A stretch of 64,000 bases of DNA from IMG/VR virus record IMGVR_UViG_3300028844_004552, positions 1-64,000 of that record. One strand, given 5' to 3'. Positions 1-64,000 of this stretch are shown piece by piece. The notes under the pieces are model-generated. The model had not been told where the DNA came from, did no database searches, and was given only the letters and a program-made list of their open reading frames with translations. The DNA is from a virus. The position numbers and the translations under genes are program-made. The number at the start of each line of letters is the position of its first letter. The first letter of the stretch is position 1.

Positions 1-2
1 AC

Positions 3-785
3 CAAAAAGGAACAGACGAGCACTGGCATTGGGAATACCATGGAACAGCTGCTAAGTGTCTTGTAACCGAACACCCAAGAGTTTGGGGTTATGAAGTTGA
101 CCCATCAAAGCAACAAGATAGTAGTGTTACAAATCCTAAAGATAGAGATGGTGTAAGGGCGAAATATGCAGATTGTACATATAGAAAAGTAAAAACCAAA
201 GTTGAGGGTTCTGAAACTGCTGGTAATTATACAAAATCAACCGAGGGTGATTCAATAATTACTATTCCAGAAAATAAAGACTTATCACCTTATGATATTA
301 TAATTGTCTATGGTGGTCTTGATAGAGGACCAGACTGGATGCTTACTGAGATTGAAAAATCATCTGTAAAATTACTTAATGAAAATATATTCCTTATTGT
401 GCCATACACAACTGATTGGACTAAGACTGAGGTTTTAATTAATAAGATAAAAAATAATAATAAGTTAAATAATTTTTCAATTGTTGGTTTCTCAGCTGGT
501 GGTAAAATTGCACAACAAAATATTGATAAAAAATCTTGGAACTTCATTGGACTAATCGACCCACTTACAAATAGTAATCTTATTAGTAATACTGATGTTA
601 ATTCAAAAACCTATATGTTATATAACCAAAATCATTGGTCTTGTTGTGCTAACATTCCGAAGGACCAACCAGCCTTGTCAGCTAAAATAAACAAAAAACA
701 GAATGGAAATTCTGAATTTTTAAATATAAAACATGACGATATGGTTGGCACATTCTTTAAGAAATTCAAAGACCAAATAAGCTAA
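3..785 (+). CDS. M15-like peptidase fused to alpha/beta hydrolase-like domain (5' partial)
   Basis: The frame is open from the left edge, so the start lies outside the window. The first visible residues contain an E-x-W-H-W motif (EHWHW), as in zinc D,D-carboxypeptidases and L,D-endopeptidases of the VanY/M15 type. The C-terminal half has a nucleophile elbow GFSAG, a later LIDP aspartate and a histidine near the end (KHDD), the order expected of an alpha/beta hydrolase triad. The inferred role is cell-envelope degradation or modification, either as a lysin or as a virion enzyme. The first M15 motif (SxHxxGxAxD) would lie upstream and cannot be checked. The fusion is read directly; each domain assignment is inference from short motifs. 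Confidence 0.55.
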   Translation, partial: QKGTDEHWHWEYHGTAAKCLVTEHPRVWGYEVDPSKQQDSSVTNPKDRDGVRAKYADCTYRKVKTKVEGSETAGNYTKSTEGDSIITIPENKDLSPYDIIIVYGGLDRGPDWMLTEIEKSSVKLLNENIFLIVPYTTDWTKTEVLINKIKNNNKLNNFSIVGFSAGGKIAQQNIDKKSWNFIGLIDPLTNSNLISNTDVNSKTYMLYNQNHWSCCANIPKDQPALSAKINKKQNGNSEFLNIKHDDMVGTFFKKFKDQIS

Positions 786-787
786 AC

Positions 788-818
788 TTGTATGGTTAAT
801 TTATTTTTCGTATCTTTG
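788..818 (+). promoter_or_regulatory. Host-type promoter, leaderless
   Basis: TTGTAT at 788-793, a 17-base spacer, then TATCTTTG at 811-818. This matches the Bacteroidota -33 TTG / -7 TAnnTTTG pattern. The ATG at 824 is only 5 bases past the -7 box, so transcription should begin at or next to the start codon. Confidence 0.65.
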
Positions 819-823
819 CAATA

Positions 824-1423
824 ATGATTGCGAATATAGTCACGAGTAATAAACTAGAGGTAGATGATATTGATGATATAAATGTTGTCGAATCGTTGGA
901 TGATATTATCCAAGACCTACCAACACTTGTTACATCATATAAATGGGTAACCGATAACTATGACGACTATGACATCTATGACAAGCAATTAGGTGATAGT
1001 CTTTATTGGACATTCGCTAAAACTGAGCGTAGAGACATCTTCAACAATGATGTAGAGGAATTTATCACTCTTGCTAATCGTGAGCTTATATCGAAGATAA
1101 AGTATGTCTTTGTGGACCCTATACAACTACAGAGAGACACCATAAAGAAAATAATCACCAAGATATATGAATTAAAGGATAAGATAACCTTTAAGAATGG
1201 GGATATGCTTTACATATATGGTGAAAATTTAATATTTGGTATAGACCTTAATCTACTTAAATACATAGGAATCAACCCTATAAAGGTTGAAAAGAAAATA
1301 AAAAGTATTTCGAAGGTTTTTTTGGATGATAAAGAAATATTTATTGAGTATAAAAGCAATATGGAACGACTGGGTGACTCAGTGAAGTACATACCTTACT
1401 TGTACTCGATAAAACATGAATAA
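824..1423 (+). CDS. Hypothetical protein, 199 aa
   Basis: I do not recognise this protein. It is acidic near the N-terminus (many Asp between residues 12 and 55) and has a Lys/Ile-rich C-terminal half, with no membrane segment or nucleotide-binding motif. It starts immediately after a host-type promoter and overlaps the next gene by 8 bases, so the two are probably co-transcribed and translationally coupled. Expression from a host-type promoter suggests an early role. Confidence 0.7.
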   Translation: MIANIVTSNKLEVDDIDDINVVESLDDIIQDLPTLVTSYKWVTDNYDDYDIYDKQLGDSLYWTFAKTERRDIFNNDVEEFITLANRELISKIKYVFVDPIQLQRDTIKKIITKIYELKDKITFKNGDMLYIYGENLIFGIDLNLLKYIGINPIKVEKKIKSISKVFLDDKEIFIEYKSNMERLGDSVKYIPYLYSIKHE

Positions 1424-1817
1424 AAAAATATTATTAGCGTCATTTATCTTTCCAGAAAGATTAGAATGGTTTTTAAGTTACTTGGAAAATAAATTTTCCA
1501 TCCCTAGAGAGACCGTATTTGTCTACAAAAACCACGATGACGAATCTAAATTAGTTGTTACCTTTAAGTTTGTACTTAAAGATGGTAAACGAGTTAACTT
1601 CAAATCACTATTTCCTAGCGCAATTCTTATACACAAGAAGGGTAATGCTATCTATACAATAAATGCATTAAATAAACTTATAGAAAGTTTACAAGGAGAT
1701 AACATTGGGAACATTGATTACAAATCAATTATAATAGATTGGGAACAATATCAAAATAAGTTGATATTAACTAATAATGGTGAGTTGGTTATATTTGACA
1801 TAGAGAAGGTTTTTTAG
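1416..1817 (+). CDS. Hypothetical protein, 133 aa
   Basis: I do not recognise this protein. It is a mixed, basic, probably globular sequence with no membrane segment or clear motif. The ATG lies inside the end of the preceding gene (overlap 8 bases), pointing to translational coupling. A late-type TATTTATA motif follows it, so the transcription unit may end or be boosted here. Confidence 0.65.
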   Translation: MNKKILLASFIFPERLEWFLSYLENKFSIPRETVFVYKNHDDESKLVVTFKFVLKDGKRVNFKSLFPSAILIHKKGNAIYTINALNKLIESLQGDNIGNIDYKSIIIDWEQYQNKLILTNNGELVIFDIEKVF

Positions 1818-1828
1818 TGGTTTCTTGG

Positions 1829-1836
1829 TATTTATA
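1829..1836 (+). promoter_or_regulatory. Late-type promoter motif TATTTATA
   Basis: TATTTATA lies 35 bases before the ATG at 1872. The same octamer, or TATTTATT, recurs before many virion and lysis genes in this window. Confidence 0.4.
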
Positions 1837-1871
1837 TAATAAAGAATAACACTATATTAAAATATATAATT

Positions 1872-2060
1872 ATGTCAGATAACAAAAACGGAAAAGATTT
1901 ATCAAGCGGATTAGACGATTTTTTAAGTCAAAACCCACAAAACGAACAATCACAAGAAGAATGTACAACTGAGGAATGTCTTATCAAAACAGATAAAAGC
2001 ATTGTTGAGAGAGTTAATAAGAAAATCATCACTGATGATGGTAGACAATTATTAATGTAA
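1872..2060 (+). CDS. Small hypothetical protein, 62 aa
   Basis: A short hydrophilic protein rich in Asn, Gln, Glu and Ser, with two close cysteines (ECTTEEC) and no recognisable domain. It lies 4 bases before the acidic gene at 2065 and behind a TATTTATA motif, so it probably belongs with the virion-type genes. Function unknown. Confidence 0.55.
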   Translation: MSDNKNGKDLSSGLDDFLSQNPQNEQSQEECTTEECLIKTDKSIVERVNKKIITDDGRQLLM

Positions 2061-2064
2061 TATA

Positions 2065-2817
2065 ATGAAGAACAAGAAAATAATATTAAGTGAAGAGTTG
2101 AAGCGATTCAATGCAATCAATGAGTATTCATTCTATGTACCAGAAGGTGATGAACCAGAAGGTGATATCGAAAATTTACTATTAAGTGAAGAAGACCCAG
2201 AAGGTGAAGAAGAACCAGAAGTTGTATCTCCAGAACCAGCTGGTGAAGAAGGTGCAGAAGGTATCGATGACCTTGAAGGTGAAATTGATGCAGAGATGGG
2301 TGGTGAAGAGTTTGCTGATGAACCAGACATGGGTGGTGAAGACCCAGCAATGGATGCTGATATGGACTTATCTGTTGATGAACCAGAAGATGAGGTTGAA
2401 TTAGACGTAACTGAATTAGTTAACAGTACTGATGCAGCTAAACAAGCGGCAGACAATGCAAACAACAAGATAGACCAACTATTAGGAAGTGTATCTAAAC
2501 TAGAAAACCAATTATCATCATTCCAAGGAATAGGAGATAAAATTGATAGCCTTGAAAATGAGCTAGAGAAAAGAGCTCCAACACCAGAAGAGAAAATTGA
2601 AATGAGGTCTTTTGATTCATATCCATATAATCTTAAACTTACAGATTTTTGGGCTGACCAAAAAGGACAATATGATGTTTTAGATACAGATGGTGAAGGA
2701 GAAGGAACACCTAAAGAATATGTACTAACAAAGGATGATGTTGATTCTGATTATTCAGAGTTACAAGTCAAAAATACTCTTGACACTTCAAACCCTTACG
2801 AGGAAGAAGACATCTAA
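2065..2817 (+). CDS. Acidic Glu/Pro/Gly-rich protein, possible prohead core or structural
   Basis: 250 aa. After a short basic start (KNKKIILSEELKRF), residues of about 25-115 are a low-complexity acidic tract of repeated PEGDEPEG- and GGEE-like units. A short coiled-coil-like stretch (about 115-165) and a globular tail follow. Strong negative charge is common in phage head scaffold or core proteins, and related starts (LSEE..RF) recur in other structural-type proteins, but this is only compositional evidence. A strong terminator follows. Long open frames on the other strand here are artefacts of the repeat. Confidence 0.6.
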   Translation: MKNKKIILSEELKRFNAINEYSFYVPEGDEPEGDIENLLLSEEDPEGEEEPEVVSPEPAGEEGAEGIDDLEGEIDAEMGGEEFADEPDMGGEDPAMDADMDLSVDEPEDEVELDVTELVNSTDAAKQAADNANNKIDQLLGSVSKLENQLSSFQGIGDKIDSLENELEKRAPTPEEKIEMRSFDSYPYNLKLTDFWADQKGQYDVLDTDGEGEGTPKEYVLTKDDVDSDYSELQVKNTLDTSNPYEEEDI

Positions 2818-2838
2818 TCAAAAGATAATTAAAATACT

Positions 2839-2866
2839 AAAAGCCCTATTAATAGGGCTTTTTTTA
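2839..2866 (+). terminator. Rho-independent terminator
   Basis: The stem AAAGCCCTATT pairs perfectly with AATAGGGCTTT and is followed by a T run. It closes the unit ending with the acidic gene. Confidence 0.85.
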
Positions 2867-2894
2867 TGTCTTAATATTTTAATTTTAAAAAACA

Positions 2895-2925
2895 TTGCAT
2901 GGTGTTAAAAAGTGTAGTATATTTG
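2895..2925 (+). promoter_or_regulatory. Host-type promoter upstream of gp32 (distal)
   Basis: TTGCAT at 2895-2900, a 17-base spacer and TATATTTG at 2918-2925. It is the first of two tandem promoters before the single-strand binding protein gene. Confidence 0.7.
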
Positions 2926-2947
2926 TAGAAATATCTGGATAAATTAC

Positions 2948-2977
2948 TTGACTTTTTTATAAAAAATAGTATATTTG
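2948..2977 (+). promoter_or_regulatory. Host-type promoter upstream of gp32 (proximal)
   Basis: TTGACT at 2948-2953, a 16-base spacer and TATATTTG at 2970-2977. It leaves a leader of about 55 bases before the ATG at 3035. Tandem promoters fit the high dosage expected for gp32. Confidence 0.75.
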
Positions 2978-3034
2978 GGTAACGAAAAAGTAAATAAATA
3001 AATAACAAATAAATAATCAAAACAAACAACAATT

Positions 3035-4000
3035 ATGAGTAGTAGATTAGATGCGATGATGAACCAATACAAAACGAACAGCACATCATCAAAAAGTAAA
3101 GGGTCAAAGAAATTTGACAAAAACAATTATTTTGCAACATTCTTAGAGGATGGTGTATTATCAGCACAAAGACATGTGAGAATTGTAGAACCTAAGGGTG
3201 AAACAGAATCTCCATTTGTGGAAATTATGGGACATAAATCACAAGTTGAAGGACAATGGAAAACATTCATTTGCCCTAAACATGAGAAAGGTGAAAAATG
3301 TCCATTCTGTGAAGCAAGAGAATTACTTCTTGCAACAGGTGATGAAGCTGATAGAAAAGAAGCTATCCAATTTTCTGCAAAGAAAATGTATGTAGTTAAA
3401 TTAATCGATAGAGATAACCCAGACCATGGTGTTAAATTCTGGAGAATTAATCACCACTACAAGCAACAAGGTGTGATGGATAAAATCAATGCTGGAAACA
3501 CGACTTTACCAGCTGGTGAAGACCCAATTTCTACAGCAAATGGTAGAGATATCATTATTACAATTACTGGTGACGGTAAGAAGTCTGCGGTAACGGGAGT
3601 TAACTACGCAATGGCTCAGACACCACTAAGTGAAGATACTGAACAATCAAACGCTTGGTTAGCAAGTGCACATGAGAAGTCATGGGAAGATGTTTATTCA
3701 GTTAAACCTTATGAATTCTTAGAAATCATTGTTAGAGGTGGAGTACCATACTGGCAAAAGGATGATTCTGAAAAAGGTGGAGGGTATGTTGATAAAGCGT
3801 CTCTTACTGAAACTTCTAATACAGAAGAACCTAAGGAAGAATTAGATAGTGAATTATCTATGGGAGTTGCTAATGCTAATGCTGATGCTAACCCACCAAG
3901 AACCTTAACACCAGAAAGTGCGATACCAGAAAATACTGGCGCAGCAGCAACTACTGATGCGGCAACTGATGATGCTGAGGATGACGATTTACCATTCTAA
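3035..4000 (+). CDS. 32: gp32-like single-stranded DNA-binding protein
   Basis: 321 aa, close to T4 gp32 (301). A zinc-binding cluster is visible at C80, H83, C89 and C92 (CPKH...CPFC), in the position of the gp32 core zinc site. The protein coats single-stranded DNA and organises recombination and replication proteins. After about residue 255 it becomes a disordered acidic and Ala-rich tail ending in DDDLPF, which resembles the partner-binding tip of bacterial SSB rather than the T4 gp32 tail. It is followed by uvsX, a nuclease and the gp41-type helicase, so the replication core is clustered. Two tandem host-type promoters precede it. Confidence 0.9.
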   Translation: MSSRLDAMMNQYKTNSTSSKSKGSKKFDKNNYFATFLEDGVLSAQRHVRIVEPKGETESPFVEIMGHKSQVEGQWKTFICPKHEKGEKCPFCEARELLLATGDEADRKEAIQFSAKKMYVVKLIDRDNPDHGVKFWRINHHYKQQGVMDKINAGNTTLPAGEDPISTANGRDIIITITGDGKKSAVTGVNYAMAQTPLSEDTEQSNAWLASAHEKSWEDVYSVKPYEFLEIIVRGGVPYWQKDDSEKGGGYVDKASLTETSNTEEPKEELDSELSMGVANANADANPPRTLTPESAIPENTGAAATTDAATDDAEDDDLPF

Positions 4001-4016
4001 ATCAAATATTTGAAAT

Positions 4017-4047
4017 AAGGGGTTGCAATTAAGTAACCCCTTTTTTC
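4017..4047 (+). terminator. Rho-independent terminator after gp32
   Basis: AAGGGGTT pairs with AACCCCTT around a 10-base loop, followed by TTTTTT. It probably attenuates read-through so that gp32 is made in excess over UvsX. Confidence 0.8.
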
Positions 4048-4080
4048 TATACCTAAAAGAGAGAAAAATTTTATTAACAT

Positions 4081-5178
4081 ATGGCTAAAAAGGCACCAAA
4101 AAAACCAGTCTCAAAGCAGAATTTCAATTTGAGTAAATTTAAAAAAAATAACGGTTATGATATTACCGTAAAAGATAAAGAACTAACATGGATACCATTA
4201 TCGGATTCATTTCATGAAGCACTAAAGATACCAGGACTTGCGAGAGGATACTTTACCTCATTCAGAGGATACTCCAACACAGGTAAATCAACAGCTATTT
4301 ATGAAGCCGTTGCTGGAGCACAAAAAATTGGAGACCTTCCAGTAATTATAGAAACTGAGGGTAACTGGTCATGGGAACATGCTAGAAATATTGGAGTACA
4401 ATTCGAAGAAGTTATCGATGAGGAAACAGGGGAAATTATTGATTATGATGGTGATTTCATCTTCATGAGTGGTGATGACCTTCTTAATGAATATCAATAC
4501 ATAAATTATAAGGATGGTAAGACAGCATCTAAGCCACTTAGAAACGAACCAATAATTGAGGACGTTGCAAGGCTTATGACTGACTTATTAGACGCACAAG
4601 CTGATGGTGAGTTACCGAGAGATATATGTTTCCTTTGGGATTCTGTAGGTTCAATGAATGGTTTCCAATCAGTAATGTCTAAATCAAATAATAACCAATG
4701 GAATGCTGGTTCAATGGAAAGTGCATTTAAATCATTGGTAAACCATAGAATACCTTCATCTAGAAGAATCGGTAAGGAATACATCAACACATTTGCTGTT
4801 GTTCAAAAGATTTGGTTAGATAATGAGAATACAGTTATCAAGCACAAGGGTGGGGAAGCATTTTTCTATTCACCAAGAGTTATTGTTCACTTCGGGGGTA
4901 TCAAGACACATTCAACAGTTAAATTACATGCTACCTCTGGTGGTGAGACATATCAATTCGGTGTAACAACTAAAGTTAGATGTGAGAAGAACCAAGTTAA
5001 TGGTGTTGAAGAACGAGGGGTATTATCTAGTACACCACACGGTTATTGGAATCCAGACAAGTTAGAAGAGTATAAGAAAGAACATAAGGGTTACATCCTT
5101 GGTCGTCTTAACTCTGAATATGATGACTTTACAATTGTACAAGAAGAGGTAACAGAAAAAGTAGATACAAAAGCTTAA
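4081..5178 (+). CDS. uvsX: UvsX/RecA-like recombinase
   Basis: 365 aa, near T4 UvsX (391). It forms filaments on single-stranded DNA and drives strand invasion for recombination-dependent replication. The Walker A motif GYSNTGKST is at about residues 63-71, a Walker B-type strand (FLWDS) lies near 183-187, and IIETEGNWSW between them fits the RecA core. The N-terminal 30 residues are basic and rich in Lys. It sits between gp32 and the RNase H-type nuclease, as expected for a T4-like replication cluster. It has no promoter of its own apart from read-through of the weak spacer after the gp32 terminator. Confidence 0.9.
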   Translation: MAKKAPKKPVSKQNFNLSKFKKNNGYDITVKDKELTWIPLSDSFHEALKIPGLARGYFTSFRGYSNTGKSTAIYEAVAGAQKIGDLPVIIETEGNWSWEHARNIGVQFEEVIDEETGEIIDYDGDFIFMSGDDLLNEYQYINYKDGKTASKPLRNEPIIEDVARLMTDLLDAQADGELPRDICFLWDSVGSMNGFQSVMSKSNNNQWNAGSMESAFKSLVNHRIPSSRRIGKEYINTFAVVQKIWLDNENTVIKHKGGEAFFYSPRVIVHFGGIKTHSTVKLHATSGGETYQFGVTTKVRCEKNQVNGVEERGVLSSTPHGYWNPDKLEEYKKEHKGYILGRLNSEYDDFTIVQEEVTEKVDTKA

Positions 5179-5219
5179 GTTACCAAGTATTAACCATTTA
5201 ATCACACGATGTGAGAAAG

Positions 5220-6302
5220 ATGCCGCCAAGAACTGGCACAAGAGAGAAAAAATTAAATACACTACTAGTCGATGGGAATGCATTGTTTAAGACAGGTTTC
5301 TTCGGGGCTAGTAGTGAATTTAACAAAGATGGTATCCATATAGGTGGTACCTATCAATTCATTACGGTTTTACGTAAATTATTAACAGAAACAATCTATC
5401 ACCAAGTTTATGTCTTTTGGGATGGACTATTTAGTGGTAAATTACGTTATAATATCTATGAGGATTACAAATCTGACCGTGGAAAGGATTTTATTAATGG
5501 AACACACACAGTTGACCAAAGTGAAGCTAATCAGAAACTTAGGATAACCAAATACCTTGACGAATTATTTATTCGACAAATAATGGACGAAATGGTTGAA
5601 AGTGATGATTATATTGCGTATTATTGTAAAACAAAGAAAGAATATGAAACAGTAACCATATGTACCAATGATGGAGATATGGCTCAATTGATTAACAAGG
5701 GTATTCGGATTTATTTCTGTAACCCACAAATTAAAAATTATGTAACAACAGAAAACTTTAATCTCTACTTTAATTATAAGTTAGAAAATGCCGCATTGGT
5801 TAAATCAATGATAGGTGACCCTAGCGATAGTATAAGAGGTATTAAACGTTTAGGAGAACCAACACTCCTAAAACACTTTCCAGAATTATCAAAAAGGAAA
5901 GTAACCCTAGAAGAAATTCTTATAAAAGCAGATAAACTACAAGAGGACCGAAAACAAGTAAAGAAAAAACCACTTGGTGTCTTAAGTAATATTATCGAAG
6001 GTGTAACCACCACGAAACCAGATGAAGATGGTAAATCACATGACCTAGTAATGGGAATGGAATTATACAATCGAAATTGGAAGTTGGTTAACCTAAAAGA
6101 ACCCATGATGACTGAGGAAGGTCTGGAACAACTAGAATTATATCTAGATGCACCACTATCCCCAGAAGGAAGGAGCATAAAGAACGTCTATACATTGATG
6201 AAAGAAGATGGTTTAGATTGGCTAATAGGTGAGCGAAGGTTTGCCGAATACTTAATTCCGTTCAAAAAACTAATGGAACGAGAATTAAAAAATAACAAGT
6301 AA
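5220..6302 (+). CDS. rnh: RNase H-like 5'-3' exonuclease (T4 Rnh type)
   Basis: About 360 aa. It belongs to the FEN/PIN-type 5' nucleases that remove RNA primers from Okazaki fragments. Visible features are the N-terminal LLVDGNALF aspartate motif, FWDG followed by a YK.DR stretch (the flap-nuclease arch region), TICTNDGDM with the acidic metal ligands and a GDPSD helix-hairpin-helix-type motif near residue 200. A GTG at 5211 would add three residues; I chose the ATG at 5220 because GTG starts are otherwise not needed here. It lies between uvsX and the gp41 helicase gene, consistent with lagging-strand maturation. Confidence 0.85.
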   Translation: MPPRTGTREKKLNTLLVDGNALFKTGFFGASSEFNKDGIHIGGTYQFITVLRKLLTETIYHQVYVFWDGLFSGKLRYNIYEDYKSDRGKDFINGTHTVDQSEANQKLRITKYLDELFIRQIMDEMVESDDYIAYYCKTKKEYETVTICTNDGDMAQLINKGIRIYFCNPQIKNYVTTENFNLYFNYKLENAALVKSMIGDPSDSIRGIKRLGEPTLLKHFPELSKRKVTLEEILIKADKLQEDRKQVKKKPLGVLSNIIEGVTTTKPDEDGKSHDLVMGMELYNRNWKLVNLKEPMMTEEGLEQLELYLDAPLSPEGRSIKNVYTLMKEDGLDWLIGERRFAEYLIPFKKLMERELKNNK

Positions 6303-6316
6303 ATAAAAATAAAATT

Positions 6317-6922
6317 ATGAGAGATAGAAGAATAGAACAACATCCGTTTGAATTTGTCTTAAGAATAAATGGTCATATCATTTGTCAGAGGTATTTCAAT
6401 ATTAACAACTTTAATCCAGATGTGTTAGGGTCGATTGATATGAAAGAGTTATTAGACTCTATTGCTGGAGTAAACAACTCTTGGGGTACTATGGGTATAA
6501 TCCCTACCTACTTAAAAGAACGCTCTGCGGAGTACTTACAGTTTTTTGAGGACAATCAACACCTTTCTCACAAGAACAGAGATAATAATGTTGATAACAT
6601 ATGGGCTAAGTATGATAGCTACACATTCGAAATTAGAATCGAAGGTAAGGTTGTAGGTATATCTGAATTTTCTGGAAATATATTCCCACCAAAAATTAGA
6701 TATAAGGTAAACTTAAAACATGCGACAAATATTTGGGGTGATAAAGTTTTAGATTCAAATGGTTCACCAAAAAATTTGGACATAATTCCAAATATTGTAA
6801 AAGAAATTAAAAAAACTTTTTCACGAAAATCGTACGTTAAAGACTATATGGGGTACCCTTTAGATATTATGGCTCAACAAGAGAAAGAATATGCTAATTA
6901 TGAGTCAACTTTAGCTAACTAA
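6317..6922 (+). CDS. Hypothetical protein, 201 aa, in replication cluster
   Basis: I do not recognise this protein. The N-terminus reads HPFEFVLRINGHIICQRYF, and a similar beta-hairpin-like phrase (YTFEIRIEGKVVG) recurs near residue 105, so it may contain an internal duplication of a small beta domain. It lies between the nuclease and the helicase, where T4-like phages can carry a helicase loader, but I see no specific gp59 resemblance. A late-type TATTTATT motif follows it. Confidence 0.65.
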   Translation: MRDRRIEQHPFEFVLRINGHIICQRYFNINNFNPDVLGSIDMKELLDSIAGVNNSWGTMGIIPTYLKERSAEYLQFFEDNQHLSHKNRDNNVDNIWAKYDSYTFEIRIEGKVVGISEFSGNIFPPKIRYKVNLKHATNIWGDKVLDSNGSPKNLDIIPNIVKEIKKTFSRKSYVKDYMGYPLDIMAQQEKEYANYESTLAN

Positions 6923-6926
6923 AATG

Positions 6927-6934
6927 TATTTATT
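6927..6934 (+). promoter_or_regulatory. Late-type promoter motif TATTTATT
   Basis: TATTTATT lies 21 bases before the helicase ATG at 6956. It is a weaker case than the others because the gene downstream is a replication gene. Confidence 0.3.
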
Positions 6935-6955
6935 TTATAGAAAGTTTTAATAATT

Positions 6956-8371
6956 ATGAGTGAAGATAAGAAGAAGGATTTTGGGTATTTAGGTTTAGAT
7001 TTTCAAGTAAGATTAATTGCTAATATTTTAACAGATAGAAAATTTGCAAACAATCTTATGGATATTCTAGATGCTAACTATTTCCAAGATGAATTCATTC
7101 GAAAAATAGCTATCACAATTAAAAGTGCATTCGAAAAACATGAGACCGTTCCAGATATGGGAAGTCTAGAGATGAGACTCATGGATACAGCAAAGGATGA
7201 TATTCAAAGAGATTTCGTACTCAAACAATTAAGAAGAGTTAAAGAAGCGAATTTGAATGATACCCTTTGGGTTCAAGAACGTGCACTTAAATTTTGTAAA
7301 CAACAAGAACTAAAGAGAGCAATCAAAGAAATATCTACTATTAGTGACAATGGTGATATGGATGATTATGATGCATGTGTGGAAATCCTACAAAAGGCAC
7401 TAGATACTGGTGATGCGAAGGATGATGGGATAGACGTATTCCATGACATGGACAGTGTTTTATCTGATGACTTTAGAAAACCTATTCCAACTGGAATTAA
7501 GGGTCTTGATGAATGCATGGATGGTGGCTTATCAAAAGGGGAGTTAGCTGTTATCTTAGCACCGTTTGGTGTCGGTAAGACAACAATGGTCACAAAGATT
7601 GCTAACACCGCTAAAAACAAAGAATACAACGTCCTACAAATCTTTTTTGAAGACAACCCTAAGGTTATTCAAAGAAAACATCTAGCTTGCTGGAGTGGGC
7701 ACAATCTAAACGACCTTAAATATCATAAGGACGAGTTGAAAGAGATTGCACTTGCTAAATCAGAAGAAAGAGGACAAATTAAATTGAAAAAATTCCCAAG
7801 TGCTGGTACTACAATACCACACATCAAGCAATACATAAGAAAACAAATCGCACAAGGATTTAGACCAGATATTGTTCTAGTTGATTATATTGACTGTATT
7901 CAGTCAAGTAAGTCATTTAAAGAAAGCTGGGATGCAGAAGGAAACGTGATGCGAGAGTTTGAAACTATGTTAGCTGAATTAGACATCGCTGGATGGACAG
8001 CAGTACAAGGTAACCGAAGTTCTATTGGTGCTGAGACTGTTGATTCGACGATGATTGGTGGTTCTATTAAGAAGGGTCAAATTGGTCACTTTATTGTTTC
8101 TATTGCTAAAACATTAGAGCAAAAGGATAGTGGTCATGCGAATATGGCAATTCTTAAGTCTAGATTTGGTAAGGACGGGATTGTCTTTACTGATGCAATC
8201 TTTGACAACGGAACCATGAAAATTGAAATCGTTGAAGATAACGGTGGACAGAGTTTCCTTGAGAAAAAAGATGACATGTCAAACAAGGGACAACAACGTG
8301 TTAACAGCATACTAGATGCAGCAAAAGAGCGACAGAAAGCACTTGAGGCAGATGAAGAAGATGTATTATAA
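6956..8371 (+). CDS. 41: gp41-like replicative DNA helicase (DnaB family)
   Basis: 471 aa, similar in size to T4 gp41 (475). An N-terminal all-helical domain (about 1-150) is followed by a RecA-like motor. The Walker A motif GVGKTT is at about 205-210, the Walker B strand is DIVLVDYID, and a downstream Q/R region (AVQGNRSS) fits DnaB motif H4. It unwinds DNA at the fork as a ring and works with the primase encoded at 35066. The C-terminus is acidic (EADEEDVL). A terminator hairpin overlaps the last codons. Confidence 0.9.
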   Translation: MSEDKKKDFGYLGLDFQVRLIANILTDRKFANNLMDILDANYFQDEFIRKIAITIKSAFEKHETVPDMGSLEMRLMDTAKDDIQRDFVLKQLRRVKEANLNDTLWVQERALKFCKQQELKRAIKEISTISDNGDMDDYDACVEILQKALDTGDAKDDGIDVFHDMDSVLSDDFRKPIPTGIKGLDECMDGGLSKGELAVILAPFGVGKTTMVTKIANTAKNKEYNVLQIFFEDNPKVIQRKHLACWSGHNLNDLKYHKDELKEIALAKSEERGQIKLKKFPSAGTTIPHIKQYIRKQIAQGFRPDIVLVDYIDCIQSSKSFKESWDAEGNVMREFETMLAELDIAGWTAVQGNRSSIGAETVDSTMIGGSIKKGQIGHFIVSIAKTLEQKDSGHANMAILKSRFGKDGIVFTDAIFDNGTMKIEIVEDNGGQSFLEKKDDMSNKGQQRVNSILDAAKERQKALEADEEDVL

Positions 8372-8387
8372 CATCTTCTTTTTTTGT
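8355..8387 (+). terminator. Rho-independent terminator overlapping the helicase stop
   Basis: AAGAAGATGT pairs perfectly with ACATCTTCTT around ATTATA, followed by T residues. The left arm encodes the final residues of the helicase. Confidence 0.8.
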
Positions 8388-8435
8388 CACTAGTAACTAT
8401 TAACACACAAATAACAACTAAAAAAAATTAAATTT

Positions 8436-10445
8436 ATGGATTTATCAACAGAGATACTGTCGGACATTACAGTATACATGAAGTACGCTAAGTACATCCC
8501 TCAACTACAAAGAAGAGAAACTTGGCAAGAATTAGTGACAAGAAACAAAGAAATGCACCAAAAACATTACCCTCACATTACAGACGAAATTGAGGAAGCT
8601 TACAAATTAGTCTACGATAAGAAAGTACTACCATCAATGAGGTCGTTACAATTTGGTGGTAAACCAATTGAGATTTCACCAAATAGAGTTTATAACTGTG
8701 CATATTTACCTATCGACCATTACAAGTCGTTTAGTGAGATTATGTTCTTATTATTAGGTGGAACGGGTGTTGGTTACTCAGTACAAAGACATCACGTAGA
8801 GAAGTTACCAGAAATCAGAAAACCTAATTTAAAAAGAAATAGACGTTTCCTTATTCCAGATTGTATTGAAGGATGGGCTGATGCAATCAAGGTTCTTATG
8901 AGAGCATACTTTGAAGGAATGTCAACACCTATATTTGATTTTTCAGATATTAGAGCAAAGGGTGCACTTTTGGTTACATCGGGTGGTAAGGCACCAGGTC
9001 CACAACCACTTAAAGATTGTATTCATAATATTACAAAAATTCTTGACTCTAAAGAAAACGGTGATAAATTAACAACACTTGAGGTTCATGATATCGTATG
9101 TTACATTGCTGATGCAGTATTAGCTGGTGGTATTCGTAGAGCGGCACTTATTTCATTATTCTCAATGAATGATGATTCTATGCTTACTTGTAAATTTGGA
9201 AATTGGTGGGAGCTTAATCCTCAAAGAGGTAGAGCAAATAACTCATCAGTGATTCTTAGACACAAGATTACCGAAGAAACATTTTTTGACTTATGGAAGA
9301 AGGTTGAGGAATCTAATAGTGGTGAGCCAGGTGTTTATTTCTCTAACGATAGAGATTGGGGAACAAACCCTTGTTGTGAAATCGCACTTAGACCATATCA
9401 ATTCTGTAATCTTACAGAAATAAACGCATCCAACATTACATCACAAGCTGATTTAAATAAACGTGTACGTGCGGCTACCTTTATTGGAACACTTCAAGCT
9501 GGTTACACTGATTTTCATTACTTAAGAGATGTTTGGAAGGAAACAACAGAAAAAGACGCTCTAGTAGGTGTAGGAATGACTGGTATCGGTTCTGGTGCAG
9601 TACTTGAATATGACCTTCATGAAGCTTCACAAGAAGTTCTTACGGAGAACGCTAGAGTAGCAGCATTAATCAACATAAAGAAAGCGGCTAGAACAACAAC
9701 GGTTAAACCATCTGGAACTAGTTCACTTGTTTTAGGTACATCATCTGGAATACATGCGTGGCACAATGATTACTATATTAGAAGAATTAGAGTTGGTAAG
9801 AACGAGGCTATTTATAGTTATTTAGCAATAAATCACCCAGAATTGGTTGAGGATGAGTATTTCAGACCTAACGAGCAAGCAGTAATATCAATACCACAGA
9901 AGGCACCAGAAGGTTCAATCTTTAGACATGAATCTCCAATGCACTTATTAGATAGAGTTAAGAATTTTAACACTAACTGGGTCCGTGGTGGTCATAGAAC
10001 TGGTGAGAATACACATAATGTATCTGTAACTGTTTCTATTAAGAAAGAATTGGATATGATTTCAATCAAGGATGAAGAAGGTAACCCACTTAAGAGTACT
10101 GATGGTAAAGTTATCAAAGAATCTAAGAAAGATGAAGATGGTAACCCAATTTACAGAATCAACGAATGGGGTGGTATTGGTGAATGGATGTGGGATAATA
10201 GACATACATTTAATGGTATTTCAGTTCTTCCATATGATGGTGGTAGCTATATTCAAGCACCATTTGAAGATTGTACTAAAGAAAAGTACGACGAGATGAA
10301 TAAATCACTTCACAACATTGACCTTACTAAGGTTATTGAAATTGAAGATAACACTGACTTAAGTGGTGAATTAGCTTGTGCTGGTGGTGCATGTGAAATT
10401 GACGTAGATTTATCAAGTATTAAAGATATTGATGAAACTGTGTAA
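8436..10445 (+). CDS. nrdJ: Class II (adenosylcobalamin-dependent) ribonucleotide reductase
   Basis: 669 aa, somewhat shorter than the Lactobacillus-type monomeric enzyme (739). It reduces ribonucleoside triphosphates to deoxynucleotides using coenzyme B12. Catalytic positions are preserved: C88 in VYNCAY, N311/C313/E315 in NPCCE, C324 eleven residues after C313, and a C-terminal redox pair C648/C653 spaced by five. The usual NPCGE glycine is Cys here. The LLGGTGVGYS phrase near residue 105 is typical of this class. T4 itself uses class Ia and III enzymes, so this is a one-gene replacement. It is followed by a strong terminator and then the virion block. Confidence 0.88.
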   Translation: MDLSTEILSDITVYMKYAKYIPQLQRRETWQELVTRNKEMHQKHYPHITDEIEEAYKLVYDKKVLPSMRSLQFGGKPIEISPNRVYNCAYLPIDHYKSFSEIMFLLLGGTGVGYSVQRHHVEKLPEIRKPNLKRNRRFLIPDCIEGWADAIKVLMRAYFEGMSTPIFDFSDIRAKGALLVTSGGKAPGPQPLKDCIHNITKILDSKENGDKLTTLEVHDIVCYIADAVLAGGIRRAALISLFSMNDDSMLTCKFGNWWELNPQRGRANNSSVILRHKITEETFFDLWKKVEESNSGEPGVYFSNDRDWGTNPCCEIALRPYQFCNLTEINASNITSQADLNKRVRAATFIGTLQAGYTDFHYLRDVWKETTEKDALVGVGMTGIGSGAVLEYDLHEASQEVLTENARVAALINIKKAARTTTVKPSGTSSLVLGTSSGIHAWHNDYYIRRIRVGKNEAIYSYLAINHPELVEDEYFRPNEQAVISIPQKAPEGSIFRHESPMHLLDRVKNFNTNWVRGGHRTGENTHNVSVTVSIKKELDMISIKDEEGNPLKSTDGKVIKESKKDEDGNPIYRINEWGGIGEWMWDNRHTFNGISVLPYDGGSYIQAPFEDCTKEKYDEMNKSLHNIDLTKVIEIEDNTDLSGELACAGGACEIDVDLSSIKDIDETV

Positions 10446-10470
10446 ACCATTGATAACACTACAATAAAAG

Positions 10471-10497
10471 GGCTCGTCGAAAGATGAGCCTTTTTTA
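10471..10497 (+). terminator. Rho-independent terminator with GAAA tetraloop
   Basis: GGCTCGTC pairs with GATGAGCC (one G-U) around a GAAA loop, followed by TTTTTT. It separates the replication block from the virion block. Confidence 0.88.
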
Positions 10498-10521
10498 TTT
10501 GTACTATTTAGTTATTAAAAA

Positions 10522-10541
10522 TATTTATTATACTATTTATG
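10522..10541 (+). promoter_or_regulatory. Late-type promoter motifs before gp25
   Basis: TATTTATT at 10522-10529 and TATTTATG at 10534-10541 lie upstream of the gp25 ATG at 10560. They open the virion block directly after a strong terminator. Confidence 0.5.
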
Positions 10542-10559
10542 TAATAAAGAAAGTATAAT

Positions 10560-10946
10560 ATGGCAAATGGAAAATACATCAACATCAATTTCCCGTTCAA
10601 GGAGAGCGATAAAGGATTCTTTTTAGATTTAAACGACAACGATAAAGCAGCCATCAAAGCTGACCTTATGCATTTGATTTTAACTAGAAAGGGTGAGAGA
10701 TTATACCTACCAGATTTTGGTACCAATTTATTACAATATATATTTGAAGCAAACGACAGTGTTACTCAATCAGAGATAAAGACTGAAATTAGTGATACCG
10801 TAAAAAAATACTTACCTAACTTAGTAATTAATGAAGTAATAGTAGAACAAAGTGAAGCTAGTGAATATGCCGCTACTGTTAGAATTGATTATACCGTTAC
10901 AGATGATGCGTTCCAAGCAACTGATTTTGTATTAATAAACATTTAA
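10560..10946 (+). CDS. 25: Baseplate wedge protein gp25-like
   Basis: 128 aa, matching T4 gp25 (132). This is a lysozyme-fold-like component of the baseplate wedge that starts sheath assembly. The family phrase GERLYLPDFGTNLLQYIFE (about residues 46-64) is clear, as is the C-terminal beta segment (VRIDYTV). It is directly followed by gp6, the usual contractile-tail order. It begins the virion block behind TATTTAT motifs. Confidence 0.88.
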   Translation: MANGKYININFPFKESDKGFFLDLNDNDKAAIKADLMHLILTRKGERLYLPDFGTNLLQYIFEANDSVTQSEIKTEISDTVKKYLPNLVINEVIVEQSEASEYAATVRIDYTVTDDAFQATDFVLINI

Positions 10947-10951
10947 AAACT

Positions 10952-12790
10952 ATGGCAATTAAAAAAATAAATTATACATCTAGAAATTTTTCCGACGTTA
11001 GAGGGGAATTAATTGAATTTGTTAGACAATACTATCCAGAAATCTTCAATGATTTTAATGATGCTTCTGTAGGTATGATGCTTATAGAATTAAATGCGGC
11101 AGTCGCTGATATGCTTTCATTTAATACGGATAAAGCATTTCAAGAAACACAAATAGATTTTGCACAAGAACGAAAATCACTACTTTCACAAGCTAGAACA
11201 TTTGGGTTAAAGGTACCAGGTAAGCGACCATCAGTATCCATCGTCGATTATTCAGTAACAGTTCCAGTATTAGGTGATACTTGGGACGTATCATACGCAC
11301 CAGTGATTAGAGAAGGTAGTCAAGTATCTGGAGCGGGTAAGGTATTTGAAAATTCAGTTGATATTGATTTTTCAAATCCATTCAATTTAGGTGGAATACC
11401 AAATAGATTGATTATCCCAAACATAGATGAAAACGGTAATATATTAAATTATACTATTGTTAAAAGAGAGATGGTAACCAACGGTATAACAAAGGTGTTC
11501 AAGAGAACAATCTCAGCAAATGATTCTAAGCCATTCTTAGAGGTTATTCTTCCAGATAATGATGTAATGTCAGTTTCATCTGTAATTACCTTAGAAGGTG
11601 TTAATTACACCAAAATACCAACCTTAGACCAATTTTTAGATATCGATAACCAATGGTTTGAGATGGATGCATTAGCTGAGGATAAAATATATGTTGGTGA
11701 TACAAGTAAAATATCTGATAATTCTGGTGTAATACCAGGTAAGTTCATTTCAGTTGATAAGCGTTTCATAAGAGAATACACCGACCTAGGGTTTACAAAA
11801 CTAATCTTCGGTGGTGGGTCTCAAGACATATCAGCACTTTGTGATTTTGATGTAAATAAATCATTAATTAATAGAATTGGTGACTTCATCAATAATACAT
11901 CATTAGGTCTTACATTACCATCTAATTATACGATGTATGTTAGATATAGAGTAGGTGGTGGTTCAACATCTAATCTTGGTCCTAACACAATAAACACTGT
12001 AGGTGTTACAAATATGGTGGTTAATGGTGCAAGTCCAGCAATCAACAACTCAGTTACTACATCATTAAAGGTTAATAACCCAATACCAGCTTTAGGTGGT
12101 AAGGACCAACCTTCAATTGAAGAGTTAAGGAATTTAATTAAATATAATTTCTCAGCACAAAATAGATGTGTAACACTTAAGGATTATCAATCAAGAATTG
12201 CATTAATGCCAGGTGAATTTGGAGTTCCATTTAGAACAGGTGTCTTCGAGGAACAAAATAAAATAAAGGTATATACATTAGGGTTAGATAGTAGTGGTAA
12301 ATTAAGTAACACATCAACATCAGCACTTAGAGATAATATTGGGACATATCTTGCAGATTATAGAATGATTAATGATTATGTTGAAGTGGATAATGGTAGA
12401 GTTATAAATCTTAGTTTTGAAATTGACCTTTTTATTGAAAAACAATTCCCACAATCTCAAATAATGGCTGAGGTTATCAATCAAGTTAAAGATTATATGG
12501 ATATTAATAAATTTGATATGGGTGATGATATTTATCTTTCTGACCTTATGGAAATTATTAACAATGTTAATGGTGTAACCAATGTAATTGACATGAGAGT
12601 CTTTAATAAGGTTGGTGATGGTAAATATTCATTAAATGAGATAGCACAACCATATGTTAATTCTTTAACTGATGATACGACAAGACAAATTGACTTATTA
12701 GGTCAGTTTACTTTATTTGGTGAAACAACCTCTATGTTTGAGGTTAAATATCCAGATAAGGATATAATGGTTAGAGTTAAGACTATATAA
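10952..12790 (+). CDS. 6: Baseplate wedge protein gp6-like
   Basis: 612 aa (T4 gp6 is 660). gp6 dimers link the baseplate wedges into the inner ring. The N-terminus (YTSRNFSDVRGELIEFVRQYYPEIF) and the DASVGMMLIELNAAVADML segment match the gp6/J-type baseplate family. The C-terminal YKSRIALMPGEFG-like region (DYQSRIALMPGEFG) and later ferredoxin-like repeats fit too. It lies 5 bases after gp25, so the two are co-translated. Confidence 0.85.
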   Translation: MAIKKINYTSRNFSDVRGELIEFVRQYYPEIFNDFNDASVGMMLIELNAAVADMLSFNTDKAFQETQIDFAQERKSLLSQARTFGLKVPGKRPSVSIVDYSVTVPVLGDTWDVSYAPVIREGSQVSGAGKVFENSVDIDFSNPFNLGGIPNRLIIPNIDENGNILNYTIVKREMVTNGITKVFKRTISANDSKPFLEVILPDNDVMSVSSVITLEGVNYTKIPTLDQFLDIDNQWFEMDALAEDKIYVGDTSKISDNSGVIPGKFISVDKRFIREYTDLGFTKLIFGGGSQDISALCDFDVNKSLINRIGDFINNTSLGLTLPSNYTMYVRYRVGGGSTSNLGPNTINTVGVTNMVVNGASPAINNSVTTSLKVNNPIPALGGKDQPSIEELRNLIKYNFSAQNRCVTLKDYQSRIALMPGEFGVPFRTGVFEEQNKIKVYTLGLDSSGKLSNTSTSALRDNIGTYLADYRMINDYVEVDNGRVINLSFEIDLFIEKQFPQSQIMAEVINQVKDYMDINKFDMGDDIYLSDLMEIINNVNGVTNVIDMRVFNKVGDGKYSLNEIAQPYVNSLTDDTTRQIDLLGQFTLFGETTSMFEVKYPDKDIMVRVKTI

Positions 12791-12853
12791 ACATTTCCTT
12801 TAATGGAAATATTTAGTATATTAATTGTTATAAGATAAATTAAAATTATTTAA

Positions 12854-13219
12854 ATGAGTTGTCAAAGTTGTAAAGAAAAAAGTAAAAATTTAAATTCACT
12901 AGTTAAGGGTGATGGGAGTGAAGACCCAATAACTAAAAATGTTGCATTCATTATATTCAATGTTCTAATTAGAATAATATTATTTGCAATATCATTATCA
13001 ACCACACCAGTTATTTTATTATTTATAGTGTGGATGTTATTTAAGACTATTATGCTTAATAAGGGTGATTTAAATATTATGCCATCACTAGTAATGGTTG
13101 GTAAACAAATGGGTATTGGTAAAAGGAAATCAAAGAAATCAAAGGATTCTGAGGATATTGACACATCTAAACCAGAAAACTATGAATTTGATGAAAGAGT
13201 AGATAAAGTGAAACTATAA
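12854..13219 (+). CDS. Small membrane protein with N-terminal CxxC
   Basis: 121 aa. It begins MSCQSCKEK and then has one long or two adjacent hydrophobic segments (about residues 32-70), ending in a basic and acidic tail. It is unusual within a baseplate operon. It directly abuts the giant protein at 13220 (the next ATG follows the TAA immediately), which also contains a hydrophobic stretch, so the two may act together in the membrane during infection. Function unknown. Confidence 0.65.
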   Translation: MSCQSCKEKSKNLNSLVKGDGSEDPITKNVAFIIFNVLIRIILFAISLSTTPVILLFIVWMLFKTIMLNKGDLNIMPSLVMVGKQMGIGKRKSKKSKDSEDIDTSKPENYEFDERVDKVKL

Positions 13220-16200
13220 ATGTCAAAATCAATTAGGATAAGAACAACACCAAATGGTAGTGATTCAAATATAAAAGTTAAAATCGAACAAGATTTTGAT
13301 TTCATTGAAATATTATCATTGAAAATTTCTCAAGCAGAGGCGTATAGTCGTTTCTGTTCGGATTATGGTGTGGTCGTTGGTAGAGTTATTATCAATGACG
13401 GTTTCGGTGTTCCTAATGCTAAGGTTTCGGTATTTGTTCCAATAGAAGAGGAAGATGAATTAGATAGTGAAATTGCTGGTCTATACCCATACAAAGTTTT
13501 AGGGGATAAAAATAGTGATGGGATTAGATATAACCTTTTACAGAAGGACCCAAAACCTAATGAGAATTGCTTCACACCAGCTGGTTCATTTCCATCTAAA
13601 AGAGAAGTGATTGACAATGATACGGTACTTGAAGTTTATGACAAGTATTATAAATACACCACCACAACCAACGAAGCTGGTGATTTCATGTTATTTGGTG
13701 TTCCAGTTGGTTCACATACACTTAATATGGATTGTGATTTATCAGACATTGGTATTGCATCACAAAGACCTTATGATTATATTTCACAAGGTGAGTCAAT
13801 AAAGAGGTTTGAGTCTACAACAAAATTTAAGTCCGATAAGGATTTAGATAAGATGATTCAAATCAAAAGTTATAGGAAAGGTATCAATGTACAACCATTT
13901 TGGGGTGATAAAGACCAATGTGATATTGGTATTACAAGAAGTGACTTTGATATCAAGAAAAAAATAATACCATCAGCAATATTTGTTGGGAGTTTATTCT
14001 CAGATTCTGAAAAGAATTCAATAAACAAAAACTGTAGACCTAGAAAAGATTTAGGTAGACTTTGTGAAACAAACGCATCAGAAGGTACCGTAGAGATGAT
14101 TAGGAAGACGTTAGACGGTACTATTGAACGTTTTGATGTTGAGGGTGGTCGAGTAATAGATGATTCGGGAGGATGGGCGTATCAAGTTCCTATGAACTTA
14201 GATTATATGGTAACCAATGAATTTGGTGAACTTGTACCATCGGATGACCCTAACAAGGGAATACCAACAAAGGCTAGAGTTAGATTTAGAATTGGTATGG
14301 ATGTAACTGGTGACGAGGGTAGACTTAGAACTAGTGCTAAATATTTAGTTCCACATAACCCACCAAATTCTTCTAATATAGATTACAACTTCAATGAGAA
14401 TACTAGTGATGAACACTTTAGAGATTTTCATTGGAATAAAATATATACAGTATCTAATTTTATACCTAGAGTTCAATCAACTTGTCCAGGCGGTAAGTGT
14501 GCTGACAATAGGAATATTACAGGTATAAAGGATGTTGATGATTGTAGTGGTGACAAGACACCATTCCCATATAATAGGGTTGATACAGATTTCAATCCAC
14601 TGTTTTTAATATTATGTATTATATTAAATATAATCATTTTCATAGTATGGATGATTAATGCAATTGTTATAAATCTTATAAATGTTGTCCTAATTATTAT
14701 CAATGCTGTATTATTGGTTATATGTGAAATTGTCTTTTTTATATCTAAAATTGTCTGTGCTTTAAAACACTTAACGGATGCGGATAAACGTGCTGAATGT
14801 AGAGAGAAGGGTTGTATGGGTGATTGTGATGATGAAGAATGTAAGGATTGTGAATGTAAGAATATTCTTAGTTATGTACCATGTATTGTAATGGAATGTG
14901 ATGATAAGAATTGGGCACCAGGCTGCAAGTGTGATTACATTGAACCATCATCTATAGTAGTTGGTTCGAATGATTATGGTAATACAGATACAGGTGCTAT
15001 TGGTTGTTGGGCTTCAATGACCAACGCTGAAAATCCTAAGAATCCAATCACTCACTGGAGTGGTGTTAATTATAATTCAGATAATTGTAGTCACCCAGGT
15101 CATGATAGACTTGATGCTGGGCTATCAGATTGTTACGCAATACAATTAGCAGAAGCATTAAATATGTTTGAATTGGACTTTTATAATGATTGGATTAATG
15201 GTACATTATATGCGTATTTATTAAAATACAAGAAGAAAAAGAATGGTAAGCAAAAATTCTGTGATTCTGATTGTGACACATCAGATTCGGATAATAATTG
15301 CGATAAGAGTTGGTTTGTTGACACTTGTACTAGTGAAGGTAGTGATAGGATTGATACCAAGAAAATAATTAAAAAGCAAATTAATGAAGGTCTTATAAAA
15401 CAAGTAACAACGACTAGACCAGACGGAAAGGAAGATGAGGTATTGTATTATGCACCTTATACTAAACACCACGATTTTAAAATGTTTGCAACAGAACTTG
15501 TACATTTAGGTTCTATATTTGATTGTGATTGGCAAGGAATTCCTAAGATACAATCCTACTTATTACCAACATCATATATTAGACCACCTTACACTGCTGA
15601 ATATTTAAATGATGGGACAACAAAGGTCACATGTGGAATGACATCAACTGGTACTCAAGGTAGTGGTGGATTATTTTTTGATATTGATTGTATTGGACTT
15701 AAGGTTGGTGGTAGATGTAAAAACTTTAAGAGAATTTGTGAAATTGGTGTTGAATTACCATCAGATAATTGTTGGGTATTAAATGAATCCATTACAAATC
15801 CATATGGGTCTAAATTTAGAGATATATTCTATGCACTTAATAAGGATGATGGTGCAAATAAATTGAATTCATGGCCTGTTGGTGGAATACCAGTAGGTGG
15901 TTATGGTACTGCATTTGAAACAGCTAGTGGTGAAGGTTTTGCTTCTGATAGTTTAAATGCAGAATATGTTCAATTTAGAGGTAACTATATCTCTACTGAC
16001 ACTGATACAGCAAATGTAGACCAACCTGTGGAATCTTATTCACAATCTAAGAATTCATTTTATTTCTATTTTGGTACCGAGCCTGGTAAAAGTGGACTAG
16101 AAACTATGAACAATAGATTCTTCGCTGAATGTGCTGTTGTACAAAAGAATGACTTCGTAATTCAAGGTATAGTAACTGACTCTACATCATTTACTGGTTG

Positions 16201-17725
16201 TACTGGTGAAATAAATCTTACAATTGTTGGTGGTTCTGGTGATTATACATATGTATGGACAGGACCTAACGGTTACACATCAACAGAATCAACAGCAAAT
16301 AACGAAGATGGTGATATACAAGGACTTTGTGGTGGTATTTATACTGTTGTTGTTACTGATACTGATGGTGGTTCATCTACAACATCATTCACAGTTAACG
16401 CACCAACAGCATTCGCTTGTGATGTAACAGCAGTACCAGCAATTCAAGCTGGTGTTAATGGTAGTATTATTCTTAATATAGCTGGTGGTGTACCAAATTA
16501 TAGTTACAGTATTAATAACAACCCATCTATACTTATGACTGGTTCATATGAGAATATACCACTTCCAGAAGGGACATACAACGTAGAGGTTACTGACACT
16601 AACAATAATTCATGTACGGATACTGTAACAATTTCAGCAAGTACAGCAGCTTTAAATATTGCTGGTGCAACTACAGGTACTAACACCACATGTGGAAATG
16701 ATAACGGTACACTTACCGTGACGATTGATTTCCAAACATTAGGTGGTGCTGCACCATATTCATATTTGATTACTGGACCTAATGGTTTCTCATCATCATC
16801 ACTTAACTTAACTAATTTAGAGGGTGGAACGTATACAATTCAAGTTACTGATTCAAGCCCAACACCACAGGTAGTTACTGATACATGGGTTATAGCACCA
16901 TCTATAGGACCGACTATGAGTATTATTCCAGATTGGTTCTGTTGGTTAGCACCAAACACCACACCTACGATAACACCTAGTTTTAATGTAACAGCAAATG
17001 GTGGTTACACAATTGAATGGGTGGGTTATGATGCGCTTGGTGCTGAGGTATTAGGATACTCTGGGTCAACTACATTCCCAGCGGGTGTTACTAATCCTAT
17101 TATTACATCTTCAATGATAGGACCTTACGGAACTAACTTTAAATTGATTGATTCGTTTGGTTGTATTGTAAACGATTATTACGACCTAAGACCTGGTCAA
17201 GGACACGTTCCGACTAGTGCTATGGCTATTGAATACATACCAGAACAATATTGTTGGTTAGATGGCTCAACACCACAAATATACCCACAATTCCTAGTTA
17301 CTGTAGATGGTCCATTTACAATATCATGGGCGGGTGGTTCAGAATCATTTGCAGCTGTAGGGGTTCCGACTATAATTACACTTAGTACTTTAGTTTCAGT
17401 TGGTAACATTAATTTTACACTTACTGAAACAAATAATGGTTGTACAAACTTAAGTGGTGTGATAGATTTAACTGCTGGTGGTTCTAATGTACCGTCAAGT
17501 GCACTTAGTGGTATCGCAACTCAACCTAATCAAACAACAATCACAGTTACACCTACTGGTGGTTGGGGTGGATATACTTATAAATGGTTTAAGAATGGTG
17601 TTGATATGGGTATTACTACTCAGTCACATACTATCAATGCATTTTCAAATGGTGAAGATTGGCAATGTAAAATAACGGATTCAAATGGATGCTTTACGTA
17701 TTCTAATATAGTAACGACAACATAA
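13220..17725 (+). CDS. Giant virion protein with SprB-like adhesin repeats and hydrophobic segment
   Basis: 1501 aa. Residues of about 50-180 contain a carboxypeptidase-regulatory-like beta domain (VGRVIINDGFGVPNAKVSVF...NEAGDF). A long hydrophobic stretch (about 460-515) is followed by a Cys-rich region. From about residue 983 the chain has at least three beta repeats with phrases such as GGSGDYTYVW, AGV.GSI.L.I.GG.P.YSYS and GTYNVEVTDT.N.SC, the pattern of SprB repeats of gliding-motility adhesins. An Ig-like domain ends it (TYKWFKNG...WQCKITDSNGC). It lies directly after gp25/gp6 and probably forms part of the baseplate or a receptor-binding structure. The function is inferred. Confidence 0.7.
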   Translation: MSKSIRIRTTPNGSDSNIKVKIEQDFDFIEILSLKISQAEAYSRFCSDYGVVVGRVIINDGFGVPNAKVSVFVPIEEEDELDSEIAGLYPYKVLGDKNSDGIRYNLLQKDPKPNENCFTPAGSFPSKREVIDNDTVLEVYDKYYKYTTTTNEAGDFMLFGVPVGSHTLNMDCDLSDIGIASQRPYDYISQGESIKRFESTTKFKSDKDLDKMIQIKSYRKGINVQPFWGDKDQCDIGITRSDFDIKKKIIPSAIFVGSLFSDSEKNSINKNCRPRKDLGRLCETNASEGTVEMIRKTLDGTIERFDVEGGRVIDDSGGWAYQVPMNLDYMVTNEFGELVPSDDPNKGIPTKARVRFRIGMDVTGDEGRLRTSAKYLVPHNPPNSSNIDYNFNENTSDEHFRDFHWNKIYTVSNFIPRVQSTCPGGKCADNRNITGIKDVDDCSGDKTPFPYNRVDTDFNPLFLILCIILNIIIFIVWMINAIVINLINVVLIIINAVLLVICEIVFFISKIVCALKHLTDADKRAECREKGCMGDCDDEECKDCECKNILSYVPCIVMECDDKNWAPGCKCDYIEPSSIVVGSNDYGNTDTGAIGCWASMTNAENPKNPITHWSGVNYNSDNCSHPGHDRLDAGLSDCYAIQLAEALNMFELDFYNDWINGTLYAYLLKYKKKKNGKQKFCDSDCDTSDSDNNCDKSWFVDTCTSEGSDRIDTKKIIKKQINEGLIKQVTTTRPDGKEDEVLYYAPYTKHHDFKMFATELVHLGSIFDCDWQGIPKIQSYLLPTSYIRPPYTAEYLNDGTTKVTCGMTSTGTQGSGGLFFDIDCIGLKVGGRCKNFKRICEIGVELPSDNCWVLNESITNPYGSKFRDIFYALNKDDGANKLNSWPVGGIPVGGYGTAFETASGEGFASDSLNAEYVQFRGNYISTDTDTANVDQPVESYSQSKNSFYFYFGTEPGKSGLETMNNRFFAECAVVQKNDFVIQGIVTDSTSFTGCTGEINLTIVGGSGDYTYVWTGPNGYTSTESTANNEDGDIQGLCGGIYTVVVTDTDGGSSTTSFTVNAPTAFACDVTAVPAIQAGVNGSIILNIAGGVPNYSYSINNNPSILMTGSYENIPLPEGTYNVEVTDTNNNSCTDTVTISASTAALNIAGATTGTNTTCGNDNGTLTVTIDFQTLGGAAPYSYLITGPNGFSSSSLNLTNLEGGTYTIQVTDSSPTPQVVTDTWVIAPSIGPTMSIIPDWFCWLAPNTTPTITPSFNVTANGGYTIEWVGYDALGAEVLGYSGSTTFPAGVTNPIITSSMIGPYGTNFKLIDSFGCIVNDYYDLRPGQGHVPTSAMAIEYIPEQYCWLDGSTPQIYPQFLVTVDGPFTISWAGGSESFAAVGVPTIITLSTLVSVGNINFTLTETNNGCTNLSGVIDLTAGGSNVPSSALSGIATQPNQTTITVTPTGGWGGYTYKWFKNGVDMGITTQSHTINAFSNGEDWQCKITDSNGCFTYSNIVTTT

Positions 17726-19437
17726 TGGACGATAGAATTAAACATAGATTGGGTATTGAGAGCTCTCAGAAGGCATCAAATGTTGATGGTTATGTTAACC
17801 TTGATGTAACAAACAATGAAGCTATGTTACCTGTTGGTGATATGAATAGAATTGTTGATGCTTACAAACGATTTGATAAGGAAAGACAAGAATCACCATT
17901 TTATAGATTAGTTGGTACAATTAGACCACTTATGAGCAATGTATTATTCAACATCTCTGGTGTTGATAGTTGGTCAAGTTTTAATGATAATATATTTAGA
18001 GACCAATCATACCCACCAAATTTATCAATCAATGAAGATGAAGATATAACATATGCTGAATCTGTCACTAAACACTTGAAAGAAGTGGATGGTTGGTTTG
18101 GTTATTATAACCCAGATATCTTCGGTGTAAATGTTTGTGCGTTTACAGATATGGAACCTAAGAGAAGAAGATTCTCATTTAAGAAAGATAGATTTAACAA
18201 TGATATTAAGAATTGGGAAGTAACAGTTACATATCCTAGTGCTAGTGCCGACACTCAATTAACAACTGGTGGTCTTATGGTATTTGATAAAGTTTCAGTA
18301 AGCGTCTCAACTCGTGAGATGACTGCATTAGGTATTCCAGTACTTCATAATATACAAACTGGTGAAATGGTTAGAGTAACGGGTACTAATTTCGATGGTG
18401 ATTATGTGGTTCAAAGGGTTGGTATGGATAATGGTGACCTTATGGGTTATTACTTTGTTATCGACGTAGACCCAAGTATTGCAGTAATTGGACCTAATAG
18501 TAGATTCAAGAAAGTTGTTGGTGGACAAGAAAGTGTATATTACTTTAGAGTATTTGAAAAAGTTAAAACAAGAGTAGAGCCTGTTATCGAAGATGATGAT
18601 TATGAGATTTACCCTCTTAATTTTGCTAATAATGTGTATAATGATGGTGTTTGTCAATTAGTTTTCAATGAGGACATTGATGTTAGTGATTTAACTGATA
18701 ACCTAGGTAGACCATTGTCGGAATTATTTCTTACAATTATAAAAACCGAAGGAAATGATGTTAATGGGTCGTTTAATGGATTTACAGACATCAAGTCTGG
18801 AATTGAGATACCTTACATGCCAGAGATTCAAGCGACGAATGCAGAGCCTTATAAGGTAAATATACCAGACATAAGAAGAATACATGATGGTGGTGTAGTT
18901 CCTACAATGGGTCACACACCACTAGAAAATAACATATTAATCAGCACCAATGGTTTATTTGGTGATGTTGTTGAATATAATAAACATAAAGCAAAAGAAA
19001 CTATACTTGCCGATGTTCACCATAGATTTAATACAGCCAATCGAACTGGTCTTGGTAATGTTGCAAATGGTCCTAGACAAGAGGGTTATTACTACAAAGC
19101 ACACTACCCTATAACAATAAGAAATTTTTCACCATATATTGAACAAGGTGACATAAACACTGTTGGTATTCCAGATTATGCTGAGGACTTAGGTGATGGT
19201 AGATGGCTTTGGAGGGATTTATTAGATATAGGTTTCAATGCTGGTCAAGAAAACCCAGTTAAATATCCATTTTTAAATGGTGCTCATTATATTCACCAGA
19301 ATTATTGTGTTACACTAAAAAGGCAAGATTCATTTGGTATGTTTGGTTTATACTATTCAGCACCAATAAATTCTGACCCAGCTGGTGATTCAATGGATGA
19401 TAAGTTTACAACTAATAACGGTGAAGATGTCTGCTAA
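17725..19437 (+). CDS. Putative virion (baseplate/tail) protein, 570 aa
   Basis: I do not recognise the family. The TAATG junction overlaps the previous gene by one base and the next gene starts 11 bases before its end, so it is embedded in the virion operon. The sequence is beta-rich with short aromatic segments and no membrane helix. The C-terminal part (DGRWLWRDLLDIGFN...GAHYIHQNYCVTL) looks globular. By position it is a baseplate or tail-fibre component. Confidence 0.7.
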   Translation: MDDRIKHRLGIESSQKASNVDGYVNLDVTNNEAMLPVGDMNRIVDAYKRFDKERQESPFYRLVGTIRPLMSNVLFNISGVDSWSSFNDNIFRDQSYPPNLSINEDEDITYAESVTKHLKEVDGWFGYYNPDIFGVNVCAFTDMEPKRRRFSFKKDRFNNDIKNWEVTVTYPSASADTQLTTGGLMVFDKVSVSVSTREMTALGIPVLHNIQTGEMVRVTGTNFDGDYVVQRVGMDNGDLMGYYFVIDVDPSIAVIGPNSRFKKVVGGQESVYYFRVFEKVKTRVEPVIEDDDYEIYPLNFANNVYNDGVCQLVFNEDIDVSDLTDNLGRPLSELFLTIIKTEGNDVNGSFNGFTDIKSGIEIPYMPEIQATNAEPYKVNIPDIRRIHDGGVVPTMGHTPLENNILISTNGLFGDVVEYNKHKAKETILADVHHRFNTANRTGLGNVANGPRQEGYYYKAHYPITIRNFSPYIEQGDINTVGIPDYAEDLGDGRWLWRDLLDIGFNAGQENPVKYPFLNGAHYIHQNYCVTLKRQDSFGMFGLYYSAPINSDPAGDSMDDKFTTNNGEDVC

Positions 19438-20278
19438 ATATCAAATTAAAATATCAAACCTAACAGGTGTTACTGATACATTTATCAATATTCCAATTGA
19501 GATGACTCCAAATATGGTGGACCAAGCTGAATTAGTTAATAAGAAATTCGTTGATGTTGAGGTTGAAAATAGTATAAACCCAATCTTAGATTATGAGAAG
19601 GCTAGATTCACTCCAATATATTTTGACGATAATCAACAAATAGATATTAACAACATTATTTACGATGTTAGATTCTTAAGTGCATCAACATTTCCGACTA
19701 GTGCTAGTTTTTATAGTGATATTGATATTACTAATGATGATATTAAATTTGGTAAGAAGAGATTTGAAAATTCATTTCTTAATCTTTCGTTTTATGATAC
19801 TGATAGAGCTACAGACCAAAGATTATTATCATTCATTAATATTTTCCCAAGATTAACATCGGCTAATATTCAAGATGCTACTGACCCAACGCCAGGTTTA
19901 CCAAAACCAGCCAATGAAATTCCAGTAACATTTACATTATCAAATCCTATAAAAAACCCAGAAGGATTTGCTGAGGGTTATTATATTTATAATTACAAAG
20001 ATGAGGTTACCAGTGAATTACCTAAGGAAATATTTATGAGAGCTAGATTCAACAATGCGGCAAATGGTAAAACACTTAACCTTATGACTGAGGGTGTTGC
20101 CTATGGTATTGAAGAATTGGTAAATAAACTATATACTAAGTATATATTACATAGAAATAGTACTGGTTATTTTTACGCAATAGATGAGACTTATAATACT
20201 AACGCTGGACTCAATAACGTAACATTAACCAATGGTGGTGATTACATTATTACTCTTTATCAAATACAAGCATTATAA
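19427..20278 (+). CDS. Putative virion protein, 283 aa
   Basis: I chose the ATG at 19427 (MSAKYQIKISN) rather than the upstream in-frame ATG at 19385, because it gives a short 11-base overlap and a clean beta-strand start. The protein is beta-rich and of unknown family. It ends in TAATG with the next gene. Its position in the tail operon suggests a structural role. Confidence 0.68.
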   Translation: MSAKYQIKISNLTGVTDTFINIPIEMTPNMVDQAELVNKKFVDVEVENSINPILDYEKARFTPIYFDDNQQIDINNIIYDVRFLSASTFPTSASFYSDIDITNDDIKFGKKRFENSFLNLSFYDTDRATDQRLLSFINIFPRLTSANIQDATDPTPGLPKPANEIPVTFTLSNPIKNPEGFAEGYYIYNYKDEVTSELPKEIFMRARFNNAANGKTLNLMTEGVAYGIEELVNKLYTKYILHRNSTGYFYAIDETYNTNAGLNNVTLTNGGDYIITLYQIQAL

Positions 20279-21156
20279 TGGGACTTATTAGAAGAAAAAT
20301 ATTACTTGAAGATGCAATTTATAGAGGTGAAGGGCAATTAGGTGTGGAATATGGTCAAATGACCGCAGATACCTTCTATGTCAACATAATACTTACTCAG
20401 AATATTGACGATATGGGGATGATGACCAACCTTGAATTCATCTCTGGTAGTACAGACCCAGCATCACAACCAGATTATACTATACTTGAAAATAAATTAA
20501 TAGCATCTGGTATAACATTTCCTTTTATGTTAGGAACTCAACCCCCAACACCATTAACTACTCCAGACACCACTAACATAAGGGTTGTCGGTAAGGAGTT
20601 AGAGGATTATTGGGCTTATGCTAGTAGAATAACTGGGTCAACAGATTCTAAGAAAGTTAATGTTAAGGGATATGATAATACGAATAAATATATCACCAAT
20701 TTTGATATTGAAAAAAATATTTATGAAAATTATTTAGGTGATACTATTAGTGGGAAAACTAGGATAACAGACCAAATTATTTCAGCAACAACCTACGTGT
20801 TTGATGCTAATGATGATTCAAATATAGGTACGGTAAATCAATCTACTGGGTTGTTATATACTGATTACACTGGGTTAACTAGATTTCTTACAAGTGAGTT
20901 CCTTCCAAGTCAAATTCCACTAACAAACTTTCAATATGAGGGTGAGGGATGGAACCGAACTAATACATCACTTTCAGCATTAACTAAGGAAGAATACTTA
21001 TTTGGTATAACACAACCACCAGAAGTATTTAGCGATGTATTTATTGATAGGGGTGCAACAACAGTATTAGAAAGTCATTTAAGATTATCAGAAATTGAGA
21101 GTCTTGAACACTTAGAAAGATATAATAATGGTTTTTATAATATAGTAGACCAATAA
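20278..21156 (+). CDS. Putative virion protein, 292 aa
   Basis: Begins MGLIRRKILLEDAIYRG and shows no recognised domain. It is acidic and Thr-rich without membrane segments. A one-base overlap with the previous stop codon indicates coupled translation. Structural role inferred from its position only. Confidence 0.68.
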   Translation: MGLIRRKILLEDAIYRGEGQLGVEYGQMTADTFYVNIILTQNIDDMGMMTNLEFISGSTDPASQPDYTILENKLIASGITFPFMLGTQPPTPLTTPDTTNIRVVGKELEDYWAYASRITGSTDSKKVNVKGYDNTNKYITNFDIEKNIYENYLGDTISGKTRITDQIISATTYVFDANDDSNIGTVNQSTGLLYTDYTGLTRFLTSEFLPSQIPLTNFQYEGEGWNRTNTSLSALTKEEYLFGITQPPEVFSDVFIDRGATTVLESHLRLSEIESLEHLERYNNGFYNIVDQ

Positions 21157-21171
21157 AAAAATAAATTTAAA

Positions 21172-22092
21172 ATGGCAACAGGAACATACGGGGTCGTAAG
21201 ACCAGCAGACATAACACCAGACGATGTGGATATCTTTATCCACTACACACCTAATAGAAATACTGGAAACTCAACCATTATTAAGGTTGATAATCCAGCT
21301 GAATATTTAATTCCAATAGATGACCCATCTAAAGGTGAATCTGGAATAACTAGTTTTCAGTTATTTAGTGGATTATATACACTAAAATTACCAGTTGCTG
21401 ATTTTGGTGTTAAAGGATTTTATACTATAATGATTAAACCAGTTGAGATTAGAACAACTATCGTTGATTGTGGTGTATTATCAGCTTATCCAGATATTAA
21501 AGGTCTTGTATTTGACTTATCAGATATTGACTCTAGATTTATCTCTAGATTTGATAACGGTGGTCTTAGTGGTTATAGAATTGAGTACCTTGACAATACT
21601 AATAAAACTGATACTAAATTACATAACTTTTTTAGAATAATAACTAGTAATAATAAGGCTGAACCAGTTAATCAAAACTTAACTAATTCAAGTCAAAAAG
21701 CGATTCGTTATAGATTTAATGACAATTCAACATTAACCTTCTGTACAGTTACACCTAGTTCAGCTAGTAATGTTAAACCTAATGTGTTACCAAATATAGG
21801 AAACCCAAATCAAAAGGTAATCATTACAAACACATTTTTTAATCCAATTATGCTTGAAATAGAGATGGTAGACCACGATATTGAAACACTTGCAATTGGT
21901 TTATTCGGAAATCAGTCAAAATCTCTGGAAGACGGTATTTATACTATATATAACTTTAGAAATGAAATTTATAAGCAATATAACCTTTATGAAATCAAAG
22001 ACCAATTTACTGGTGAACCATTATTTGAGGTTAGAGAAGAGAAAGATAATGTTGATTTTACAAAGTCATTCAATGAGATAACAAACTTTTAA
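21172..22092 (+). CDS. Putative virion protein, 306 aa
   Basis: A beta-rich protein of unknown family, starting MATGTYGVVRPADITPDDVDIFIHY. It lies between other tail-type genes with spacers of 15 and 4 bases. No catalytic motif or membrane segment is visible. Structural role inferred from its position. Confidence 0.68.
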   Translation: MATGTYGVVRPADITPDDVDIFIHYTPNRNTGNSTIIKVDNPAEYLIPIDDPSKGESGITSFQLFSGLYTLKLPVADFGVKGFYTIMIKPVEIRTTIVDCGVLSAYPDIKGLVFDLSDIDSRFISRFDNGGLSGYRIEYLDNTNKTDTKLHNFFRIITSNNKAEPVNQNLTNSSQKAIRYRFNDNSTLTFCTVTPSSASNVKPNVLPNIGNPNQKVIITNTFFNPIMLEIEMVDHDIETLAIGLFGNQSKSLEDGIYTIYNFRNEIYKQYNLYEIKDQFTGEPLFEVREEKDNVDFTKSFNEITNF

Positions 22093-22096
22093 TTAA

Positions 22097-24889
22097 ATGG
22101 GTAATAAGGTTAAGGTAGTAGGATACGCAACGAAACAAGTATTTAATGGTAACATAGAATATAGAAATTTTTCGAATGACTTAGTGGGTAATCAATCCAC
22201 TGGGGGTGATTCTCTATTTACCTTAGGTAATTTTGCAATAACCACTACACTTGACGCTAAACCAAGTAAGATATTTACGACAAATAAGTTTAGTAATTTT
22301 AATAACCTTTGTAATCTTAATTTAACGGTTGAAGAAACTGATGTATTTCTTAATAATGCTGAGGTTGAATTAAAATTAGATAAGACTAATCTTTGTAATT
22401 ATGCTTATTTTGGTAGTATGTTGGAGTATGTTAGAGTATCACTTGAAAGTATTATTACCAAGTGGCCAGCTTCAATATATATGAACTCGATTATCGATGA
22501 TAATCTAACCAATCTTACAGTTGAAGACTACATATACGATACGATTATTGACACATCCACTTTCAAGGTAGATACGAATGTAATTAGAAACCAATACCAA
22601 ATCAACTTCTTAAAAAACGGGATTGTTGTGGATGGATTTAGCAATGGAAATGATATGCGTAACTTATCTGTTAATTATTTAAGTTATAGTGTGTTAAATG
22701 ACAACATAGAATATGCTGTTTTAGATTTCACAGGTTCTACAAATCTTACTGATGATTATATATATTTAACCGTAAAGGGTAATCCATTTAGTGGTATAAC
22801 TGGTACTACATCAACAATTAATTATCATATTAAACCAAATAAACTAAAAGAAGAAACATTTTATACAGAATTACCAGACTTTGAGGCTAATCTATTAAAT
22901 AGATTGACAACACCTAAATATACATCAGTATATAAGGTTCCAAAGAGAAATGAGATGGGTACGATTATATCAACTACAAATACCCTTACATGGCCCGTAT
23001 CTGATGGTTATAATATTGACTTTAATTCATCAGAATATATTTCATTTGCTGAAGATTTAATCAACATTTCAACTAACTTCGATGAAAACAAAACCAACCT
23101 TATGGTTCGTTTCTTAACAGCTGAGGCAATCTCAGATTTTGATACGGTACAGACTTGTGATGGTGGTATAGTAGAAACCGAGAGTCAGAGAATGAATAAA
23201 ACTCTTAAGATTTACGGTAGAGAATATGACGAAGTTAAACGATATATTGATGGGATTCAATATGCAAACACTGTAACATATAACGAAGTTGACAATACAC
23301 CAAACGCTGTTCTTAAATATTTAGCTAAAACACTTGGTTGGGGTCTTGTTTCATCTGTACTTGAAAATGACCTATTAGCTAACTATGTGACATCATCTGA
23401 ATCTACATATTCTGGAATGAGTAGGGGTTATACAGCAGTTGAAGCTGAGGTTGAAATGTGGAGAAGGATTATCCTTAATACTCCTTGGCTTTGGAAATCT
23501 AAGGGTGCTAGGAAGTCCGTAGAGTTCTTATTTAAATTTATTGGGGCACCAGATGGTCTTATTAACTTTAATGAGTTTATATACCTTGCTAAGGATAAAA
23601 TTGATGTTGACTTATTTAAAACATTACTAGAGGCTAATAATTTAGATACTGATATTAGTTTATATAATTTAGATTCTGATGGTTACCCAAGAATTAAAAA
23701 TAATAACCCAGACATGTATTTCCAAAAGGGTGGTCTTTGGTTTAGACAAACCGCTGGTTCTGGTGCAACAATAGACATTACAAGTGGTAACAATCCACAT
23801 GTTGGACCATACGATGGTGGTGCGGCATTTATGAATCAATTTAATTGTTTGATTCCAAATTTTAGTGCAACTACAGTTTCATCTACAACAGTAACAACTG
23901 ATTCAAGTAACTTATTTACCAATTATGAATCTGGTACTGTAAATGAATATGATGGTGATTACTTCGTTGATGTTACATCAGACGGTGTTGACATTTCGGA
24001 TTGTGTTGTTGTGACAACAACAAAGGTACCAGACCCATTCCCAACAGCATCTGAAATAAGTGATTGTGGATGTGAGGTTGATGAGGATGATTACGCATTA
24101 TTAATTAATACTACATGTAGTTCAGAAAAATTAACAATTGACTGTAGAGGTAAATTAGGTGGTCAAGTAGTTATTGACCCAGAGAACGGTTGGTTTACAT
24201 TTATATATAACACTTACGATGTAGAAGGTAATATATTACCACAAACATATACTAGTATATATGCTAGTACAGAATGTTGTCGTTCTTACGGTGGTGCACC
24301 ATTATTCTATGAGGATTTCGGTGATTATAGCTTTCCAGTTGGTGTCACACCAAAACCAACTCCATTGGTGAATTGTGGTTATGTATGTTGTAAAACTGAT
24401 TCATGTGGATGTTCAGCTACATGTAATTGGACTATAGAAACTTCTGGTAAGAATTTATTTTTAATTCCACCACACCCAAACCCATTTTTAGTGTTTGTTA
24501 AACCAAACGGTGACAAAACGAATATTGTACCAACATCATGTTCATGTCCAATTAACTTTACAGTACCAGTTACTGATGTTATAGATACATTTAACTCACC
24601 TAATACAGGTACTGGTTGTATGTTAACTAAAAACGGTCTTAATGACATAAATAATAATAACACATATTATTATTTATCACAAGATGGTGATACATTAGAA
24701 TGGTCAATACAATTATTCTTTCCAACTACTAATAACCCAACACCACCAACTGGTGCAACAACTAGTTTCTTAGAAACATTGTTTCTTGGTATGGCTGGAG
24801 GTCAATTACCATGTGATAATCAATACATGAATGTAGATGGTTTAGAAGTAAATAACGATACATATTACGATAATAACGATACAAAATAA
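22097..24889 (+). CDS. Putative tail/baseplate protein with Cys-rich C-terminus, 930 aa
   Basis: The central part (about residues 400-500: LKYLAKTLGW..., MWRRIILNTPWLWKSKGARKSVEFLFKFIG) has the amphipathic helical look of tail proteins that connect the baseplate to fibres. The last 300 residues are beta-rich and full of cysteines (for example CGYVCCKTDSCGCSATC), unusual for a protein folded in a reducing cytoplasm. Ends in TAATG with the next gene. The family is not recognised with certainty. Confidence 0.68.
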   Translation: MGNKVKVVGYATKQVFNGNIEYRNFSNDLVGNQSTGGDSLFTLGNFAITTTLDAKPSKIFTTNKFSNFNNLCNLNLTVEETDVFLNNAEVELKLDKTNLCNYAYFGSMLEYVRVSLESIITKWPASIYMNSIIDDNLTNLTVEDYIYDTIIDTSTFKVDTNVIRNQYQINFLKNGIVVDGFSNGNDMRNLSVNYLSYSVLNDNIEYAVLDFTGSTNLTDDYIYLTVKGNPFSGITGTTSTINYHIKPNKLKEETFYTELPDFEANLLNRLTTPKYTSVYKVPKRNEMGTIISTTNTLTWPVSDGYNIDFNSSEYISFAEDLINISTNFDENKTNLMVRFLTAEAISDFDTVQTCDGGIVETESQRMNKTLKIYGREYDEVKRYIDGIQYANTVTYNEVDNTPNAVLKYLAKTLGWGLVSSVLENDLLANYVTSSESTYSGMSRGYTAVEAEVEMWRRIILNTPWLWKSKGARKSVEFLFKFIGAPDGLINFNEFIYLAKDKIDVDLFKTLLEANNLDTDISLYNLDSDGYPRIKNNNPDMYFQKGGLWFRQTAGSGATIDITSGNNPHVGPYDGGAAFMNQFNCLIPNFSATTVSSTTVTTDSSNLFTNYESGTVNEYDGDYFVDVTSDGVDISDCVVVTTTKVPDPFPTASEISDCGCEVDEDDYALLINTTCSSEKLTIDCRGKLGGQVVIDPENGWFTFIYNTYDVEGNILPQTYTSIYASTECCRSYGGAPLFYEDFGDYSFPVGVTPKPTPLVNCGYVCCKTDSCGCSATCNWTIETSGKNLFLIPPHPNPFLVFVKPNGDKTNIVPTSCSCPINFTVPVTDVIDTFNSPNTGTGCMLTKNGLNDINNNNTYYYLSQDGDTLEWSIQLFFPTTNNPTPPTGATTSFLETLFLGMAGGQLPCDNQYMNVDGLEVNNDTYYDNNDTK

Positions 24890-26592
24890 TGGGGTATTTT
24901 TTTCCACATAATAAAGATGGTAGTGGTCATGATGGACCAATTGGTTGTCAAACTAGTGATGCTGTGGTAGATACTGGTGGAATTGTAAATGAGAATTCTG
25001 ACGGGTCTGTATCAGTATATAATAATGATGGTAGTTACAGACCATTGACTAAAGAGTGTTGTGAGACACTTAATCCATCGTATACGTTTGATTTTAACGA
25101 ACAACAATGTAGATGGGGTGCTGGTTGTGATGAAGATAATAAACCATATCAATTAGTATTAAATCCAAATGGTAATGCTGGGGTTATCTTTGATGTTGAC
25201 GGTGATAATGGTGAGGACTGTATATTAAATGTTAAATTTGATTATTTATTTAATCTTGATTGTGATATTATATATGATGCACTACAAGCAAATCAATTAT
25301 TTACCTTAGATGGTGATACTCAAGCATTGGTTTTCCAATTAAGTGGTAGATGTGAAGAAATATCTACATTGGTAAGTACACTTGAGGTTAATCTTATTTC
25401 GTTGACTACTGAATTGAGTAATACACCATATGTTATTCAGTGTAGTGAAATTATAAAAGACCCAGAACATGAAGTTCATGAAACACAAAAAACTGTTGGT
25501 GGATTCAATTCATTATTACCACCTAACGCATTCCCAATAAGTGAATATGGAATAGTGACATATTGTTTAACACCTAGTGGTTTAACTGCTTGGAATACAA
25601 TTTTAGGGACTGTAAATTATGACACTTGGTTTGCATCAGAGGGTGTGAACACTTCACTATATACATGTGTTGATGTTGATACACTTCTTGATTTAGATAA
25701 TGGAAGTGGTGACCTTATAGGTACTTGTGATGTTAGTGTTACGACTAGACAAGAAATAATAACTCAAATAACTGAAACTCAAGAAGAGATAATAACACTT
25801 ACAAATGAATGTGATGAAATTCAGATTCAAATAGCAACCTTAATTGGTGATACTAATTGTAATACATTCTTAGAAATGTTGGAAACTCTTAATGTTTCTA
25901 TGACATTAGAGGTTATTGATTATCCATCACCAGCTAACACACCAGTATCAACAACGGTTTATGAAGAAACAATATTTAATATTGGTGAAGATAATCTCTT
26001 AGATTATTTATTATCTGCTAATGGTAAAACTGGATTTTATATTAGTGGTTCAGAAACTAACAACATATGTGAGGTTATTGAAGGTGGGTTGGTTGATGAC
26101 ATAAATGCAACTGGAGACTTAACTGGTATTTTTGAAACTAATTCTGAATTGGTAGACTTAGTAAATACATCATTTAATTCAGAATGGCTTGGGGCAGACA
26201 TTAACATAACTGACCCAGCAATTATTTCTGGAATTACGAATCAAGAGATTAAGATATCACTTAAGATTAACGATTGTTGTTTTGATTTAGGTATCCTAAT
26301 CGATAGAATCGAAATGAATAAGGAATGTAGTAACACTGAAAGTACTACCATTAGAATTAACAAGTGTCCAAGTTTTGACTTGGTAAGGGTTTGTGACAAT
26401 AAGAAATCATGGCTTACTAATGAAGACGCTGAGAAAAGAGAGTTCGACCTTAAATTAAGGGGTACTGGATATAATATTAAGGATTATAGACTTGCAATAA
26501 ATAGTAAAGAAGTTGATTTAGATATCAACCCAGCCAATGCAATAGAACAAGATTTATATTGTTATGTTACTTCCAAAGTGGGTGTACTGTAG
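24889..26592 (+). CDS. Putative virion protein, upstream part of a frame-disrupted gene
   Basis: 567 aa before a TAG at 26590-26592. It is Cys-rich and beta-rich, with a coiled-coil-like stretch around residues 285-320 (REIITQITETQEEIITL-type heptads). The reading frame continues in -1 immediately: the codons overlapping the end (26559-26921) encode 120 more residues of similar composition, and the spacing to the next gene is then normal. So the intact product is probably about 677 aa. The split may be a one-base deletion, a sequencing error or recoding. Confidence 0.65.
   Translation: MGYFFPHNKDGSGHDGPIGCQTSDAVVDTGGIVNENSDGSVSVYNNDGSYRPLTKECCETLNPSYTFDFNEQQCRWGAGCDEDNKPYQLVLNPNGNAGVIFDVDGDNGEDCILNVKFDYLFNLDCDIIYDALQANQLFTLDGDTQALVFQLSGRCEEISTLVSTLEVNLISLTTELSNTPYVIQCSEIIKDPEHEVHETQKTVGGFNSLLPPNAFPISEYGIVTYCLTPSGLTAWNTILGTVNYDTWFASEGVNTSLYTCVDVDTLLDLDNGSGDLIGTCDVSVTTRQEIITQITETQEEIITLTNECDEIQIQIATLIGDTNCNTFLEMLETLNVSMTLEVIDYPSPANTPVSTTVYEETIFNIGEDNLLDYLLSANGKTGFYISGSETNNICEVIEGGLVDDINATGDLTGIFETNSELVDLVNTSFNSEWLGADINITDPAIISGITNQEIKISLKINDCCFDLGILIDRIEMNKECSNTESTTIRINKCPSFDLVRVCDNKKSWLTNEDAEKREFDLKLRGTGYNIKDYRLAINSKEVDLDINPANAIEQDLYCYVTSKVGVL
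26514..26592 (+). other. Window for the -1 frame change
   Basis: The -1 frame is closed by TGA at 26514-26516 and frame 0 by TAG at 26590-26592, so a shift must lie between them. One extra A in the AAA run near 26575-26577 would restore a continuous frame. I see no canonical X-XXY-YYZ slippery heptamer in frame here. Confidence 0.6.
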
Positions 26593-26921
26593 ATACTATT
26601 TGGGGTATAGATGTTAGTTTGGGATGTGAGACTATTTATAGTAACGATTCATTCTATGTTAGTACTGGAATCACAGATACACCAACACAACAAGAGTATC
26701 TTATTGAGTTGAGTGGGATTGCTGCAACATTAGGGTTAGAATTTACAAGTGGTGCTACTGAGGTTATATTTACTGACGTGGTAGATTGTGAGGGTGTTAA
26801 TTATTTAAATGAAACATTTAAGGTTGATTTAACATTGGATATCACAACTCTTTGTATTAAGAACTTCCAAGATGGTGAAGATTTCTTATTCCAAGATGAT
26901 ACACCATATGAATTTAATTAA
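26559..26921 (+). CDS. Downstream part of the frame-disrupted virion gene
   Basis: This -1-frame continuation of the gene at 24889 has no good start codon of its own (only a TTG at 26559). It encodes a beta-rich C-terminus (for example DTIWGIDVSLGCETIY) ending in DDTPYEFN. The residue style and codon use match the upstream part. It is best read as the C-terminal domain of one protein. Confidence 0.55.
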   Translation: MLCYFQSGCTVDTIWGIDVSLGCETIYSNDSFYVSTGITDTPTQQEYLIELSGIAATLGLEFTSGATEVIFTDVVDCEGVNYLNETFKVDLTLDITTLCIKNFQDGEDFLFQDDTPYEFN

Positions 26922-26949
26922 AATAAAAAAATAGAAAAATAGAAATAAA

Positions 26950-28032
26950 ATGGGAAAATTAACAGGTCAAGACGCATTTAGTGGAACACCAGCTGGTAAT
27001 GATGTAATTCACATGGTGGATGTAAGTGATACTACTGACAGTGCAGAAGGTACATCATTCAAAATACCTTTAAGTGGATTATCTGAATATTATGGGGTTT
27101 CGTATTGGACCTCTGGTTCTACAGGTACTGGTTCAGTAAAAACAATAAGTGGTGGTACGGTATCAACAGGTGATTATTCAGTTGCGGAAGGTAATTTAAC
27201 TAGGGCGACTGGTAATTATTCACATGCTGAGAATGATAGTACAAAAGCAAGTGGTACTGCATCACATGCCGAAGGTAACACTACTATAGCTAGTGGACCT
27301 AATTCACATGCAGAAGGTGACACCACCCTAGCAACTGGTACCACATCACACGCTGAGGGGGTTAACACAATAGCTTCTGGTACCGCATCACACGCTGAGG
27401 GTAATGGTACTCAAGCTAGTGGTACCGCATCACATGCTGAGGGTGACGGTACGACAGCTAGTGGTACTACATCACATGCTGAGGGTAGTGGAACTATAGC
27501 TGGTGGAACTAATTCACATGCTGAGGGTCTTAATACAATAACTAGTAATTTTGCAGCACATGCTGAGGGTCAAGGTACTATAGCTAGTGGACCTAATGCT
27601 CATGCAGAAGGTCTTACTACAATAGCAAATGGAAACCAATCACATGCTGAGGGGTATTTCACAGAAGCTAATGGTGTTGCTTCACATGCTGGTGGTCGTA
27701 GAGGTGTTGCTGATGGTAATGAATCATTTGTTCATTTTTATTCTACTACAACTGGGCTGGGTGTATATAGTGATTATTCAGCAATACTAGGTGGTACTGA
27801 TAACCACATCACAACAGGTGCAACTAATTCAGTTGTATTAGGTGGTAGTGATATAACTGGTACTACAGCTGATATGGTATATGTACCAGACTTAAATATT
27901 GTAAACTGTCCATCTTATGCTGACGATGCAGCTGCTGGGGTTGGTGGTCTTACTATAGGTATGGTTTATCAAACGACTGGTGCTGGTGCGTCTCCTTTAG
28001 ATGCTGCTGGTATATTAATGATTAAACAATAA
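26950..28032 (+). CDS. Tail fibre with YadA-head-like SHAEG repeats
   Basis: 360 aa. A short N-terminal adaptor segment (FSGTPAGNDVIHMVDVSDTT) is followed by about twelve 14-residue repeats with the core SHAEG (about residues 85-245). This is the left-handed beta-roll pattern of trimeric adhesin heads and of several phage fibres. The C-terminal 100 residues are a compact globular domain (VLGGSDITG...) that may cap the trimer. It probably forms a trimeric fibre in receptor binding. The repeats are preserved in both protein and DNA. Confidence 0.82.
   Translation: MGKLTGQDAFSGTPAGNDVIHMVDVSDTTDSAEGTSFKIPLSGLSEYYGVSYWTSGSTGTGSVKTISGGTVSTGDYSVAEGNLTRATGNYSHAENDSTKASGTASHAEGNTTIASGPNSHAEGDTTLATGTTSHAEGVNTIASGTASHAEGNGTQASGTASHAEGDGTTASGTTSHAEGSGTIAGGTNSHAEGLNTITSNFAAHAEGQGTIASGPNAHAEGLTTIANGNQSHAEGYFTEANGVASHAGGRRGVADGNESFVHFYSTTTGLGVYSDYSAILGGTDNHITTGATNSVVLGGSDITGTTADMVYVPDLNIVNCPSYADDAAAGVGGLTIGMVYQTTGAGASPLDAAGILMIKQ
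27199..27690 (+). repeat. 42-bp coding tandem repeats (SHAEG units)
   Basis: About twelve imperfect 42-base units, each with TCACATGC(T/C)GA(G/A)GG encoding SHAEG, lie within the fibre gene. Such arrays can expand or contract by recombination and so change fibre length. Confidence 0.85.
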
Positions 28033-28037
28033 AATAA

Positions 28038-28763
28038 ATGGGTAATTGTAAAACTGTAATAACGTTAACTAACGAGAAATTTGAGTCTTGTGGTGATTTG
28101 GGTGTAAACTTAGATGATTTATTGTCTACTGATTTAGATACAATGACCACACTTAAGGAATTCAAGGATATCGTTTCAACCGAACTAATAGATGTTTCGG
28201 GTTGGAAGACTATGTCTAGTTACCCAACACTTAAGTTGTTATATGAGAGATATATGAATAGTACTGATTATTGTGATACATTGAGTTCACAATTTGACTA
28301 TTCTGATATGATTAGGTTCTCAGAATTGGTTGGTACATATTGGGTTGACCTTATTGAACAAGTGGTCCCATCAACAACCATATGGGGTTCAACATATGTA
28401 TATGGTAATACAATCTTTGACCAACAGAAATTTAAATACAAAAAATATAGTCTTTTCACTTGTGCAGACCCAAGTTTCATCGATGGTGAATTCCCAAGTC
28501 CAACAAGTGGTACAACAAACGATGTTGAAGTTACAATAACAACATTACCTAACCCAGTAGAAGACCTTGTGTCTACAGGTACTACAGATACCACAGCAAC
28601 AACTGTTACAACAACGACAGCGGTTGAAGTTTGTACTGGTGTTAGTGCATGGCAAATAAATGTAGGTTCAGAGTTTGTTGGTAGCATAACGGTTAGTGGT
28701 AGTGATACTACTGGTGACTCAACTAGAAATAATGGTGACATACAAGTATTTCAATCAACTTAA
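28038..28763 (+). CDS. Putative virion protein with Thr-rich tail, 241 aa
   Basis: Unknown family. The N-terminal two thirds look globular (ESCGDLGVNLDDLL..., YWVDLIEQVVPSTTIWG). Residues of about 170-205 are a Thr-rich linker, followed by a small beta domain. Lies 5 bases after the YadA-like fibre, so a fibre-associated role is likely. Confidence 0.65.
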   Translation: MGNCKTVITLTNEKFESCGDLGVNLDDLLSTDLDTMTTLKEFKDIVSTELIDVSGWKTMSSYPTLKLLYERYMNSTDYCDTLSSQFDYSDMIRFSELVGTYWVDLIEQVVPSTTIWGSTYVYGNTIFDQQKFKYKKYSLFTCADPSFIDGEFPSPTSGTTNDVEVTITTLPNPVEDLVSTGTTDTTATTVTTTTAVEVCTGVSAWQINVGSEFVGSITVSGSDTTGDSTRNNGDIQVFQST

Positions 28764-28767
28764 TAGA

Positions 28768-28775
28768 TATTTATA
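28768..28775 (+). promoter_or_regulatory. Late-type promoter motif TATTTATA
   Basis: TATTTATA ends 3 bases before the ATG at 28779. If it acts as a -7/-10 element, the transcript would be leaderless. Confidence 0.4.
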
Positions 28776-28778
28776 GAT

Positions 28779-29015
28779 ATGCCAAAATTAATACAAAACA
28801 TTGAGGGTTCAATACTAGATAATTTCGAGACAACCACTAAATTAATTAGGTCGGTTGAGGGTTACTATGGACAAGAAGATTATATCAAGTTAGGAAGTTT
28901 TGAAGCATTCTTACAAGATTTCAGATACGCTCCAATAGTTACGGATTTAACTCCACCACCAACGTTTGGTCTTAAAAATAAAACAGAATACATTACACTA
29001 GATATATCATATTAA
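28779..29015 (+). CDS. Small virion-operon protein, 78 aa
   Basis: A small protein of unknown family (MPKLIQNIEGSILDNFETTTKLIRSVEGYYGQ). It contains the repeated phrase IEGS/VEGY and ends in a Pro-rich segment. The TAATG end couples it to the next, larger gene. A role as fibre connector or chaperone is possible but not shown. Confidence 0.6.
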   Translation: MPKLIQNIEGSILDNFETTTKLIRSVEGYYGQEDYIKLGSFEAFLQDFRYAPIVTDLTPPPTFGLKNKTEYITLDISY

Positions 29016-30478
29016 TGAGTTACTTTGAAAATAACATATATATTCAAACAGCATACCAAGGGGTTAGAAATAAAGACATTTTAAATGTTAATACTAGTTC
29101 TGACTTTTGTGTATTTGAAGGTCCGTCATTTGATATGATTGGTGCCGACCAAATTGTCACTGGGGTAACCAGTGCTGATACGTCTATACATATTATAACA
29201 ACAGCAACAACAATAGATTTAGGGTTCACAATAACAGCTAATACAGAATCAATATCAGATACTGATACAACATTTAGATATGAAGTTCATAAGTTAGATT
29301 TAAACAGTGGTTTATTCAACACATCACCACAATATATTTCAGATGAAATTCCATGGTCTGCTTTTACTGACACTACTGGTAGTGCAACCACAGAAACGAT
29401 TGATATTAGTAGACTAGATATAGACGGTGAATACTTAATTAAAAATTCATTTACACATGAAGTTTGTACTGAATTTGCTAGTAGACTAGGTTATAGAAAC
29501 GACACATCACTATACAAGACTGGTGATGAATATGGTTTATATAATTCAAATAAGGATTTTTATATGTCAATTTCTAGACATGCTGATACACCATTATTTG
29601 ACCCGTTCGGAGCTAATGATACACCAATAAATGTCCTTCTCCAACAAGTAATAATACCAACAGATGGTCAGACATATTTTATTATATCATCTGATATATC
29701 TGGTGATTTCATTGTTACTGTTAATGGGTTGGTTATGGCTAAAGGTCTTGATTATACGGTTGGTCAATATAGTGCTGGTACTTTACCATATACAATTACA
29801 ATGTCAGCTGAAACCAAGAGTACTGATATTGTTACATTTATATATTCTACCAGTACTACTGGTGGTAATGGTTTAAAAAGTGAAGTAATCGATGTCACAT
29901 CAATCACTAGTGGTGCAACTGATGGTGAGGGTACAAATACTATATATTATAATACGACAACTAGTCAGTATGAAGTATTCTTAGAACTTAACCCAACTAG
30001 TTCTGACAGTATATTATTAATGGTAAATGGTGCTACCCTAGCTAATGGTATTGATTATTACCAATCAATATCAAATCCGAAGCGTCTGATTTTAATCGGT
30101 ACTATCTTAGTTGGTGACATTATAACTGTTGCATATAATCAAAGTGCGGACCTTGTTGATAGTGTTAACACCACATACCCAACAATATACTGGTCAATCC
30201 AGAACCCACCAACAGTGGTGAATGGTAAGTTTATTCTTGAGTTTGCATCAGACAAAGCTATGACTAGTCAAATTAGTAGTGCAGAAACAAGTTATATAGT
30301 TGCGACTAATGGATATTCTATAGATACTACTATCTCTGGAACTGTTGGCACGGAAATATATTATAGAGTAACAAATATTAAAGATTATGTTACAATTACA
30401 AATGACATTATACAAAGTATTGCGTATAGTGAGATAATACCAATAACAATTGCAACAAATGCGATTAATTCCTATTAA
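29015..30478 (+). CDS. Tail fibre/appendage protein, 487 aa
   Basis: Contains two copies of a beta module with the phrases VTVNGLVMAKGLDYTV and LMVNGATLANGIDYY, each followed by a GD..TV.Y strand (about residues 225-280 and 325-380). This NG-x-x-x-GxDY pattern is common in phage fibre and neck-appendage proteins. The rest is beta-rich and Thr/Ser-rich. Probably an extended receptor-binding appendage. Confidence 0.7.
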   Translation: MSYFENNIYIQTAYQGVRNKDILNVNTSSDFCVFEGPSFDMIGADQIVTGVTSADTSIHIITTATTIDLGFTITANTESISDTDTTFRYEVHKLDLNSGLFNTSPQYISDEIPWSAFTDTTGSATTETIDISRLDIDGEYLIKNSFTHEVCTEFASRLGYRNDTSLYKTGDEYGLYNSNKDFYMSISRHADTPLFDPFGANDTPINVLLQQVIIPTDGQTYFIISSDISGDFIVTVNGLVMAKGLDYTVGQYSAGTLPYTITMSAETKSTDIVTFIYSTSTTGGNGLKSEVIDVTSITSGATDGEGTNTIYYNTTTSQYEVFLELNPTSSDSILLMVNGATLANGIDYYQSISNPKRLILIGTILVGDIITVAYNQSADLVDSVNTTYPTIYWSIQNPPTVVNGKFILEFASDKAMTSQISSAETSYIVATNGYSIDTTISGTVGTEIYYRVTNIKDYVTITNDIIQSIAYSEIIPITIATNAINSY

Positions 30479-30493
30479 ATGTTTACTTAGGAG

Positions 30494-30528
30494 TATTTAT
30501 TAGTAAATAAGAAATAAAGATATTTATA
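30494..30528 (+). promoter_or_regulatory. Two late-type promoter motifs
   Basis: TATTTATT at 30494-30501 and TATTTATA at 30521-30528. The second ends 4 bases before the ATG at 30533. Confidence 0.45.
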
Positions 30529-30532
30529 AGAC

Positions 30533-32662
30533 ATGAGTTATATAATTAACAACACAGACCCGTTCATCAGCATTAAACTTACCCAAGTGGGTAGAGAGCA
30601 ATTAGCTAAAGGTGCCTTAGACTTTTCGTTCTGGGCTATTGGTGATTGAGAAATAAATTATGTTAGAGAGGAAATCGTTGACGATAACCCAACTGATATT
30701 ACACTTTCTGCTGTTACTAGAGTGATGAGACCATTTGATATGCAACCAGACATCAAATCGTTTATTACTGCTGGTCAGAACGACCCATTACAAGCATTAA
30801 CAGCAAATAATATTAGAACTGTAAAAGCTCAAATTAACAATGAAGCAGACGAGAGGGGTTTCTTTAGTGCTGATTCTGGTCACACAAGCTTTACAACACT
30901 AACTGCTGATACTTATACACTTTCTTATGGTACACTAGTAAATACTAATTTAACTGGTGGTACAAGTCTTGATATTGGCTCTGCGACAACTAGAAATGTT
31001 GGTGATTATATTCTTATTAAAGCAACTAATGATGTAATCGGTACTCAAACTGGTTATACTAATGATATTGCAATACCAAATCTTTGGTATAAGATTGAAG
31101 CTAGTTCTGGTGACCTTATCACAGTTGATAGGGATTTACCTAACTTAAGTAACGAAACTGGTAGTACATCAACATTCTTTATTTATAGAGGTGGTGAGGT
31201 ATATGATACAATTGCAACTGGAAATACAACATCTTATTGGAACTCTGGAACACTTTCATTTAACTCATCTTGTGATGTTACATGTGGTGATTCACCAGTA
31301 TGGAATATGAATAACGTTTGGTGTGAAGACTTAGCTGGAATTACAGGTACAACCTATGAAGGTCATGAGTACTTTGGTTCATACCCATACTTAGGTGCTA
31401 AGAACCCATACTTCGAATATGAATGTGGTGGTACCGCATCTACAGCTGATGTTATTTGTGATACTAACGGTCTTGGGGTTCTTGACGATGTAAGCAAATC
31501 AGTTTCACTTATACATTACACAAATAACTCAGTATCTAACTTGTATGGTGAATATTTCCATATTGATAATGATAACAGCAAAACAGTTAAACTTCATTAC
31601 CCAACACTTATGTATCACAGAAGAAGTGGTGCAACAGGTTCTGGTACGACATTAGGTATGACATTCTTAGCTTCTGGTGAAACTAAATTTGTTGGTACAT
31701 CTGAGGTTACTTATATTGACTTGATAGAAGACCCAACATTGGTTGATGGTACTCCTAACGTTGTTGGTAGAGTATACCCAAAACTTAAAACCATTTCATT
31801 ACACGATGACGAGATTGTTGCGGCAACATCTTATAAGTCAAATAGAAACTGGACACTTCCAGAACTATCATGTAGTCTTGATTCATTCTCTGGTGGTTCA
31901 TCCACTGGTGTTCTTGAACCTAATAAGACGATGTATGTAACATACAGTCTAGAGAATTCAACAGGTACTGGTCTTACAACTACACTTCCATGTCAGAAAT
32001 ATATCAAAGTTACGAATACAACATCAACAAATAAAGATGTTTCATTCAAGATTGATAATGTTGATATGCTTACTTACATGAGAAAGATTGAAGATGGTGG
32101 TTATGATGGTATTGGATTCAATGCTTATTCTATTAAGGTTCTATTCCAAATCGTTGATGAAATCGAGGATAGACCAGATGCAGCACTTTGGAATGTATAT
32201 GATTATACAAACACAACATTAACAACAGTGAGTGGTGAAACTATTTCCCCAGTAGCGTTAGAGAACCAATCTCCAGCGGCAAATGGATTTAGAATAACAA
32301 CTCTTACTCAAACGGCATCAACAATATTTGATATTACACAGTCGTTAGATATGGCACCTAAAACTACACCAACTGATTTACAATTCGGTGATAGTAGATT
32401 CTTCTATGGAAATATAGAAACATATATTGGTGCTACAATATATAAAACATTCTTCCCAGTAACAATAAACTCTGGGCAATTTGATACAACTAGTAATAAC
32501 ACTAGAAGCAAGGACACATCAACAAATCCACCAGATATTAGAATATCAGAAGTAGGTATTTATGATAGTGCTAAAAATCTAGTTATTATTGGAAAACTAA
32601 GTAAACCAACAACATTATTAGTGGGTAATACCATTATGATGGAGTTATCAATGGACTTTTAA
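30533..32662 (+). CDS. Putative tail/fibre protein interrupted by an in-frame TGA
   Basis: From the ATG at 30533 codons run SYIINNTDPFISIKLTQVG... to GD at codon 38, then TGA (30647-30649), then EINYVREEIV... in the same frame to 32662. The gene at 32665 has FTLGDSDANYNV at the equivalent place, so the TGA replaces a probable Ser codon (TCA to TGA). Without read-through only the part from an internal ATG (30722 or 30725) could be made, losing the N-terminal attachment domain. The full product is about 709 residues. It may be a nonsense mutation, a sequencing error or recoding. Confidence 0.65.
30647..30649 (+). other. In-frame TGA codon
   Basis: Codon 39 of the gene starting at 30533. Coding continues in frame on both sides, and the sequence around it aligns with the N-terminus of the neighbouring gene at 32665. 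Confidence 0.75.
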
Positions 32663-32664
32663 TT

Positions 32665-33873
32665 ATGGCATTTATAACAACAGCTGATACAGCTACACTT
32701 ACAGCAAAACTGACACCATTAGGTAGGAGGTTATTGGTAACTAACACAAATTCGTTAATTGCTAAATTTACATTAGGGGATTCTGATGCAAATTATAATG
32801 TTACAGATTCACTTACAACTGGTGAGGTACCATCAATAGGTGGTGATATCGGTGTTGGTAATACTGTGAATAATAGTAGTGGTAATGACATTAGTGTTAA
32901 ATACCCACTATTTTTAAGTTCAAGAGGTGGTAACGCTAAAGCTGTTGAGGCAGCTTCAATTGGTGTAACTAACGTAGTATCAAAAATTGGACAAGAACTT
33001 AATCTTTCTGGGTCTTCATATATCACAGAAAATATAGTTGATAGAAATGATTACGCTACTGATACACTTGTAAACCTTTTTACTTCTTTTGGATTACCAT
33101 TAACAGAAAAACAAAAGTCTACATACACAGCAACTACATTCGCATCTGGTGGGTGGAGTGATACTGCAATTAGTGGTTTTGCTAGTGATAAAATTGTTAT
33201 CATTGGTGTAGATAGTTCTAAGTATGGTGAAACACTTGATGGACGTGAAATTAAGATTTCAATCCCAACATCTGCTGGTACATTTACTGTTTATAGTACA
33301 TTCCAAAACAAAGGAGTTAGTTCAACTAAAGAGGATGCTACATACAAAGATACATCAAATACAACAACTCACTTAGGAAATTCTTTAGGGTTCCTTGTAA
33401 GTGACGATATACTTACACCAAATGGTGGTGACGTATCTAAGAGTTGGGCAACAGGTTTCGGTGTGGTTAAACCATTTTCAGTAGGTAAAAAAGAACTATT
33501 TAACCTTCAATCTAATAGTAACTTAAATCTTACTGCCGATACAGTGGTTGGTATCTCTTACTTAAGCAAAGGATTCATGGTAATAACAGACCCTACAATA
33601 GTAGCCGCATTTACTACTGGATACTCTGGTGGTCCAGTTGTTACATTCAATAGCGTATCAACAGATGTAGTACAAAACATCACATGTATTGCTGGTAGAG
33701 GTGAATTCGGAACATCAAACAACCCAACATGGGCTACTGGTGATACGGTTAGAATTACAGAATTAGGTCTTTACGATATAAATAATAATCTTATAGCATA
33801 CGGTAAATTTGATAGACAAATATTGAAGACAGTTGATGGATTCTCATCTTTTGGTGTTAAAATTACACTTTAA
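32665..33873 (+). CDS. Putative tail/fibre protein, 402 aa
   Basis: Starts MAFITTADTATLTAKLTPLGRRLL and shares its N-terminal pattern (LT..GR..L...., GDSDANY) with the gene at 30533, suggesting paralogous virion proteins attached in the same way. The rest is Ser/Thr-rich and beta-rich, ending in a compact domain (RITELGLYDINNNLIAYGKFD), a phrase also seen near the C-terminus of the gene at 30533 (ISEVGIYDSAKNLVIIGKL). It closes the main virion block. Confidence 0.72.
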   Translation: MAFITTADTATLTAKLTPLGRRLLVTNTNSLIAKFTLGDSDANYNVTDSLTTGEVPSIGGDIGVGNTVNNSSGNDISVKYPLFLSSRGGNAKAVEAASIGVTNVVSKIGQELNLSGSSYITENIVDRNDYATDTLVNLFTSFGLPLTEKQKSTYTATTFASGGWSDTAISGFASDKIVIIGVDSSKYGETLDGREIKISIPTSAGTFTVYSTFQNKGVSSTKEDATYKDTSNTTTHLGNSLGFLVSDDILTPNGGDVSKSWATGFGVVKPFSVGKKELFNLQSNSNLNLTADTVVGISYLSKGFMVITDPTIVAAFTTGYSGGPVVTFNSVSTDVVQNITCIAGRGEFGTSNNPTWATGDTVRITELGLYDINNNLIAYGKFDRQILKTVDGFSSFGVKITL

Positions 33874-33894
33874 GGGTTTAGTTTTGTCTAATAG

Positions 33895-33902
33895 TGTTTA
33901 TA
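33895..33902 (+). promoter_or_regulatory. Variant late-type motif TGTTTATA
   Basis: One mismatch to TATTTATA, 17 bases before the ATG at 33920. Confidence 0.25.
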
Positions 33903-33919
33903 TTAAATAAAAAAGTTTT

Positions 33920-34546
33920 ATGATACTAGGATTAGACATTTCAACCAAAACAATTGGTGTGGCATTATTTGAGGATAATGACGGTAAGGGTGACCTTAAA
34001 GTATTAACTCATGTTACACCTAAAGTTAAACCAAAACCAGAAACTAAGATTGAAGAATTATGTGAAAAAGCAAATATCTTTGAAGAAGAGTTTTTGAATA
34101 AGTATGCTGATGTTGGTATCACAAGAGTAATCATTGAGGAACCACTTCTACGCTCCAACAATGTAAATACAGTTGCAACACTTCTACGATTTAATGGTAT
34201 GGTTTCTAGGTCAGTTTACAATATCCTTGGTATTATACCAGAGTATATATCATCATATGATTCTAGAGCATTTGCATATCCAGAATTAATGGAAATCAGA
34301 ACTAAAAACAAGAAAGGTGAAGCGTACAGTGAAACTGAAATGAAGAGAAAAAAACCAGTCTTGTTCGGTGGATATAGTTTCGATGTTGACAAGAAGATGG
34401 TTGTATGGGAAAAGGTTGCAGACCTTGAACCACAAATCACATGGCTTTACACATCAAAAGCAACTCTTAAGAAGGAAAATTTTGATATGACTGATGCATA
34501 TTCTTGTGTTAAGGCAGTCATGAAAAGGGATGGTCTTTGGTTATGA
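33920..34546 (+). CDS. RuvC-like RNase H-fold nuclease, probable Holliday junction resolvase
   Basis: 208 aa. The N-terminus ILGLDISTKTIGVAL carries the first catalytic Asp (D6) and the RNase H-fold glycine. VIIEEP gives the second acidic residue (E73/E74), and an MTDAYSC segment near residue 190 supplies a C-terminal Asp. This is the order of RuvC-type resolvases. T4 resolves junctions with the unrelated endonuclease VII (gp49), so this may be its replacement. The stop is TGA, overlapping the next start (ATGA). Confidence 0.75.
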   Translation: MILGLDISTKTIGVALFEDNDGKGDLKVLTHVTPKVKPKPETKIEELCEKANIFEEEFLNKYADVGITRVIIEEPLLRSNNVNTVATLLRFNGMVSRSVYNILGIIPEYISSYDSRAFAYPELMEIRTKNKKGEAYSETEMKRKKPVLFGGYSFDVDKKMVVWEKVADLEPQITWLYTSKATLKKENFDMTDAYSCVKAVMKRDGLWL

Positions 34547-35022
34547 GTTATTATAGTTATGGTACCACAACTGGTGGTACTAGTAGTAATTTAGGTGGTT
34601 ATAGTAAAATATGTGGTGGGACACATGAATGGTTACCTTGTGAAATATGTGGTGCATCAATAAAAATTCTTCATTCTCCTTCAACCTATACTCACATTTG
34701 TAAGGATTTAACCAAAGAACTTTACGAAAAACAACAATTACATTATACTAAAGTTATGATGTATGATAAAGAAAGAGCAGAACGATTTGTGGGTCAAGAT
34801 ATTTGTTATCCATATTGGGTACATAAAAACCCAAATAGTGGTCGTAGTTATAAACAAATTGATTATGAGTGGGTTAGTAACTTAAGTTATGATGAGTGGG
34901 TTAGATGGGGTAAGGGTGAGATACGTGATAGTGTTGAACAAGCTAACCACATTAAACAGTTAGAATACAGAGTTAAGAATGGTAAAGATGCCCAAGAAGA
35001 GTTAGATAAACTCAAAAAATAA
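34543..35022 (+). CDS. Zinc-ribbon-type protein, 159 aa
   Basis: I use the ATG at 34543 (MSYYSYG), which overlaps the previous TGA as ATGA; an ATG at 34537 is also in frame. Cysteines and histidines at C.GTHEWLPCEICG...THIC suggest one zinc-binding module (about residues 23-50). The rest is hydrophilic with a Trp-rich centre (YEWVSNLSYDEWVRWG) and a helical C-terminus. Function unknown; its position before the primase suggests nucleic acid work. Confidence 0.65.
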   Translation: MSYYSYGTTTGGTSSNLGGYSKICGGTHEWLPCEICGASIKILHSPSTYTHICKDLTKELYEKQQLHYTKVMMYDKERAERFVGQDICYPYWVHKNPNSGRSYKQIDYEWVSNLSYDEWVRWGKGEIRDSVEQANHIKQLEYRVKNGKDAQEELDKLKK

Positions 35023-35030
35023 CAACTTAG

Positions 35031-35061
35031 TTGTGAAATCCAATTAAATTTCGTATATTTG
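35031..35061 (+). promoter_or_regulatory. Host-type promoter of the primase, leaderless
   Basis: TTGTGA at 35031-35036, a 17-base spacer and TATATTTG at 35054-35061. The ATG at 35066 is 4 bases downstream, predicting a transcript with little or no leader. Confidence 0.75.
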
Positions 35062-35065
35062 TGGT

Positions 35066-36007
35066 ATGTCAATGTTCTTAATAGACATACTGGAAGGATT
35101 CTTAGGTAAGTCCGCAAAACATAATGAATCAAAGGGTCAATTAGCCTTTGACTGTCCAGCCTGTGGTATAGAGGGAGATGGGATAGGTAAACACAATCTT
35201 GAAGTCAATTACAAACGAGGTATCTTTAGATGTTGGTCTTGTATGTACAAGAATCACATGCATGGACACGTACCAAAACTAATTAAACGATTTGGGAATG
35301 AAGCATTACTTAGGGAATATCTTGTTCTAAAACCAGATACCTATGAAAATACTGGTGCTGGGGAATATGAAGATGTAAAGATGCCCAAGGGGTATAAAAA
35401 ATTACATGGATGTCCCAAGAATAGTCCAAAATACCAAGCTGTAATGAAATACTTGACCGATAGACGAATTGGTCCCGATATTATTGAAAAGTATAATATT
35501 GGATATACATTAACTGGTGAATTTAAAGATAGAATTATCATTCCATCTTATGATGTGTTCGGTGAACTCAACTATTTTATAGCTAGAGCTTTTTCACGAA
35601 GAACAAAACCAAAGTATCTTAATCCAGAGGCTGAAAAACAAGAAATTATCTTCAATGAAGACAAAGTTAACTGGGATGGGACGATATATCTTGTAGAGGG
35701 AGTATTTGACCACATAGTAATCCCAAACTCAATACCACTTCTAGGTAAATTTATCTCACCAAAGCTATTTAACCTTCTTTATACCAAAGCTTCGGCTAAT
35801 ATTGTGATATTATTGGATGATGATGCATACGATGATGCAATTGAGTTATACAAGACGTTAAATATGGGTGACTTACTTGATAGAATTAGAATTTGTGTCC
35901 CATTAGCTGGTTATGACCCATCACTCATTTATCAAAAGTGGGGTAATCATGGTATTATTGAATTATTGAAGATTTCTAATAAGATTCCAGAAAGTAGGTT
36001 ATATTAA
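35066..36007 (+). CDS. 61: DNA primase (T4 gp61-like)
   Basis: 313 aa (T4 gp61 is 342). It makes RNA primers for lagging-strand synthesis with the gp41-type helicase. An N-terminal zinc module is visible as CPACG...(about 28 residues)...CWSC, followed by a Toprim-type core: an LVEGVFDH motif near residue 215 and VILLDDDAYDDA near 255-265 (metal-binding acidic residues). Its stop codon abuts the stop of the opposite-strand gene at 36008 with no spacer and no clear terminator. Confidence 0.85.
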   Translation: MSMFLIDILEGFLGKSAKHNESKGQLAFDCPACGIEGDGIGKHNLEVNYKRGIFRCWSCMYKNHMHGHVPKLIKRFGNEALLREYLVLKPDTYENTGAGEYEDVKMPKGYKKLHGCPKNSPKYQAVMKYLTDRRIGPDIIEKYNIGYTLTGEFKDRIIIPSYDVFGELNYFIARAFSRRTKPKYLNPEAEKQEIIFNEDKVNWDGTIYLVEGVFDHIVIPNSIPLLGKFISPKLFNLLYTKASANIVILLDDDAYDDAIELYKTLNMGDLLDRIRICVPLAGYDPSLIYQKWGNHGIIELLKISNKIPESRLY

Positions 36008-37069
36008 TTACTCAAATGAGTCTCTAGAGATTCTAAGTGTCCTAAGAACATGACCACTTTCCATTTCTTTAGTTGCAACCTCTTGACCACCCATTTTAAC
36101 CCAGAAAGGACAAGCAGTATCGAAACATTGAAGTACAATATTCTGTATTTTAGGTAATTTTTGGAAAATAAACTTAAGTCCCTCAGAACCATAACCTTTT
36201 CCTTGTTCAGAAGCGTTATACCCACCCTTAAGATAAAGTGCGTTAGGTATTGTCTCACCATTGATAGTCAAATCACCAATCCCACCAACACCAAAGTCAA
36301 CTATTGGGTTTTCACCCATATAAATTGTATTAGCACCAGATTTATTGAATCTACCATCAGTATTGAATTTTAATTCTTCTTCTGATTCATTCATATTAAG
36401 AGTTTCATTACTAACTTGACTTGTGTTAGATTTTCGGATAAGATTATTAATAATTCTTTTCATTAATTTATAAACCTTATCAGTTTCGTCTGGTCCAAAT
36501 TTATGTGTAGTTTTATCTCTATCTCTACCATTTGGTGTATAATCATGCTTATTAACACTCCAACCCTTAAATCCTGTTCTATCAAAAATTTCACTATATT
36601 CTATCATATAACTTGGTAATATAAAACTATGTTCCCCATATACCAACTCTTCGTTTTCGTTAATTTTAAACCTTAACGATGGAAGAGATGTTTTATAAAA
36701 ATTAACCAAATCTGGATACTCATCAACTAAAGACATTAGTAAAGAAATATCTACAGAATCAATACTTTCTGGTTCATCTGATTCATTCATATTAACATGT
36801 GGATGCATATCATCATATAAGGCAGCTAGTTTATTTGGGATAAATCTTTTTATAGCATCAATAATACCATAACTATCACCTTCATATTCAGCATATCTAG
36901 ACATGTATTTATCTTCAATTCTATTAAGTGCGATTTGGTATTCACGAGGACTCATTTCTTGGTGTGCTAATCCATCAAGTTCCATACCAAGAGGGTCTTC
37001 AGTTGATGCCATTCCACCATTCCCACGTCCCCAATGTTCATGTAACATTTTTTTGATAAATTTCTTCAT
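36008..37069 (-). CDS. Protein with C-terminal GNAT acetyltransferase domain
   Basis: 353 aa on the minus strand inside a plus-strand block. The N-terminus (MKKFIKKMLHEHWGRG) and middle are not recognised. Residues of about 250-350 look like a GNAT fold: beta strands (TIYMGENPIVDFGVGG), then the acetyl-CoA loop in SEQGKGYGSEGLKFIF (Q-x-x-G-x-G), then a strand and helix (NIVLQCFDTACPFWVKMGG) typical of the fold's end. It may acetylate a host or phage protein; the substrate is unknown. A TATTTATA motif lies upstream on its own strand. Confidence 0.65.
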   Translation of the reverse strand: MKKFIKKMLHEHWGRGNGGMASTEDPLGMELDGLAHQEMSPREYQIALNRIEDKYMSRYAEYEGDSYGIIDAIKRFIPNKLAALYDDMHPHVNMNESDEPESIDSVDISLLMSLVDEYPDLVNFYKTSLPSLRFKINENEELVYGEHSFILPSYMIEYSEIFDRTGFKGWSVNKHDYTPNGRDRDKTTHKFGPDETDKVYKLMKRIINNLIRKSNTSQVSNETLNMNESEEELKFNTDGRFNKSGANTIYMGENPIVDFGVGGIGDLTINGETIPNALYLKGGYNASEQGKGYGSEGLKFIFQKLPKIQNIVLQCFDTACPFWVKMGGQEVATKEMESGHVLRTLRISRDSFE

Positions 37070-37082
37070 ATGAATCTTTTAT

Positions 37083-37090
37083 TATAAATA
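37083..37090 (-). promoter_or_regulatory. Late-type promoter motif for the GNAT gene
   Basis: TATTTATA on the minus strand, 13 bases before the start codon of the gene ending at 37069. Read on the plus strand it is TATAAATA. Confidence 0.4.
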
Positions 37091-37091
37091 C

Positions 37092-37122
37092 TTGAATTTC
37101 TAGATAAATTAACGTATATTCG
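37092..37122 (+). promoter_or_regulatory. Host-type promoter, leaderless
   Basis: TTGAAT at 37092-37097, a 17-base spacer and TATATTCG at 37115-37122, 5 bases before the ATG at 37128. It is divergent from the minus-strand promoter motif beside it. Confidence 0.65.
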
Positions 37123-37127
37123 TACGA

Positions 37128-38072
37128 ATGAGTATTAACAAAGAAAAATTATTAAAAATTGCTGAGGACATAAGAGATGTGGTTGACAAGAAACAAAAGG
37201 AATTAGAACTTTCTTTCGTTGAAGACACTCACACCTATTACATCAAAAACAAAGAAGGTAAGATTGTTAGTAACCTACCTAGTGTGTCCACAGTAATCAC
37301 ACAATTCTATGAACCGTTTGATGACCTATCTAAATCTTTAGATATGTGTGATGGTCATATTGGCTTGCAAGATACATTATTAACTAAATGGAGAGCAACT
37401 GCAACCTATGCAAATAGTACTGGTTCTAGAGTCCATTTTCTATTAGAAACAGACTTACTTAAGATGTATAAGTCTGATAAGGAAGTAAGAAAACCAATCT
37501 TTGAATGTGACGAAGAACAAATAGAGATTGGTAATAGAATGATTGATGCTGGTCATAAGTTTCTAAACACAATGCACAGACGTGGTGCGGTACTATTAGA
37601 TACTGAGATGGTTCTAGGTAGCATTGACTTAGGATATACTGGACAACCAGATAAGGTCTGGCTTATGGAGAATGAAAAAGGAGAATTAGGTTTCGTGATA
37701 ACCGATTGGAAAACCAACAAACCAAAGAATTTCTTAATTCAACCTTATACAGAACAAATGTTACCACCATTTGAAAACCACCCAGACACAGCACTAAGTC
37801 ACTACAAGATTCAACTACCAATGTACGGTAAACTTATTCTCGATATGCTTAAGGGGTCAAAATATGAGAACATTAAATTCTTCGGGTGTGTAATTGTACA
37901 CTTATTAAGAGAGGGTGAAATGGTTGAATACAGAGTTGAGAATTCATTCATCAATACGATATTAGATATGGACCCACTACCTAGAATTGATGAGGTACTT
38001 ACATATAAAAAGAATCATGCTCTTAGGGAAGAGAAGAGACTAAAAGAAGTTAAAGCATTTATAAATGAGTAA
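37128..38072 (+). CDS. PD-(D/E)XK nuclease (RecB/Cas4-like fold)
   Basis: 314 aa. The motif chain of RecB-type nucleases is readable: a helical GSRVHFLLE segment with the conserved His, then GSIDLGYTGQPDKVW with the metal-binding Asp, then VITDWKTNK (the D-x-K of the PD-(D/E)XK core), then a Q..MYGKLI segment. It probably processes DNA ends in recombination-dependent replication, fitting its place before gp47/gp46. It overlaps the next gene by 8 bases. Confidence 0.75.
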   Translation: MSINKEKLLKIAEDIRDVVDKKQKELELSFVEDTHTYYIKNKEGKIVSNLPSVSTVITQFYEPFDDLSKSLDMCDGHIGLQDTLLTKWRATATYANSTGSRVHFLLETDLLKMYKSDKEVRKPIFECDEEQIEIGNRMIDAGHKFLNTMHRRGAVLLDTEMVLGSIDLGYTGQPDKVWLMENEKGELGFVITDWKTNKPKNFLIQPYTEQMLPPFENHPDTALSHYKIQLPMYGKLILDMLKGSKYENIKFFGCVIVHLLREGEMVEYRVENSFINTILDMDPLPRIDEVLTYKKNHALREEKRLKEVKAFINE

Positions 38073-38307
38073 AAAAATAATAAAAGACCAATTTATTGGT
38101 GATAAATACAGTTTAACCAAAGTTGGTGAAATAACCAAACAGATGGTTGGTAATATTAGAGTTGACATAATTTATAAGGATAAGTATGACAATGCATGGA
38201 TTGAATCAACTCTAGTTGGGCATAATCTTATGAGTGAAAATAAAACTTTACCTATGGTATTTCTAGGTAAAGATATAATAGATAAAATTATTGAGATTTA
38301 TGGTTAA
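38065..38307 (+). CDS. Small hypothetical protein, 80 aa
   Basis: A short basic protein of unknown family (MSKKIIKDQFIGDKYSLTKVGEI). It overlaps both neighbours by 8 bases, so it is co-translated with the nuclease and gp47. It may be a small partner of these enzymes, but nothing in its sequence shows this. Confidence 0.6.
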   Translation: MSKKIIKDQFIGDKYSLTKVGEITKQMVGNIRVDIIYKDKYDNAWIESTLVGHNLMSENKTLPMVFLGKDIIDKIIEIYG

Positions 38308-39115
38308 AAAGGTAATACATATTGCCGACATACATATCAGAACATTTAGAATGCATGATGTTTATGGTGAGGTATTTAAACAATTCCTAAAGGAGATTAG
38401 AGTACTTGTAAAGGACTTTGAACGAGAAGAGGTAAGAATTGTTATTGTAGGTGATTTAGTTCATCAGAAGATAACTATATCAAATGAGTTACTAACACTA
38501 GGTACTTGGTTCTTACAGAAATTAGAGAAGATTGCACCATTAAGGATTGTAGCTGGTAATCATGATTTCATAGAGAACAATAAAGATAGGCTTGATAGTA
38601 TCACACCCATGGTTAGTCTATTGGGTGATTTAGACATTCAATATTATAAGGGTGATAGTGCTTGCTATGAGGACGATAATATTGTTTGGTGTAACTATTC
38701 AATATTTGATGAAGAAGCTAGACCAGATATTGAAAAGGCTAGAATTGACTTCGGTCCAGATAAGTCTTATATTGGTCTTTATCATGCACCAGTTGTTGGG
38801 GCATCTACAGATATTGGTTATGAATTTGACCATGGTACAACACTTGAACACTTTGAGGGTTGTGATATAGTTATGTTAGGTGATATCCATAAGAGACAAT
38901 CGTGGGTACATAAAGACATCCCAATTGCATATCCATCATCACTTATACAACAGAATTTTGGTGAAACAGTATCAAAGCATGGTTACCTATGGTGGGATAT
39001 AGCAGATAAAACATTTGAAGAATTTGATATCCCAACAAACTATGGGTTCTATCAATTTAAAATAAAGTCATTAGATGACTTAGAAAATAACGAAGAAAAG
39101 TTAACAAATTTATAA
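38300..39115 (+). CDS. 47: gp47-like Mre11/SbcD nuclease subunit
   Basis: 271 aa (T4 gp47 is 339). The calcineurin-type phosphoesterase motifs are all present in order: IADIHIR (D and H), GDLVHQK, GNHDF, YHAPV and GDIHKRQ. With gp46 it forms the nuclease complex that resects double-strand ends for phage recombination and degrades DNA ends. I use the ATG at 38300 rather than an upstream TTG; it overlaps the preceding stop. gp46 lies two genes downstream. Confidence 0.88.
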   Translation: MVKKVIHIADIHIRTFRMHDVYGEVFKQFLKEIRVLVKDFEREEVRIVIVGDLVHQKITISNELLTLGTWFLQKLEKIAPLRIVAGNHDFIENNKDRLDSITPMVSLLGDLDIQYYKGDSACYEDDNIVWCNYSIFDEEARPDIEKARIDFGPDKSYIGLYHAPVVGASTDIGYEFDHGTTLEHFEGCDIVMLGDIHKRQSWVHKDIPIAYPSSLIQQNFGETVSKHGYLWWDIADKTFEEFDIPTNYGFYQFKIKSLDDLENNEEKLTNL

Positions 39116-39117
39116 TT

Positions 39118-39375
39118 ATGATGACACTTGAAGAATTAAAGGAATTTTTAAATAACCTACCAGAAGATTTTAACGGATATGGTGTGGTAAATGGAGAAGT
39201 TGGAACACTAAAAGATAGTGGTGAAGATGGAGAACCAGATTATATGTACCGTTGCGATAAACCAATAATCACACTTTTCGTTGATGAGGAAAATAAAGAA
39301 ATCTGCTTCCTTCACCAAACACAAGAAGAGGTTGATACTATTTACGGAAACGACGATGCTAAGGAAGTGAAGTAA
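39118..39375 (+). CDS. Small acidic hypothetical protein, 85 aa
   Basis: Unknown family, strongly acidic, starting MMTLEELKEFLNNLPEDF (a second Met at 39121 is an equal start). It lies between gp47 and gp46 with a TAATG junction to the next gene. No motif is visible. Confidence 0.62.
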   Translation: MMTLEELKEFLNNLPEDFNGYGVVNGEVGTLKDSGEDGEPDYMYRCDKPIITLFVDEENKEICFLHQTQEEVDTIYGNDDAKEVK

Positions 39376-39872
39376 TGGATATCCCACAAAAAATTCTCGA
39401 TGAAATCTGGGAATACTGTCGTATTAATAAGATAACAGATGTTGATGGTTTCATTCTAAAAATGCTAAAACAAGGGTTCACTGTTGAAAAGTTTGGTGCT
39501 ACCCCAACTGAGCGTATCGTAGAAAAAGAAGTTGAGAAGATAGTCGAAGTCATAGTAGAAAAAGAAGTTGAGAAGATAGTCGAAGTTATCAAAGAAGTTG
39601 AAGTAATCAAAGAGGTTCAAATAACTGATGATAGTGAAATACAGATATTAGTTGATAAGACTAATAAATTGAACGACGAAATGACAGAACTGAAAAGGAA
39701 TGCTGTACTTTGTACCAAGAGTGTGGAATCAAAGGATAAAGAAATAGAAAATCTTAAGGGTAAAATAAAGGTGGTTGAAACTGAATTAAAGGCTGAGAGA
39801 TTAAAAACTAAGGATAACTCTAAGAGAGATATATACGGAGAAAATAGGAAGGGTTTCGACGGTTCAATTTAA
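39375..39872 (+). CDS. Coiled-coil protein between gp47 and gp46, 165 aa
   Basis: After a short N-terminal domain (about residues 1-45) the chain enters a heptad-rich region with repeats of VEKEVEKIVEVI (about 50-80), then further coiled coil to about residue 150. The repeat is also exact in DNA. It resembles no family I know. Lying between the two subunits of the Mre11/Rad50-like complex, it may be a structural partner. Confidence 0.65.
   Translation: MDIPQKILDEIWEYCRINKITDVDGFILKMLKQGFTVEKFGATPTERIVEKEVEKIVEVIVEKEVEKIVEVIKEVEVIKEVQITDDSEIQILVDKTNKLNDEMTELKRNAVLCTKSVESKDKEIENLKGKIKVVETELKAERLKTKDNSKRDIYGENRKGFDGSI
39519..39586 (+). repeat. Perfect 32-bp direct repeat, 36-bp period
   Basis: The 32 bases at 39519-39550 recur exactly at 39555-39586, inside the coiled-coil gene. 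The exact identity, including silent positions, points to a recent duplication. Confidence 0.9.
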
Positions 39873-39877
39873 ATTAT

Positions 39878-42322
39878 ATGGAAGAAGAAAAAACATTGGT
39901 TAAAAAACTATCAATACCAACTAATGCTAAAATTAAAGTTTATTGGGATGATGTACCAGAAAACTACAGCAAGGAGAATAAGGTTTTAGTTAGAAACCAT
40001 TTCGCTACCAAGTATGGTGTTAGCAAGACCAATATAAACGTGGTTTATCGACCAATAAAGATTACTGATAAGGGTGAGACAATCGAAATAAATGGTGCTG
40101 GGATTGACAACATCATGGATACAAGCTACCAACGTGAATTATTCAAAGAGTGGTTAACTAGAGAATCTAAGGATGTTGATTTTAGTCGCCTTATGAAACT
40201 AGATGATAAGGTCAATGCTGAGTTGAATGAATCTGATAATGGTGGTAATCATCGTGAGTGGTCACTTAAGTGGATAATGATGAATGGGTTCTTATGTTTT
40301 GGGGCTAACAACTTTGTATCATTATCTAATCTTGATGGACTTACAATCGTAAATTCATATCCAGAAAATCAAGGGGGTAAGACTACCTTTTCTATTGATG
40401 CATTTAAATTTGTTCTTTACGGTAAGACAACAAAGACCGATAAGAATGAAGAAGTCTTTAATCAATATTGGGACAATAATGACCTAGTTGTTAGAGGTAT
40501 GTTATCAATTATCGATAAAGAGATTATCATTGAAAGAAAGATGACTCGAAAGAAGAAACGTAATGGTGGGTGGAACATAGAGAATAAGTTAAATTTATTT
40601 GAGGTATTACCAGATGGTGAAGAGATTCAAATGAATGATGAGGATGCTAAGGCGACAACAGAAGAGATTAAAAAGGTTGTGGGTGTTGAGGCTGACTTTG
40701 AGTTGGTTACACTTGCAACAGCTAGAAATCTTGATGACCTTGTTGGTCTTACAACTACCGAGAGTGGTAAACTACTCACAAGATTTATTGGGCTTGACCC
40801 AATCGAACGTAAGTCTGAGACATCTAGAAAGATGTATAATGAATTTGCTAAGACCAAGAAATCTAACATGTATGATGAAACTACACTTAGAAATGAAATT
40901 GATGGTTATGATGGAACACCTAATACGGATGATGATTTAGAATGTGAACCAAACGCACCACAAGTTCTACGAGTTTACGGACATACGGAGAAAATTGAAT
41001 TAGCTAATAGAGAAATAATTACCAAAACCAAAGAGCTAACAACCAATGACGCTTTAATAACCAAGTATAATGATGAGAAGGATACACTACTTACTAGTAA
41101 GAAAACCATAGATGCAGAAATCCTAACACTCAATCCATCTAAGTTAAAGGAAGATATTGATGAATTAACAAAGAAGGGTCTTAAGTTAACTGGTGATATT
41201 GAAGGACTTAAAAAGAAGATAAAACCACTACTTGGAATCACATTTGATGAAGATAGACACCAAGATATTGTTGAAGAGGGTGGAACCTTTAAGACTAACT
41301 TAGCGGTCAAGACTGCTGAAATCACTAGACTTAAGAAAGTGGTTGAGGATTTAATAGCTGGTGGTATATGTCAAGCATGTAACAGAGCATTGGATGATAT
41401 TGATAATAGTGCACACATTGCAGAACATAACAAAACTATTAAAACATTAGAAGATGAGGGTAGTATTATTCAAGAGAAAATTAACAAATTGGTTATTGAA
41501 ATAAATTCACTTAACGAACTTAAAGCAAAGGTTGATGAACGACAGAAACTTGAATTGGATAAGGATAGAACTGAAATTGAAGTTGAGTCCCTTAGAACGC
41601 TTATAAAGAGCAAACAAGAAGACCAAAAGAAGTATAGTAATAATCTAGATGGTATTGAGTTCAATAAGGATATCGATACAAAGGTGTCTTTGATTAAGAC
41701 TAAATTAAGTGTGTGTGACCATACTAAGACTGAGTTAACACAAAAGATTGAGCGCACCAAGATGGATATTACTCAAAACGAAATAGCCATAGTTGACAAG
41801 AACAAGATTATTAGTCAAATCAAGAAAGAGGGTGAGGTTGAGAAACTATTCAAGATATATATCGAAATGGTTGGTAAGAAAGGGATAAGTAAATTGGTTC
41901 TTAGGTCAGTCCTACCAATTATTAATTCAGAGGTTCAAAGGTTATTAGATGGTGTTGTTGATTTTGATGTAGAAATATTCATCAACGATAAGAATGATGT
42001 ACAATTTATGTTAATCAAGGATGATGTTGAGAAGTATTTGAAATCTGGTAGTGGTCTTGAGATAACAGCGGCTAGTATTGCACTTAGATGTGTATTAGGT
42101 AAGATGTCATGTCTTCCAATGCCTAACTTCATTACATTCGATGAAGTTCTAGGTAAGGTAGCCAACGTTAACATACCACACATGAAACCATTGTTTGATA
42201 AAATAACAGATATGTATGATACTGTGTTCTTTATCACCCACAACGAGGTAGTGAAGGATTGGGGTGATAATATCATAACAATTAAGAAAGAAAACAATAT
42301 TTCTAGTATTTATGTTAAATAA
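39878..42322 (+). CDS. 46: gp46-like Rad50/SbcC ATPase subunit
   Basis: 814 aa, longer than T4 gp46 (560). A Walker A-type P-loop is near residue 164 (PENQGGKTT, lacking the usual G-x-G-K form). A long coiled coil follows with a zinc-hook CxxC (CQAC) near residue 500, then a second coiled coil, a signature region (SGSGLEITAASIAL) and Walker B (FITFDEVLG), with a switch His in FFITHNE. It pairs with gp47 to process DNA ends. About 130 residues before the ATPase core are unusual and may be an added domain. Confidence 0.87.
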   Translation: MEEEKTLVKKLSIPTNAKIKVYWDDVPENYSKENKVLVRNHFATKYGVSKTNINVVYRPIKITDKGETIEINGAGIDNIMDTSYQRELFKEWLTRESKDVDFSRLMKLDDKVNAELNESDNGGNHREWSLKWIMMNGFLCFGANNFVSLSNLDGLTIVNSYPENQGGKTTFSIDAFKFVLYGKTTKTDKNEEVFNQYWDNNDLVVRGMLSIIDKEIIIERKMTRKKKRNGGWNIENKLNLFEVLPDGEEIQMNDEDAKATTEEIKKVVGVEADFELVTLATARNLDDLVGLTTTESGKLLTRFIGLDPIERKSETSRKMYNEFAKTKKSNMYDETTLRNEIDGYDGTPNTDDDLECEPNAPQVLRVYGHTEKIELANREIITKTKELTTNDALITKYNDEKDTLLTSKKTIDAEILTLNPSKLKEDIDELTKKGLKLTGDIEGLKKKIKPLLGITFDEDRHQDIVEEGGTFKTNLAVKTAEITRLKKVVEDLIAGGICQACNRALDDIDNSAHIAEHNKTIKTLEDEGSIIQEKINKLVIEINSLNELKAKVDERQKLELDKDRTEIEVESLRTLIKSKQEDQKKYSNNLDGIEFNKDIDTKVSLIKTKLSVCDHTKTELTQKIERTKMDITQNEIAIVDKNKIISQIKKEGEVEKLFKIYIEMVGKKGISKLVLRSVLPIINSEVQRLLDGVVDFDVEIFINDKNDVQFMLIKDDVEKYLKSGSGLEITAASIALRCVLGKMSCLPMPNFITFDEVLGKVANVNIPHMKPLFDKITDMYDTVFFITHNEVVKDWGDNIITIKKENNISSIYVK

Positions 42323-42347
42323 ACGTGCTATTTCAAATAAAATTTAG

Positions 42348-42355
42348 TATATTTG
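42348..42355 (+). promoter_or_regulatory. Host-type -7 element
   Basis: TATATTTG, 21 bases before the ATG at 42377. No clear TTG is found at the -33 position. Confidence 0.5.
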
Positions 42356-42376
42356 TATTATTAATAAAAATAATGT

Positions 42377-42898
42377 ATGAAATTTAGAAATTATTGTATT
42401 GTTGTAATGGGAAAAATGGGTGCTGTCAAAGATGAAATCATCAAGATTGCTGAAACCAAACCTAGATATTTAGATGCTACAGGTATTCTTATCGCAACAT
42501 TCGCTAGTGTCGCTGAACCAGCTGAACTAGAAGAGTTTTTCAAAAGAGATGGACGGTCCTTTTTAATATTTGACCTAAATAAAGAAAATTCAGCATATCA
42601 TTTAGATAACTTAGGTTTTAATACCCATCTATTTGGTGATATATTGGAACGAGAGGAAAAACTTAAGGAGATGTCAGATAAGATTATGCAAGAAATATCT
42701 GGGTCAACCGAACAAAAGGGTAGACGAAGTGCTGTTATCATGGAGCCACAAATAAATATTGAGACCGAAGTGAAGGTCGAAGATTTATCTCCAAAAGAAA
42801 GAGAAGAATTAGTAAACGAAATATTTGACAAAGGTGTTGATAAAATGACGAATTCTGATAAAAAATTACTAGAGAAAATTAGTAATTTTAAACCCTAA
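42377..42898 (+). CDS. Hypothetical protein, 173 aa
   Basis: Unknown family. The first 95 residues look like a small alpha/beta domain (YCIVVMGKMGAVKDEIIKIAE...SFLIFDLNK). The C-terminal 45 residues (LSPKEREELVNEIFDKGVDKMTNSDKKLLEKIS) form a helical motif also seen at the ends of several bacterial proteins. It has its own promoter element and lies just before the sigma factor gene. Confidence 0.65.
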   Translation: MKFRNYCIVVMGKMGAVKDEIIKIAETKPRYLDATGILIATFASVAEPAELEEFFKRDGRSFLIFDLNKENSAYHLDNLGFNTHLFGDILEREEKLKEMSDKIMQEISGSTEQKGRRSAVIMEPQINIETEVKVEDLSPKEREELVNEIFDKGVDKMTNSDKKLLEKISNFKP

Positions 42899-42925
42899 AA
42901 ACCTTTACTTTTGGGGTAAAACTCG

Positions 42926-42933
42926 TATATTTA
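42926..42933 (+). promoter_or_regulatory. -7-like element before the sigma factor gene
   Basis: TATATTTA, with a weak TTTACT 16 bases upstream. It gives a leader of about 40 bases before the ATG at 42977. Confidence 0.5.
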
Positions 42934-42976
42934 TGTGTTTATAGAACACATAAGATTAGAGTATAAAAAATGTTTA

Positions 42977-43753
42977 ATGAGTAAAAATTTTGTAAGTAAC
43001 TATGGAGAAGATTGCATAGGAAAGTATTTTAATGACGTAAGAAATTCATCAGAGCTATTAACCGCAGAACAAGAGGTAGCAATAGCGAATAGAATTAAAG
43101 CTGGTGACAGCAAAGCGATTGACGAATTAGTTAAAGCTAACCTTAAATTCGTAATATCAATAGCTAAAGAATATCAAAATCAAGGATTGGGTTTAAATGA
43201 CCTAATCAACGAAGGTAACTACGGTTTAATCAAAGCCGCTGTCAGATTTGACGCAACTAGAGGTTTTAGATTTATATCATATGCCGTATGGTGGATTAAA
43301 CAATCAATTATTCAAAGTCTTAATGACAATGCTAGAATGATTAGACTTCCAGAGAGAGAAGCGTATATTGGAGAAGTTTTAAATAGTGACGACGAAGAGG
43401 AAGACCTTGAAGTAATATCTACACCAACTGTTAATTCGTTGAACGCAAAAATCAACGAAGAAGGTAGTGAATTGTATGAAATGATTGAAGACACATCAAA
43501 TGAGGAATCGGATTATTACATAGATGCTAAAGTAAAAGAGGAATTAGATAGAATCCTTAGTATATTAAACGAAAGGGAACGAAATATAATTCAATGTTAC
43601 TTCGGTGTGAATACTGAAACTGAATCAATGACACTTGAGGATATTGGTGATAAATACAGTTTAACCAAAGAAAGAATCAGACAAATCAAGGAGAAAACAA
43701 TCAGAAAGATTAGGCATCACTCTAGCTTCTTATTTGAGTTATTAAAGGACTAA
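42977..43753 (+). CDS. RNA polymerase sigma-70 factor lacking domain 3
   Basis: 258 aa from the ATG at 42977 (an upstream GTG at 42935 falls in the promoter and is rejected). Region 1.2/2 is nearly identical in style to the Bacteroidota primary sigma: NLKFVISIAKEYQNQGL, LINEGNYGLIKAA, FRFISYAVWWIKQSI and an RLP motif. Region 4 is intact (MTLEDIGDKYSLTKERIRQIKEKTIRKIRH). The domain 3 helix-turn-helix between them is replaced by a short acidic linker (DDEEEDLE). It lies near gp46/gp47 as T4 gene 55 does, so it may direct host RNA polymerase to phage late promoters. Confidence 0.85.
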   Translation: MSKNFVSNYGEDCIGKYFNDVRNSSELLTAEQEVAIANRIKAGDSKAIDELVKANLKFVISIAKEYQNQGLGLNDLINEGNYGLIKAAVRFDATRGFRFISYAVWWIKQSIIQSLNDNARMIRLPEREAYIGEVLNSDDEEEDLEVISTPTVNSLNAKINEEGSELYEMIEDTSNEESDYYIDAKVKEELDRILSILNERERNIIQCYFGVNTETESMTLEDIGDKYSLTKERIRQIKEKTIRKIRHHSSFLFELLKD

Positions 43754-43754
43754 T

Positions 43755-43778
43755 AAAGGGGGTGTAAACCCCTTTTTA
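43755..43778 (+). terminator. Rho-independent terminator after the sigma gene
   Basis: AAGGGG pairs with CCCCTT around GTGTAAA, followed by a T run. Confidence 0.75.
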
Positions 43779-43790
43779 TACAATATCAGA

Positions 43791-43798
43791 TATTTATT
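43791..43798 (+). promoter_or_regulatory. Late-type promoter motif TATTTATT
   Basis: Ends 3 bases before the ATG at 43802 and directly follows the terminator after the sigma gene. It opens the candidate lysis cassette. Confidence 0.45.
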
Positions 43799-43801
43799 GT
43801 T

Positions 43802-45091
43802 ATGAAAAAAATATTATTGTACTTAGTATTGTTAATGGCATTATCACTAGCTGGTATTGTGGCGTATGTATCGGTTAATGGTCTATTGAAGATTTTTACT
43901 GGTGCTGGGACTGTAGGTCTTATGTTTTTCACAGCTGTTGAGGTTGCTAAGGTTGTTGCAACATCTGTAATCCATACTTATGGTAAAAGGATAGGTTGGT
44001 TCTATAATATATTATTATCATTGAGTATTCTTATCGCCATGGCAATAACATCTATGGGTATTTACGGGTATTTATCATCTTCATACAAGGATAGCTTTGC
44101 TAAGATGGAAAATGTTGATAGTCAAGTAGAATTATTGGAAAGTAAACGAGATGGTTACCAAGACCAATTAGTATTTATTGTGGATGAGAAAGAGACACTT
44201 AATAACACCATTGGTGAGTTAAGTAAAGGTCTTGCAAATAATGTAATCCAATATAGAGACCCAACAACGGGGGAAATCATAACCACAACGTCATCATCAA
44301 CAAGAAGGGCTTTAGAAAAACAATTAGACAATGCAATTATCAGACAATCAAGCGTAAATGCAAAGGCTGATAGTCTTAGCACAATTATATTTGACCTTGA
44401 AAATGAAATACTTGAAACTAAACTAAGTAATGATTCAGCTAGTGAGTTAAGTACATTACAATATTTATCCGACATTACTGGTAAATCTATGGATGAGGTT
44501 ATGAAGTGGTTTATTCTACTTCTAATTATCATAGGTGACCCAATGGCAGTACTATTAGTTATTGTATTCAATAAAGTGGTTAAGAAAGATGAAAATGATG
44601 CTCCAAGTGATGCGGCAAGTGATGCTCCAAAACCAAGAATCCCATCTGAGGATTTATTCGATGTGATGCCATCAACAACACCAATGGAAGAAAATCCAGA
44701 CTCGATGTTTAAATTAGAACCCATTTATGATGCGGTAAATGATGCGCCAAGCGAAGAACCAAGTGAAATTCCAGAAGAGGTTGAGGAAGAAGCGAATAAA
44801 TTAGCTGAAAAACTTAACAGACCTGTTGTTATTAGAGAGGTAACACCAGAAAATATTGATGAGGAACAAATTGAAGAAGTTATTGAAGAGCCAATCGAAG
44901 AGGTTAAGAGGGAACCAATAATCCCAAGAGGAAAGATTATTGAAGAAGACCTTAAGAAGGATAGAGGGTTTTCTGTTGATGTTCCAGAACCACACATAAC
45001 TAGAATTGGTTCGAATAAAGAAGTTTCTGACAGTGAACCTTCGAAGGTTTGGTTTAAGAGAAAAAGGGGTGACGAATTAACAAATGAGTAA
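43802..45091 (+). CDS. Membrane protein with coiled coil, candidate holin or envelope protein
   Basis: 429 aa. Hydrophobic segments lie at about 4-26, 32-55 and 68-92. A soluble heptad-rich region (about 100-225) follows, then another membrane segment (about 232-255) and a long acidic, Pro/Glu-rich cytoplasmic-type tail (DAPSDAASDAPKP..., EEVIEEPIEEV). It overlaps the amidase-like gene by 8 bases. This position and membrane topology suggest a lysis or envelope role, but it is far larger than known holins. Function unproven. Confidence 0.65.
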   Translation: MKKILLYLVLLMALSLAGIVAYVSVNGLLKIFTGAGTVGLMFFTAVEVAKVVATSVIHTYGKRIGWFYNILLSLSILIAMAITSMGIYGYLSSSYKDSFAKMENVDSQVELLESKRDGYQDQLVFIVDEKETLNNTIGELSKGLANNVIQYRDPTTGEIITTTSSSTRRALEKQLDNAIIRQSSVNAKADSLSTIIFDLENEILETKLSNDSASELSTLQYLSDITGKSMDEVMKWFILLLIIIGDPMAVLLVIVFNKVVKKDENDAPSDAASDAPKPRIPSEDLFDVMPSTTPMEENPDSMFKLEPIYDAVNDAPSEEPSEIPEEVEEEANKLAEKLNRPVVIREVTPENIDEEQIEEVIEEPIEEVKREPIIPRGKIIEEDLKKDRGFSVDVPEPHITRIGSNKEVSDSEPSKVWFKRKRGDELTNE

Positions 45092-45704
45092 ATTAAAAAT
45101 CAATAACAAATCTTATAAGCTAGGGACCAAAAACTATATCCCTAGACACACTAGTAAACAACAGATTGTTATTGCTAACACCTTTTCTGAAAACATGAAT
45201 CATTTTGGTGGTTGGAAAACTAGACATGGTGGGAACTTTAATAGAACTGCTGCATTTACCATCGATATATATGGAAATATCTACCAACACTTCCCTCCAA
45301 AATACCATTCAAATTTCTTAGGTATCAAAGGTGTTGACGAACACATAATAACAATTCTTATCGAAAATGAAGGATGGTTAAAAAAAGATATTCTAGGTAA
45401 TGGGTACATTAACTATGTTGGTAATATTTATAATAGACAAGATGCTATTATTGAAAAGCGTTGGCGAGACCAAGAATATTGGGCTCCATACACTAAAGAC
45501 CAAGTAGAATCTGCCTTAAAACTTTCAGAGTACTTATGTGCTACATTTGGTATACCATTCCAAACAGTAGGTCATAACACGAGAGTTGATGGGATTTATG
45601 ATTTTAATGGTGTTGTATATAAGAGTAACTTTGAAAGACATTACACAGACCTTAGCCCAGCTTGGGATTGTGGTGATTTTAAAAATAAATTAGAATTAAA
45701 ATAG
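45084..45704 (+). CDS. Amidase-2/PGRP-like protein with incomplete zinc site
   Basis: 206 aa with the fold pattern of N-acetylmuramoyl-L-alanine amidases (NFNRTAAFTIDIYGNIYQHF, ITILIENEGW, FQTVGHNTR). In active enzymes an early I-H-H-T motif, a late His and a Cys or His bind zinc. Here the early motif reads IVIANTF with no His, while the late GHN His and a C-terminal Cys (WDCGDF) remain. It may therefore bind rather than cut peptidoglycan, or use another ligand. It sits in a membrane/spanin-like cluster, and a complete amidase is encoded at 52220. Confidence 0.7.
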   Translation: MSKLKINNKSYKLGTKNYIPRHTSKQQIVIANTFSENMNHFGGWKTRHGGNFNRTAAFTIDIYGNIYQHFPPKYHSNFLGIKGVDEHIITILIENEGWLKKDILGNGYINYVGNIYNRQDAIIEKRWRDQEYWAPYTKDQVESALKLSEYLCATFGIPFQTVGHNTRVDGIYDFNGVVYKSNFERHYTDLSPAWDCGDFKNKLELK

Positions 45705-45708
45705 GAAT

Positions 45709-46245
45709 ATGGAGAATACAGACGAACACGATGTAACAAGAAACATGCTTAACACGCTTAGAGGTGGTACTAACACAACACCATCATTAAACGAGAACAC
45801 TCAAACAAATCAACCAAGTAAAAAGGTGGAAGTAATTGATGAGCATGATATGACAAAGAAGATGCTTGACAATATCAGAACTAGCGCATTAAGTGAGAGA
45901 CATGATAGAATTGGTCAAGTACTGACTGAGGGTACCAATGACGTTATCAAAGTTGAAGATGAGGAACTAGGTGAAGAGGCTACTAAATTTAATGATATGG
46001 TTGGTGGTGTTGACTTCAAACAATACGAAGTTTATCCACAAGATAGAAATGTTATAATGGTAGGTGTATTAGATAATGGTATTGAGTTTAAGTTCTCTAA
46101 GAAAGAACAAGCACCATATATCAATGCTAATAATCTTAGATTAGATTCTGACACTCTTGAGGTTATCAAGAAATTACAAGGTTACTATACTAACTGGTCT
46201 GCTGAGTGGGCTACAAAAATTACTGATTATACTCAAAGCGTTTAA
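45709..46245 (+). CDS. Hypothetical protein with duplicated DEHD motif, 178 aa
   Basis: Unknown family. Residues 5-18 (DEHDVTRNMLNTLR) recur almost exactly at 44-57 (DEHDMTKKMLDNIR), showing a short internal duplication in a disordered N-terminal half. The C-terminal half (about 95-178) looks globular. Tightly spaced between the amidase-like gene and the membrane gene at 46248. Confidence 0.65.
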   Translation: MENTDEHDVTRNMLNTLRGGTNTTPSLNENTQTNQPSKKVEVIDEHDMTKKMLDNIRTSALSERHDRIGQVLTEGTNDVIKVEDEELGEEATKFNDMVGGVDFKQYEVYPQDRNVIMVGVLDNGIEFKFSKKEQAPYINANNLRLDSDTLEVIKKLQGYYTNWSAEWATKITDYTQSV

Positions 46246-46247
46246 AT

Positions 46248-46616
46248 ATGTTTAGAAATATAAAACTAGACATAAAATCGATTTTTATAATTATCTTAGG
46301 TGGGTTATTGATATTGAGTTTCATCTTTAGACCTAAGAAGGCTATTGATACATATGAAAATGAGATTAACATGTTACATGAGGAAAATAGGTTATTATTC
46401 AATGAGAATGATAGCCTTAGTTTGGCAAATAAAGTATTAGATGGTGAGGTTGATAGAATCATGATTGTGATTGCTGAAACCGAAATCAAAATGGATGCAA
46501 CTAACGAAAGAATTAAAGTTTTAGAAGATGAAAAAAATAAAGTATCTACTCATGTTGATGGTCTTGACGCTGATGGGATTTCAGAGTCACTCACAGAATA
46601 CCTCAACAGACGATAG
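46248..46616 (+). CDS. Single-pass membrane protein with coiled coil, candidate inner-membrane spanin
   Basis: 122 aa. One N-terminal membrane segment (about residues 9-24, FIIILGGLLILSFIF) is followed by a coiled coil running almost to the end, the layout of Rz-type i-spanins. The last 89 bases overlap, in another frame, the gene at 46528, which starts with a signal peptide. Such nesting is characteristic of Rz/Rz1 pairs. The role is inferred from topology and nesting only. It ends in TAG. Confidence 0.62.
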   Translation: MFRNIKLDIKSIFIIILGGLLILSFIFRPKKAIDTYENEINMLHEENRLLFNENDSLSLANKVLDGEVDRIMIVIAETEIKMDATNERIKVLEDEKNKVSTHVDGLDADGISESLTEYLNRR

Positions 46617-47001
46617 AGTAAAGGTAACAATAGCACCCAACGGTGATACACTTGTTACAATGCCATATGAGGACGCTAGAATCCTTTTAAATGATGTTTT
46701 GGAGTATGAGTATACTGACAGTCTATTAACTGTTTATATGGAACGTGACAGCCTTAATACGCAAACTATAACACTACAAAAGATTATATTATCTAAATTA
46801 AGTAGGACAAATGACAATTTAGAGACTATGCTTAGTAATCTAGAACAAGTAATTGAGAACAAGGATACTGAGATGTTATTAAAGGATGATATCATCAAAC
46901 AACAAAAGAAGGAAATTAGGAAACAGAAGGTTCTAAAGGTAATCGGCTTTACAAGTGCGGTGGTACTACCAATCATAACATTATTTATAGTAGCAAAGTA
47001 A
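46528..47001 (+). CDS. Signal-peptide protein nested in the preceding gene, candidate spanin partner
   Basis: 157 aa in a different frame from the gene it overlaps. A Sec signal peptide is clear (KKIKYLLMLMVLTLMGFQSHSQ), without a lipobox Cys. A periplasmic region with coiled coil (about 85-130) and a C-terminal membrane segment (about 138-156) follow. A classic o-spanin would be a lipoprotein, so this could be a partner anchored at both ends or a single-protein spanin. Lysis role inferred. Confidence 0.65.
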   Translation: MKKIKYLLMLMVLTLMGFQSHSQNTSTDDRVKVTIAPNGDTLVTMPYEDARILLNDVLEYEYTDSLLTVYMERDSLNTQTITLQKIILSKLSRTNDNLETMLSNLEQVIENKDTEMLLKDDIIKQQKKEIRKQKVLKVIGFTSAVVLPIITLFIVAK

Positions 47002-47020
47002 TAAAAAACACAAATTAATC

Positions 47021-47028
47021 TATTTATA
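47021..47028 (+). promoter_or_regulatory. Late-type promoter motif TATTTATA
   Basis: 26 bases before the tail tube gene at 47055. Confidence 0.45.
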
Positions 47029-47054
47029 GTCATAACAAGTTTTAAAACAATATT

Positions 47055-47537
47055 ATGGCTGATTTAATTAGAGAAGTTAGAATACCCTACGAACCGAAAA
47101 TGGGAAATAGGTGGGTGGTTGAATTACTACCAAAAAATAACAATGAGGAAGTGAACATGTTACTTGTTCGACCATCAAAAGACGCAGATAGAATAGATGA
47201 GTGGATTATTCACTCAACTGAAAGACCAACATTCAAAAGGACAAAATTTTGGAAATTCTGGAAACGATATGAAGTTGATGAGTTACACATGACAATGATG
47301 GACCCAATTGGACCATCAACAGCACAGAAACTCTATAAAATATTAGAATCTGGCAAAAGGATTGATTATGATTTATGTATATTAGACCCAACTGGGGTAA
47401 CCATTGAAAAGTGGGAAATTAGGGGTTGTAAGATTTTAACACTTAATTTTGATAGGTTAGATTATGAAGAGAAACCAACTAAACTTTTGAAGTGCTTATT
47501 AAGGCTTCAACCTAAGACAGCTAAGTTGTTATTCTAA
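47055..47537 (+). CDS. gp19-like tail tube protein
   Basis: 160 aa, the size of T4 gp19 (163). The C-terminal phrases LDPTGVTIEKWEIRGCKI and LNFDRLDYEEKPTKL match the conserved end of T4-type tail tube proteins (the GC.I and DYEE segments). Tube proteins stack in hexameric rings inside the sheath. It lies behind a TATTTATA motif and ends in a strong terminator, as a separate high-expression unit. It could instead be the related gp54-type protein. Confidence 0.72.
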   Translation: MADLIREVRIPYEPKMGNRWVVELLPKNNNEEVNMLLVRPSKDADRIDEWIIHSTERPTFKRTKFWKFWKRYEVDELHMTMMDPIGPSTAQKLYKILESGKRIDYDLCILDPTGVTIEKWEIRGCKILTLNFDRLDYEEKPTKLLKCLLRLQPKTAKLLF

Positions 47538-47540
47538 AAG

Positions 47541-47562
47541 GAGCCCATAGGGGCTTTTTTTA
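47541..47562 (+). terminator. Rho-independent terminator after the tail tube gene
   Basis: AGCCC pairs with GGGCT around ATAG and is followed by seven T residues. Confidence 0.82.
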
Positions 47563-47574
47563 GTTGTGAGAACA

Positions 47575-47582
47575 TATTTATA
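47575..47582 (+). promoter_or_regulatory. Late-type promoter motif TATTTATA
   Basis: 12 bases before the ATG at 47595, directly downstream of a terminator. Confidence 0.5.
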
Positions 47583-47594
47583 TAAAAACTAAAG

Positions 47595-47945
47595 ATGAGA
47601 CTAGCTATTTGTTCGGAATGTGATAAATTAGGACCAATAACCCCAGCGTTAAATGAGGGTGGTCTTTGTTCTAGTTGTTGGTCAAAAGACCACGACAAGA
47701 AATCGATTGATAATATAAACGAAGAGCTAACTAAGTCTGATGTTAAAAAACAAATCGGTAATTATATGGATTCAGCTGAATTCAGAGGTAAGGTTGAACG
47801 AATTGTAAGAGATAGAATTAAGAACGAAAAGGAACTAGAGAAAAAGGTTGTTGATATTACCAAGAATGTAATAACTCAATTATATAAAACGCTATGGACT
47901 AGAAGAGGTATGTGGCAATCTCAGTTAAAAAATCAAAAGACCTAA
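47595..47945 (+). CDS. Zinc-ribbon protein, 116 aa
   Basis: N-terminal C-x2-C...C-x2-C module (ICSEC...LCSSC, residues of about 5-30) followed by a helical region and a conserved-looking C-terminal phrase (LYKTLWTRRGMWQSQL) resembling the ends of other small phage structural proteins. The TAATG end overlaps the gene at 47945, so the two are co-translated. Function unknown. Confidence 0.65.
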   Translation: MRLAICSECDKLGPITPALNEGGLCSSCWSKDHDKKSIDNINEELTKSDVKKQIGNYMDSAEFRGKVERIVRDRIKNEKELEKKVVDITKNVITQLYKTLWTRRGMWQSQLKNQKT

Positions 47946-49825
47946 TGAAAAAGATTAAGATTACAGAAGACCAAAAGGGTATGTTAGACAAGGTTGGTGC
48001 TAAATTACAAGAAAGTATACCACCTAGTCAATCACCAGCTTTAAAAGTAAGTAAAGCATTTAAAGCTGAGACTAAAGGTCTTGAGGGGATTAAGACTGAA
48101 AACGAACATCCACCAATGGGTGCTGTTATAGTAGGTGTTGAATGGTCTGAATTAGCACCACATGTTCTAGAATTTATTAAAAAATTATATACAAATCCTT
48201 CTAAGGAAGGTCTTGACCCATTTTGGAATCAAGTTGGTCTTACATGGGACGAGATGGTTCAAATGCTTACAAAGTTAGACCTTATCAAAAGTGTTGATGG
48301 TGGTTATAGACTTACAAAGTTTGTTGATGAACCAATCAAGAACGTTAAAATTGTTGGTAAGTTATTAGAAAAGATGATAAACGACAAGCACCAACCTAAA
48401 GAGGAAGAACCAGAAGTTGCTGAGACAACTCAAGCGGATATTGCTAAGTCACTTAAACAACAAGTATCAGAACCAAAGAAAACTGGTAAGACTCGTGAAG
48501 AGTTATTGGCTGTTATCGCACAAAAGAAAAAAGAAGAATTAGAAAGAAGAGAAGCCGAAGCTGCAAAGCCTATCGGTGAGGCTGATTGGTTCGATGGACA
48601 TCCAGACCACCCAGCAAATCAAGTAGATAATACTGAAAGAGGTATTAGACCAGAATCATCACCATATAATCTTGTATGGTTTAGTGATGATGTTGCTATA
48701 TTTACCAAGGATGGACAATACTTCGCATTCAACGTCACTTCAACGGATAATGATGAATACGCAGAATATGCTGACAGAGAAGCTATGGACATGGGACAAG
48801 ATGAAGATGGATTTGCCAATGTTGAATATGGTGATTGGTCATTAAATGGTGATATTGTCAATGCATATGTTAATAACAATATAGACCACTTAAGTTTCGG
48901 TAAGGGATTAGGTGATTATGAGAATGGTATTGACATGTCACTTATCACTCAAGACTTAGCAACAGACTTAATATCATTTGCCAACTATATTGGTGGTGAA
49001 GAAGGTGCAAAATTAAATAAGATACTTACATCAATCAATCTTGAAGAAGTTACAGCTGCTGCTGGTTCATCGGGTGCGTTTGTTGGTAAGATGGGTGGTT
49101 CACCAGCACCAATACATAAGGGTAATGTAAGTTCTGAAATGAATATGATTACTGATGGTGAAATGGAAGACCAAACTACAAAAGAAGATATATTAAATAC
49201 ACTTAAACAATTAACTGTTGATGGTAATATAGATGTTGCTGAATGGTTCTCATTTGAGGGTGAGTTAAAACGTGTTGTTGACCTTATTCAATCTTTAAAC
49301 AACGAAGAATGGAATCCAGTAATAATGTTTATAGTAAAGAGTCTTCAAGTTGCTGAGAGTATTATGGCTGGTAATCACGATGAGATGACTAAATTCAAAC
49401 AATACCTTAGAAGTCTTGCACAATTTATTAATCACTTTGATTCTTTACCGTTAGGTGAAGCAACAACAGTTACATCTGCTGGTGGTGATTCTGGAACCTT
49501 CGCATTCGATGTCCCAATGGGAGATGGTGGTGAGTTTTGGACTGCTGGTAATAAGATGGCTAAGAAAGGTATAAAGGAAGATGCTAAGACAGACACTCAA
49601 TATCCTAAGGGAGAATTTGTGGAGTTTGATGACTGTGTTAAACTAAACAATAATAAGGTTGCACAAAACGGGGGTTGTTCTGTTGGTGCTGTTGACAATG
49701 TCGTAAAAACTAAGACTAGTAAGAACTCAGTAATTTCAGATAATGCACTGTATTTAGAGATATCTATGGCAACTGGTCGAACTATTGATGAGGTTAAGGG
49801 ACTTATAGAAAATAAAATTAAGTAA
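47945..49825 (+). CDS. Large structural-type protein, 626 aa
   Basis: I use the ATG at 47945 (MKKIKITEDQK), overlapping the preceding stop, rather than an upstream GTG at 47912. An N-terminal region (about 1-150) contains a small helical domain (GLTWDEMVQMLTKLDLI), then a disordered charged linker, a globular region (YNLVWFSDDVAIF...) and a Gly-rich tail. No enzymatic motif is seen. Its length and the following acidic gene suggest head or tail structure. Confidence 0.62.
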   Translation: MKKIKITEDQKGMLDKVGAKLQESIPPSQSPALKVSKAFKAETKGLEGIKTENEHPPMGAVIVGVEWSELAPHVLEFIKKLYTNPSKEGLDPFWNQVGLTWDEMVQMLTKLDLIKSVDGGYRLTKFVDEPIKNVKIVGKLLEKMINDKHQPKEEEPEVAETTQADIAKSLKQQVSEPKKTGKTREELLAVIAQKKKEELERREAEAAKPIGEADWFDGHPDHPANQVDNTERGIRPESSPYNLVWFSDDVAIFTKDGQYFAFNVTSTDNDEYAEYADREAMDMGQDEDGFANVEYGDWSLNGDIVNAYVNNNIDHLSFGKGLGDYENGIDMSLITQDLATDLISFANYIGGEEGAKLNKILTSINLEEVTAAAGSSGAFVGKMGGSPAPIHKGNVSSEMNMITDGEMEDQTTKEDILNTLKQLTVDGNIDVAEWFSFEGELKRVVDLIQSLNNEEWNPVIMFIVKSLQVAESIMAGNHDEMTKFKQYLRSLAQFINHFDSLPLGEATTVTSAGGDSGTFAFDVPMGDGGEFWTAGNKMAKKGIKEDAKTDTQYPKGEFVEFDDCVKLNNNKVAQNGGCSVGAVDNVVKTKTSKNSVISDNALYLEISMATGRTIDEVKGLIENKIK

Positions 49826-49853
49826 ACAATATAAACTTTACTAAAAATAAAGA

Positions 49854-49861
49854 TATTTATT
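49854..49861 (+). promoter_or_regulatory. Late-type promoter motif TATTTATT
   Basis: 17 bases before the ATG at 49879. Confidence 0.45.
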
Positions 49862-49878
49862 ATTAAACGTATAGTAAT

Positions 49879-51639
49879 ATGGACAGAAATAAAATTAAAA
49901 CACACTTGAACTCACTTGTAGAGGCTAGTAAGAAACCAGTTGGTCTTACGTCAACTGAAAAGGTTCAAACAAAGGAGAAGAGTGTAAACAATGATTACTA
50001 TAAAGAAGTATCCAAAAAAATGGGTGAATATGATAAAGCATCTACGGGTGATAATGATTCAATCAAAGAGAAGGACTTAGAAAAGGTAGATTCAGAAGAA
50101 ATGGATGTTAATCCTAATGGGATGGACCAAATTCAATATGATAATGACCCTAGTAAGAAATTCAAAGAAAGAGCAATCGAAGCTCTTGAGGGTAGTTCTA
50201 AAATGGGTAATGAAACTCACGAAGGTGAATGGGACCCAGCTACAGGTGCTGGTAACGGAAACACTGAGGAAGTTTGGGGTGCCTCTGGTAACCACAAAGA
50301 TAATCTTGGTAAAAGAATAGTAAAGAATGCTAAAGCAGTGTCTAAGAAGGACGCTAGACCACAAGAAGATGCTGTAGGGTATGTTCCTAAAGGTAAGGTT
50401 AAAACTAAGTTAGCAACTGAAAATAAAAATTCAAATAAAGAATCAATAAATAAAAAAATAAAAATGAAACGATTAAACTTTAAGAAGCCGTTCAACGGTG
50501 TAGGGAAAGCACTTACATTAATTCCAGAAACATACAAAGTGGATAATAAGGTGTTTGAAATGACTGACGGTAACGAGAGTTATAAAGTTAGATGGGAAGG
50601 TTCCCTAACAGAAGGTAGTGCTGTTGTATTAATGGCATCTGATAAGAACATGATGAACGAAGACATCCAACAAATGAAACACCTTATGGGTTTCAAAGCT
50701 GAGGATACTTTAGGTACACCATCATCTAAGGATAGAATGAATGAAGATTCATCTTTCAGAGATATGATGAACCTTACATCATCTTTACTTAATGAAGATG
50801 TTAAGTCTGATAAAGAAACAATCAACGAAGATGTTGCTGGTGCTGCTGGTGCTGGTTACGGATTCACAGGTGAGGGTAACTTAGGTGAAGGTAACTTAGA
50901 AGAATCGGAAGAAGTAACGGAAAGTGAAGAAGTAACTGAATCAGAAGATGTAAACGAATCAACGGGTGAGAATCCAGATATCGCTGCTGCTGGTGATGAT
51001 ACTAAGATTGGTAAAACTGCTGACGGTATCGTTAGAGGTGCTGGTCACGATAAACACATCATGGAAGAAGATGATACTGTAGCTGAATCAGAAGAAATTA
51101 CTGAAACAGAAGAAGTAACGGAAAGTGAAGAAGTAACTGAATCAGAAGAAGTTGTTGAATCAGAAGAAATTACTGAGACAGAAGATGTAAATGAATCATT
51201 TGATTTTGATTCACCAACAATCTATACTCTTTCTGAGGGTGAAGTTACTCAATCAATGCCAGCTGGTGATGATTTAGGTACTGATATTGGAAAGTCTGCT
51301 AAGGGTGACCCTAGAGGTGAAGGACATGATACACATATCATGGAAAAAGACGAAGTTGTTGAAGGTGAAGAAATCACTGAAACAGAAGAAGTTGTTGAAG
51401 GTGAAATCGATGAAGCTTTTGGTGATACATTTAGAAGTCACGAAAAGATTTTCATTAGAGATAACAAAGCCTTATTTGATGCAGCTAAAGGTGGTGATAA
51501 TAATGCTAGTAAGCAGTTATCTAACTTAGCTAACCAATATGCTAAGGAAAATGAAATCACTGGTGGTATGTTAACAAGCTTTAGAAATGAAATCTATAGA
51601 ATGGTTAAAGGTGGTACTTTCAAAGGAAGACAATCATAA
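49879..51639 (+). CDS. Acidic repeat-rich structural-type protein, 586 aa
   Basis: The N-terminal 190 residues are hydrophilic and disordered. Residues of about 195-260 form a small basic domain (MKRLNFKKPFNGVGKALTLIPETYK). The rest contains short helices of the MNEDIQQMKHLMGF kind and long runs of SEEVTE- and TETEEV-type acidic repeats (about 340-440). The C-terminal 60 residues look globular. The composition suggests a prohead core or virion protein. It is closed by a strong terminator. Confidence 0.62.
   Translation: MDRNKIKTHLNSLVEASKKPVGLTSTEKVQTKEKSVNNDYYKEVSKKMGEYDKASTGDNDSIKEKDLEKVDSEEMDVNPNGMDQIQYDNDPSKKFKERAIEALEGSSKMGNETHEGEWDPATGAGNGNTEEVWGASGNHKDNLGKRIVKNAKAVSKKDARPQEDAVGYVPKGKVKTKLATENKNSNKESINKKIKMKRLNFKKPFNGVGKALTLIPETYKVDNKVFEMTDGNESYKVRWEGSLTEGSAVVLMASDKNMMNEDIQQMKHLMGFKAEDTLGTPSSKDRMNEDSSFRDMMNLTSSLLNEDVKSDKETINEDVAGAAGAGYGFTGEGNLGEGNLEESEEVTESEEVTESEDVNESTGENPDIAAAGDDTKIGKTADGIVRGAGHDKHIMEEDDTVAESEEITETEEVTESEEVTESEEVVESEEITETEDVNESFDFDSPTIYTLSEGEVTQSMPAGDDLGTDIGKSAKGDPRGEGHDTHIMEKDEVVEGEEITETEEVVEGEIDEAFGDTFRSHEKIFIRDNKALFDAAKGGDNNASKQLSNLANQYAKENEITGGMLTSFRNEIYRMVKGGTFKGRQS
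50900..51200 (+). repeat. Acidic SEEVTE coding repeats
   Basis: Short in-frame units such as GAAGAAGTAACGGAAAGT recur many times in two clusters, encoding Ser-Glu-Glu-Val-Thr-Glu runs. Confidence 0.75.
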
Positions 51640-51657
51640 TAAAATAATATAAATAAT

Positions 51658-51687
51658 AAAAGCTCCTAGAAATAGGGGCTTTTTTTA
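51658..51687. terminator. Terminator with GAAA tetraloop, convergent genes
   Basis: AGCTCCTA pairs with TAGGGGCT (one wobble) around GAAA, with A residues before and T residues after. It can serve both the plus-strand gene ending at 51639 and the minus-strand gene ending at 51685. Confidence 0.82.
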
Positions 51688-52113
51688 TGCTCTTAAAATT
51701 ACATAATCATTTTCAGTCAATGCTGTGGACCCCAAAGAAGAGATTTTATCTAAAACCATATCTTTATCAATATTATTAAGTGTAAATACATCAATAATAT
51801 CATCGAAGTCGTCCATACCATTAAATGTTGATTTGAATTCTGCAACTTTATTACTATTGATGATGTTAACCATCTCATTAGTGAAGTCCACTTTAGAATG
51901 ACAACTCATATTTCGCTCCAATAACAATCCAATAAAGGTATTTACTTGGTATGTATTCATAAACAAGAATAAGTTCTCGTAATTACCACAATCAGTTTCT
52001 TTAACTAATATACAATCAAAGATATCAAATCCATGTACATCATTAAAAGCTTCGTTAATTTCGAATACCCATCCTTTACCGTCAACCTTGTCAATTTTGA
52101 TAATTGTAACCAT
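51685..52113 (-). CDS. Hypothetical protein, 142 aa
   Basis: Unknown family, on the minus strand between two plus-strand virion-type genes. It is acidic, with no membrane segment; the start reads MVTIIKIDKVDGKGWVFEINE. It has its own promoter element upstream and shares the terminator below it. Isolated reversed genes like this are often later acquisitions, but nothing in the sequence proves it. Confidence 0.65.
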   Translation of the reverse strand: MVTIIKIDKVDGKGWVFEINEAFNDVHGFDIFDCILVKETDCGNYENLFLFMNTYQVNTFIGLLLERNMSCHSKVDFTNEMVNIINSNKVAEFKSTFNGMDDFDDIIDVFTLNNIDKDMVLDKISSLGSTALTENDYVILRA

Positions 52114-52129
52114 ATCTCTTTATTTTCTA

Positions 52130-52137
52130 TAAATATA
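52130..52137 (-). promoter_or_regulatory. Promoter -7-like element TATATTTA
   Basis: Read on the minus strand, 16 bases before the start of the gene ending at 52113. No clear -33 TTG. Confidence 0.45.
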
Positions 52138-52179
52138 CGGATAATATATCAATAAACCTAATTTTTAGTAAAAAAAATG

Positions 52180-52187
52180 TATTTATA
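52180..52187 (+). promoter_or_regulatory. Late-type promoter motif TATTTATA
   Basis: 32 bases before the amidase ATG at 52220. Confidence 0.45.
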
Positions 52188-52219
52188 GTTAACTAAGTTA
52201 TAAAAAAACAACAATAAAT

Positions 52220-53197
52220 ATGTTATTAAAAATAGGTGACAACAGTAGACAAGTAAAAGAGGTTCAAACCTTATTAGATACACATGGATTTTGGGTATAT
52301 CATAAATTCACATTCTATTTCGGGACCATTACTGATACAGCAGTAAGAAAATTTCAAAAAGCTAAGAATATTAAAGTAGATGGTGAAGTAGGACCAGAGA
52401 CTTATGGTTATTTGTTAGAAGGTATTGACACAGATAGAGGTGGTTTAGATACTGATGAGGTTGTTAACGATACTGACAACAAATTAGATTATAGAGGTTC
52501 TTACGAATCAAAAGATGGTCTAACAATAGACAGAGCTTACTTAGATTCAGATGAATTCGTTATGGATTACGGTAAGATAAAACCTAAAAACTTATTCATA
52601 CACCACACCGCTGGTTGGGATAACCCATACGCTACTATTGGTCATTGGAATAGAGATAAGAGAGGTCGTGTTGCAACACAATATGTTGTTGGTGGATTTA
52701 ACATCAAGGGTGACTCTAAACATGACGGTACGGTTGTACAATGTTTCCCAGATAATTATATTGGGTGGCACTTAGGTAAAGTTGGTGGCTTCAACGCATC
52801 AAAGTATTCTGTTGGTATTGAACTTAACAACTTTGGTTATGTTACAAAAAAGAATGGTAAATTTTACACATATGTAAACACAGTGGTTCCAGAGGACCAA
52901 GTATGTGATTTAGGTTACAAATTTAGAAATCACCAATATTGGCATAAATATTCTGACGCTCAAATTGAAAGTCTTAGATTATTAATTCTTCACATTAAAG
53001 ATATCTACCCTACGATAGATATTACCAAGGGACTTATTGAAGAATTAGAGACAAAGACACCAGCAGAGGCATTTGGGTTTAACAAAGACGCTTATAATGC
53101 AAAGGAGTACGGTATGTGGACTCACACCAATGTAAGAAAGGATAAATTTGATTGTTTCCCACAACCAGAATTAATAGAGATGTTAAAATCACTATAA
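52220..53197 (+). CDS. N-acetylmuramoyl-L-alanine amidase with peptidoglycan-binding domain
   Basis: 325 aa. Residues of about 1-68 are a PG_binding_1 domain (TITDTAVRKFQKAKNIKVDGEVGPET). An amidase-2 domain covers about 120-290, with H128/H129 in LFIHHTAGW, a GTVVQCF...IGWHLG segment and SVGIELNNFG. It cleaves the bond between muramic acid and the peptide stem, as endolysin or virion enzyme. Unlike the amidase-like protein at 45084 it keeps the first zinc His. It follows a TATTTATA motif, fitting late expression. Confidence 0.85.
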   Translation: MLLKIGDNSRQVKEVQTLLDTHGFWVYHKFTFYFGTITDTAVRKFQKAKNIKVDGEVGPETYGYLLEGIDTDRGGLDTDEVVNDTDNKLDYRGSYESKDGLTIDRAYLDSDEFVMDYGKIKPKNLFIHHTAGWDNPYATIGHWNRDKRGRVATQYVVGGFNIKGDSKHDGTVVQCFPDNYIGWHLGKVGGFNASKYSVGIELNNFGYVTKKNGKFYTYVNTVVPEDQVCDLGYKFRNHQYWHKYSDAQIESLRLLILHIKDIYPTIDITKGLIEELETKTPAEAFGFNKDAYNAKEYGMWTHTNVRKDKFDCFPQPELIEMLKSL

Positions 53198-53234
53198 GAC
53201 TTTATTTTCAACTAATATTTGTTATATTAATCAT

Positions 53235-53708
53235 ATGACAGACAATACTAAAAAATCACTTGAGTTTTTGAGTTATATCAACACACCACTAAGTAAAACC
53301 AGTATAGATGTATTATACAGTGCGAACAACGTTAATTTTGAACGTTGCCAACTGTATAGTGACTTTATTCAGAGTTTAATTGGGCTTATACTTAACACGT
53401 ATATGGGTGATGAAATCACTACTTCAAAGCAGAGGGTAGAACATTTCGATTGGTGTTGGTCTAAGAACATGGATAATTTTAGTGATGAGGGAATCAACTT
53501 CAATAACTCAAAAAAATTATACGATTATATAAAACAAGATATTATTGAAACATTCTATAAAGTTGGAGATAAAGTAGAGGAAGAATTGAATGGTGGTTAC
53601 CTACTTAAGGTTTGGAAATACATATTTTCATATTCATCAAATAAGACCCGTTCTGACATCGAAATATTCATCAAACTTTACAATTTATTTGAAGAATCAC
53701 TTGATTAA
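53235..53708 (+). CDS. Hypothetical protein, 157 aa
   Basis: Unknown family, helical and rich in Asn, Lys, Asp and Ile, with no membrane segment (MTDNTKKSLEFLSYINTPLSKTSID). A TATATTAA element ends 4 bases before the ATG, similar to the leaderless promoters elsewhere, but no -33 TTG is seen. Confidence 0.65.
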   Translation: MTDNTKKSLEFLSYINTPLSKTSIDVLYSANNVNFERCQLYSDFIQSLIGLILNTYMGDEITTSKQRVEHFDWCWSKNMDNFSDEGINFNNSKKLYDYIKQDIIETFYKVGDKVEEELNGGYLLKVWKYIFSYSSNKTRSDIEIFIKLYNLFEESLD

Positions 53709-53729
53709 GTGTAAAAAAGAGGGTTTTAG

Positions 53730-53737
53730 TATTTATT
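53730..53737 (+). promoter_or_regulatory. Late-type promoter motif TATTTATT
   Basis: 29 bases before the ATG at 53767; heads a run of small genes. Confidence 0.4.
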
Positions 53738-53766
53738 TATAAAAAATAAAGTTATATACTTAAGAT

Positions 53767-53988
53767 ATGAGATTATTCGATATTATAAAAAGCACATTAA
53801 CAACTGAAAAATTAATAGCTGAACAAGAACTTGAAAGAGTTATAAATGATAAGAGCTTGGAGACAAGTAAGAAGGTTGTTATGATAAAAGGGTTATTAAA
53901 CAAGATAACACTAACCGAATCATCATTTGGGGTATTTGAAAATTTAATCAAACCAACTGATGAAACTAATGAAGATAAAAAACAATAA
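53767..53988 (+). CDS. Small hypothetical protein, 73 aa
   Basis: A helical, charged protein of unknown family (MRLFDIIKSTLTTEKLIAEQELERVI). Its stop lies 2 bases before the histone-like gene at 53991, so the two are co-transcribed. Confidence 0.6.
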   Translation: MRLFDIIKSTLTTEKLIAEQELERVINDKSLETSKKVVMIKGLLNKITLTESSFGVFENLIKPTDETNEDKKQ

Positions 53989-53990
53989 AA

Positions 53991-54158
53991 ATGGAAAAAT
54001 TTGAACAATTAAAGAGTTTACTAGAAGAAGCTACATCAGATGTAGAAAAAACAGCTAACGGAAACAAAGCCGCTGGTGTTAGAGTAAGAAAGATGTTACA
54101 ATCAGTTAAGGATGTAGCTCAAGAATTTCGAAAAGAAATTTCAGCAATGAAAAAGTAA
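53991..54158 (+). CDS. Hc1-like histone H1 protein, 55 aa
   Basis: A small gene, MEKFEQLKSLLEEA... to ...ISAMKK. The core GNKAAGVRVRKMLQSVKDVAQEFRKE (given here as spans: GNKAAG at about 24-29, R31-R33, AQEFRKE at about 43-49) closely follows the short Hc1-type histone H1 proteins widespread in Bacteroidota, which bind DNA and compact the nucleoid. Length matches that family (55-65 aa). It lies between two small genes with spacers of 2 and 4 bases. It could modulate host nucleoid or phage DNA packing; it points to transfer from a Bacteroidota host. Confidence 0.82.
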   Translation: MEKFEQLKSLLEEATSDVEKTANGNKAAGVRVRKMLQSVKDVAQEFRKEISAMKK

Positions 54159-54162
54159 GAAT

Positions 54163-54378
54163 ATGACAATAGAGATAATAAATAAAATACTATATATCTT
54201 ACTCTTCCTATCCATATTGAATATTGGTAGGTGTACGTTCTTCTTAATAGGTTCTTTCATCAAATCCAACGATGAAAGACCAGAGAAGTATAGATTAAAT
54301 AGGTTATCGTTAATTTTATTAGGATTATCTATTGGCTATGTAATAAGTGTGTTCTTTACGGGAGTTACTATCTCGTGA
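54163..54378 (+). CDS. Small two-helix membrane protein, 71 aa
   Basis: Two membrane segments are readable (about residues 9-30 and 50-70) separated by a charged loop (KSNDERPEKYRLNR). Ends in TGA. Function unknown; a small holin-like or exclusion protein is possible but there is no specific evidence. Confidence 0.62.
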   Translation: MTIEIINKILYILLFLSILNIGRCTFFLIGSFIKSNDERPEKYRLNRLSLILLGLSIGYVISVFFTGVTIS

Positions 54379-54403
54379 GAACCACAAAAAGAAAAAAAGT
54401 TTT

Positions 54404-55219
54404 ATGTCAAATATACAAAATAGGTTAAATTCATTACAACCATACGTAATTGGGGTTAGATTCCAAAACGGGATGTCAATAGTTGATGCTGTCTTTAAAG
54501 ATGGGTGGGCTGTTCCAAAATCAGAAATAATTGAGAGTACGAAAGGTAAGGGTGATGAGTTAAACTACCACATGTTTTTCACACAACGAGAAGACTTAGG
54601 TTTAGACGAAATCCTAGACTATGTGGAGAAAGTTATTGGACTCAACATTGAAAGAGAAAAGAAACATGCATTATTGAAGGTTAAGGCTAAAGAATTAGCA
54701 GAGTTATTTAAAAAGAATCCATTATCTAAATTACAAGGTATGTCATTTGTTTTAAGTGGTGAGAAGTTAATCAAGGATATGGAAGCAGATGTTGAAGATG
54801 TAGTTGATATTGATTTCAGTGTAGATATTCCATTAACCCCACAACCAGAGGTAGTTACAACTCCACAACCAGAGGTAGTTACAACTCCACAACCAGCAGT
54901 AGTAACAACCCCACAACCAGAGGTAGTTGTTGACGAACCAAATGTGAGAAGAGCCCCTAACGGTGAAATAATCCCACCATTATCAGAGGAAGATACAGGG
55001 GAGATTGAAGAGGACTTCAATAAAGTTGATTTAACACCTAAGGAAGAACCAGCGGTAAGAAAGAATGTGAATGGTAAACAAATTGATTTACCAGCTAAAA
55101 AGGGTGCTAAGAACCAAGTTCAATTAGAGGAAATAGTGGCACCACAAAATGTGGTCTGTAAATGTGTTGGGGATGAAGTATGTCCAGCATGTGAAGAAGA
55201 AAAAATAGGAAGTTACTAA
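54404..55219 (+). CDS. Protein with PQPEVVTT repeats, 271 aa
   Basis: I use the ATG at 54404 (MSNIQNRLNSLQPYVIGVRF) instead of the longer frame from 54347, which overlaps the previous gene. The N-terminal 145 residues look globular. A linker of four 8-residue PQPEVVTT-type repeats follows (about 146-177), then an acidic region and a Cys-rich end (VCKCVGDEVCPACEEE) that may bind metal. Family not recognised. Confidence 0.65.
   Translation: MSNIQNRLNSLQPYVIGVRFQNGMSIVDAVFKDGWAVPKSEIIESTKGKGDELNYHMFFTQREDLGLDEILDYVEKVIGLNIEREKKHALLKVKAKELAELFKKNPLSKLQGMSFVLSGEKLIKDMEADVEDVVDIDFSVDIPLTPQPEVVTTPQPEVVTTPQPAVVTTPQPEVVVDEPNVRRAPNGEIIPPLSEEDTGEIEEDFNKVDLTPKEEPAVRKNVNGKQIDLPAKKGAKNQVQLEEIVAPQNVVCKCVGDEVCPACEEEKIGSY
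54839..54930 (+). repeat. 24-bp coding tandem repeats (PQPEVVTT)
   Basis: Four units of 24 bases starting with CCACAACCAG; the first two are nearly identical. Confidence 0.85.
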
Positions 55220-55223
55220 GATT

Positions 55224-55544
55224 ATGACAAATTTAATTATATTCATTTTATGTGCCTATGGGTTTTCAAACATCGTAGTATACGGTTCAAACTTTCAATG
55301 GTTTAGAAACGGATTATCAAAATTAGGAACTGGACCACTGAGTCTATATAAATTATTCACTTGTATGATGTGCCTACCAACATGGGTAGGGTTCGGACTT
55401 TCCGCATTATTCCAACATTACGGGGTTGAAACTCCAATGGGTAGTATTGAAAATTATTGGTGGGTATTATTCCTCGACGGTGTGTTGACATCTGGTGGTG
55501 TATACGCATTTAATGTTTTAGTTGAATACTTTGAAGGAGATTAA
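55224..55544 (+). CDS. Membrane protein with CMMC motif, 106 aa
   Basis: Three hydrophobic segments (about 1-20, 45-65 and 78-100). The motif LFTCMMCLPTWVG resembles the CxxC-x-x-x-W of small DUF1360-type membrane proteins found in phages. Located in a run of small accessory genes with 2- to 5-base spacers. Role unknown. Confidence 0.65.
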   Translation: MTNLIIFILCAYGFSNIVVYGSNFQWFRNGLSKLGTGPLSLYKLFTCMMCLPTWVGFGLSALFQHYGVETPMGSIENYWWVLFLDGVLTSGGVYAFNVLVEYFEGD

Positions 55545-55546
55545 TT

Positions 55547-55864
55547 ATGAAAAAACCAAATTTAGAAGGGAGAATTGAATTGGATGAAGTTCTAGCTAAG
55601 GCTAAGGAAAGCACAACCAACTTTATCAATCACTTAGAAAGTGAGGAACAAGGTGAAAGGATAGAAACTGTTGATACTATTCGCAACCAAATACTTGGTG
55701 ATAAGAAGAGTAGTGATATCAAAAAGAATAAATTCATTCAAGAAATGAAGAATGGTATGGGTGCTGACATCATGAACAAAGGTGGTTATGGTGTTAAAAT
55801 CAACAAACCAACAAGAATGAAGAGGTTTAAGAACTTCTTAATAAGATTGTATTCAAAATTCTAA
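55547..55864 (+). CDS. Hypothetical protein, 105 aa
   Basis: A highly charged, helical, basic-ended protein (MKKPNLEGRIELDEVLAKAKES... to ...FKNFLIRLYSKF) of unknown family. Lies 2 bases after the membrane gene and 2 bases before the next gene, so it is part of the small-gene operon. Confidence 0.6.
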   Translation: MKKPNLEGRIELDEVLAKAKESTTNFINHLESEEQGERIETVDTIRNQILGDKKSSDIKKNKFIQEMKNGMGADIMNKGGYGVKINKPTRMKRFKNFLIRLYSKF

Positions 55865-55866
55865 AA

Positions 55867-56121
55867 ATGACATACGAGGATTTAATTGAAATATTTTCAG
55901 AATTGGTTAATAATGAGAACATCAAAAAAGATGGTCTTATAATGTTCTATGAACTACCAGCTGAGAATCATGAAAAGTTGGATGAACACCTATTCTACAA
56001 GACCAATGATAGAAATGCTGAGTTTACACATCAAGACATTATAGAGGTTGAAGTTGATGGATTTATTGTTAAGATTATCAAGGAAGGTGGAAAATTAGTG
56101 TACGAAGATTTGGATAATTGA
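55867..56121 (+). CDS. Small acidic hypothetical protein, 84 aa
   Basis: Unknown family (MTYEDLIEIFSELVNNENIKKDG); acidic alpha/beta-type composition. Ends in TGA within the promoter of the next gene. Confidence 0.6.
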   Translation: MTYEDLIEIFSELVNNENIKKDGLIMFYELPAENHEKLDEHLFYKTNDRNAEFTHQDIIEVEVDGFIVKIIKEGGKLVYEDLDN

Positions 56122-56140
56122 TTTATTTTCCTTATCTTTG
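56110..56140 (+). promoter_or_regulatory. Host-type promoter, leaderless
   Basis: TTGGAT at 56110-56115, a 17-base spacer and TATCTTTG at 56133-56140, 5 bases before the ATG at 56146. Confidence 0.72.
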
Positions 56141-56145
56141 TGTTT

Positions 56146-56436
56146 ATGAAGATGTCTAAATCCAAACACAGAAATACACATTGCAAAGAAGCTGGTAAAT
56201 ATACTTACCCTAGTGAAGCCGCAGCATCTCGTACTTTAAATAAGTATGAAGACATTAAACGCACCTATCTATGTAAGGGTTGTGGTGGTTGGCATATAAC
56301 TAGCATGACTATGCGTACAGCAGTAAAGTATGGTATTGTTAATAAACTACCAAAGAAAAGTAAAAAGGGTTATCCCACATCAAAAATACAAAATAGACTT
56401 GATTTTTTAAATAAAAAAATAAATAAAGATGCTTAA
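56146..56436 (+). CDS. Zinc-ribbon protein, 96 aa
   Basis: Start taken at the ATG at 56146 because the promoter -7 box ends at 56140. The sequence has a K-H-R...C motif near the N-terminus and YLCKGCGGWHITS (about residues 40-52), the C-x2-C-x-x-W-H form of small phage zinc-ribbon proteins. The C-terminus is basic. Probably DNA- or RNA-binding. It overlaps the RNase HII gene by 8 bases. Confidence 0.68.
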   Translation: MKMSKSKHRNTHCKEAGKYTYPSEAAASRTLNKYEDIKRTYLCKGCGGWHITSMTMRTAVKYGIVNKLPKKSKKGYPTSKIQNRLDFLNKKINKDA

Positions 56437-57058
56437 GAATTACGCAAGAGAACATAACCTAAAACAAGTAGCTGGTTTAGATGAGGTTGGTAGAGGTTCA
56501 TTCGCTGGACCAGTTGTAACTGCCGCAGTGATACTACCACCAGACTTCGAATCAGAACTAATAGTCGATTCAAAGCTCATCTGCAAGTCAAGACCGAAGA
56601 TGCAAAAGGCTTACGACCTAATCATGGAGAATGCAATAGCTGTTCATTGTGACGCACAATCAGCAAAGGTAATAAACGAGTTAGGTATCAATGATGCAAT
56701 TTGGAAATCGATGCATACATGTATAGACAACTTACCACACGTTGAGAAATTATTGATTGATGGTCGTGAATGGGTTGAACACCCAAGAATTGGTGATATA
56801 CCATATGAAACAGTAGTTAAGGGTGATAATACATATTTATCAATAGCGGCAGCTGCAATTGTAGCTAAGTACCGTAGAGATGAATACATGACGAAAGTAC
56901 ATGAATTACATCCACATTATAACTTTAGTGGTAGCAAGGGTTATTACTGTAAGAAACATGGTGAGGGGCTACTAGAATATGGGAAGACACGTTATCATCG
57001 AGACCAATATGTTGAGACGTGGTGTAAAAATAAAGGACATTTATTACCAAATAATTAG
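56429..57058 (+). CDS. rnhB: Ribonuclease HII
   Basis: 209 aa, typical of RNase HII. It removes single ribonucleotides and RNA primers from DNA. Catalytic motifs are present: GLDEVGRG with D18/E19, LLIDGREW with the central Asp and KGDNTYLSIAAAAIVAKYRRD with the C-terminal Asp. It is unusual for a T4-like phage to carry both this and the Rnh exonuclease at 5220. It overlaps the zinc-ribbon gene, so the two may cooperate. Confidence 0.9.
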   Translation: MLKNYAREHNLKQVAGLDEVGRGSFAGPVVTAAVILPPDFESELIVDSKLICKSRPKMQKAYDLIMENAIAVHCDAQSAKVINELGINDAIWKSMHTCIDNLPHVEKLLIDGREWVEHPRIGDIPYETVVKGDNTYLSIAAAAIVAKYRRDEYMTKVHELHPHYNFSGSKGYYCKKHGEGLLEYGKTRYHRDQYVETWCKNKGHLLPNN

Positions 57059-57078
57059 GAATAACGAAATAAATTACT

Positions 57079-57086
57079 TATATTTG
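57079..57086 (+). promoter_or_regulatory. Host-type -7 element of the lipoprotein gene
   Basis: TATATTTG, 23 bases before the ATG at 57110. No clear -33 TTG. Confidence 0.5.
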
Positions 57087-57109
57087 TTTTAACCAATTAA
57101 ATAAACAAT

Positions 57110-57589
57110 ATGAAAAAGTTATTATTTGCAGTATCAGTAATCTTAGTATTCGCTTCTTGTGAGAAGGAAGACTTCGGACAATATAGTCAAGAATTAGAGC
57201 CAGTGGATAACCTTCCAACAACGGAATATACCTATGGTGGAACACTTCCATCAACTGGTACGGTTTCCAACGACCTTGTAGGTACAACTTGGGTATTAAC
57301 TAAGTATGTATCAGCATTCGCAACAGAATATCCTTATGATACAATAGCCTTTGTATCTAACAATGAATACACTATCAATAGTGGTGCTGTTAGAACATAC
57401 CAATTGAATTCGTTGCCATTATCCAACAACTATGACTTATCATTATATTTCTTTTTCCCAATGGGTGGTAGTCACTACAGTGGAGAGGTTGGTCAGACAT
57501 TCATTGGTGATGGGGAGATTAACAACGTTCAGTTTCAAGACATTCAGAACGAGGGAAATACAATATTAACCTTCTTTACAAAAATATAA
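57110..57589 (+). CDS. Surface lipoprotein, candidate superinfection exclusion factor
   Basis: 159 aa. A lipoprotein signal is clear: MKKLLFAVSVILVFASC with lipobox FASC and acyl-acceptor C17. The following EKED resembles the acidic export signal that sends Bacteroidota lipoproteins to the cell surface. The rest (LVGTTWVLTKYV..., NEYTINSG...) is lipocalin/META-like beta sheet. It has its own early-type promoter. A phage-encoded surface lipoprotein may block receptors or DNA entry of other phages; this role is inferred. Confidence 0.72.
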   Translation: MKKLLFAVSVILVFASCEKEDFGQYSQELEPVDNLPTTEYTYGGTLPSTGTVSNDLVGTTWVLTKYVSAFATEYPYDTIAFVSNNEYTINSGAVRTYQLNSLPLSNNYDLSLYFFFPMGGSHYSGEVGQTFIGDGEINNVQFQDIQNEGNTILTFFTKI

Positions 57590-57591
57590 AG

Positions 57592-57972
57592 ATGAAATAT
57601 CATTTAACAAATATATACTTCGAACCAGAACCACCTAATAATCAAATCAGATTGATGAAGATAATGAATGGGTTCATTGTGGGAAGAGAAATAGCAGAGG
57701 TTATACTAACAACAATCAATGCAAAAGAAAAATTAGTTGTTGAAGATATTAACCCTATGAGGCTTCACACTTATGGTATTAGATGTGACCATCAGACTGA
57801 GGAAACCATCAATCGAATAGCGAAAGAGAAGAAAGAAAACGAAGAAAGATGGGCTCGTGAAGACATTATCTTCAAGAAAGCTGAGATATGGTATGAAACT
57901 CTTAGTGAAGAAGAAAAGGAAATGGTCCAACAATTGGGTTATAAGAAATTTCAAGCATATGCAGTAGGATAA
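57592..57972 (+). CDS. Hypothetical protein, 126 aa
   Basis: Unknown family. N-terminal half alpha/beta (MKYHLTNIYFEPEPPNNQIRLMKIMNG), C-terminal half a charged helix (KEKKENEERWAREDIIFKKAEIWYETL). Lies 2 bases after the lipoprotein gene, so it is probably co-expressed with it. Confidence 0.62.
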   Translation: MKYHLTNIYFEPEPPNNQIRLMKIMNGFIVGREIAEVILTTINAKEKLVVEDINPMRLHTYGIRCDHQTEETINRIAKEKKENEERWAREDIIFKKAEIWYETLSEEEKEMVQQLGYKKFQAYAVG

Positions 57973-57985
57973 AAAAATATAAGAT

Positions 57986-58159
57986 ATGGGAATGGATATA
58001 GATTGGGTATTTTTAGATAAAGCCCTAGATAATGTTAGACATATAGCGTCATGCATACCACACGGTGAACGTGAGAAAATTGCTGACGATATTCTAAAAT
58101 TTGAAAAGAAAATCTGCAAGAAATACAATGGAGAATCTGCCTTTACGGAAAAAAAATAA
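57986..58159 (+). CDS. Small hypothetical protein, 57 aa
   Basis: A small gene, MGMDIDWVFLDKALDNVRHIAS... ending TEKK. Two cysteines and several His and Lys; helical composition. Continuous with good spacing (13 bases after the previous stop). Family unknown. Confidence 0.55.
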   Translation: MGMDIDWVFLDKALDNVRHIASCIPHGEREKIADDILKFEKKICKKYNGESAFTEKK

Positions 58160-58177
58160 AAATAATTTAGATTTTGC

Positions 58178-58208
58178 TTGACAAGAGGATTTAAATGTAG
58201 TATATTTG
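58178..58208 (+). promoter_or_regulatory. Strong host-type promoter of the Ro60-like gene
   Basis: TTGACA at 58178-58183, a 17-base spacer and TATATTTG at 58201-58208. It leaves a leader of about 45 bases. It is the best match to the consensus in the window. Confidence 0.8.
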
Positions 58209-58256
58209 CAGTCGCTGAAATTAGATAACTAAGTTTAATTTTAAAAACCAAACACT

Positions 58257-59717
58257 ATGTCAAAATTGATTGATGCAATCAGAACTAACGATTCCCTTAC
58301 AGAAAATGGGATGACTACTAACTCAACATCATTAAATATGTGTGTAGACATGTTCTTCACCATAGGTGCTATGAGAGGTCAAGATAAGACTCGTCTTATA
58401 AACACATTCACGAAAGCTTACGCAGAAGATGCACTTACAGCAACAAAGTTGTTGTTCTGGGCTAGAGACGTACGTGGTGGTGCTGGAGAGAGACAAATCT
58501 TTAAGGATATCATTACTTACTTAGCAAGTTCTAAGCACAAGGAAGTTCTTAGAAAGAACTTATCACTTATCTCTGAATTCGGGAGATGGGATGACCTTCT
58601 AGTATTGGTTGGTACTCCATTGGAGACTGACGCATTAAATCTTATTGCTAATGCACTTAACGAAGGGAACGGACTTTGTGCTAAGTGGATGCCAAGACCT
58701 AACGGTGGAAACAGAGAAAATAAGAGATGGGCTTCTGCTCTTAGAAAGCATATGGACCTTACACCAAAGGCTTATAGAACATTGTTAGTTGAAAACACTA
58801 ACGTTGTTGAAACGCTTATGTGTTCAAAGGACTTCGGTTCTATCGAGTACGGTAAGATTCCATCAAAGGCTATGTCTGATTACATGAAAGCATTCGGTAA
58901 GAATGATTACGAAAGATTCACAATGTATCTTAATGCAGTTGACAATGGTGAGGAAAAAATTAACGCTGGTGCGGTATACCCATATGATATTGTTAAGAAC
59001 ATGAGAAACGGTTCTAAGAATGGTGCTGACACACAATGGAATGCGTTACCTAACTACATGGAAGGTAGCAACGAGAGAATATTACCTCTAGTTGATGTAT
59101 CTGGTTCAATGCAAACTCCAGCTGGTGGAAACTCCAATATATCATGTATGGATGTGGCAATCTCATTGGGATTATACATGTCAGAGAGAAATGTTGGACC
59201 ATTCAAGGATGCGTTCATTACATTCCACTCCAATCCAACATTGGAAGTGGTTAAGGGTACACTTTCTGAAAGATATACTCAAATGCATAGCTCTAAATGG
59301 GGTGGTTCTACTAACATAGAAGCCGCATTCGGATTGATGTTAAATAAGGCAATAGCAAACAACGTTTCTGCTGATGAAATGCCAACAATGATGATTATAT
59401 TGTCAGATATGGAATTTGACTCTGCAACAAGAGCGGGATGGGGTGAATCACACCCAAGATGGAATGCTTCGGCTCAATCTATGATTGAGGATAAGTATGC
59501 AGAAGCTGGGTACGTGATGCCTAAGATTGTATATTGGAACCTTCAATCTCGTGGAGATAAGAACAAGCCAGTTCAGTTCGATAAAAACGGAACAGCATTG
59601 GTGTCTGGATTCAGTCCAGCATTATTGACTAGTTTGTTGGCTGGTAAGGACATGACTCCTTACAGTATGATGATGAACGTAATTAGCTCTGCTCGTTACG
59701 AGGATATAACTATATAA
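58257..59717 (+). CDS. DUF2828/TROVE-like protein with vWA domain (Ro60-like)
   Basis: 486 aa. The N-terminal two thirds have the helical-repeat pattern of the DUF2828/TROVE group: LLFWARDVRGGAGERQIF near residue 70, ISEFGRWDDLL near 105. The C-terminal third is a von Willebrand A domain with a full MIDAS: DVSGS (about 279-283), GGSTN (Thr near 350) and LSDME (near 382). Ro60 proteins hold misfolded or structured RNA in a ring and act with small Y RNAs. It has the strongest promoter here and its own terminator, and an unexplained structured region follows. Function in the phage is inferred. Confidence 0.8.
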   Translation: MSKLIDAIRTNDSLTENGMTTNSTSLNMCVDMFFTIGAMRGQDKTRLINTFTKAYAEDALTATKLLFWARDVRGGAGERQIFKDIITYLASSKHKEVLRKNLSLISEFGRWDDLLVLVGTPLETDALNLIANALNEGNGLCAKWMPRPNGGNRENKRWASALRKHMDLTPKAYRTLLVENTNVVETLMCSKDFGSIEYGKIPSKAMSDYMKAFGKNDYERFTMYLNAVDNGEEKINAGAVYPYDIVKNMRNGSKNGADTQWNALPNYMEGSNERILPLVDVSGSMQTPAGGNSNISCMDVAISLGLYMSERNVGPFKDAFITFHSNPTLEVVKGTLSERYTQMHSSKWGGSTNIEAAFGLMLNKAIANNVSADEMPTMMIILSDMEFDSATRAGWGESHPRWNASAQSMIEDKYAEAGYVMPKIVYWNLQSRGDKNKPVQFDKNGTALVSGFSPALLTSLLAGKDMTPYSMMMNVISSARYEDITI

Positions 59718-59722
59718 TATTT

Positions 59723-59748
59723 GGGGTGGCTTCGGCTACCCCATTTGT
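59723..59748 (+). terminator. Hairpin after the Ro60-like gene
   Basis: GGGGTGGC pairs with GCTACCCC (one G-U) around a TTCG tetraloop. The following sequence is only moderately T-rich, so termination may be partial. Confidence 0.65.
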
Positions 59749-59756
59749 GTTTTGTG

Positions 59757-59965
59757 ATTTTAAGAATGATTACTGCAATCTTAAAACAAATATAAATAGC
59801 TACATAACAGAAAGAAATGGGTCAACTGTACGGGACCACATTTATTCGAAATTGATATCGATTTCAGCATACCAATTGTACGTTCTCTACTGGGTTAGAA
59901 CTAAATGCCCCCACATTCTGTATCACAAACTTAAATTAAGCCTCTTTATTGAGGCTTTTTTTATT
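59757..59965 (+). ncRNA. Candidate small structured RNA (possible Y-RNA analogue)
   Basis: This is part of the only gap above 300 bases (59718-60033) and carries no credible gene. It lies between the Ro60-like gene's hairpin and a strong terminator (59938-59964). Within it are a hairpin arm pair TTTTAAGA...TCTTAAAA (59757-59785), a 7-bp stem GAAATTG/CGATTTC with an ATAT loop near 59849, GGTC/GACC pairing near 59820-59836 and a T-loop-like TTCGAA. Bacterial Ro proteins act with Y RNAs encoded nearby. I found no convincing promoter, and the structure is only eye-read. Confidence 0.3.
59938..59964 (+). terminator. Strong Rho-independent terminator
   Basis: AAGCCTC pairs perfectly with GAGGCTT around TTTATT, followed by T residues. 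No protein gene precedes it within 200 bases, so it should end an RNA. Confidence 0.85.
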
Positions 59966-60033
59966 CCCTAAACCTTTACACTATAATAAAAATTACTTAG
60001 ATTTAACTATAATATAAAAATAATGAATTATAG

Positions 60034-60333
60034 ATGAAAATAGTAGTTAAACAAACGGATGAATTAAGGGGAACAACACCACCATTTAAAGATGAAAAGA
60101 TGGTTGAAGAGTTTATGGTTTATTTAATGGATGATACTGGTAGACCACTATCATGTGAAATTGTTTACGGTATAGCCGCTAAGAATGATATAGTTGGTAG
60201 GTTATTAATAGAATACTTCTTGCCAGATAATTGGGAAGAAAATAAGGAGCGGTTTGATGTCACAACAATTGTTGAAGAAGTATCATATGAAGATTACTTA
60301 GAACCAGCTGGAATTGCAAATACAAGAATATAA
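60034..60333 (+). CDS. Hypothetical protein, 99 aa
   Basis: Acidic protein of unknown family (MKIVVKQTDELRGTTPPFKDEKMVEEF). It ends in TAATG with the next gene and begins a four-gene overlapping run. No domain recognised. Confidence 0.62.
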   Translation: MKIVVKQTDELRGTTPPFKDEKMVEEFMVYLMDDTGRPLSCEIVYGIAAKNDIVGRLLIEYFLPDNWEENKERFDVTTIVEEVSYEDYLEPAGIANTRI

Positions 60334-60779
60334 TGGAAAAAGAAATTATGAAAAAAATGGCTCGATACGTCGAGTTATCAACAAAGTTCTCTAAGTCAGA
60401 AAAAGATGTCTTTACAGAAGAAGAATTAAAAACGTTACTCACTTCAAATACTACAGTAATAGGTGGTGGGAATAATAGTGTTATGATTGGTACTGTTTGT
60501 GGTACAGGACATGCTAATATAACTATGAATAACCTTTCTAACTACTTATCCGTAAATAGTGGGTTTATGCTTGGTGATAGAGAAATTTATATTGATAAGA
60601 GCGGTAATGTTAAATCTAGAAACCCAAAGAAACCACTTACAAGAGGTGAGATGTTTGAATTAAACACAATGGTTAATATTAAAGAAAGAGCTACACTATT
60701 AGATGAGTATGATGAGTATAATAAACTAAGAGTATCACTTAATAAATATTTTGATGGTGCTAATGATTTAATAAACTAA
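60333..60779 (+). CDS. Hypothetical protein, 148 aa
   Basis: Unknown family. A Gly/Asn-rich centre (VIGGGNNSVMIGTVCGTGHANI) lies between helical ends. It overlaps the previous gene by one base and is followed 2 bases later by the next. Confidence 0.62.
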   Translation: MEKEIMKKMARYVELSTKFSKSEKDVFTEEELKTLLTSNTTVIGGGNNSVMIGTVCGTGHANITMNNLSNYLSVNSGFMLGDREIYIDKSGNVKSRNPKKPLTRGEMFELNTMVNIKERATLLDEYDEYNKLRVSLNKYFDGANDLIN

Positions 60780-60781
60780 GA

Positions 60782-61126
60782 ATGAAAGAGAAACAAATCA
60801 CAAAAAAGGGATACCCTTTGATTTTAGTTTTCTATATGGATAGAGAATTAATGCAAACAGAAATGATGGGTCAGATAGCAATATCAATAAATGATGCAAT
60901 TGCAAAACGAGACGCTAACGCAATGGCGTTCTTCGTTCCAACAGATGGTATTGAGAGAATCGAATGTATCAACCCAATAATGGTTAAGGATGCTGATATG
61001 GAACAAGTCAATAAACTTGTCCAAGACCTTACAAAGAACTTTGACATAGGTCAAGGTGCTGACGAAGGTAAGAATGACCCAGCTAACGAAATAGAAATAG
61101 AACCTAGGGAAGACGATGGAGAATAG
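60782..61126 (+). CDS. Hypothetical protein, 114 aa
   Basis: Unknown family, with an alpha/beta N-terminal domain (YPLILVFYMDRELMQTEMMGQIA) and an acidic tail (EIEIEPREDDGE). Ends in TAG and overlaps the next gene by 11 bases. Confidence 0.62.
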   Translation: MKEKQITKKGYPLILVFYMDRELMQTEMMGQIAISINDAIAKRDANAMAFFVPTDGIERIECINPIMVKDADMEQVNKLVQDLTKNFDIGQGADEGKNDPANEIEIEPREDDGE

Positions 61127-61718
61127 GGATTTAGCAAAAACTATTCTTGACATTGTTAACACTGAAACGAATGACTATGATGCCATTGATAAGGTTATAG
61201 AAATTCTTGATGGTTATAGTATTATATCTAAAGTAGAAGAAAACGCTAAAATGTTAATGGAGAATTGTGCGTGGACTCTTAGATGGGATTACAATGGGTT
61301 AGAGCAATATAAGGTAAAGGATATTACTATTTTTCAAAAGGAATGGAACCAAACATTGATTACTAAGATTAATCAAATTTCTGCACAAATATCCCAAGCA
61401 ACATTAACTGGTCCAGCTAAGATAATAAAAACACACCCACACTTAAAAAAGTTATTTGAGACTTTAGAGTATTATAAGGATGGTGATATACTTGGTCGAT
61501 ACATGGTTGAGTATGATGAAAATCTATACTTAAATGAAGTATTTATCTATCAATCAACATGGAATAAGGTTAAATCGATTCCTAAGACAACTGTAGGTAT
61601 TGCTGATGGTGAGATGGCTACCGTAACATTCATACCTACAAGTGATTTTACTATCGATGAGAACACAGAATTCAACTCTAAATTAATTGGTTGTATAATA
61701 GTAGATAATTATGAGTGA
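61116..61718 (+). CDS. Hypothetical protein, 200 aa
   Basis: Unknown family. Helical N-terminal part (TILDIVNTETNDYDAIDKVIEIL) and a beta-rich C-terminal part. The start overlaps the previous gene by 11 bases, and the end (TGA) overlaps the start of the small gene at 61711 by 8. Confidence 0.62.
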   Translation: MENRDLAKTILDIVNTETNDYDAIDKVIEILDGYSIISKVEENAKMLMENCAWTLRWDYNGLEQYKVKDITIFQKEWNQTLITKINQISAQISQATLTGPAKIIKTHPHLKKLFETLEYYKDGDILGRYMVEYDENLYLNEVFIYQSTWNKVKSIPKTTVGIADGEMATVTFIPTSDFTIDENTEFNSKLIGCIIVDNYE

Positions 61719-61881
61719 TAAGAATCAGAAGGAACATCAATTACTGGCTCTACTCTATAGAGTTGACGAATTACTACTTGAGCTACGTGCTGGTGGTAAA
61801 GATAGTGAAGATTACAAGCGACTTGGTATTATTATAAAGAACTTGGAGAATTATCTTCAAGATGAACAAGACTTAAGTTAG
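61711..61881 (+). CDS. Small hypothetical protein, 56 aa
   Basis: MSDKNQKEHQLLALLYRVDELLLELRAGG..., a single long amphipathic helix followed by KNLENYLQDEQDLS. Its stop overlaps the stop of the minus-strand gene at 61878 by four bases. Family unknown. Confidence 0.55.
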   Translation: MSDKNQKEHQLLALLYRVDELLLELRAGGKDSEDYKRLGIIIKNLENYLQDEQDLS

Positions 61882-62540
61882 GGTTTTGTAGAAGTTCTAC
61901 GAATCTTTTCTATTGACCAATCCGTATTTTCTAGAATTACATCATACATCCTTGATACGGTAGCTGGACTAGCAGTACCCATAAAGATAAGACTCTTGAC
62001 ACTATTCTTCTTTGCGGCATCATGCAATGCATGGTGAAGTCTTTGAGCATCACGCTTATTCTTACAAACAACCATATTAAACTCTTCCTCACTGTGAATC
62101 AATAACTTATTGTGTACAACAATAATTTGCTTTGCATACTTAGCTCTATGAGCACCCTTCATTAGTGGTCTCATTATATCTGCTATGGTTTTTCTATCGT
62201 GTATTGGGTTGTGACCATACAACCAGAATGTTTCTTCGTAGTTGTATTCACATGAAGCTAATACTGTCCATATCCCGAATAGGGTTTTTTCTTTGTATAC
62301 ACGCCCGTAATCATCTCGGAGTGTTCTTTCCTTGTCTTCTTCCTCAAAGTCCTTTACAACGCATATTTTGTACGTTACGGGGCGAATTCCGTTGCTATTG
62401 ATATACTTCCTAGGGAAGATAACACTTTCATTCTCCAGTTTAATGGATTGATAGTTAATAAAAGAGGTATCTTTCGTCTTACAACGATGAATTGTCTTCT
62501 TATACTCTCCATTTCTCAATAAAATGACTCTATATACCAT
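61878..62540 (-). CDS. Hypothetical protein, 220 aa
   Basis: Minus-strand gene of unknown family, basic, starting MVYRVILLRNGEYKKTIHRCKTKD. The second half (YAKQIIVVHNKLLIHSEEEFNMVVC..., SLIFMGTASPATVSRMYDVIL) alternates strands and helices, hinting at a small alpha/beta fold. It has its own -7 element and converges on the small gene at 61711 without a terminator. Confidence 0.65.
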   Translation of the reverse strand: MVYRVILLRNGEYKKTIHRCKTKDTSFINYQSIKLENESVIFPRKYINSNGIRPVTYKICVVKDFEEEDKERTLRDDYGRVYKEKTLFGIWTVLASCEYNYEETFWLYGHNPIHDRKTIADIMRPLMKGAHRAKYAKQIIVVHNKLLIHSEEEFNMVVCKNKRDAQRLHHALHDAAKKNSVKSLIFMGTASPATVSRMYDVILENTDWSIEKIRRTSTKP

Positions 62541-62560
62541 GTTAGTCTTTATTTATTCCT

Positions 62561-62568
62561 TAAATATA
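62561..62568 (-). promoter_or_regulatory. Promoter -7-like element TATATTTA
   Basis: On the minus strand, 20 bases before the start codon of the gene ending at 62540. Confidence 0.45.
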
Positions 62569-62594
62569 CGTAAATTAAAAAAAAGATAAACTGC

Positions 62595-63623
62595 ATGGCG
62601 AAAAGAGATTATTATGAAGTATTAGGTGTAAGTAAAACTGCATCAGAAAAGGAAATTAAAAAAGCTTATAGAACAATAGCTAAGGAGAATCATCCAGACG
62701 TTAAACCAGACGACAAAGCAGCTGAGGAAGTATTCAGAGAAGCCGCAGAAGCCTACGAAACCTTAAGTGATAAGGATAAGAAGAATAACTATGATAGATT
62801 CGGTCACCAAGGTGCTCAGAGAGTTAAGGGTAGGCAAGACATGGAAGATATGATGCGTGAGATGTTCGGCAACCAACGACAACAAGTTAGGAAGGGTGAA
62901 AGTCTTAGATTGAATCTTAAGATGTCACTTGAAGAAATGTTTAGTGGTGCTAAAAAAACATTAAAGTATGCTAAACAAGTTGTTTGTAAACCTTGTAATG
63001 GTAAGGGTGGTCATAACGTAAAAGGTTGTGGTGTCTGCAAGGGTTCTGGAATGATGTTTAGAAACATAAGGATGGGTAACCAAATGTTTCAAGAACAAAG
63101 TACATGTCAAAGCTGTAGAGGTACTGGTGAGATGATATCAGATATATGTAAGAACTGTAAGGGTGCTAAAACGATTAGTAAAACAAACACACTTGAAGTT
63201 GACATACCATCTGGAGTTATGGATGGAATGCAAATAATATCCGAAGGTGGTGGTCATGAAACACCTAATGGTCACAATGGTGATGTAATGGTTGTATTAA
63301 CACAATTATCTCACAACACATTTATTAGAAGTGGTAATGACTTGAAGGTTAATTTAAAATTAAGTTATACACAATTAGTATTAGGTGATAAGATTGAGAT
63401 TGAAACCATAGAGGGTGGTAAGATACGAGCAACTATTCCACCATATAGCAATGTTGATGATAATCTTAGAATTCCTAACAAGGGAATGAATATTTTACAT
63501 TCAAATGGACAGCGAGGTGATATGATAATAATTCTAAGTGTCTCAGTACCAACAGAAGTGAGTGATGAGGAAAAAGAATTGCTAGAAAAATTACAGGATA
63601 TCCAAAATAAGGTTGCACAGTAA
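62595..63623 (+). CDS. dnaJ: DnaJ co-chaperone
   Basis: 342 aa with all classical parts: J domain (about 4-68) with HPD at residues 33-35, a short Gly-poor linker, a four-motif CxxCxGxG zinc region (about 125-200; the last motif is CKNCKGAK) and C-terminal substrate-binding domains with VDIPSGVMDGM. It stimulates a DnaK ATPase, presumably the host's, to fold phage proteins or remodel replication complexes. Complete DnaJ is uncommon in T4-like phages. It lacks an obvious promoter and its expression may depend on the divergent minus-strand gene's region. Confidence 0.9.
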   Translation: MAKRDYYEVLGVSKTASEKEIKKAYRTIAKENHPDVKPDDKAAEEVFREAAEAYETLSDKDKKNNYDRFGHQGAQRVKGRQDMEDMMREMFGNQRQQVRKGESLRLNLKMSLEEMFSGAKKTLKYAKQVVCKPCNGKGGHNVKGCGVCKGSGMMFRNIRMGNQMFQEQSTCQSCRGTGEMISDICKNCKGAKTISKTNTLEVDIPSGVMDGMQIISEGGGHETPNGHNGDVMVVLTQLSHNTFIRSGNDLKVNLKLSYTQLVLGDKIEIETIEGGKIRATIPPYSNVDDNLRIPNKGMNILHSNGQRGDMIIILSVSVPTEVSDEEKELLEKLQDIQNKVAQ

Positions 63624-63643
63624 GCATATTAGGTGTATATTTG
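63613..63643 (+). promoter_or_regulatory. Host-type promoter
   Basis: TTGCAC at 63613-63618, overlapping the end of dnaJ, a 17-base spacer and TATATTTG at 63636-63643. The leader to the ATG at 63676 is about 30 bases. Confidence 0.72.
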
Positions 63644-63675
63644 TAATCTAATATTTAAAACAAAAAAGAAAAATT

Positions 63676-64000
63676 ATGGCAAAATTCGAAGAACCATTTG
63701 ACAGTACAAAATCAGTATTCAAAACAGTTATTGATTTTACAGAGTTAGACAAAGTATTAACTTTTGATATCATCACTAACAACAAACTTAGGGAAATTTT
63801 CAAGGTAGCGAAGACCAACGATTACGAAAAACACAGAACTGGTGTTGATATTAAAATCTTTATCAATGAAGAGGTATTTGAAATGCTTGACGAGGTTCAA
63901 CAAATGATAATTGTGGAAGAAGCATTAGCATATGTTGAATACAACTATGAAAAGGATACGGTTAAGATTAACAAACCAGATGTTATGGGTCACTCTGGAG
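63676..64000 (+). CDS. Hypothetical protein (3' partial)
   Basis: The first 108 codons are visible: MAKFEEPFDSTKSVFKTVIDFTELDK..., VDIKIFINEEVFEML, IIVEEALAYVEYN and KPDVMGHSG. The VxIxIFVNE / VEEALA pattern resembles small T4-type phage proteins sometimes related to zinc peptidases, but no HExxH is in view. It has its own host-type promoter. The right end lies outside the window. Confidence 0.6.
   Translation, partial: MAKFEEPFDSTKSVFKTVIDFTELDKVLTFDIITNNKLREIFKVAKTNDYEKHRTGVDIKIFINEEVFEMLDEVQQMIIVEEALAYVEYNYEKDTVKINKPDVMGHSG

Follow-up and report, generated by a model that had tools for sequence, protein, structure and literature searches.

An FCB-type primary sigma factor with an eroded domain 3 in T4-like phages: descent and possible role in early or middle transcription

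Introduction

Why would a phage carry a sigma factor that closely resembles the primary sigma factor of bacteria, and which promoters would that factor read? The question is raised by a gene in IMG/VR record IMGVR_UViG_3300028844_004552, a virus fragment of 73,628 bases whose positions 1 to 64,000 form the stretch considered here (the window, 64,000 nucleotides). A sequence-only reading had proposed that a captured host sigma factor was repurposed for phage late transcription, with the motif TATTTATA as its target.

The locus and its conservation

Simple open reading frame calls in the record revealed a T4-like gene set comprising single-strand binding protein, UvsX, helicase, ribonucleotide reductase, baseplate wedge, primase, gp47, gp46, tail tube and lysis genes. 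The single-strand binding protein (window positions 3035-4000) ends in a tail, DDDLPF, that resembles the tail of bacterial SSB. Relatives of the window sigma were found in at least 186 IMG/VR stretches, of which the best 80, with 43-58% identity to it, were analysed. The genes preceding the sigma gene are the following.

38300..39115, + strand: gp47-like gene (SbcD-like), conserved neighbour (phrog_100; synteny)
39878..42322, + strand: gp46-like gene (SbcC-like), conserved neighbour (phrog_77; synteny)
42377..42898, + strand: orf173, between gp46 and the sigma gene in 34 of the 80 relatives (PHROG search, synteny)

The genes for gp47 and gp46 lie just upstream of the sigma gene, and the proximity that had been likened to that of T4 gene 55 is genuine, as gene 55 is located about 3 kb from gene 47 in T4. 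In 76 of the 80 best relatives, gp46 is found within 5 kb of the sigma gene, and the order gp47-gp46-sigma-orf429-amidase recurs among them. The product of orf173 matched no known family in the PHROG search.

The sigma protein

The gene runs on the + strand from an ATG at 42977 to a stop at 43753 and encodes 258 amino acids. Its assignment to the sigma factors, made earlier from the letters of the sequence, was borne out in several ways. First, Pfam matches above the cut-off were obtained for Sigma70_r1_2 (PF00140, 5e-7), r2 (PF04542, 5e-16) and r4 (PF04545, 7e-15), and no Pfam match was found for Sigma70_r3 (PF04539). Second, in the PHROG search the protein matched phrog_351, "RNA polymerase sigma factor" (5.5e-55), and did not match phrog_234, the gp55 family. 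Third, an AlphaFold model built from an alignment of 29 relatives contained confidently predicted helices in regions 1.2-2 and in region 4, as well as a short helix at the C-terminus, with residues 122-151 disordered (pLDDT under 50). The best matches of this model in a Foldseek search against the PDB were SigA and RpoS sigma factors; the overall TM-score was low because the linker is unconstrained in the model. The protein has the features of a primary-type (group 1/2) sigma factor, with regions 1.2, 2 and 4 present and domain 3 missing. Through regions 2 and 4, it most likely binds the host core polymerase.

42977..43753, + strand: sigma-70 factor gene, primary-type, domain 3 eroded, 258 aa (Pfam, phrog_351, model, 80 relatives)
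43016..43108, + strand: region 1.2 (residues 14-44), family-specific residues at 19 and 22 (PF00140, residue comparison)
43127..43336, + strand: region 2 (residues 51-120), predicted core binding and -7 reading (PF04542)
43340..43429, + strand: acidic disordered linker (residues 122-151) replacing domain 3 (pLDDT <50; P125-S153 spacing)
43430..43519, + strand: region 3.2-like stretch (residues 152-181), kept (alignments)
43556..43717, + strand: region 4 (residues 194-247), reading helix TKERIRQIKEK (PF04545; invariant columns)
43721..43750, + strand: C-terminal tail SSFLFELLKD, acidic LF-type throughout the family, with a function that can only be presumed (tail comparison)

Domain 3 erosion and family-specific residues

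Residues were compared after aligning 81 phage copies with 119 cellular sigma factors. The stretch from P125 to S153 spans 27 residues in the window protein, 27-50 in the phages (median 38 in the other phages) and 51-52 in all 119 cellular sigmas. The first domain 3 helix (NVINKISKLKKEIxxFE) is present in close relatives and absent from the window sigma, and the sigma-3.2 stretch SLNAKINEEGSELYEMIED is retained in both. As judged from these alignments, erosion of domain 3 is a trend of the whole family and the window protein is its extreme case. The earlier view that domain 3 was exchanged for a short acidic linker holds for the window protein, with its 27 residues predicted to be disordered, but not as a rule for the family. 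These proteins are a naturally occurring example of a sigma factor of the primary type giving up domain 3.

Positions specific to the family are found in region 1.2 (19 and 22), in region 2.3-2.4 (98, 114, 116 and 118) and in the region-4 helix, where residue 231 is K in 81 of 81 phage copies and R in 113 of 119 cellular sigmas. The changes in regions 1.2 and 2.4 could alter -7 specificity. The region-4.2 reading helix is invariant among 29 diverse phages. Beyond region 4, most phage relatives have an acidic tail built around LF/LY, and host tails are more often basic; as a phage-specific signal the tail motif is only suggestive, since a crude test for it is also passed by 20 of 40 host tails.

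Compared to the Bacteroidota/FCB primary sigma (RpoD type), the window protein shares regions 1.2, 2, 3.2 and 4 nearly verbatim and differs in its shorter domain 3 (27 versus 51-52 residues), its acidic tail, and K231, N116 and R22 among other residues. When INPHARED matches are ranked by coverage x identity, the best are about 37% identical at most, and therefore no close isolate is known in that collection. These RpoD-like sigmas (e.g., that of Microcystis phage MaAM05) are likewise primary-type factors on phage records; domain 3 is near full length in four of the five inspected (L260, L261, L264 and L266), and a jumbo-phage copy (L263) has a shortened domain 3.

Descent from primary sigma factors

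A FastTree phylogeny (175 columns) placed the phage sigmas as a single clade (SH-like 0.81) inside the primary sigmas of the FCB group, with SH-like values of 0.76-0.99 at the nodes enclosing it. The stem of the clade is short and its members diverge deeply, and long-branch phage sigmas attach near it. A smaller IQ-TREE maximum-likelihood tree (a topology without support values) gave the same placement with a longer stem. These trees, in which the window sigma does not fall far from host primary sigmas, support a primary sigma as the ancestor of its family at the level of the Bacteroidota/FCB superphylum, not of a particular lineage within FCB. The resemblance to the Bacteroidota primary sigma that had been pointed out earlier is evident both in the closely matching regions 1.2, 2, 3.2 and 4 and in this nested position. 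The capture is best regarded as ancient rather than recent, because the phage sigmas form one clade within the FCB primary sigmas and because the sigma is a core gene adjoining gp46 in 76 of 80 relatives; the trees do not identify a modern Bacteroidota host as the donor.

Two promoter classes

Two classes of promoter-like sites, assigned by comparison between phages, are present in the gaps of the record. First, TATATTTG occurs 11 times on the + strand of the gaps versus 0.5 expected. At 31 TATATTTG sites in the window record and its closest relative, TTG stands at -23 to -21 (G in 26 of 31), and this host-type class in sigma-carrying phages has the form TTG-N20-TATATTTG. TTG with this spacing to the -7 box is the architecture of Bacteroidota host promoters. 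Second, the motif TATTTATA singled out by the sequence-only reading is not due to chance: the + strand of the gaps contains 20 copies of TATTTAT, with 3.2 expected (1000 shuffles, largest 10). Each of the seven relative groups with sufficient sequence, all of them carriers of the sigma, shows an excess of it (z 3.6-12.7), and Flavobacterium phage 11b, Cellulophaga phi38:1, Bacteroides B124-14 and crAss001 do not (z -0.8 to 1.1). A chance origin was ruled out by the shuffles, the relative groups and these control phages, and TATTTATA is a real, promoter-like motif. No -33 element was found at 75 TATTTAT sites in the window record and its closest relative. A candidate third class was rejected, as there was only a weak CTTTAC excess with no partner box.

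42348..42355, + strand: host-type promoter box TATATTTG before orf173 (motif scan)
42925..42934, + strand: promoter-like GTATATTTAT upstream of the sigma gene (motif scan; close relatives have TTGAC..GTATATTTG here)
43791..43797, + strand: late-type promoter box TATTTAT before the next gene at 43802 (motif scan)

The promoter of the sigma gene itself is often TTGACTTTT..GTATATTTG in close relatives, which is host-type, and therefore the host polymerase can make the sigma early. Immediately upstream of the gene, most other relatives showed no box of this kind.

A second, gp55-like protein and the comparison with phage immuto

A search with phrog_234 and region 2 brought up a second sigma-2-like protein in relatives, about 240-260 aa long. 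It is complete in 12 relatives, and the record of the closest relative (G001) begins, at base 1, inside a further copy. The best library match to T4 gp55 has an E value of 5.7e-4 and six of seven members match, a weak but specific signal that suggests a distant relation. The gp55-like gene was not seen within the 73.6-kb window record, a fragment; if the window phage has one, it would lie outside the record. Several group-A records without the gene end near its expected place, as estimated from the distance to the polymerase gene, and G018 and G020, whose contigs stop before or miss that place, were left out as evidence of absence. The gp55-like family extends over at least 565 IMG/VR stretches (L276-L286 and L349-L428 among them) of T4-like phages of Bacteroidota and is essentially unannotated. 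Mel-JY01 is another phage with gp46 and a gp55-like protein.

Flavobacterium phage immuto (NC_055915), a cultured phage with a complete genome, is distantly related and differs in part of its gene content. It encodes a gp55-like protein (E 2e-24), gp118 at 78174-78872, annotated "hypothetical protein", and its complete genome lacks a window-type sigma (best E 0.07). TATTTAT occurs 31 times in the immuto gaps versus 4.4 expected, a 7-fold excess, and precedes 10 of 24 virion/lysis genes versus 2 of 34 others (Fisher p=0.0013, with gene classes hand-picked from the annotation). The genes preceded by it include terminase, portal, sheath, tube and tape-measure, and no -33 element was found at the immuto TATTTAT sites either. 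Thus, TATTTATA promoters are independent of the window-type sigma, and TATTTATA appears to go with the gp55-like gene in the genomes compared. The same reasoning applies to the host-type promoters, which are present in immuto as TTG-N20-TATATTTAGG and are likewise independent of that sigma. The end of their -7 box is often G in sigma-carrying phages (G000-G031 gaps) and A in immuto (27 of 28), a difference that may be host driven or sigma driven.

Role of the sigma factor

In the explanation that we prefer, to which we give about even chances, the phage owns a primary-type sigma for early or middle -33/-7 promoters and leaves late genes to the gp55-like protein. The sigma, an old descendant of an FCB primary sigma, would be a core gene of a large T4-like phage clade whose hosts are probably Bacteroidota, judging from promoter type, sigma descent and the relative immuto. 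It would itself be made early from a host-type promoter and, on the host core polymerase, would direct transcription of early or middle genes from host-type TTG-N20-TAnnTTTG promoters. Late transcription from TATTTATA promoters, which have no -33 element, would be the job of the separate gp55-like protein. The sigma probably still reads a -33 element because its region-4.2 helix is invariant, and this helix, together with the lack of that element at TATTTATA sites, is why we assign it to the -33/-7 class. Early or middle timing is favoured because late promoters appear tied to the gp55-like gene. Against this explanation, no promoter class is uniquely tied to the sigma, as immuto has host-type promoters without it, and host RpoD alone could read that class; furthermore, the gp55-like link is weak, immuto is distant, and regions 1.2 and 2.4 are changed.

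The role originally proposed, that of a late sigma reading TATTTATA in replacement of gp55, is unlikely. TATTTAT is enriched in all sigma-carrying relative groups tested, the gp46/gp47 neighbourhood is that of gene 55, and the family-specific residues in regions 1.2 and 2.4 could change -7 reading. However, immuto has TATTTATA late promoters without a window-type sigma, TATTTATA lacks a -33 element although region 4 is conserved, and relatives encode a separate gp55-like protein, so that the sigma is not a simple stand-in for gp55. Of the sequence-only reading, descent from a primary sigma is supported by the tree, whereas the late role and TATTTATA as the target are not supported.

Alternatively, the sigma could mainly compete with the host sigma for core polymerase and shut down or redirect host genes, and not read phage promoters. 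In Bacillota, some phage sigmas are known to change host programmes (PMC9429907), sigmas of the primary type are competitors for core, and the absence of a promoter class uniquely tied to the window-type sigma would fit. Competition as the main role is nevertheless decidedly unlikely: throughout the clade the sigma is a core gene in closely conserved gene order, as would be expected of a function essential to the phage, and the DNA-reading residues are kept.

Very improbable is an unsplit counterpart of T4 gp55 plus gp33, a single chain that would combine region 2, region 4 and an LF-acidic tail on a sliding clamp (phage or host DnaN) and act alongside the gp55-like protein, so that the tail would couple phage transcription to replication: most relative tails end in LF/LY plus acidic residues, somewhat like T4 gp55 (SLDFLYEAND), gp33 (NTLDFLL) and gp43 (ASLDFLFG), and PMC2988020 asks why no fused late-transcription sigma has been found, but host tails pass the crude tail test too, a C-terminus shared with the DNA polymerase was mostly unseen in relatives, the late role itself lacks support, and neither gp33 (phrog_254) nor a clamp, gp45 or DnaN (PF02916, phrog_223, PF02768), was found in relatives, whose records may be incomplete. 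The resemblance to a fused late sigma was kept as a minor point for lack of clamp, gp33 and a late role, and was dropped as the main reading given the gp55-like gene and immuto. The inspected matches among phrog_168 (gp44) candidates were other AAA ATPases.

Comparison with known systems

Compared to T4 gp55, which is likewise phage-encoded near gp46/gp47, the window sigma has region 4 in addition to sigma-2, matches phrog_351 and not phrog_234, and belongs to phages whose relatives carry a separate gp55-like protein. Promoters without a -35 element, as in T4 late transcription, occur in immuto without a window-type sigma, a comparison and not a knock-out. The middle/late cascade of SPO1 (gp28; gp33/gp34), of which gp28 and gp34 are named in PMC9429907, also employs successive phage sigmas on the host core. 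The phage and its sigmas are unrelated, and here a cascade would comprise one primary-type and one gp55-like factor.

The results point to a possible two-sigma system, combining a modified host-type primary sigma and a gp55-like protein, in a widespread, mostly uncultured T4-like clade that probably infects Bacteroidota and whose two clean promoter classes can be read from the sequence. Immuto gp118 and its TATTTATA promoters provide testable targets in a cultured phage. Further region-2 sigma genes are present in some relatives (G009:291293, G024:136791, G016:340471 and 343125, G020:89815, G001:190827). In addition, an 83.8-kb sigma-carrying phage contig (L030, L176, L208) sits in the Prochlorococcus single-cell genome QCKH01000004.

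Follow-up and report, generated by a model that had tools for sequence, protein, structure and literature searches.

A phage gene for a Ro60-like protein and the conserved, pseudoknotted RNA behind it, a candidate Y-like partner

Ro/Y particles are poorly understood beyond a few bacteria and animals, and the locus described here raises the question of whether viruses possess a particle of this type themselves. In a 64,000-nucleotide stretch of viral DNA (positions 1 to 64,000 of the IMG/VR record IMGVR_UViG_3300028844_004552, one strand; “the window”), an earlier note had described a gene with Ro60 architecture and, right behind it, a gene-free gap that might encode a Y-like RNA. Our analysis suggests that viruses do use their own Ro/Y-type RNA-protein particle. 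The locus is quite probably a phage Ro ribonucleoprotein, in which a Ro60-fold protein is served by a dedicated noncoding RNA that lies downstream in the same direction, carries a handle and an interchangeable body, and is produced by means of read-through and a terminator. The best reading of the window RNA itself is that of a Y-RNA-like candidate partner, whose interchangeable body is here pseudoknotted and not tRNA-like.

The Ro-like protein and its locus

The gene at 58257–59717 (plus strand) encodes a 486-aa protein of the DUF2828/DUF7788 family (PHROG 850), with a helical-repeat domain and a vWA domain with MIDAS. The protein matches the Pfam models DUF7788 (2e-49) and DUF2828 (7e-35) as well as PHROG 850, “RNA-binding protein” (E 5.5e-149), while the generic vWA models of Pfam match weakly, below cut-off. 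The MIDAS is complete, as had been proposed, with D280-x-S282-x-S284, T352 and D384 invariant in 28 relatives, and most of the RDVRGGAGER motif varies little or not at all when the protein is aligned with its phage and bacterial relatives. A sequence search of the PDB gave nothing significant and one weak match, to a TROVE protein. The AlphaFold2 model of the protein (pLDDT 82.8, pTM 0.80) found as its top PDB structure match the TROVE structure 9kop (E 1.8e-9, TM 0.57/0.60 over 509 columns); among the leading structure matches this was the only one to run full length, the remainder being confined to the vWA domain. The Ro60 architecture claimed for the gene is thus borne out by the predicted structure, in which the fold is Ro60-like over the full length of the protein. 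The TROVE profile (Pfam PF05731) does not match the window protein, which matches DUF2828/DUF7788 only, and gave no match in 13 genomes or records that carry this family; together with the match to 9kop, this makes the protein Ro60-like in fold and places it outside the TROVE family by profile.

Genes for proteins of this kind are already known in phages. The family occurs in 681 of 50,697 phage records (as PHROG 850), its mycobacteriophage members, which belong to the same protein family as the window gene, are annotated “Ro-like RNA binding protein,” and phage proteins of the family have been noted as ROT/TROVE or Ro60-related (PMC7824862, PMC7765460) and described as Ro-like (PMC12282133). 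In one close relative (L001), the Ro-like reading frame (688–2124) is interrupted in the contig by a stop codon, possibly due to a sequencing error.

In front of the gene lies a promoter-like site, TTGACA-17-TATATT (58178–58206, plus strand), that agrees with the consensus at 11 of 12 positions; it is a consensus match only, and it can also be read as a Bacteroidota-type TAnnTTTG site. It had been called the best promoter in the window, and it is indeed the best sigma-70-like match across the 2.4-kb region that was scored. The gene’s own hairpin was found 3′ of the stop codon (59722–59743, plus strand); it has a UUCG loop and a weak T tract, is a candidate mRNA terminator, attenuator or processing site, and is present at this position in many relatives and absent in several. 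The gene-free gap behind the gene measures 316 bp (59718–60033) and holds, at 59938–59957 (plus strand), the perfect intrinsic terminator that had been noticed, with a 7-bp stem and a T run. The gap is not, as had been stated, the only one above 300 bases: further stretches with no ATG-started ORF of at least 45 aa are found at 51640–52219 (580 bases) and 26593–26949 (357 bases). Other genes in the window encode RNase HII (56429–57058), a sigma-70-type factor (42935–43753) and a DnaJ with zinc-finger repeats (62595–63623).

A conserved structured RNA behind the gene

The region behind the gene is a conserved structured RNA, with its core at 59762–59921 on the plus strand. We compared 80 relatives from IMG/VR (57–74% protein identity), in which a conserved block, AAAGATGTATTCTGCAA, follows the gene and is separated by a variable middle from ACTTC..ACAGGGTTAGAAGTAAAnGCCCC..CATCTTG, with a terminator behind; the motif of the 5′ block was found in 76 of the 79 usable relatives, and most full-length relatives carry a terminator-like hairpin with a T run 3′ of the RNA. 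An alignment of 30 distinct group-1 sequences (A1) gave a three-helix model consisting of a closing helix of 7 bp (P1), a second helix of 4 bp (P2), and a pseudoknot in which the P2 loop pairs with the strand that follows P2. In this model 96.7% of the cells are paired and 11 of the 15 pairs show changes on both sides, a value that none of 500 shuffles equaled, and slid controls have only 40–51% paired.

In A1, P1 is paired in 97% of cells, with both-side changes in six of its seven pairs, and occurs as AAGATG/CATCTT, AGAATG/CATTCT (the window form), GGAATGC/GCATTCC, AAAATGC/GCATTTT and AAGGTG/CACTTT. P2 is likewise paired in 97% of cells, and the window itself carries a compensatory change in it, from CTTC/GAAG to GTTC/GAAC. 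The P2-loop pseudoknot is paired in 96% of cells; all four of its pairs covary, and its variants include GGGU/ACCC, GAGU/ACUC, AGGU/ACCU, AGAU/AUCU and GGGC/GCCC. Covariation in homologous phages, which the earlier note had named among the checks of its proposal, shows that the structure is conserved.

In the window, all on the plus strand, the 5′ strand of P1 (59763–59769) contains AGAAUG, which pairs with the CAUUCU of the 3′ strand near 59914–59919, and the latter is followed by a conserved G (59914–59920 in all). Just inside the closing helix is the signature UACUGCAA (59771–59778), a variant of the consensus (N)ACAGCAA that defines a wider class; its positions C12, G14, C15, A16 and A17 are invariant in A1. 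P2 (GTTC/GAAC) and its pseudoknot, in which the loop GGGU pairs with a downstream GCCC, occupy 59882–59912. In the middle of the RNA, a second pseudoknot domain (59820–59885) consists of the helix AAATGGGTC/GACCACATTT and of a possible pairing between its loop, TGTACGG, and the TTGTACG that immediately precedes P2. This second pseudoknot is of the H type, the strand before P2 pairing with the loop of the upstream helix, and its strands are replaced wholesale among relatives (GCCGCTT/AAGCGGC, TCCCGAA/TTCGGGA, TGTCCAT/ATGGACA, TCCGATT/AATCGGA). In the relatives, pairing is better between a sequence’s own strands than after strands are swapped (none of 5000 permutations did as well); the pairing is weaker in the window itself.

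A covariance model (R1) built from 22 relatives, with the window left out, recovers the window RNA at 59762–59921 with 73.2 bits (E 8.8e-11), the second-best match in the window having an E of 2.5. Folding of the RNA core as a single sequence is not significant (z −1.2); the gap as a whole scores z −4, largely on account of the two hairpins that flank the RNA. It is the homologues that give evidence of the RNA, far beyond chance, and not single-sequence folding.

The T-loop-like TTCGAA that had been pointed out in the gap does not belong to a tRNA-like fold: a T-arm was found in none of the 30 homologous RNAs, and neither ARAGORN nor Rfam detected a tRNA gene in the 64-kb window. At the gathering threshold, none of the 4227 models of Rfam release 15 matched the window or any of 20 relatives, and the sub-threshold matches in the window (E 10) lie within the gene or at the two hairpins and are put down to chance. 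We also considered the conserved motif as coding sequence, as a riboswitch and as a promoter, and the covariation and the linkage to the gene argue against these readings. An 81-aa ORF (59726–59971) overlaps the RNA; we do not take it for a gene, since it has no significant Pfam or PHROG family and the spacing of the conserved blocks varies by non-multiples of three.

Linkage to the Ro-like gene and a signature shared with other phages and bacteria

The RNA is linked to the gene. A pattern of 20 nt, drawn from the 3′ domain of the group-1 RNAs, matched 11 of the 2.9 million viral contigs scanned, and all 11 had the Ro-like gene directly upstream. A longer form of the RNA (~330 nt; group 2), scanned for with its own pattern, gave 34 matches, with the gene upstream in 28 and too little upstream sequence for a verdict in the other six, so that the RNA lies beside the gene in 39 of the 39 IMG/VR matches with enough upstream sequence. 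In part of group 2 an extra gene of ~366 nt comes between, and the RNA still follows the Ro-like gene. Three relatives (L033, L041, L042) have the protein and no RNA behind its gene, where an ordinary terminator hairpin is found instead; the RNA is either dispensable in some phages or located elsewhere. In group 2 (L043–L080) the UACAGCAA handle occurs twice, as GGTTCC..GGAACC and as GGATCG..CGATCC.

The ends of the RNA recur beside DUF2828 genes well outside these relatives. We define the class, for the purposes of this analysis, by a helix of ~7 bp, 0–2 nt, ACAGCAA (or the variant [AUG]C[ACU]GCAA), a variable body, the returning helix strand and a G. The window fits, with a slightly longer spacer (AAGAAUG-AUU-ACUGCAA ... 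CAUUCU-G), and the A-to-U variant in its signature is common in group 1. In unrelated phages the helix of this handle is 7–9 bp long. FelixO1 has four copies (AAGACC..GGTCTGG), as does Bacillus phage PJN02; Listeria phage P61 (in tandem), Mycobacterium phage Moostard and Staphylococcus phage S-CoN_Ph5 have three each, and Campylobacter phage CP30A has two. With a 7-bp helix required, 29 elements were found at 12 of 17 diverse phage loci, compared with an average of 2.9 ± 1.9 (sd) for 104 permuted motifs, the highest of which (9) were shifts of the same motif. Under this strict rule there was no clear copy nearby (within 3 kb) in phiAS5, CBB, Klebsiella phage fENko-Kae01 or KVP40.

The same holds in bacteria. 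At 80 loci in GTDB genomes, mostly of Clostridia and with proteins 36–45% identical, we found 204 elements in 68 loci, where permuted motifs gave 15.0 (sd 11.4); 194 of the 204 are on the strand of the gene, 186 of those upstream of it, and a locus may have up to eight. Their density is 3.14 per 10 kb near the gene (80 loci) versus 0.17 in far stretches of two such genomes. The 198 distinct elements use 121 different helix sequences, and in 163 of the elements a G follows the 3′ strand. A T-arm with a UUCRANN loop is enclosed by 20 of 177 bacterial and 5 of 26 phage elements (permuted loops gave 0–5 and 0–1, respectively); its presence in 25 of 203 elements and in few controls is what would be expected of Y-like tRNA mimics. 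A similar motif is found in Citrobacter phage Ci1, phiAS5 and KVP40, in a ~45-nt insert within the anticodon arm of tRNA-like genes. These genes of the Straboviridae are 113–121 nt long (L091, 4891–5005 and 5012–5125; L100, 6760–6877 and 7028–7145; L094, 1406–1526 and 1537–1649, minus strand), several have a UNCNGCA motif in the insert, and in at least one of them removal of the insert would restore a normal anticodon loop.

At the Rfam gathering threshold, the class loci that were scanned matched tRNA models only. We found no description of the class in the openly readable literature, nor of any partner RNA family or signature for PHROG 850 proteins; an earlier description may exist in the subscription literature, which includes the main papers and reviews on bacterial Y RNAs. 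The class and its pseudoknotted form appear to be new. It seems likely that the DUF2828/DUF7788 Ro-like proteins of phages and Clostridia have a large, unrecognized class of partner RNAs that have the handle alone in common and whose bodies can be exchanged (mimics of tRNA, inserts carried in the anticodon arms of tRNAs, short hairpins or, in the case of the window, double pseudoknots), forming a modular platform which phages re-equip for RNA handling in infection. Such a class would show a single binding handle combined with very different RNA bodies, and phage biology would gain a widespread particle of RNA and protein whose cargo mimics tRNA or is pseudoknotted; with a simple signature that locates the partner RNAs beside a protein of hundreds of phages and many gut bacteria, the system would become directly testable.

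Readings of the locus and a possible mode of action

We regard it as highly probable that the RNA is the partner of the adjacent Ro-like protein. The alternative that survives best, which we nevertheless consider unlikely, is that the element is a cis-acting 3′-UTR structure of the Ro-like mRNA, by which the protein regulates or stabilizes its own message with no free RNA being made. It is in keeping with this that the RNA of several group-1 members (L018, L028, L029, L031, L032) starts within ~30 nt of the stop codon, so that co-transcription is probable, and that KVP40 carries UUUACAGCAA in the 5′ leader of the gene. A cis element sits less well, however, with the arrays of up to eight copies in other phages and Clostridia, mostly upstream of the gene and some with tRNA-like bodies, and with the gene that intervenes between Ro-like gene and RNA in some relatives; moreover, in most group-1 members the RNA is set off from the gene by a hairpin and followed by a terminator, and two covarying pseudoknots exceed the needs of a simple operator.

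Less probable still is that a structured RNA simply travels along with the gene and serves a separate purpose, such as that of an sRNA against host transcripts or of an RNA decoy for a defense system. The body does differ wholly between lineages, and Listeria phage cka15 has, close to its Ro-like gene, an abundant noncoding RNA that lacks the signature (PMC12282133); yet the closing helix and ACAGCAA are common to RNAs with unrelated bodies, and the sole common neighbor that we found is the Ro-like protein. Within the 2 kb upstream of its Ro-like gene, cka15 has three noncoding regions whose transcription ranks among the highest in the genome, and the authors of that study suggest that these abundant transcripts could be Y RNAs (PMC12282133). 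The most abundant noncoding region (26,236–26,727), the only one for which they state coordinates, is the source of most phage transcripts late in infection (PMC12282133); the signature array, at 25,116–25,640, adjoins this region and does not coincide with it, and we therefore do not take these RNA-seq data as proof of expression. A large gene-free region without ACAGCAA in Listeria phage P61 (L097, 3987–5058) is probably the counterpart of the abundant cka15 region.

The least credible reading is that of a riboswitch or attenuator, made up of a pseudoknot aptamer and a terminator, that acts on the next gene downstream (60034–60333), since this typical riboswitch layout of a pseudoknot and terminator ahead of a gene is interrupted by a further promoter-like site between terminator and gene (TTTACA-17-TAGATT, 59975–60003, with similar sequences in relatives), the linkage is to the upstream Ro gene (in Clostridia the element even lies upstream of that gene), and neither an anti-terminator nor an Rfam riboswitch match was seen.

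The partner-RNA reading invites comparison with the bacterial Rsr (Ro60/TROVE) proteins and their Y RNA/YrlA (Deinococcus radiodurans, Salmonella, Mycobacterium; RF02553). Both have a Ro60-fold protein beside a noncoding RNA whose ends are paired, the general feature of Y RNAs, which the window shows in the covariation of P1 and in the linkage. They differ in that the window protein is of the DUF2828/DUF7788 type, undetected by the TROVE profile, and in that the tRNA-like body of YrlA, which has its match in part of the wider class, is replaced in the window by a double pseudoknot with no tRNA-like part. A covariance search with bacterial Y RNA and tRNA-like models, as the earlier note had advised, found neither in the window: the YrlA model (RF02553) has no match there even at E 10, none at its gathering score in the relatives, and in the phage and bacterial records weak sub-cut-off matches only, of which the two phage ones inspected lie in tRNA genes. 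What stands of the proposed Ro/Y-like module is an adjacent, conserved and gene-linked structured RNA with a signature shared by many phages and bacteria; membership in YrlA does not. On whether the signature extends to Ro proteins in general, four Clostridial TROVE loci were searched; they held no (N)ACAGCAA array and one tRNA-like RNA. This element, just upstream of the TROVE gene of a Clostridia genome (L227, 3432–3499) and without ACAGCAA, may be a TROVE-branch Y RNA that the YrlA model misses.

Y RNAs bind Ro60 via a lower stem with a seven-base-pair helix, the length seen both at the vertebrate Ro60 site and in the handle of the class, and they gate the protein or tether others to it (PMC4726728). 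By this analogy, the closing helix with (N)ACAGCAA is most likely the handle that the protein would bind, and the body (two pseudoknots here, a tRNA-like domain elsewhere) would be the working part, blocking or gating the protein’s RNA channel and/or tethering a partner, for instance a ribonuclease or an enzyme of tRNA processing, in the manner of Y RNAs; the T-arms of some class members suggest tRNA mimicry. Such Y-like gating or tethering is the mode of action that we favor, with some reserve. The RNA would probably be made by read-through from the promoter of the Ro gene, or by a weak promoter of its own, be ended by the terminator at 59938–59957 and then be trimmed back to the closing helix. 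The particle could serve in the handling of phage or host RNA during infection and, as had been proposed for the module, may control RNA stability or decay. Ro-like genes are often located in phage tRNA clusters; in Listeria phage P61 the gene is near RtcB-type and other RNA ligases, and in Pectobacterium phage CBB and Klebsiella phage fENko-Kae01 it adjoins an RNA ligase.
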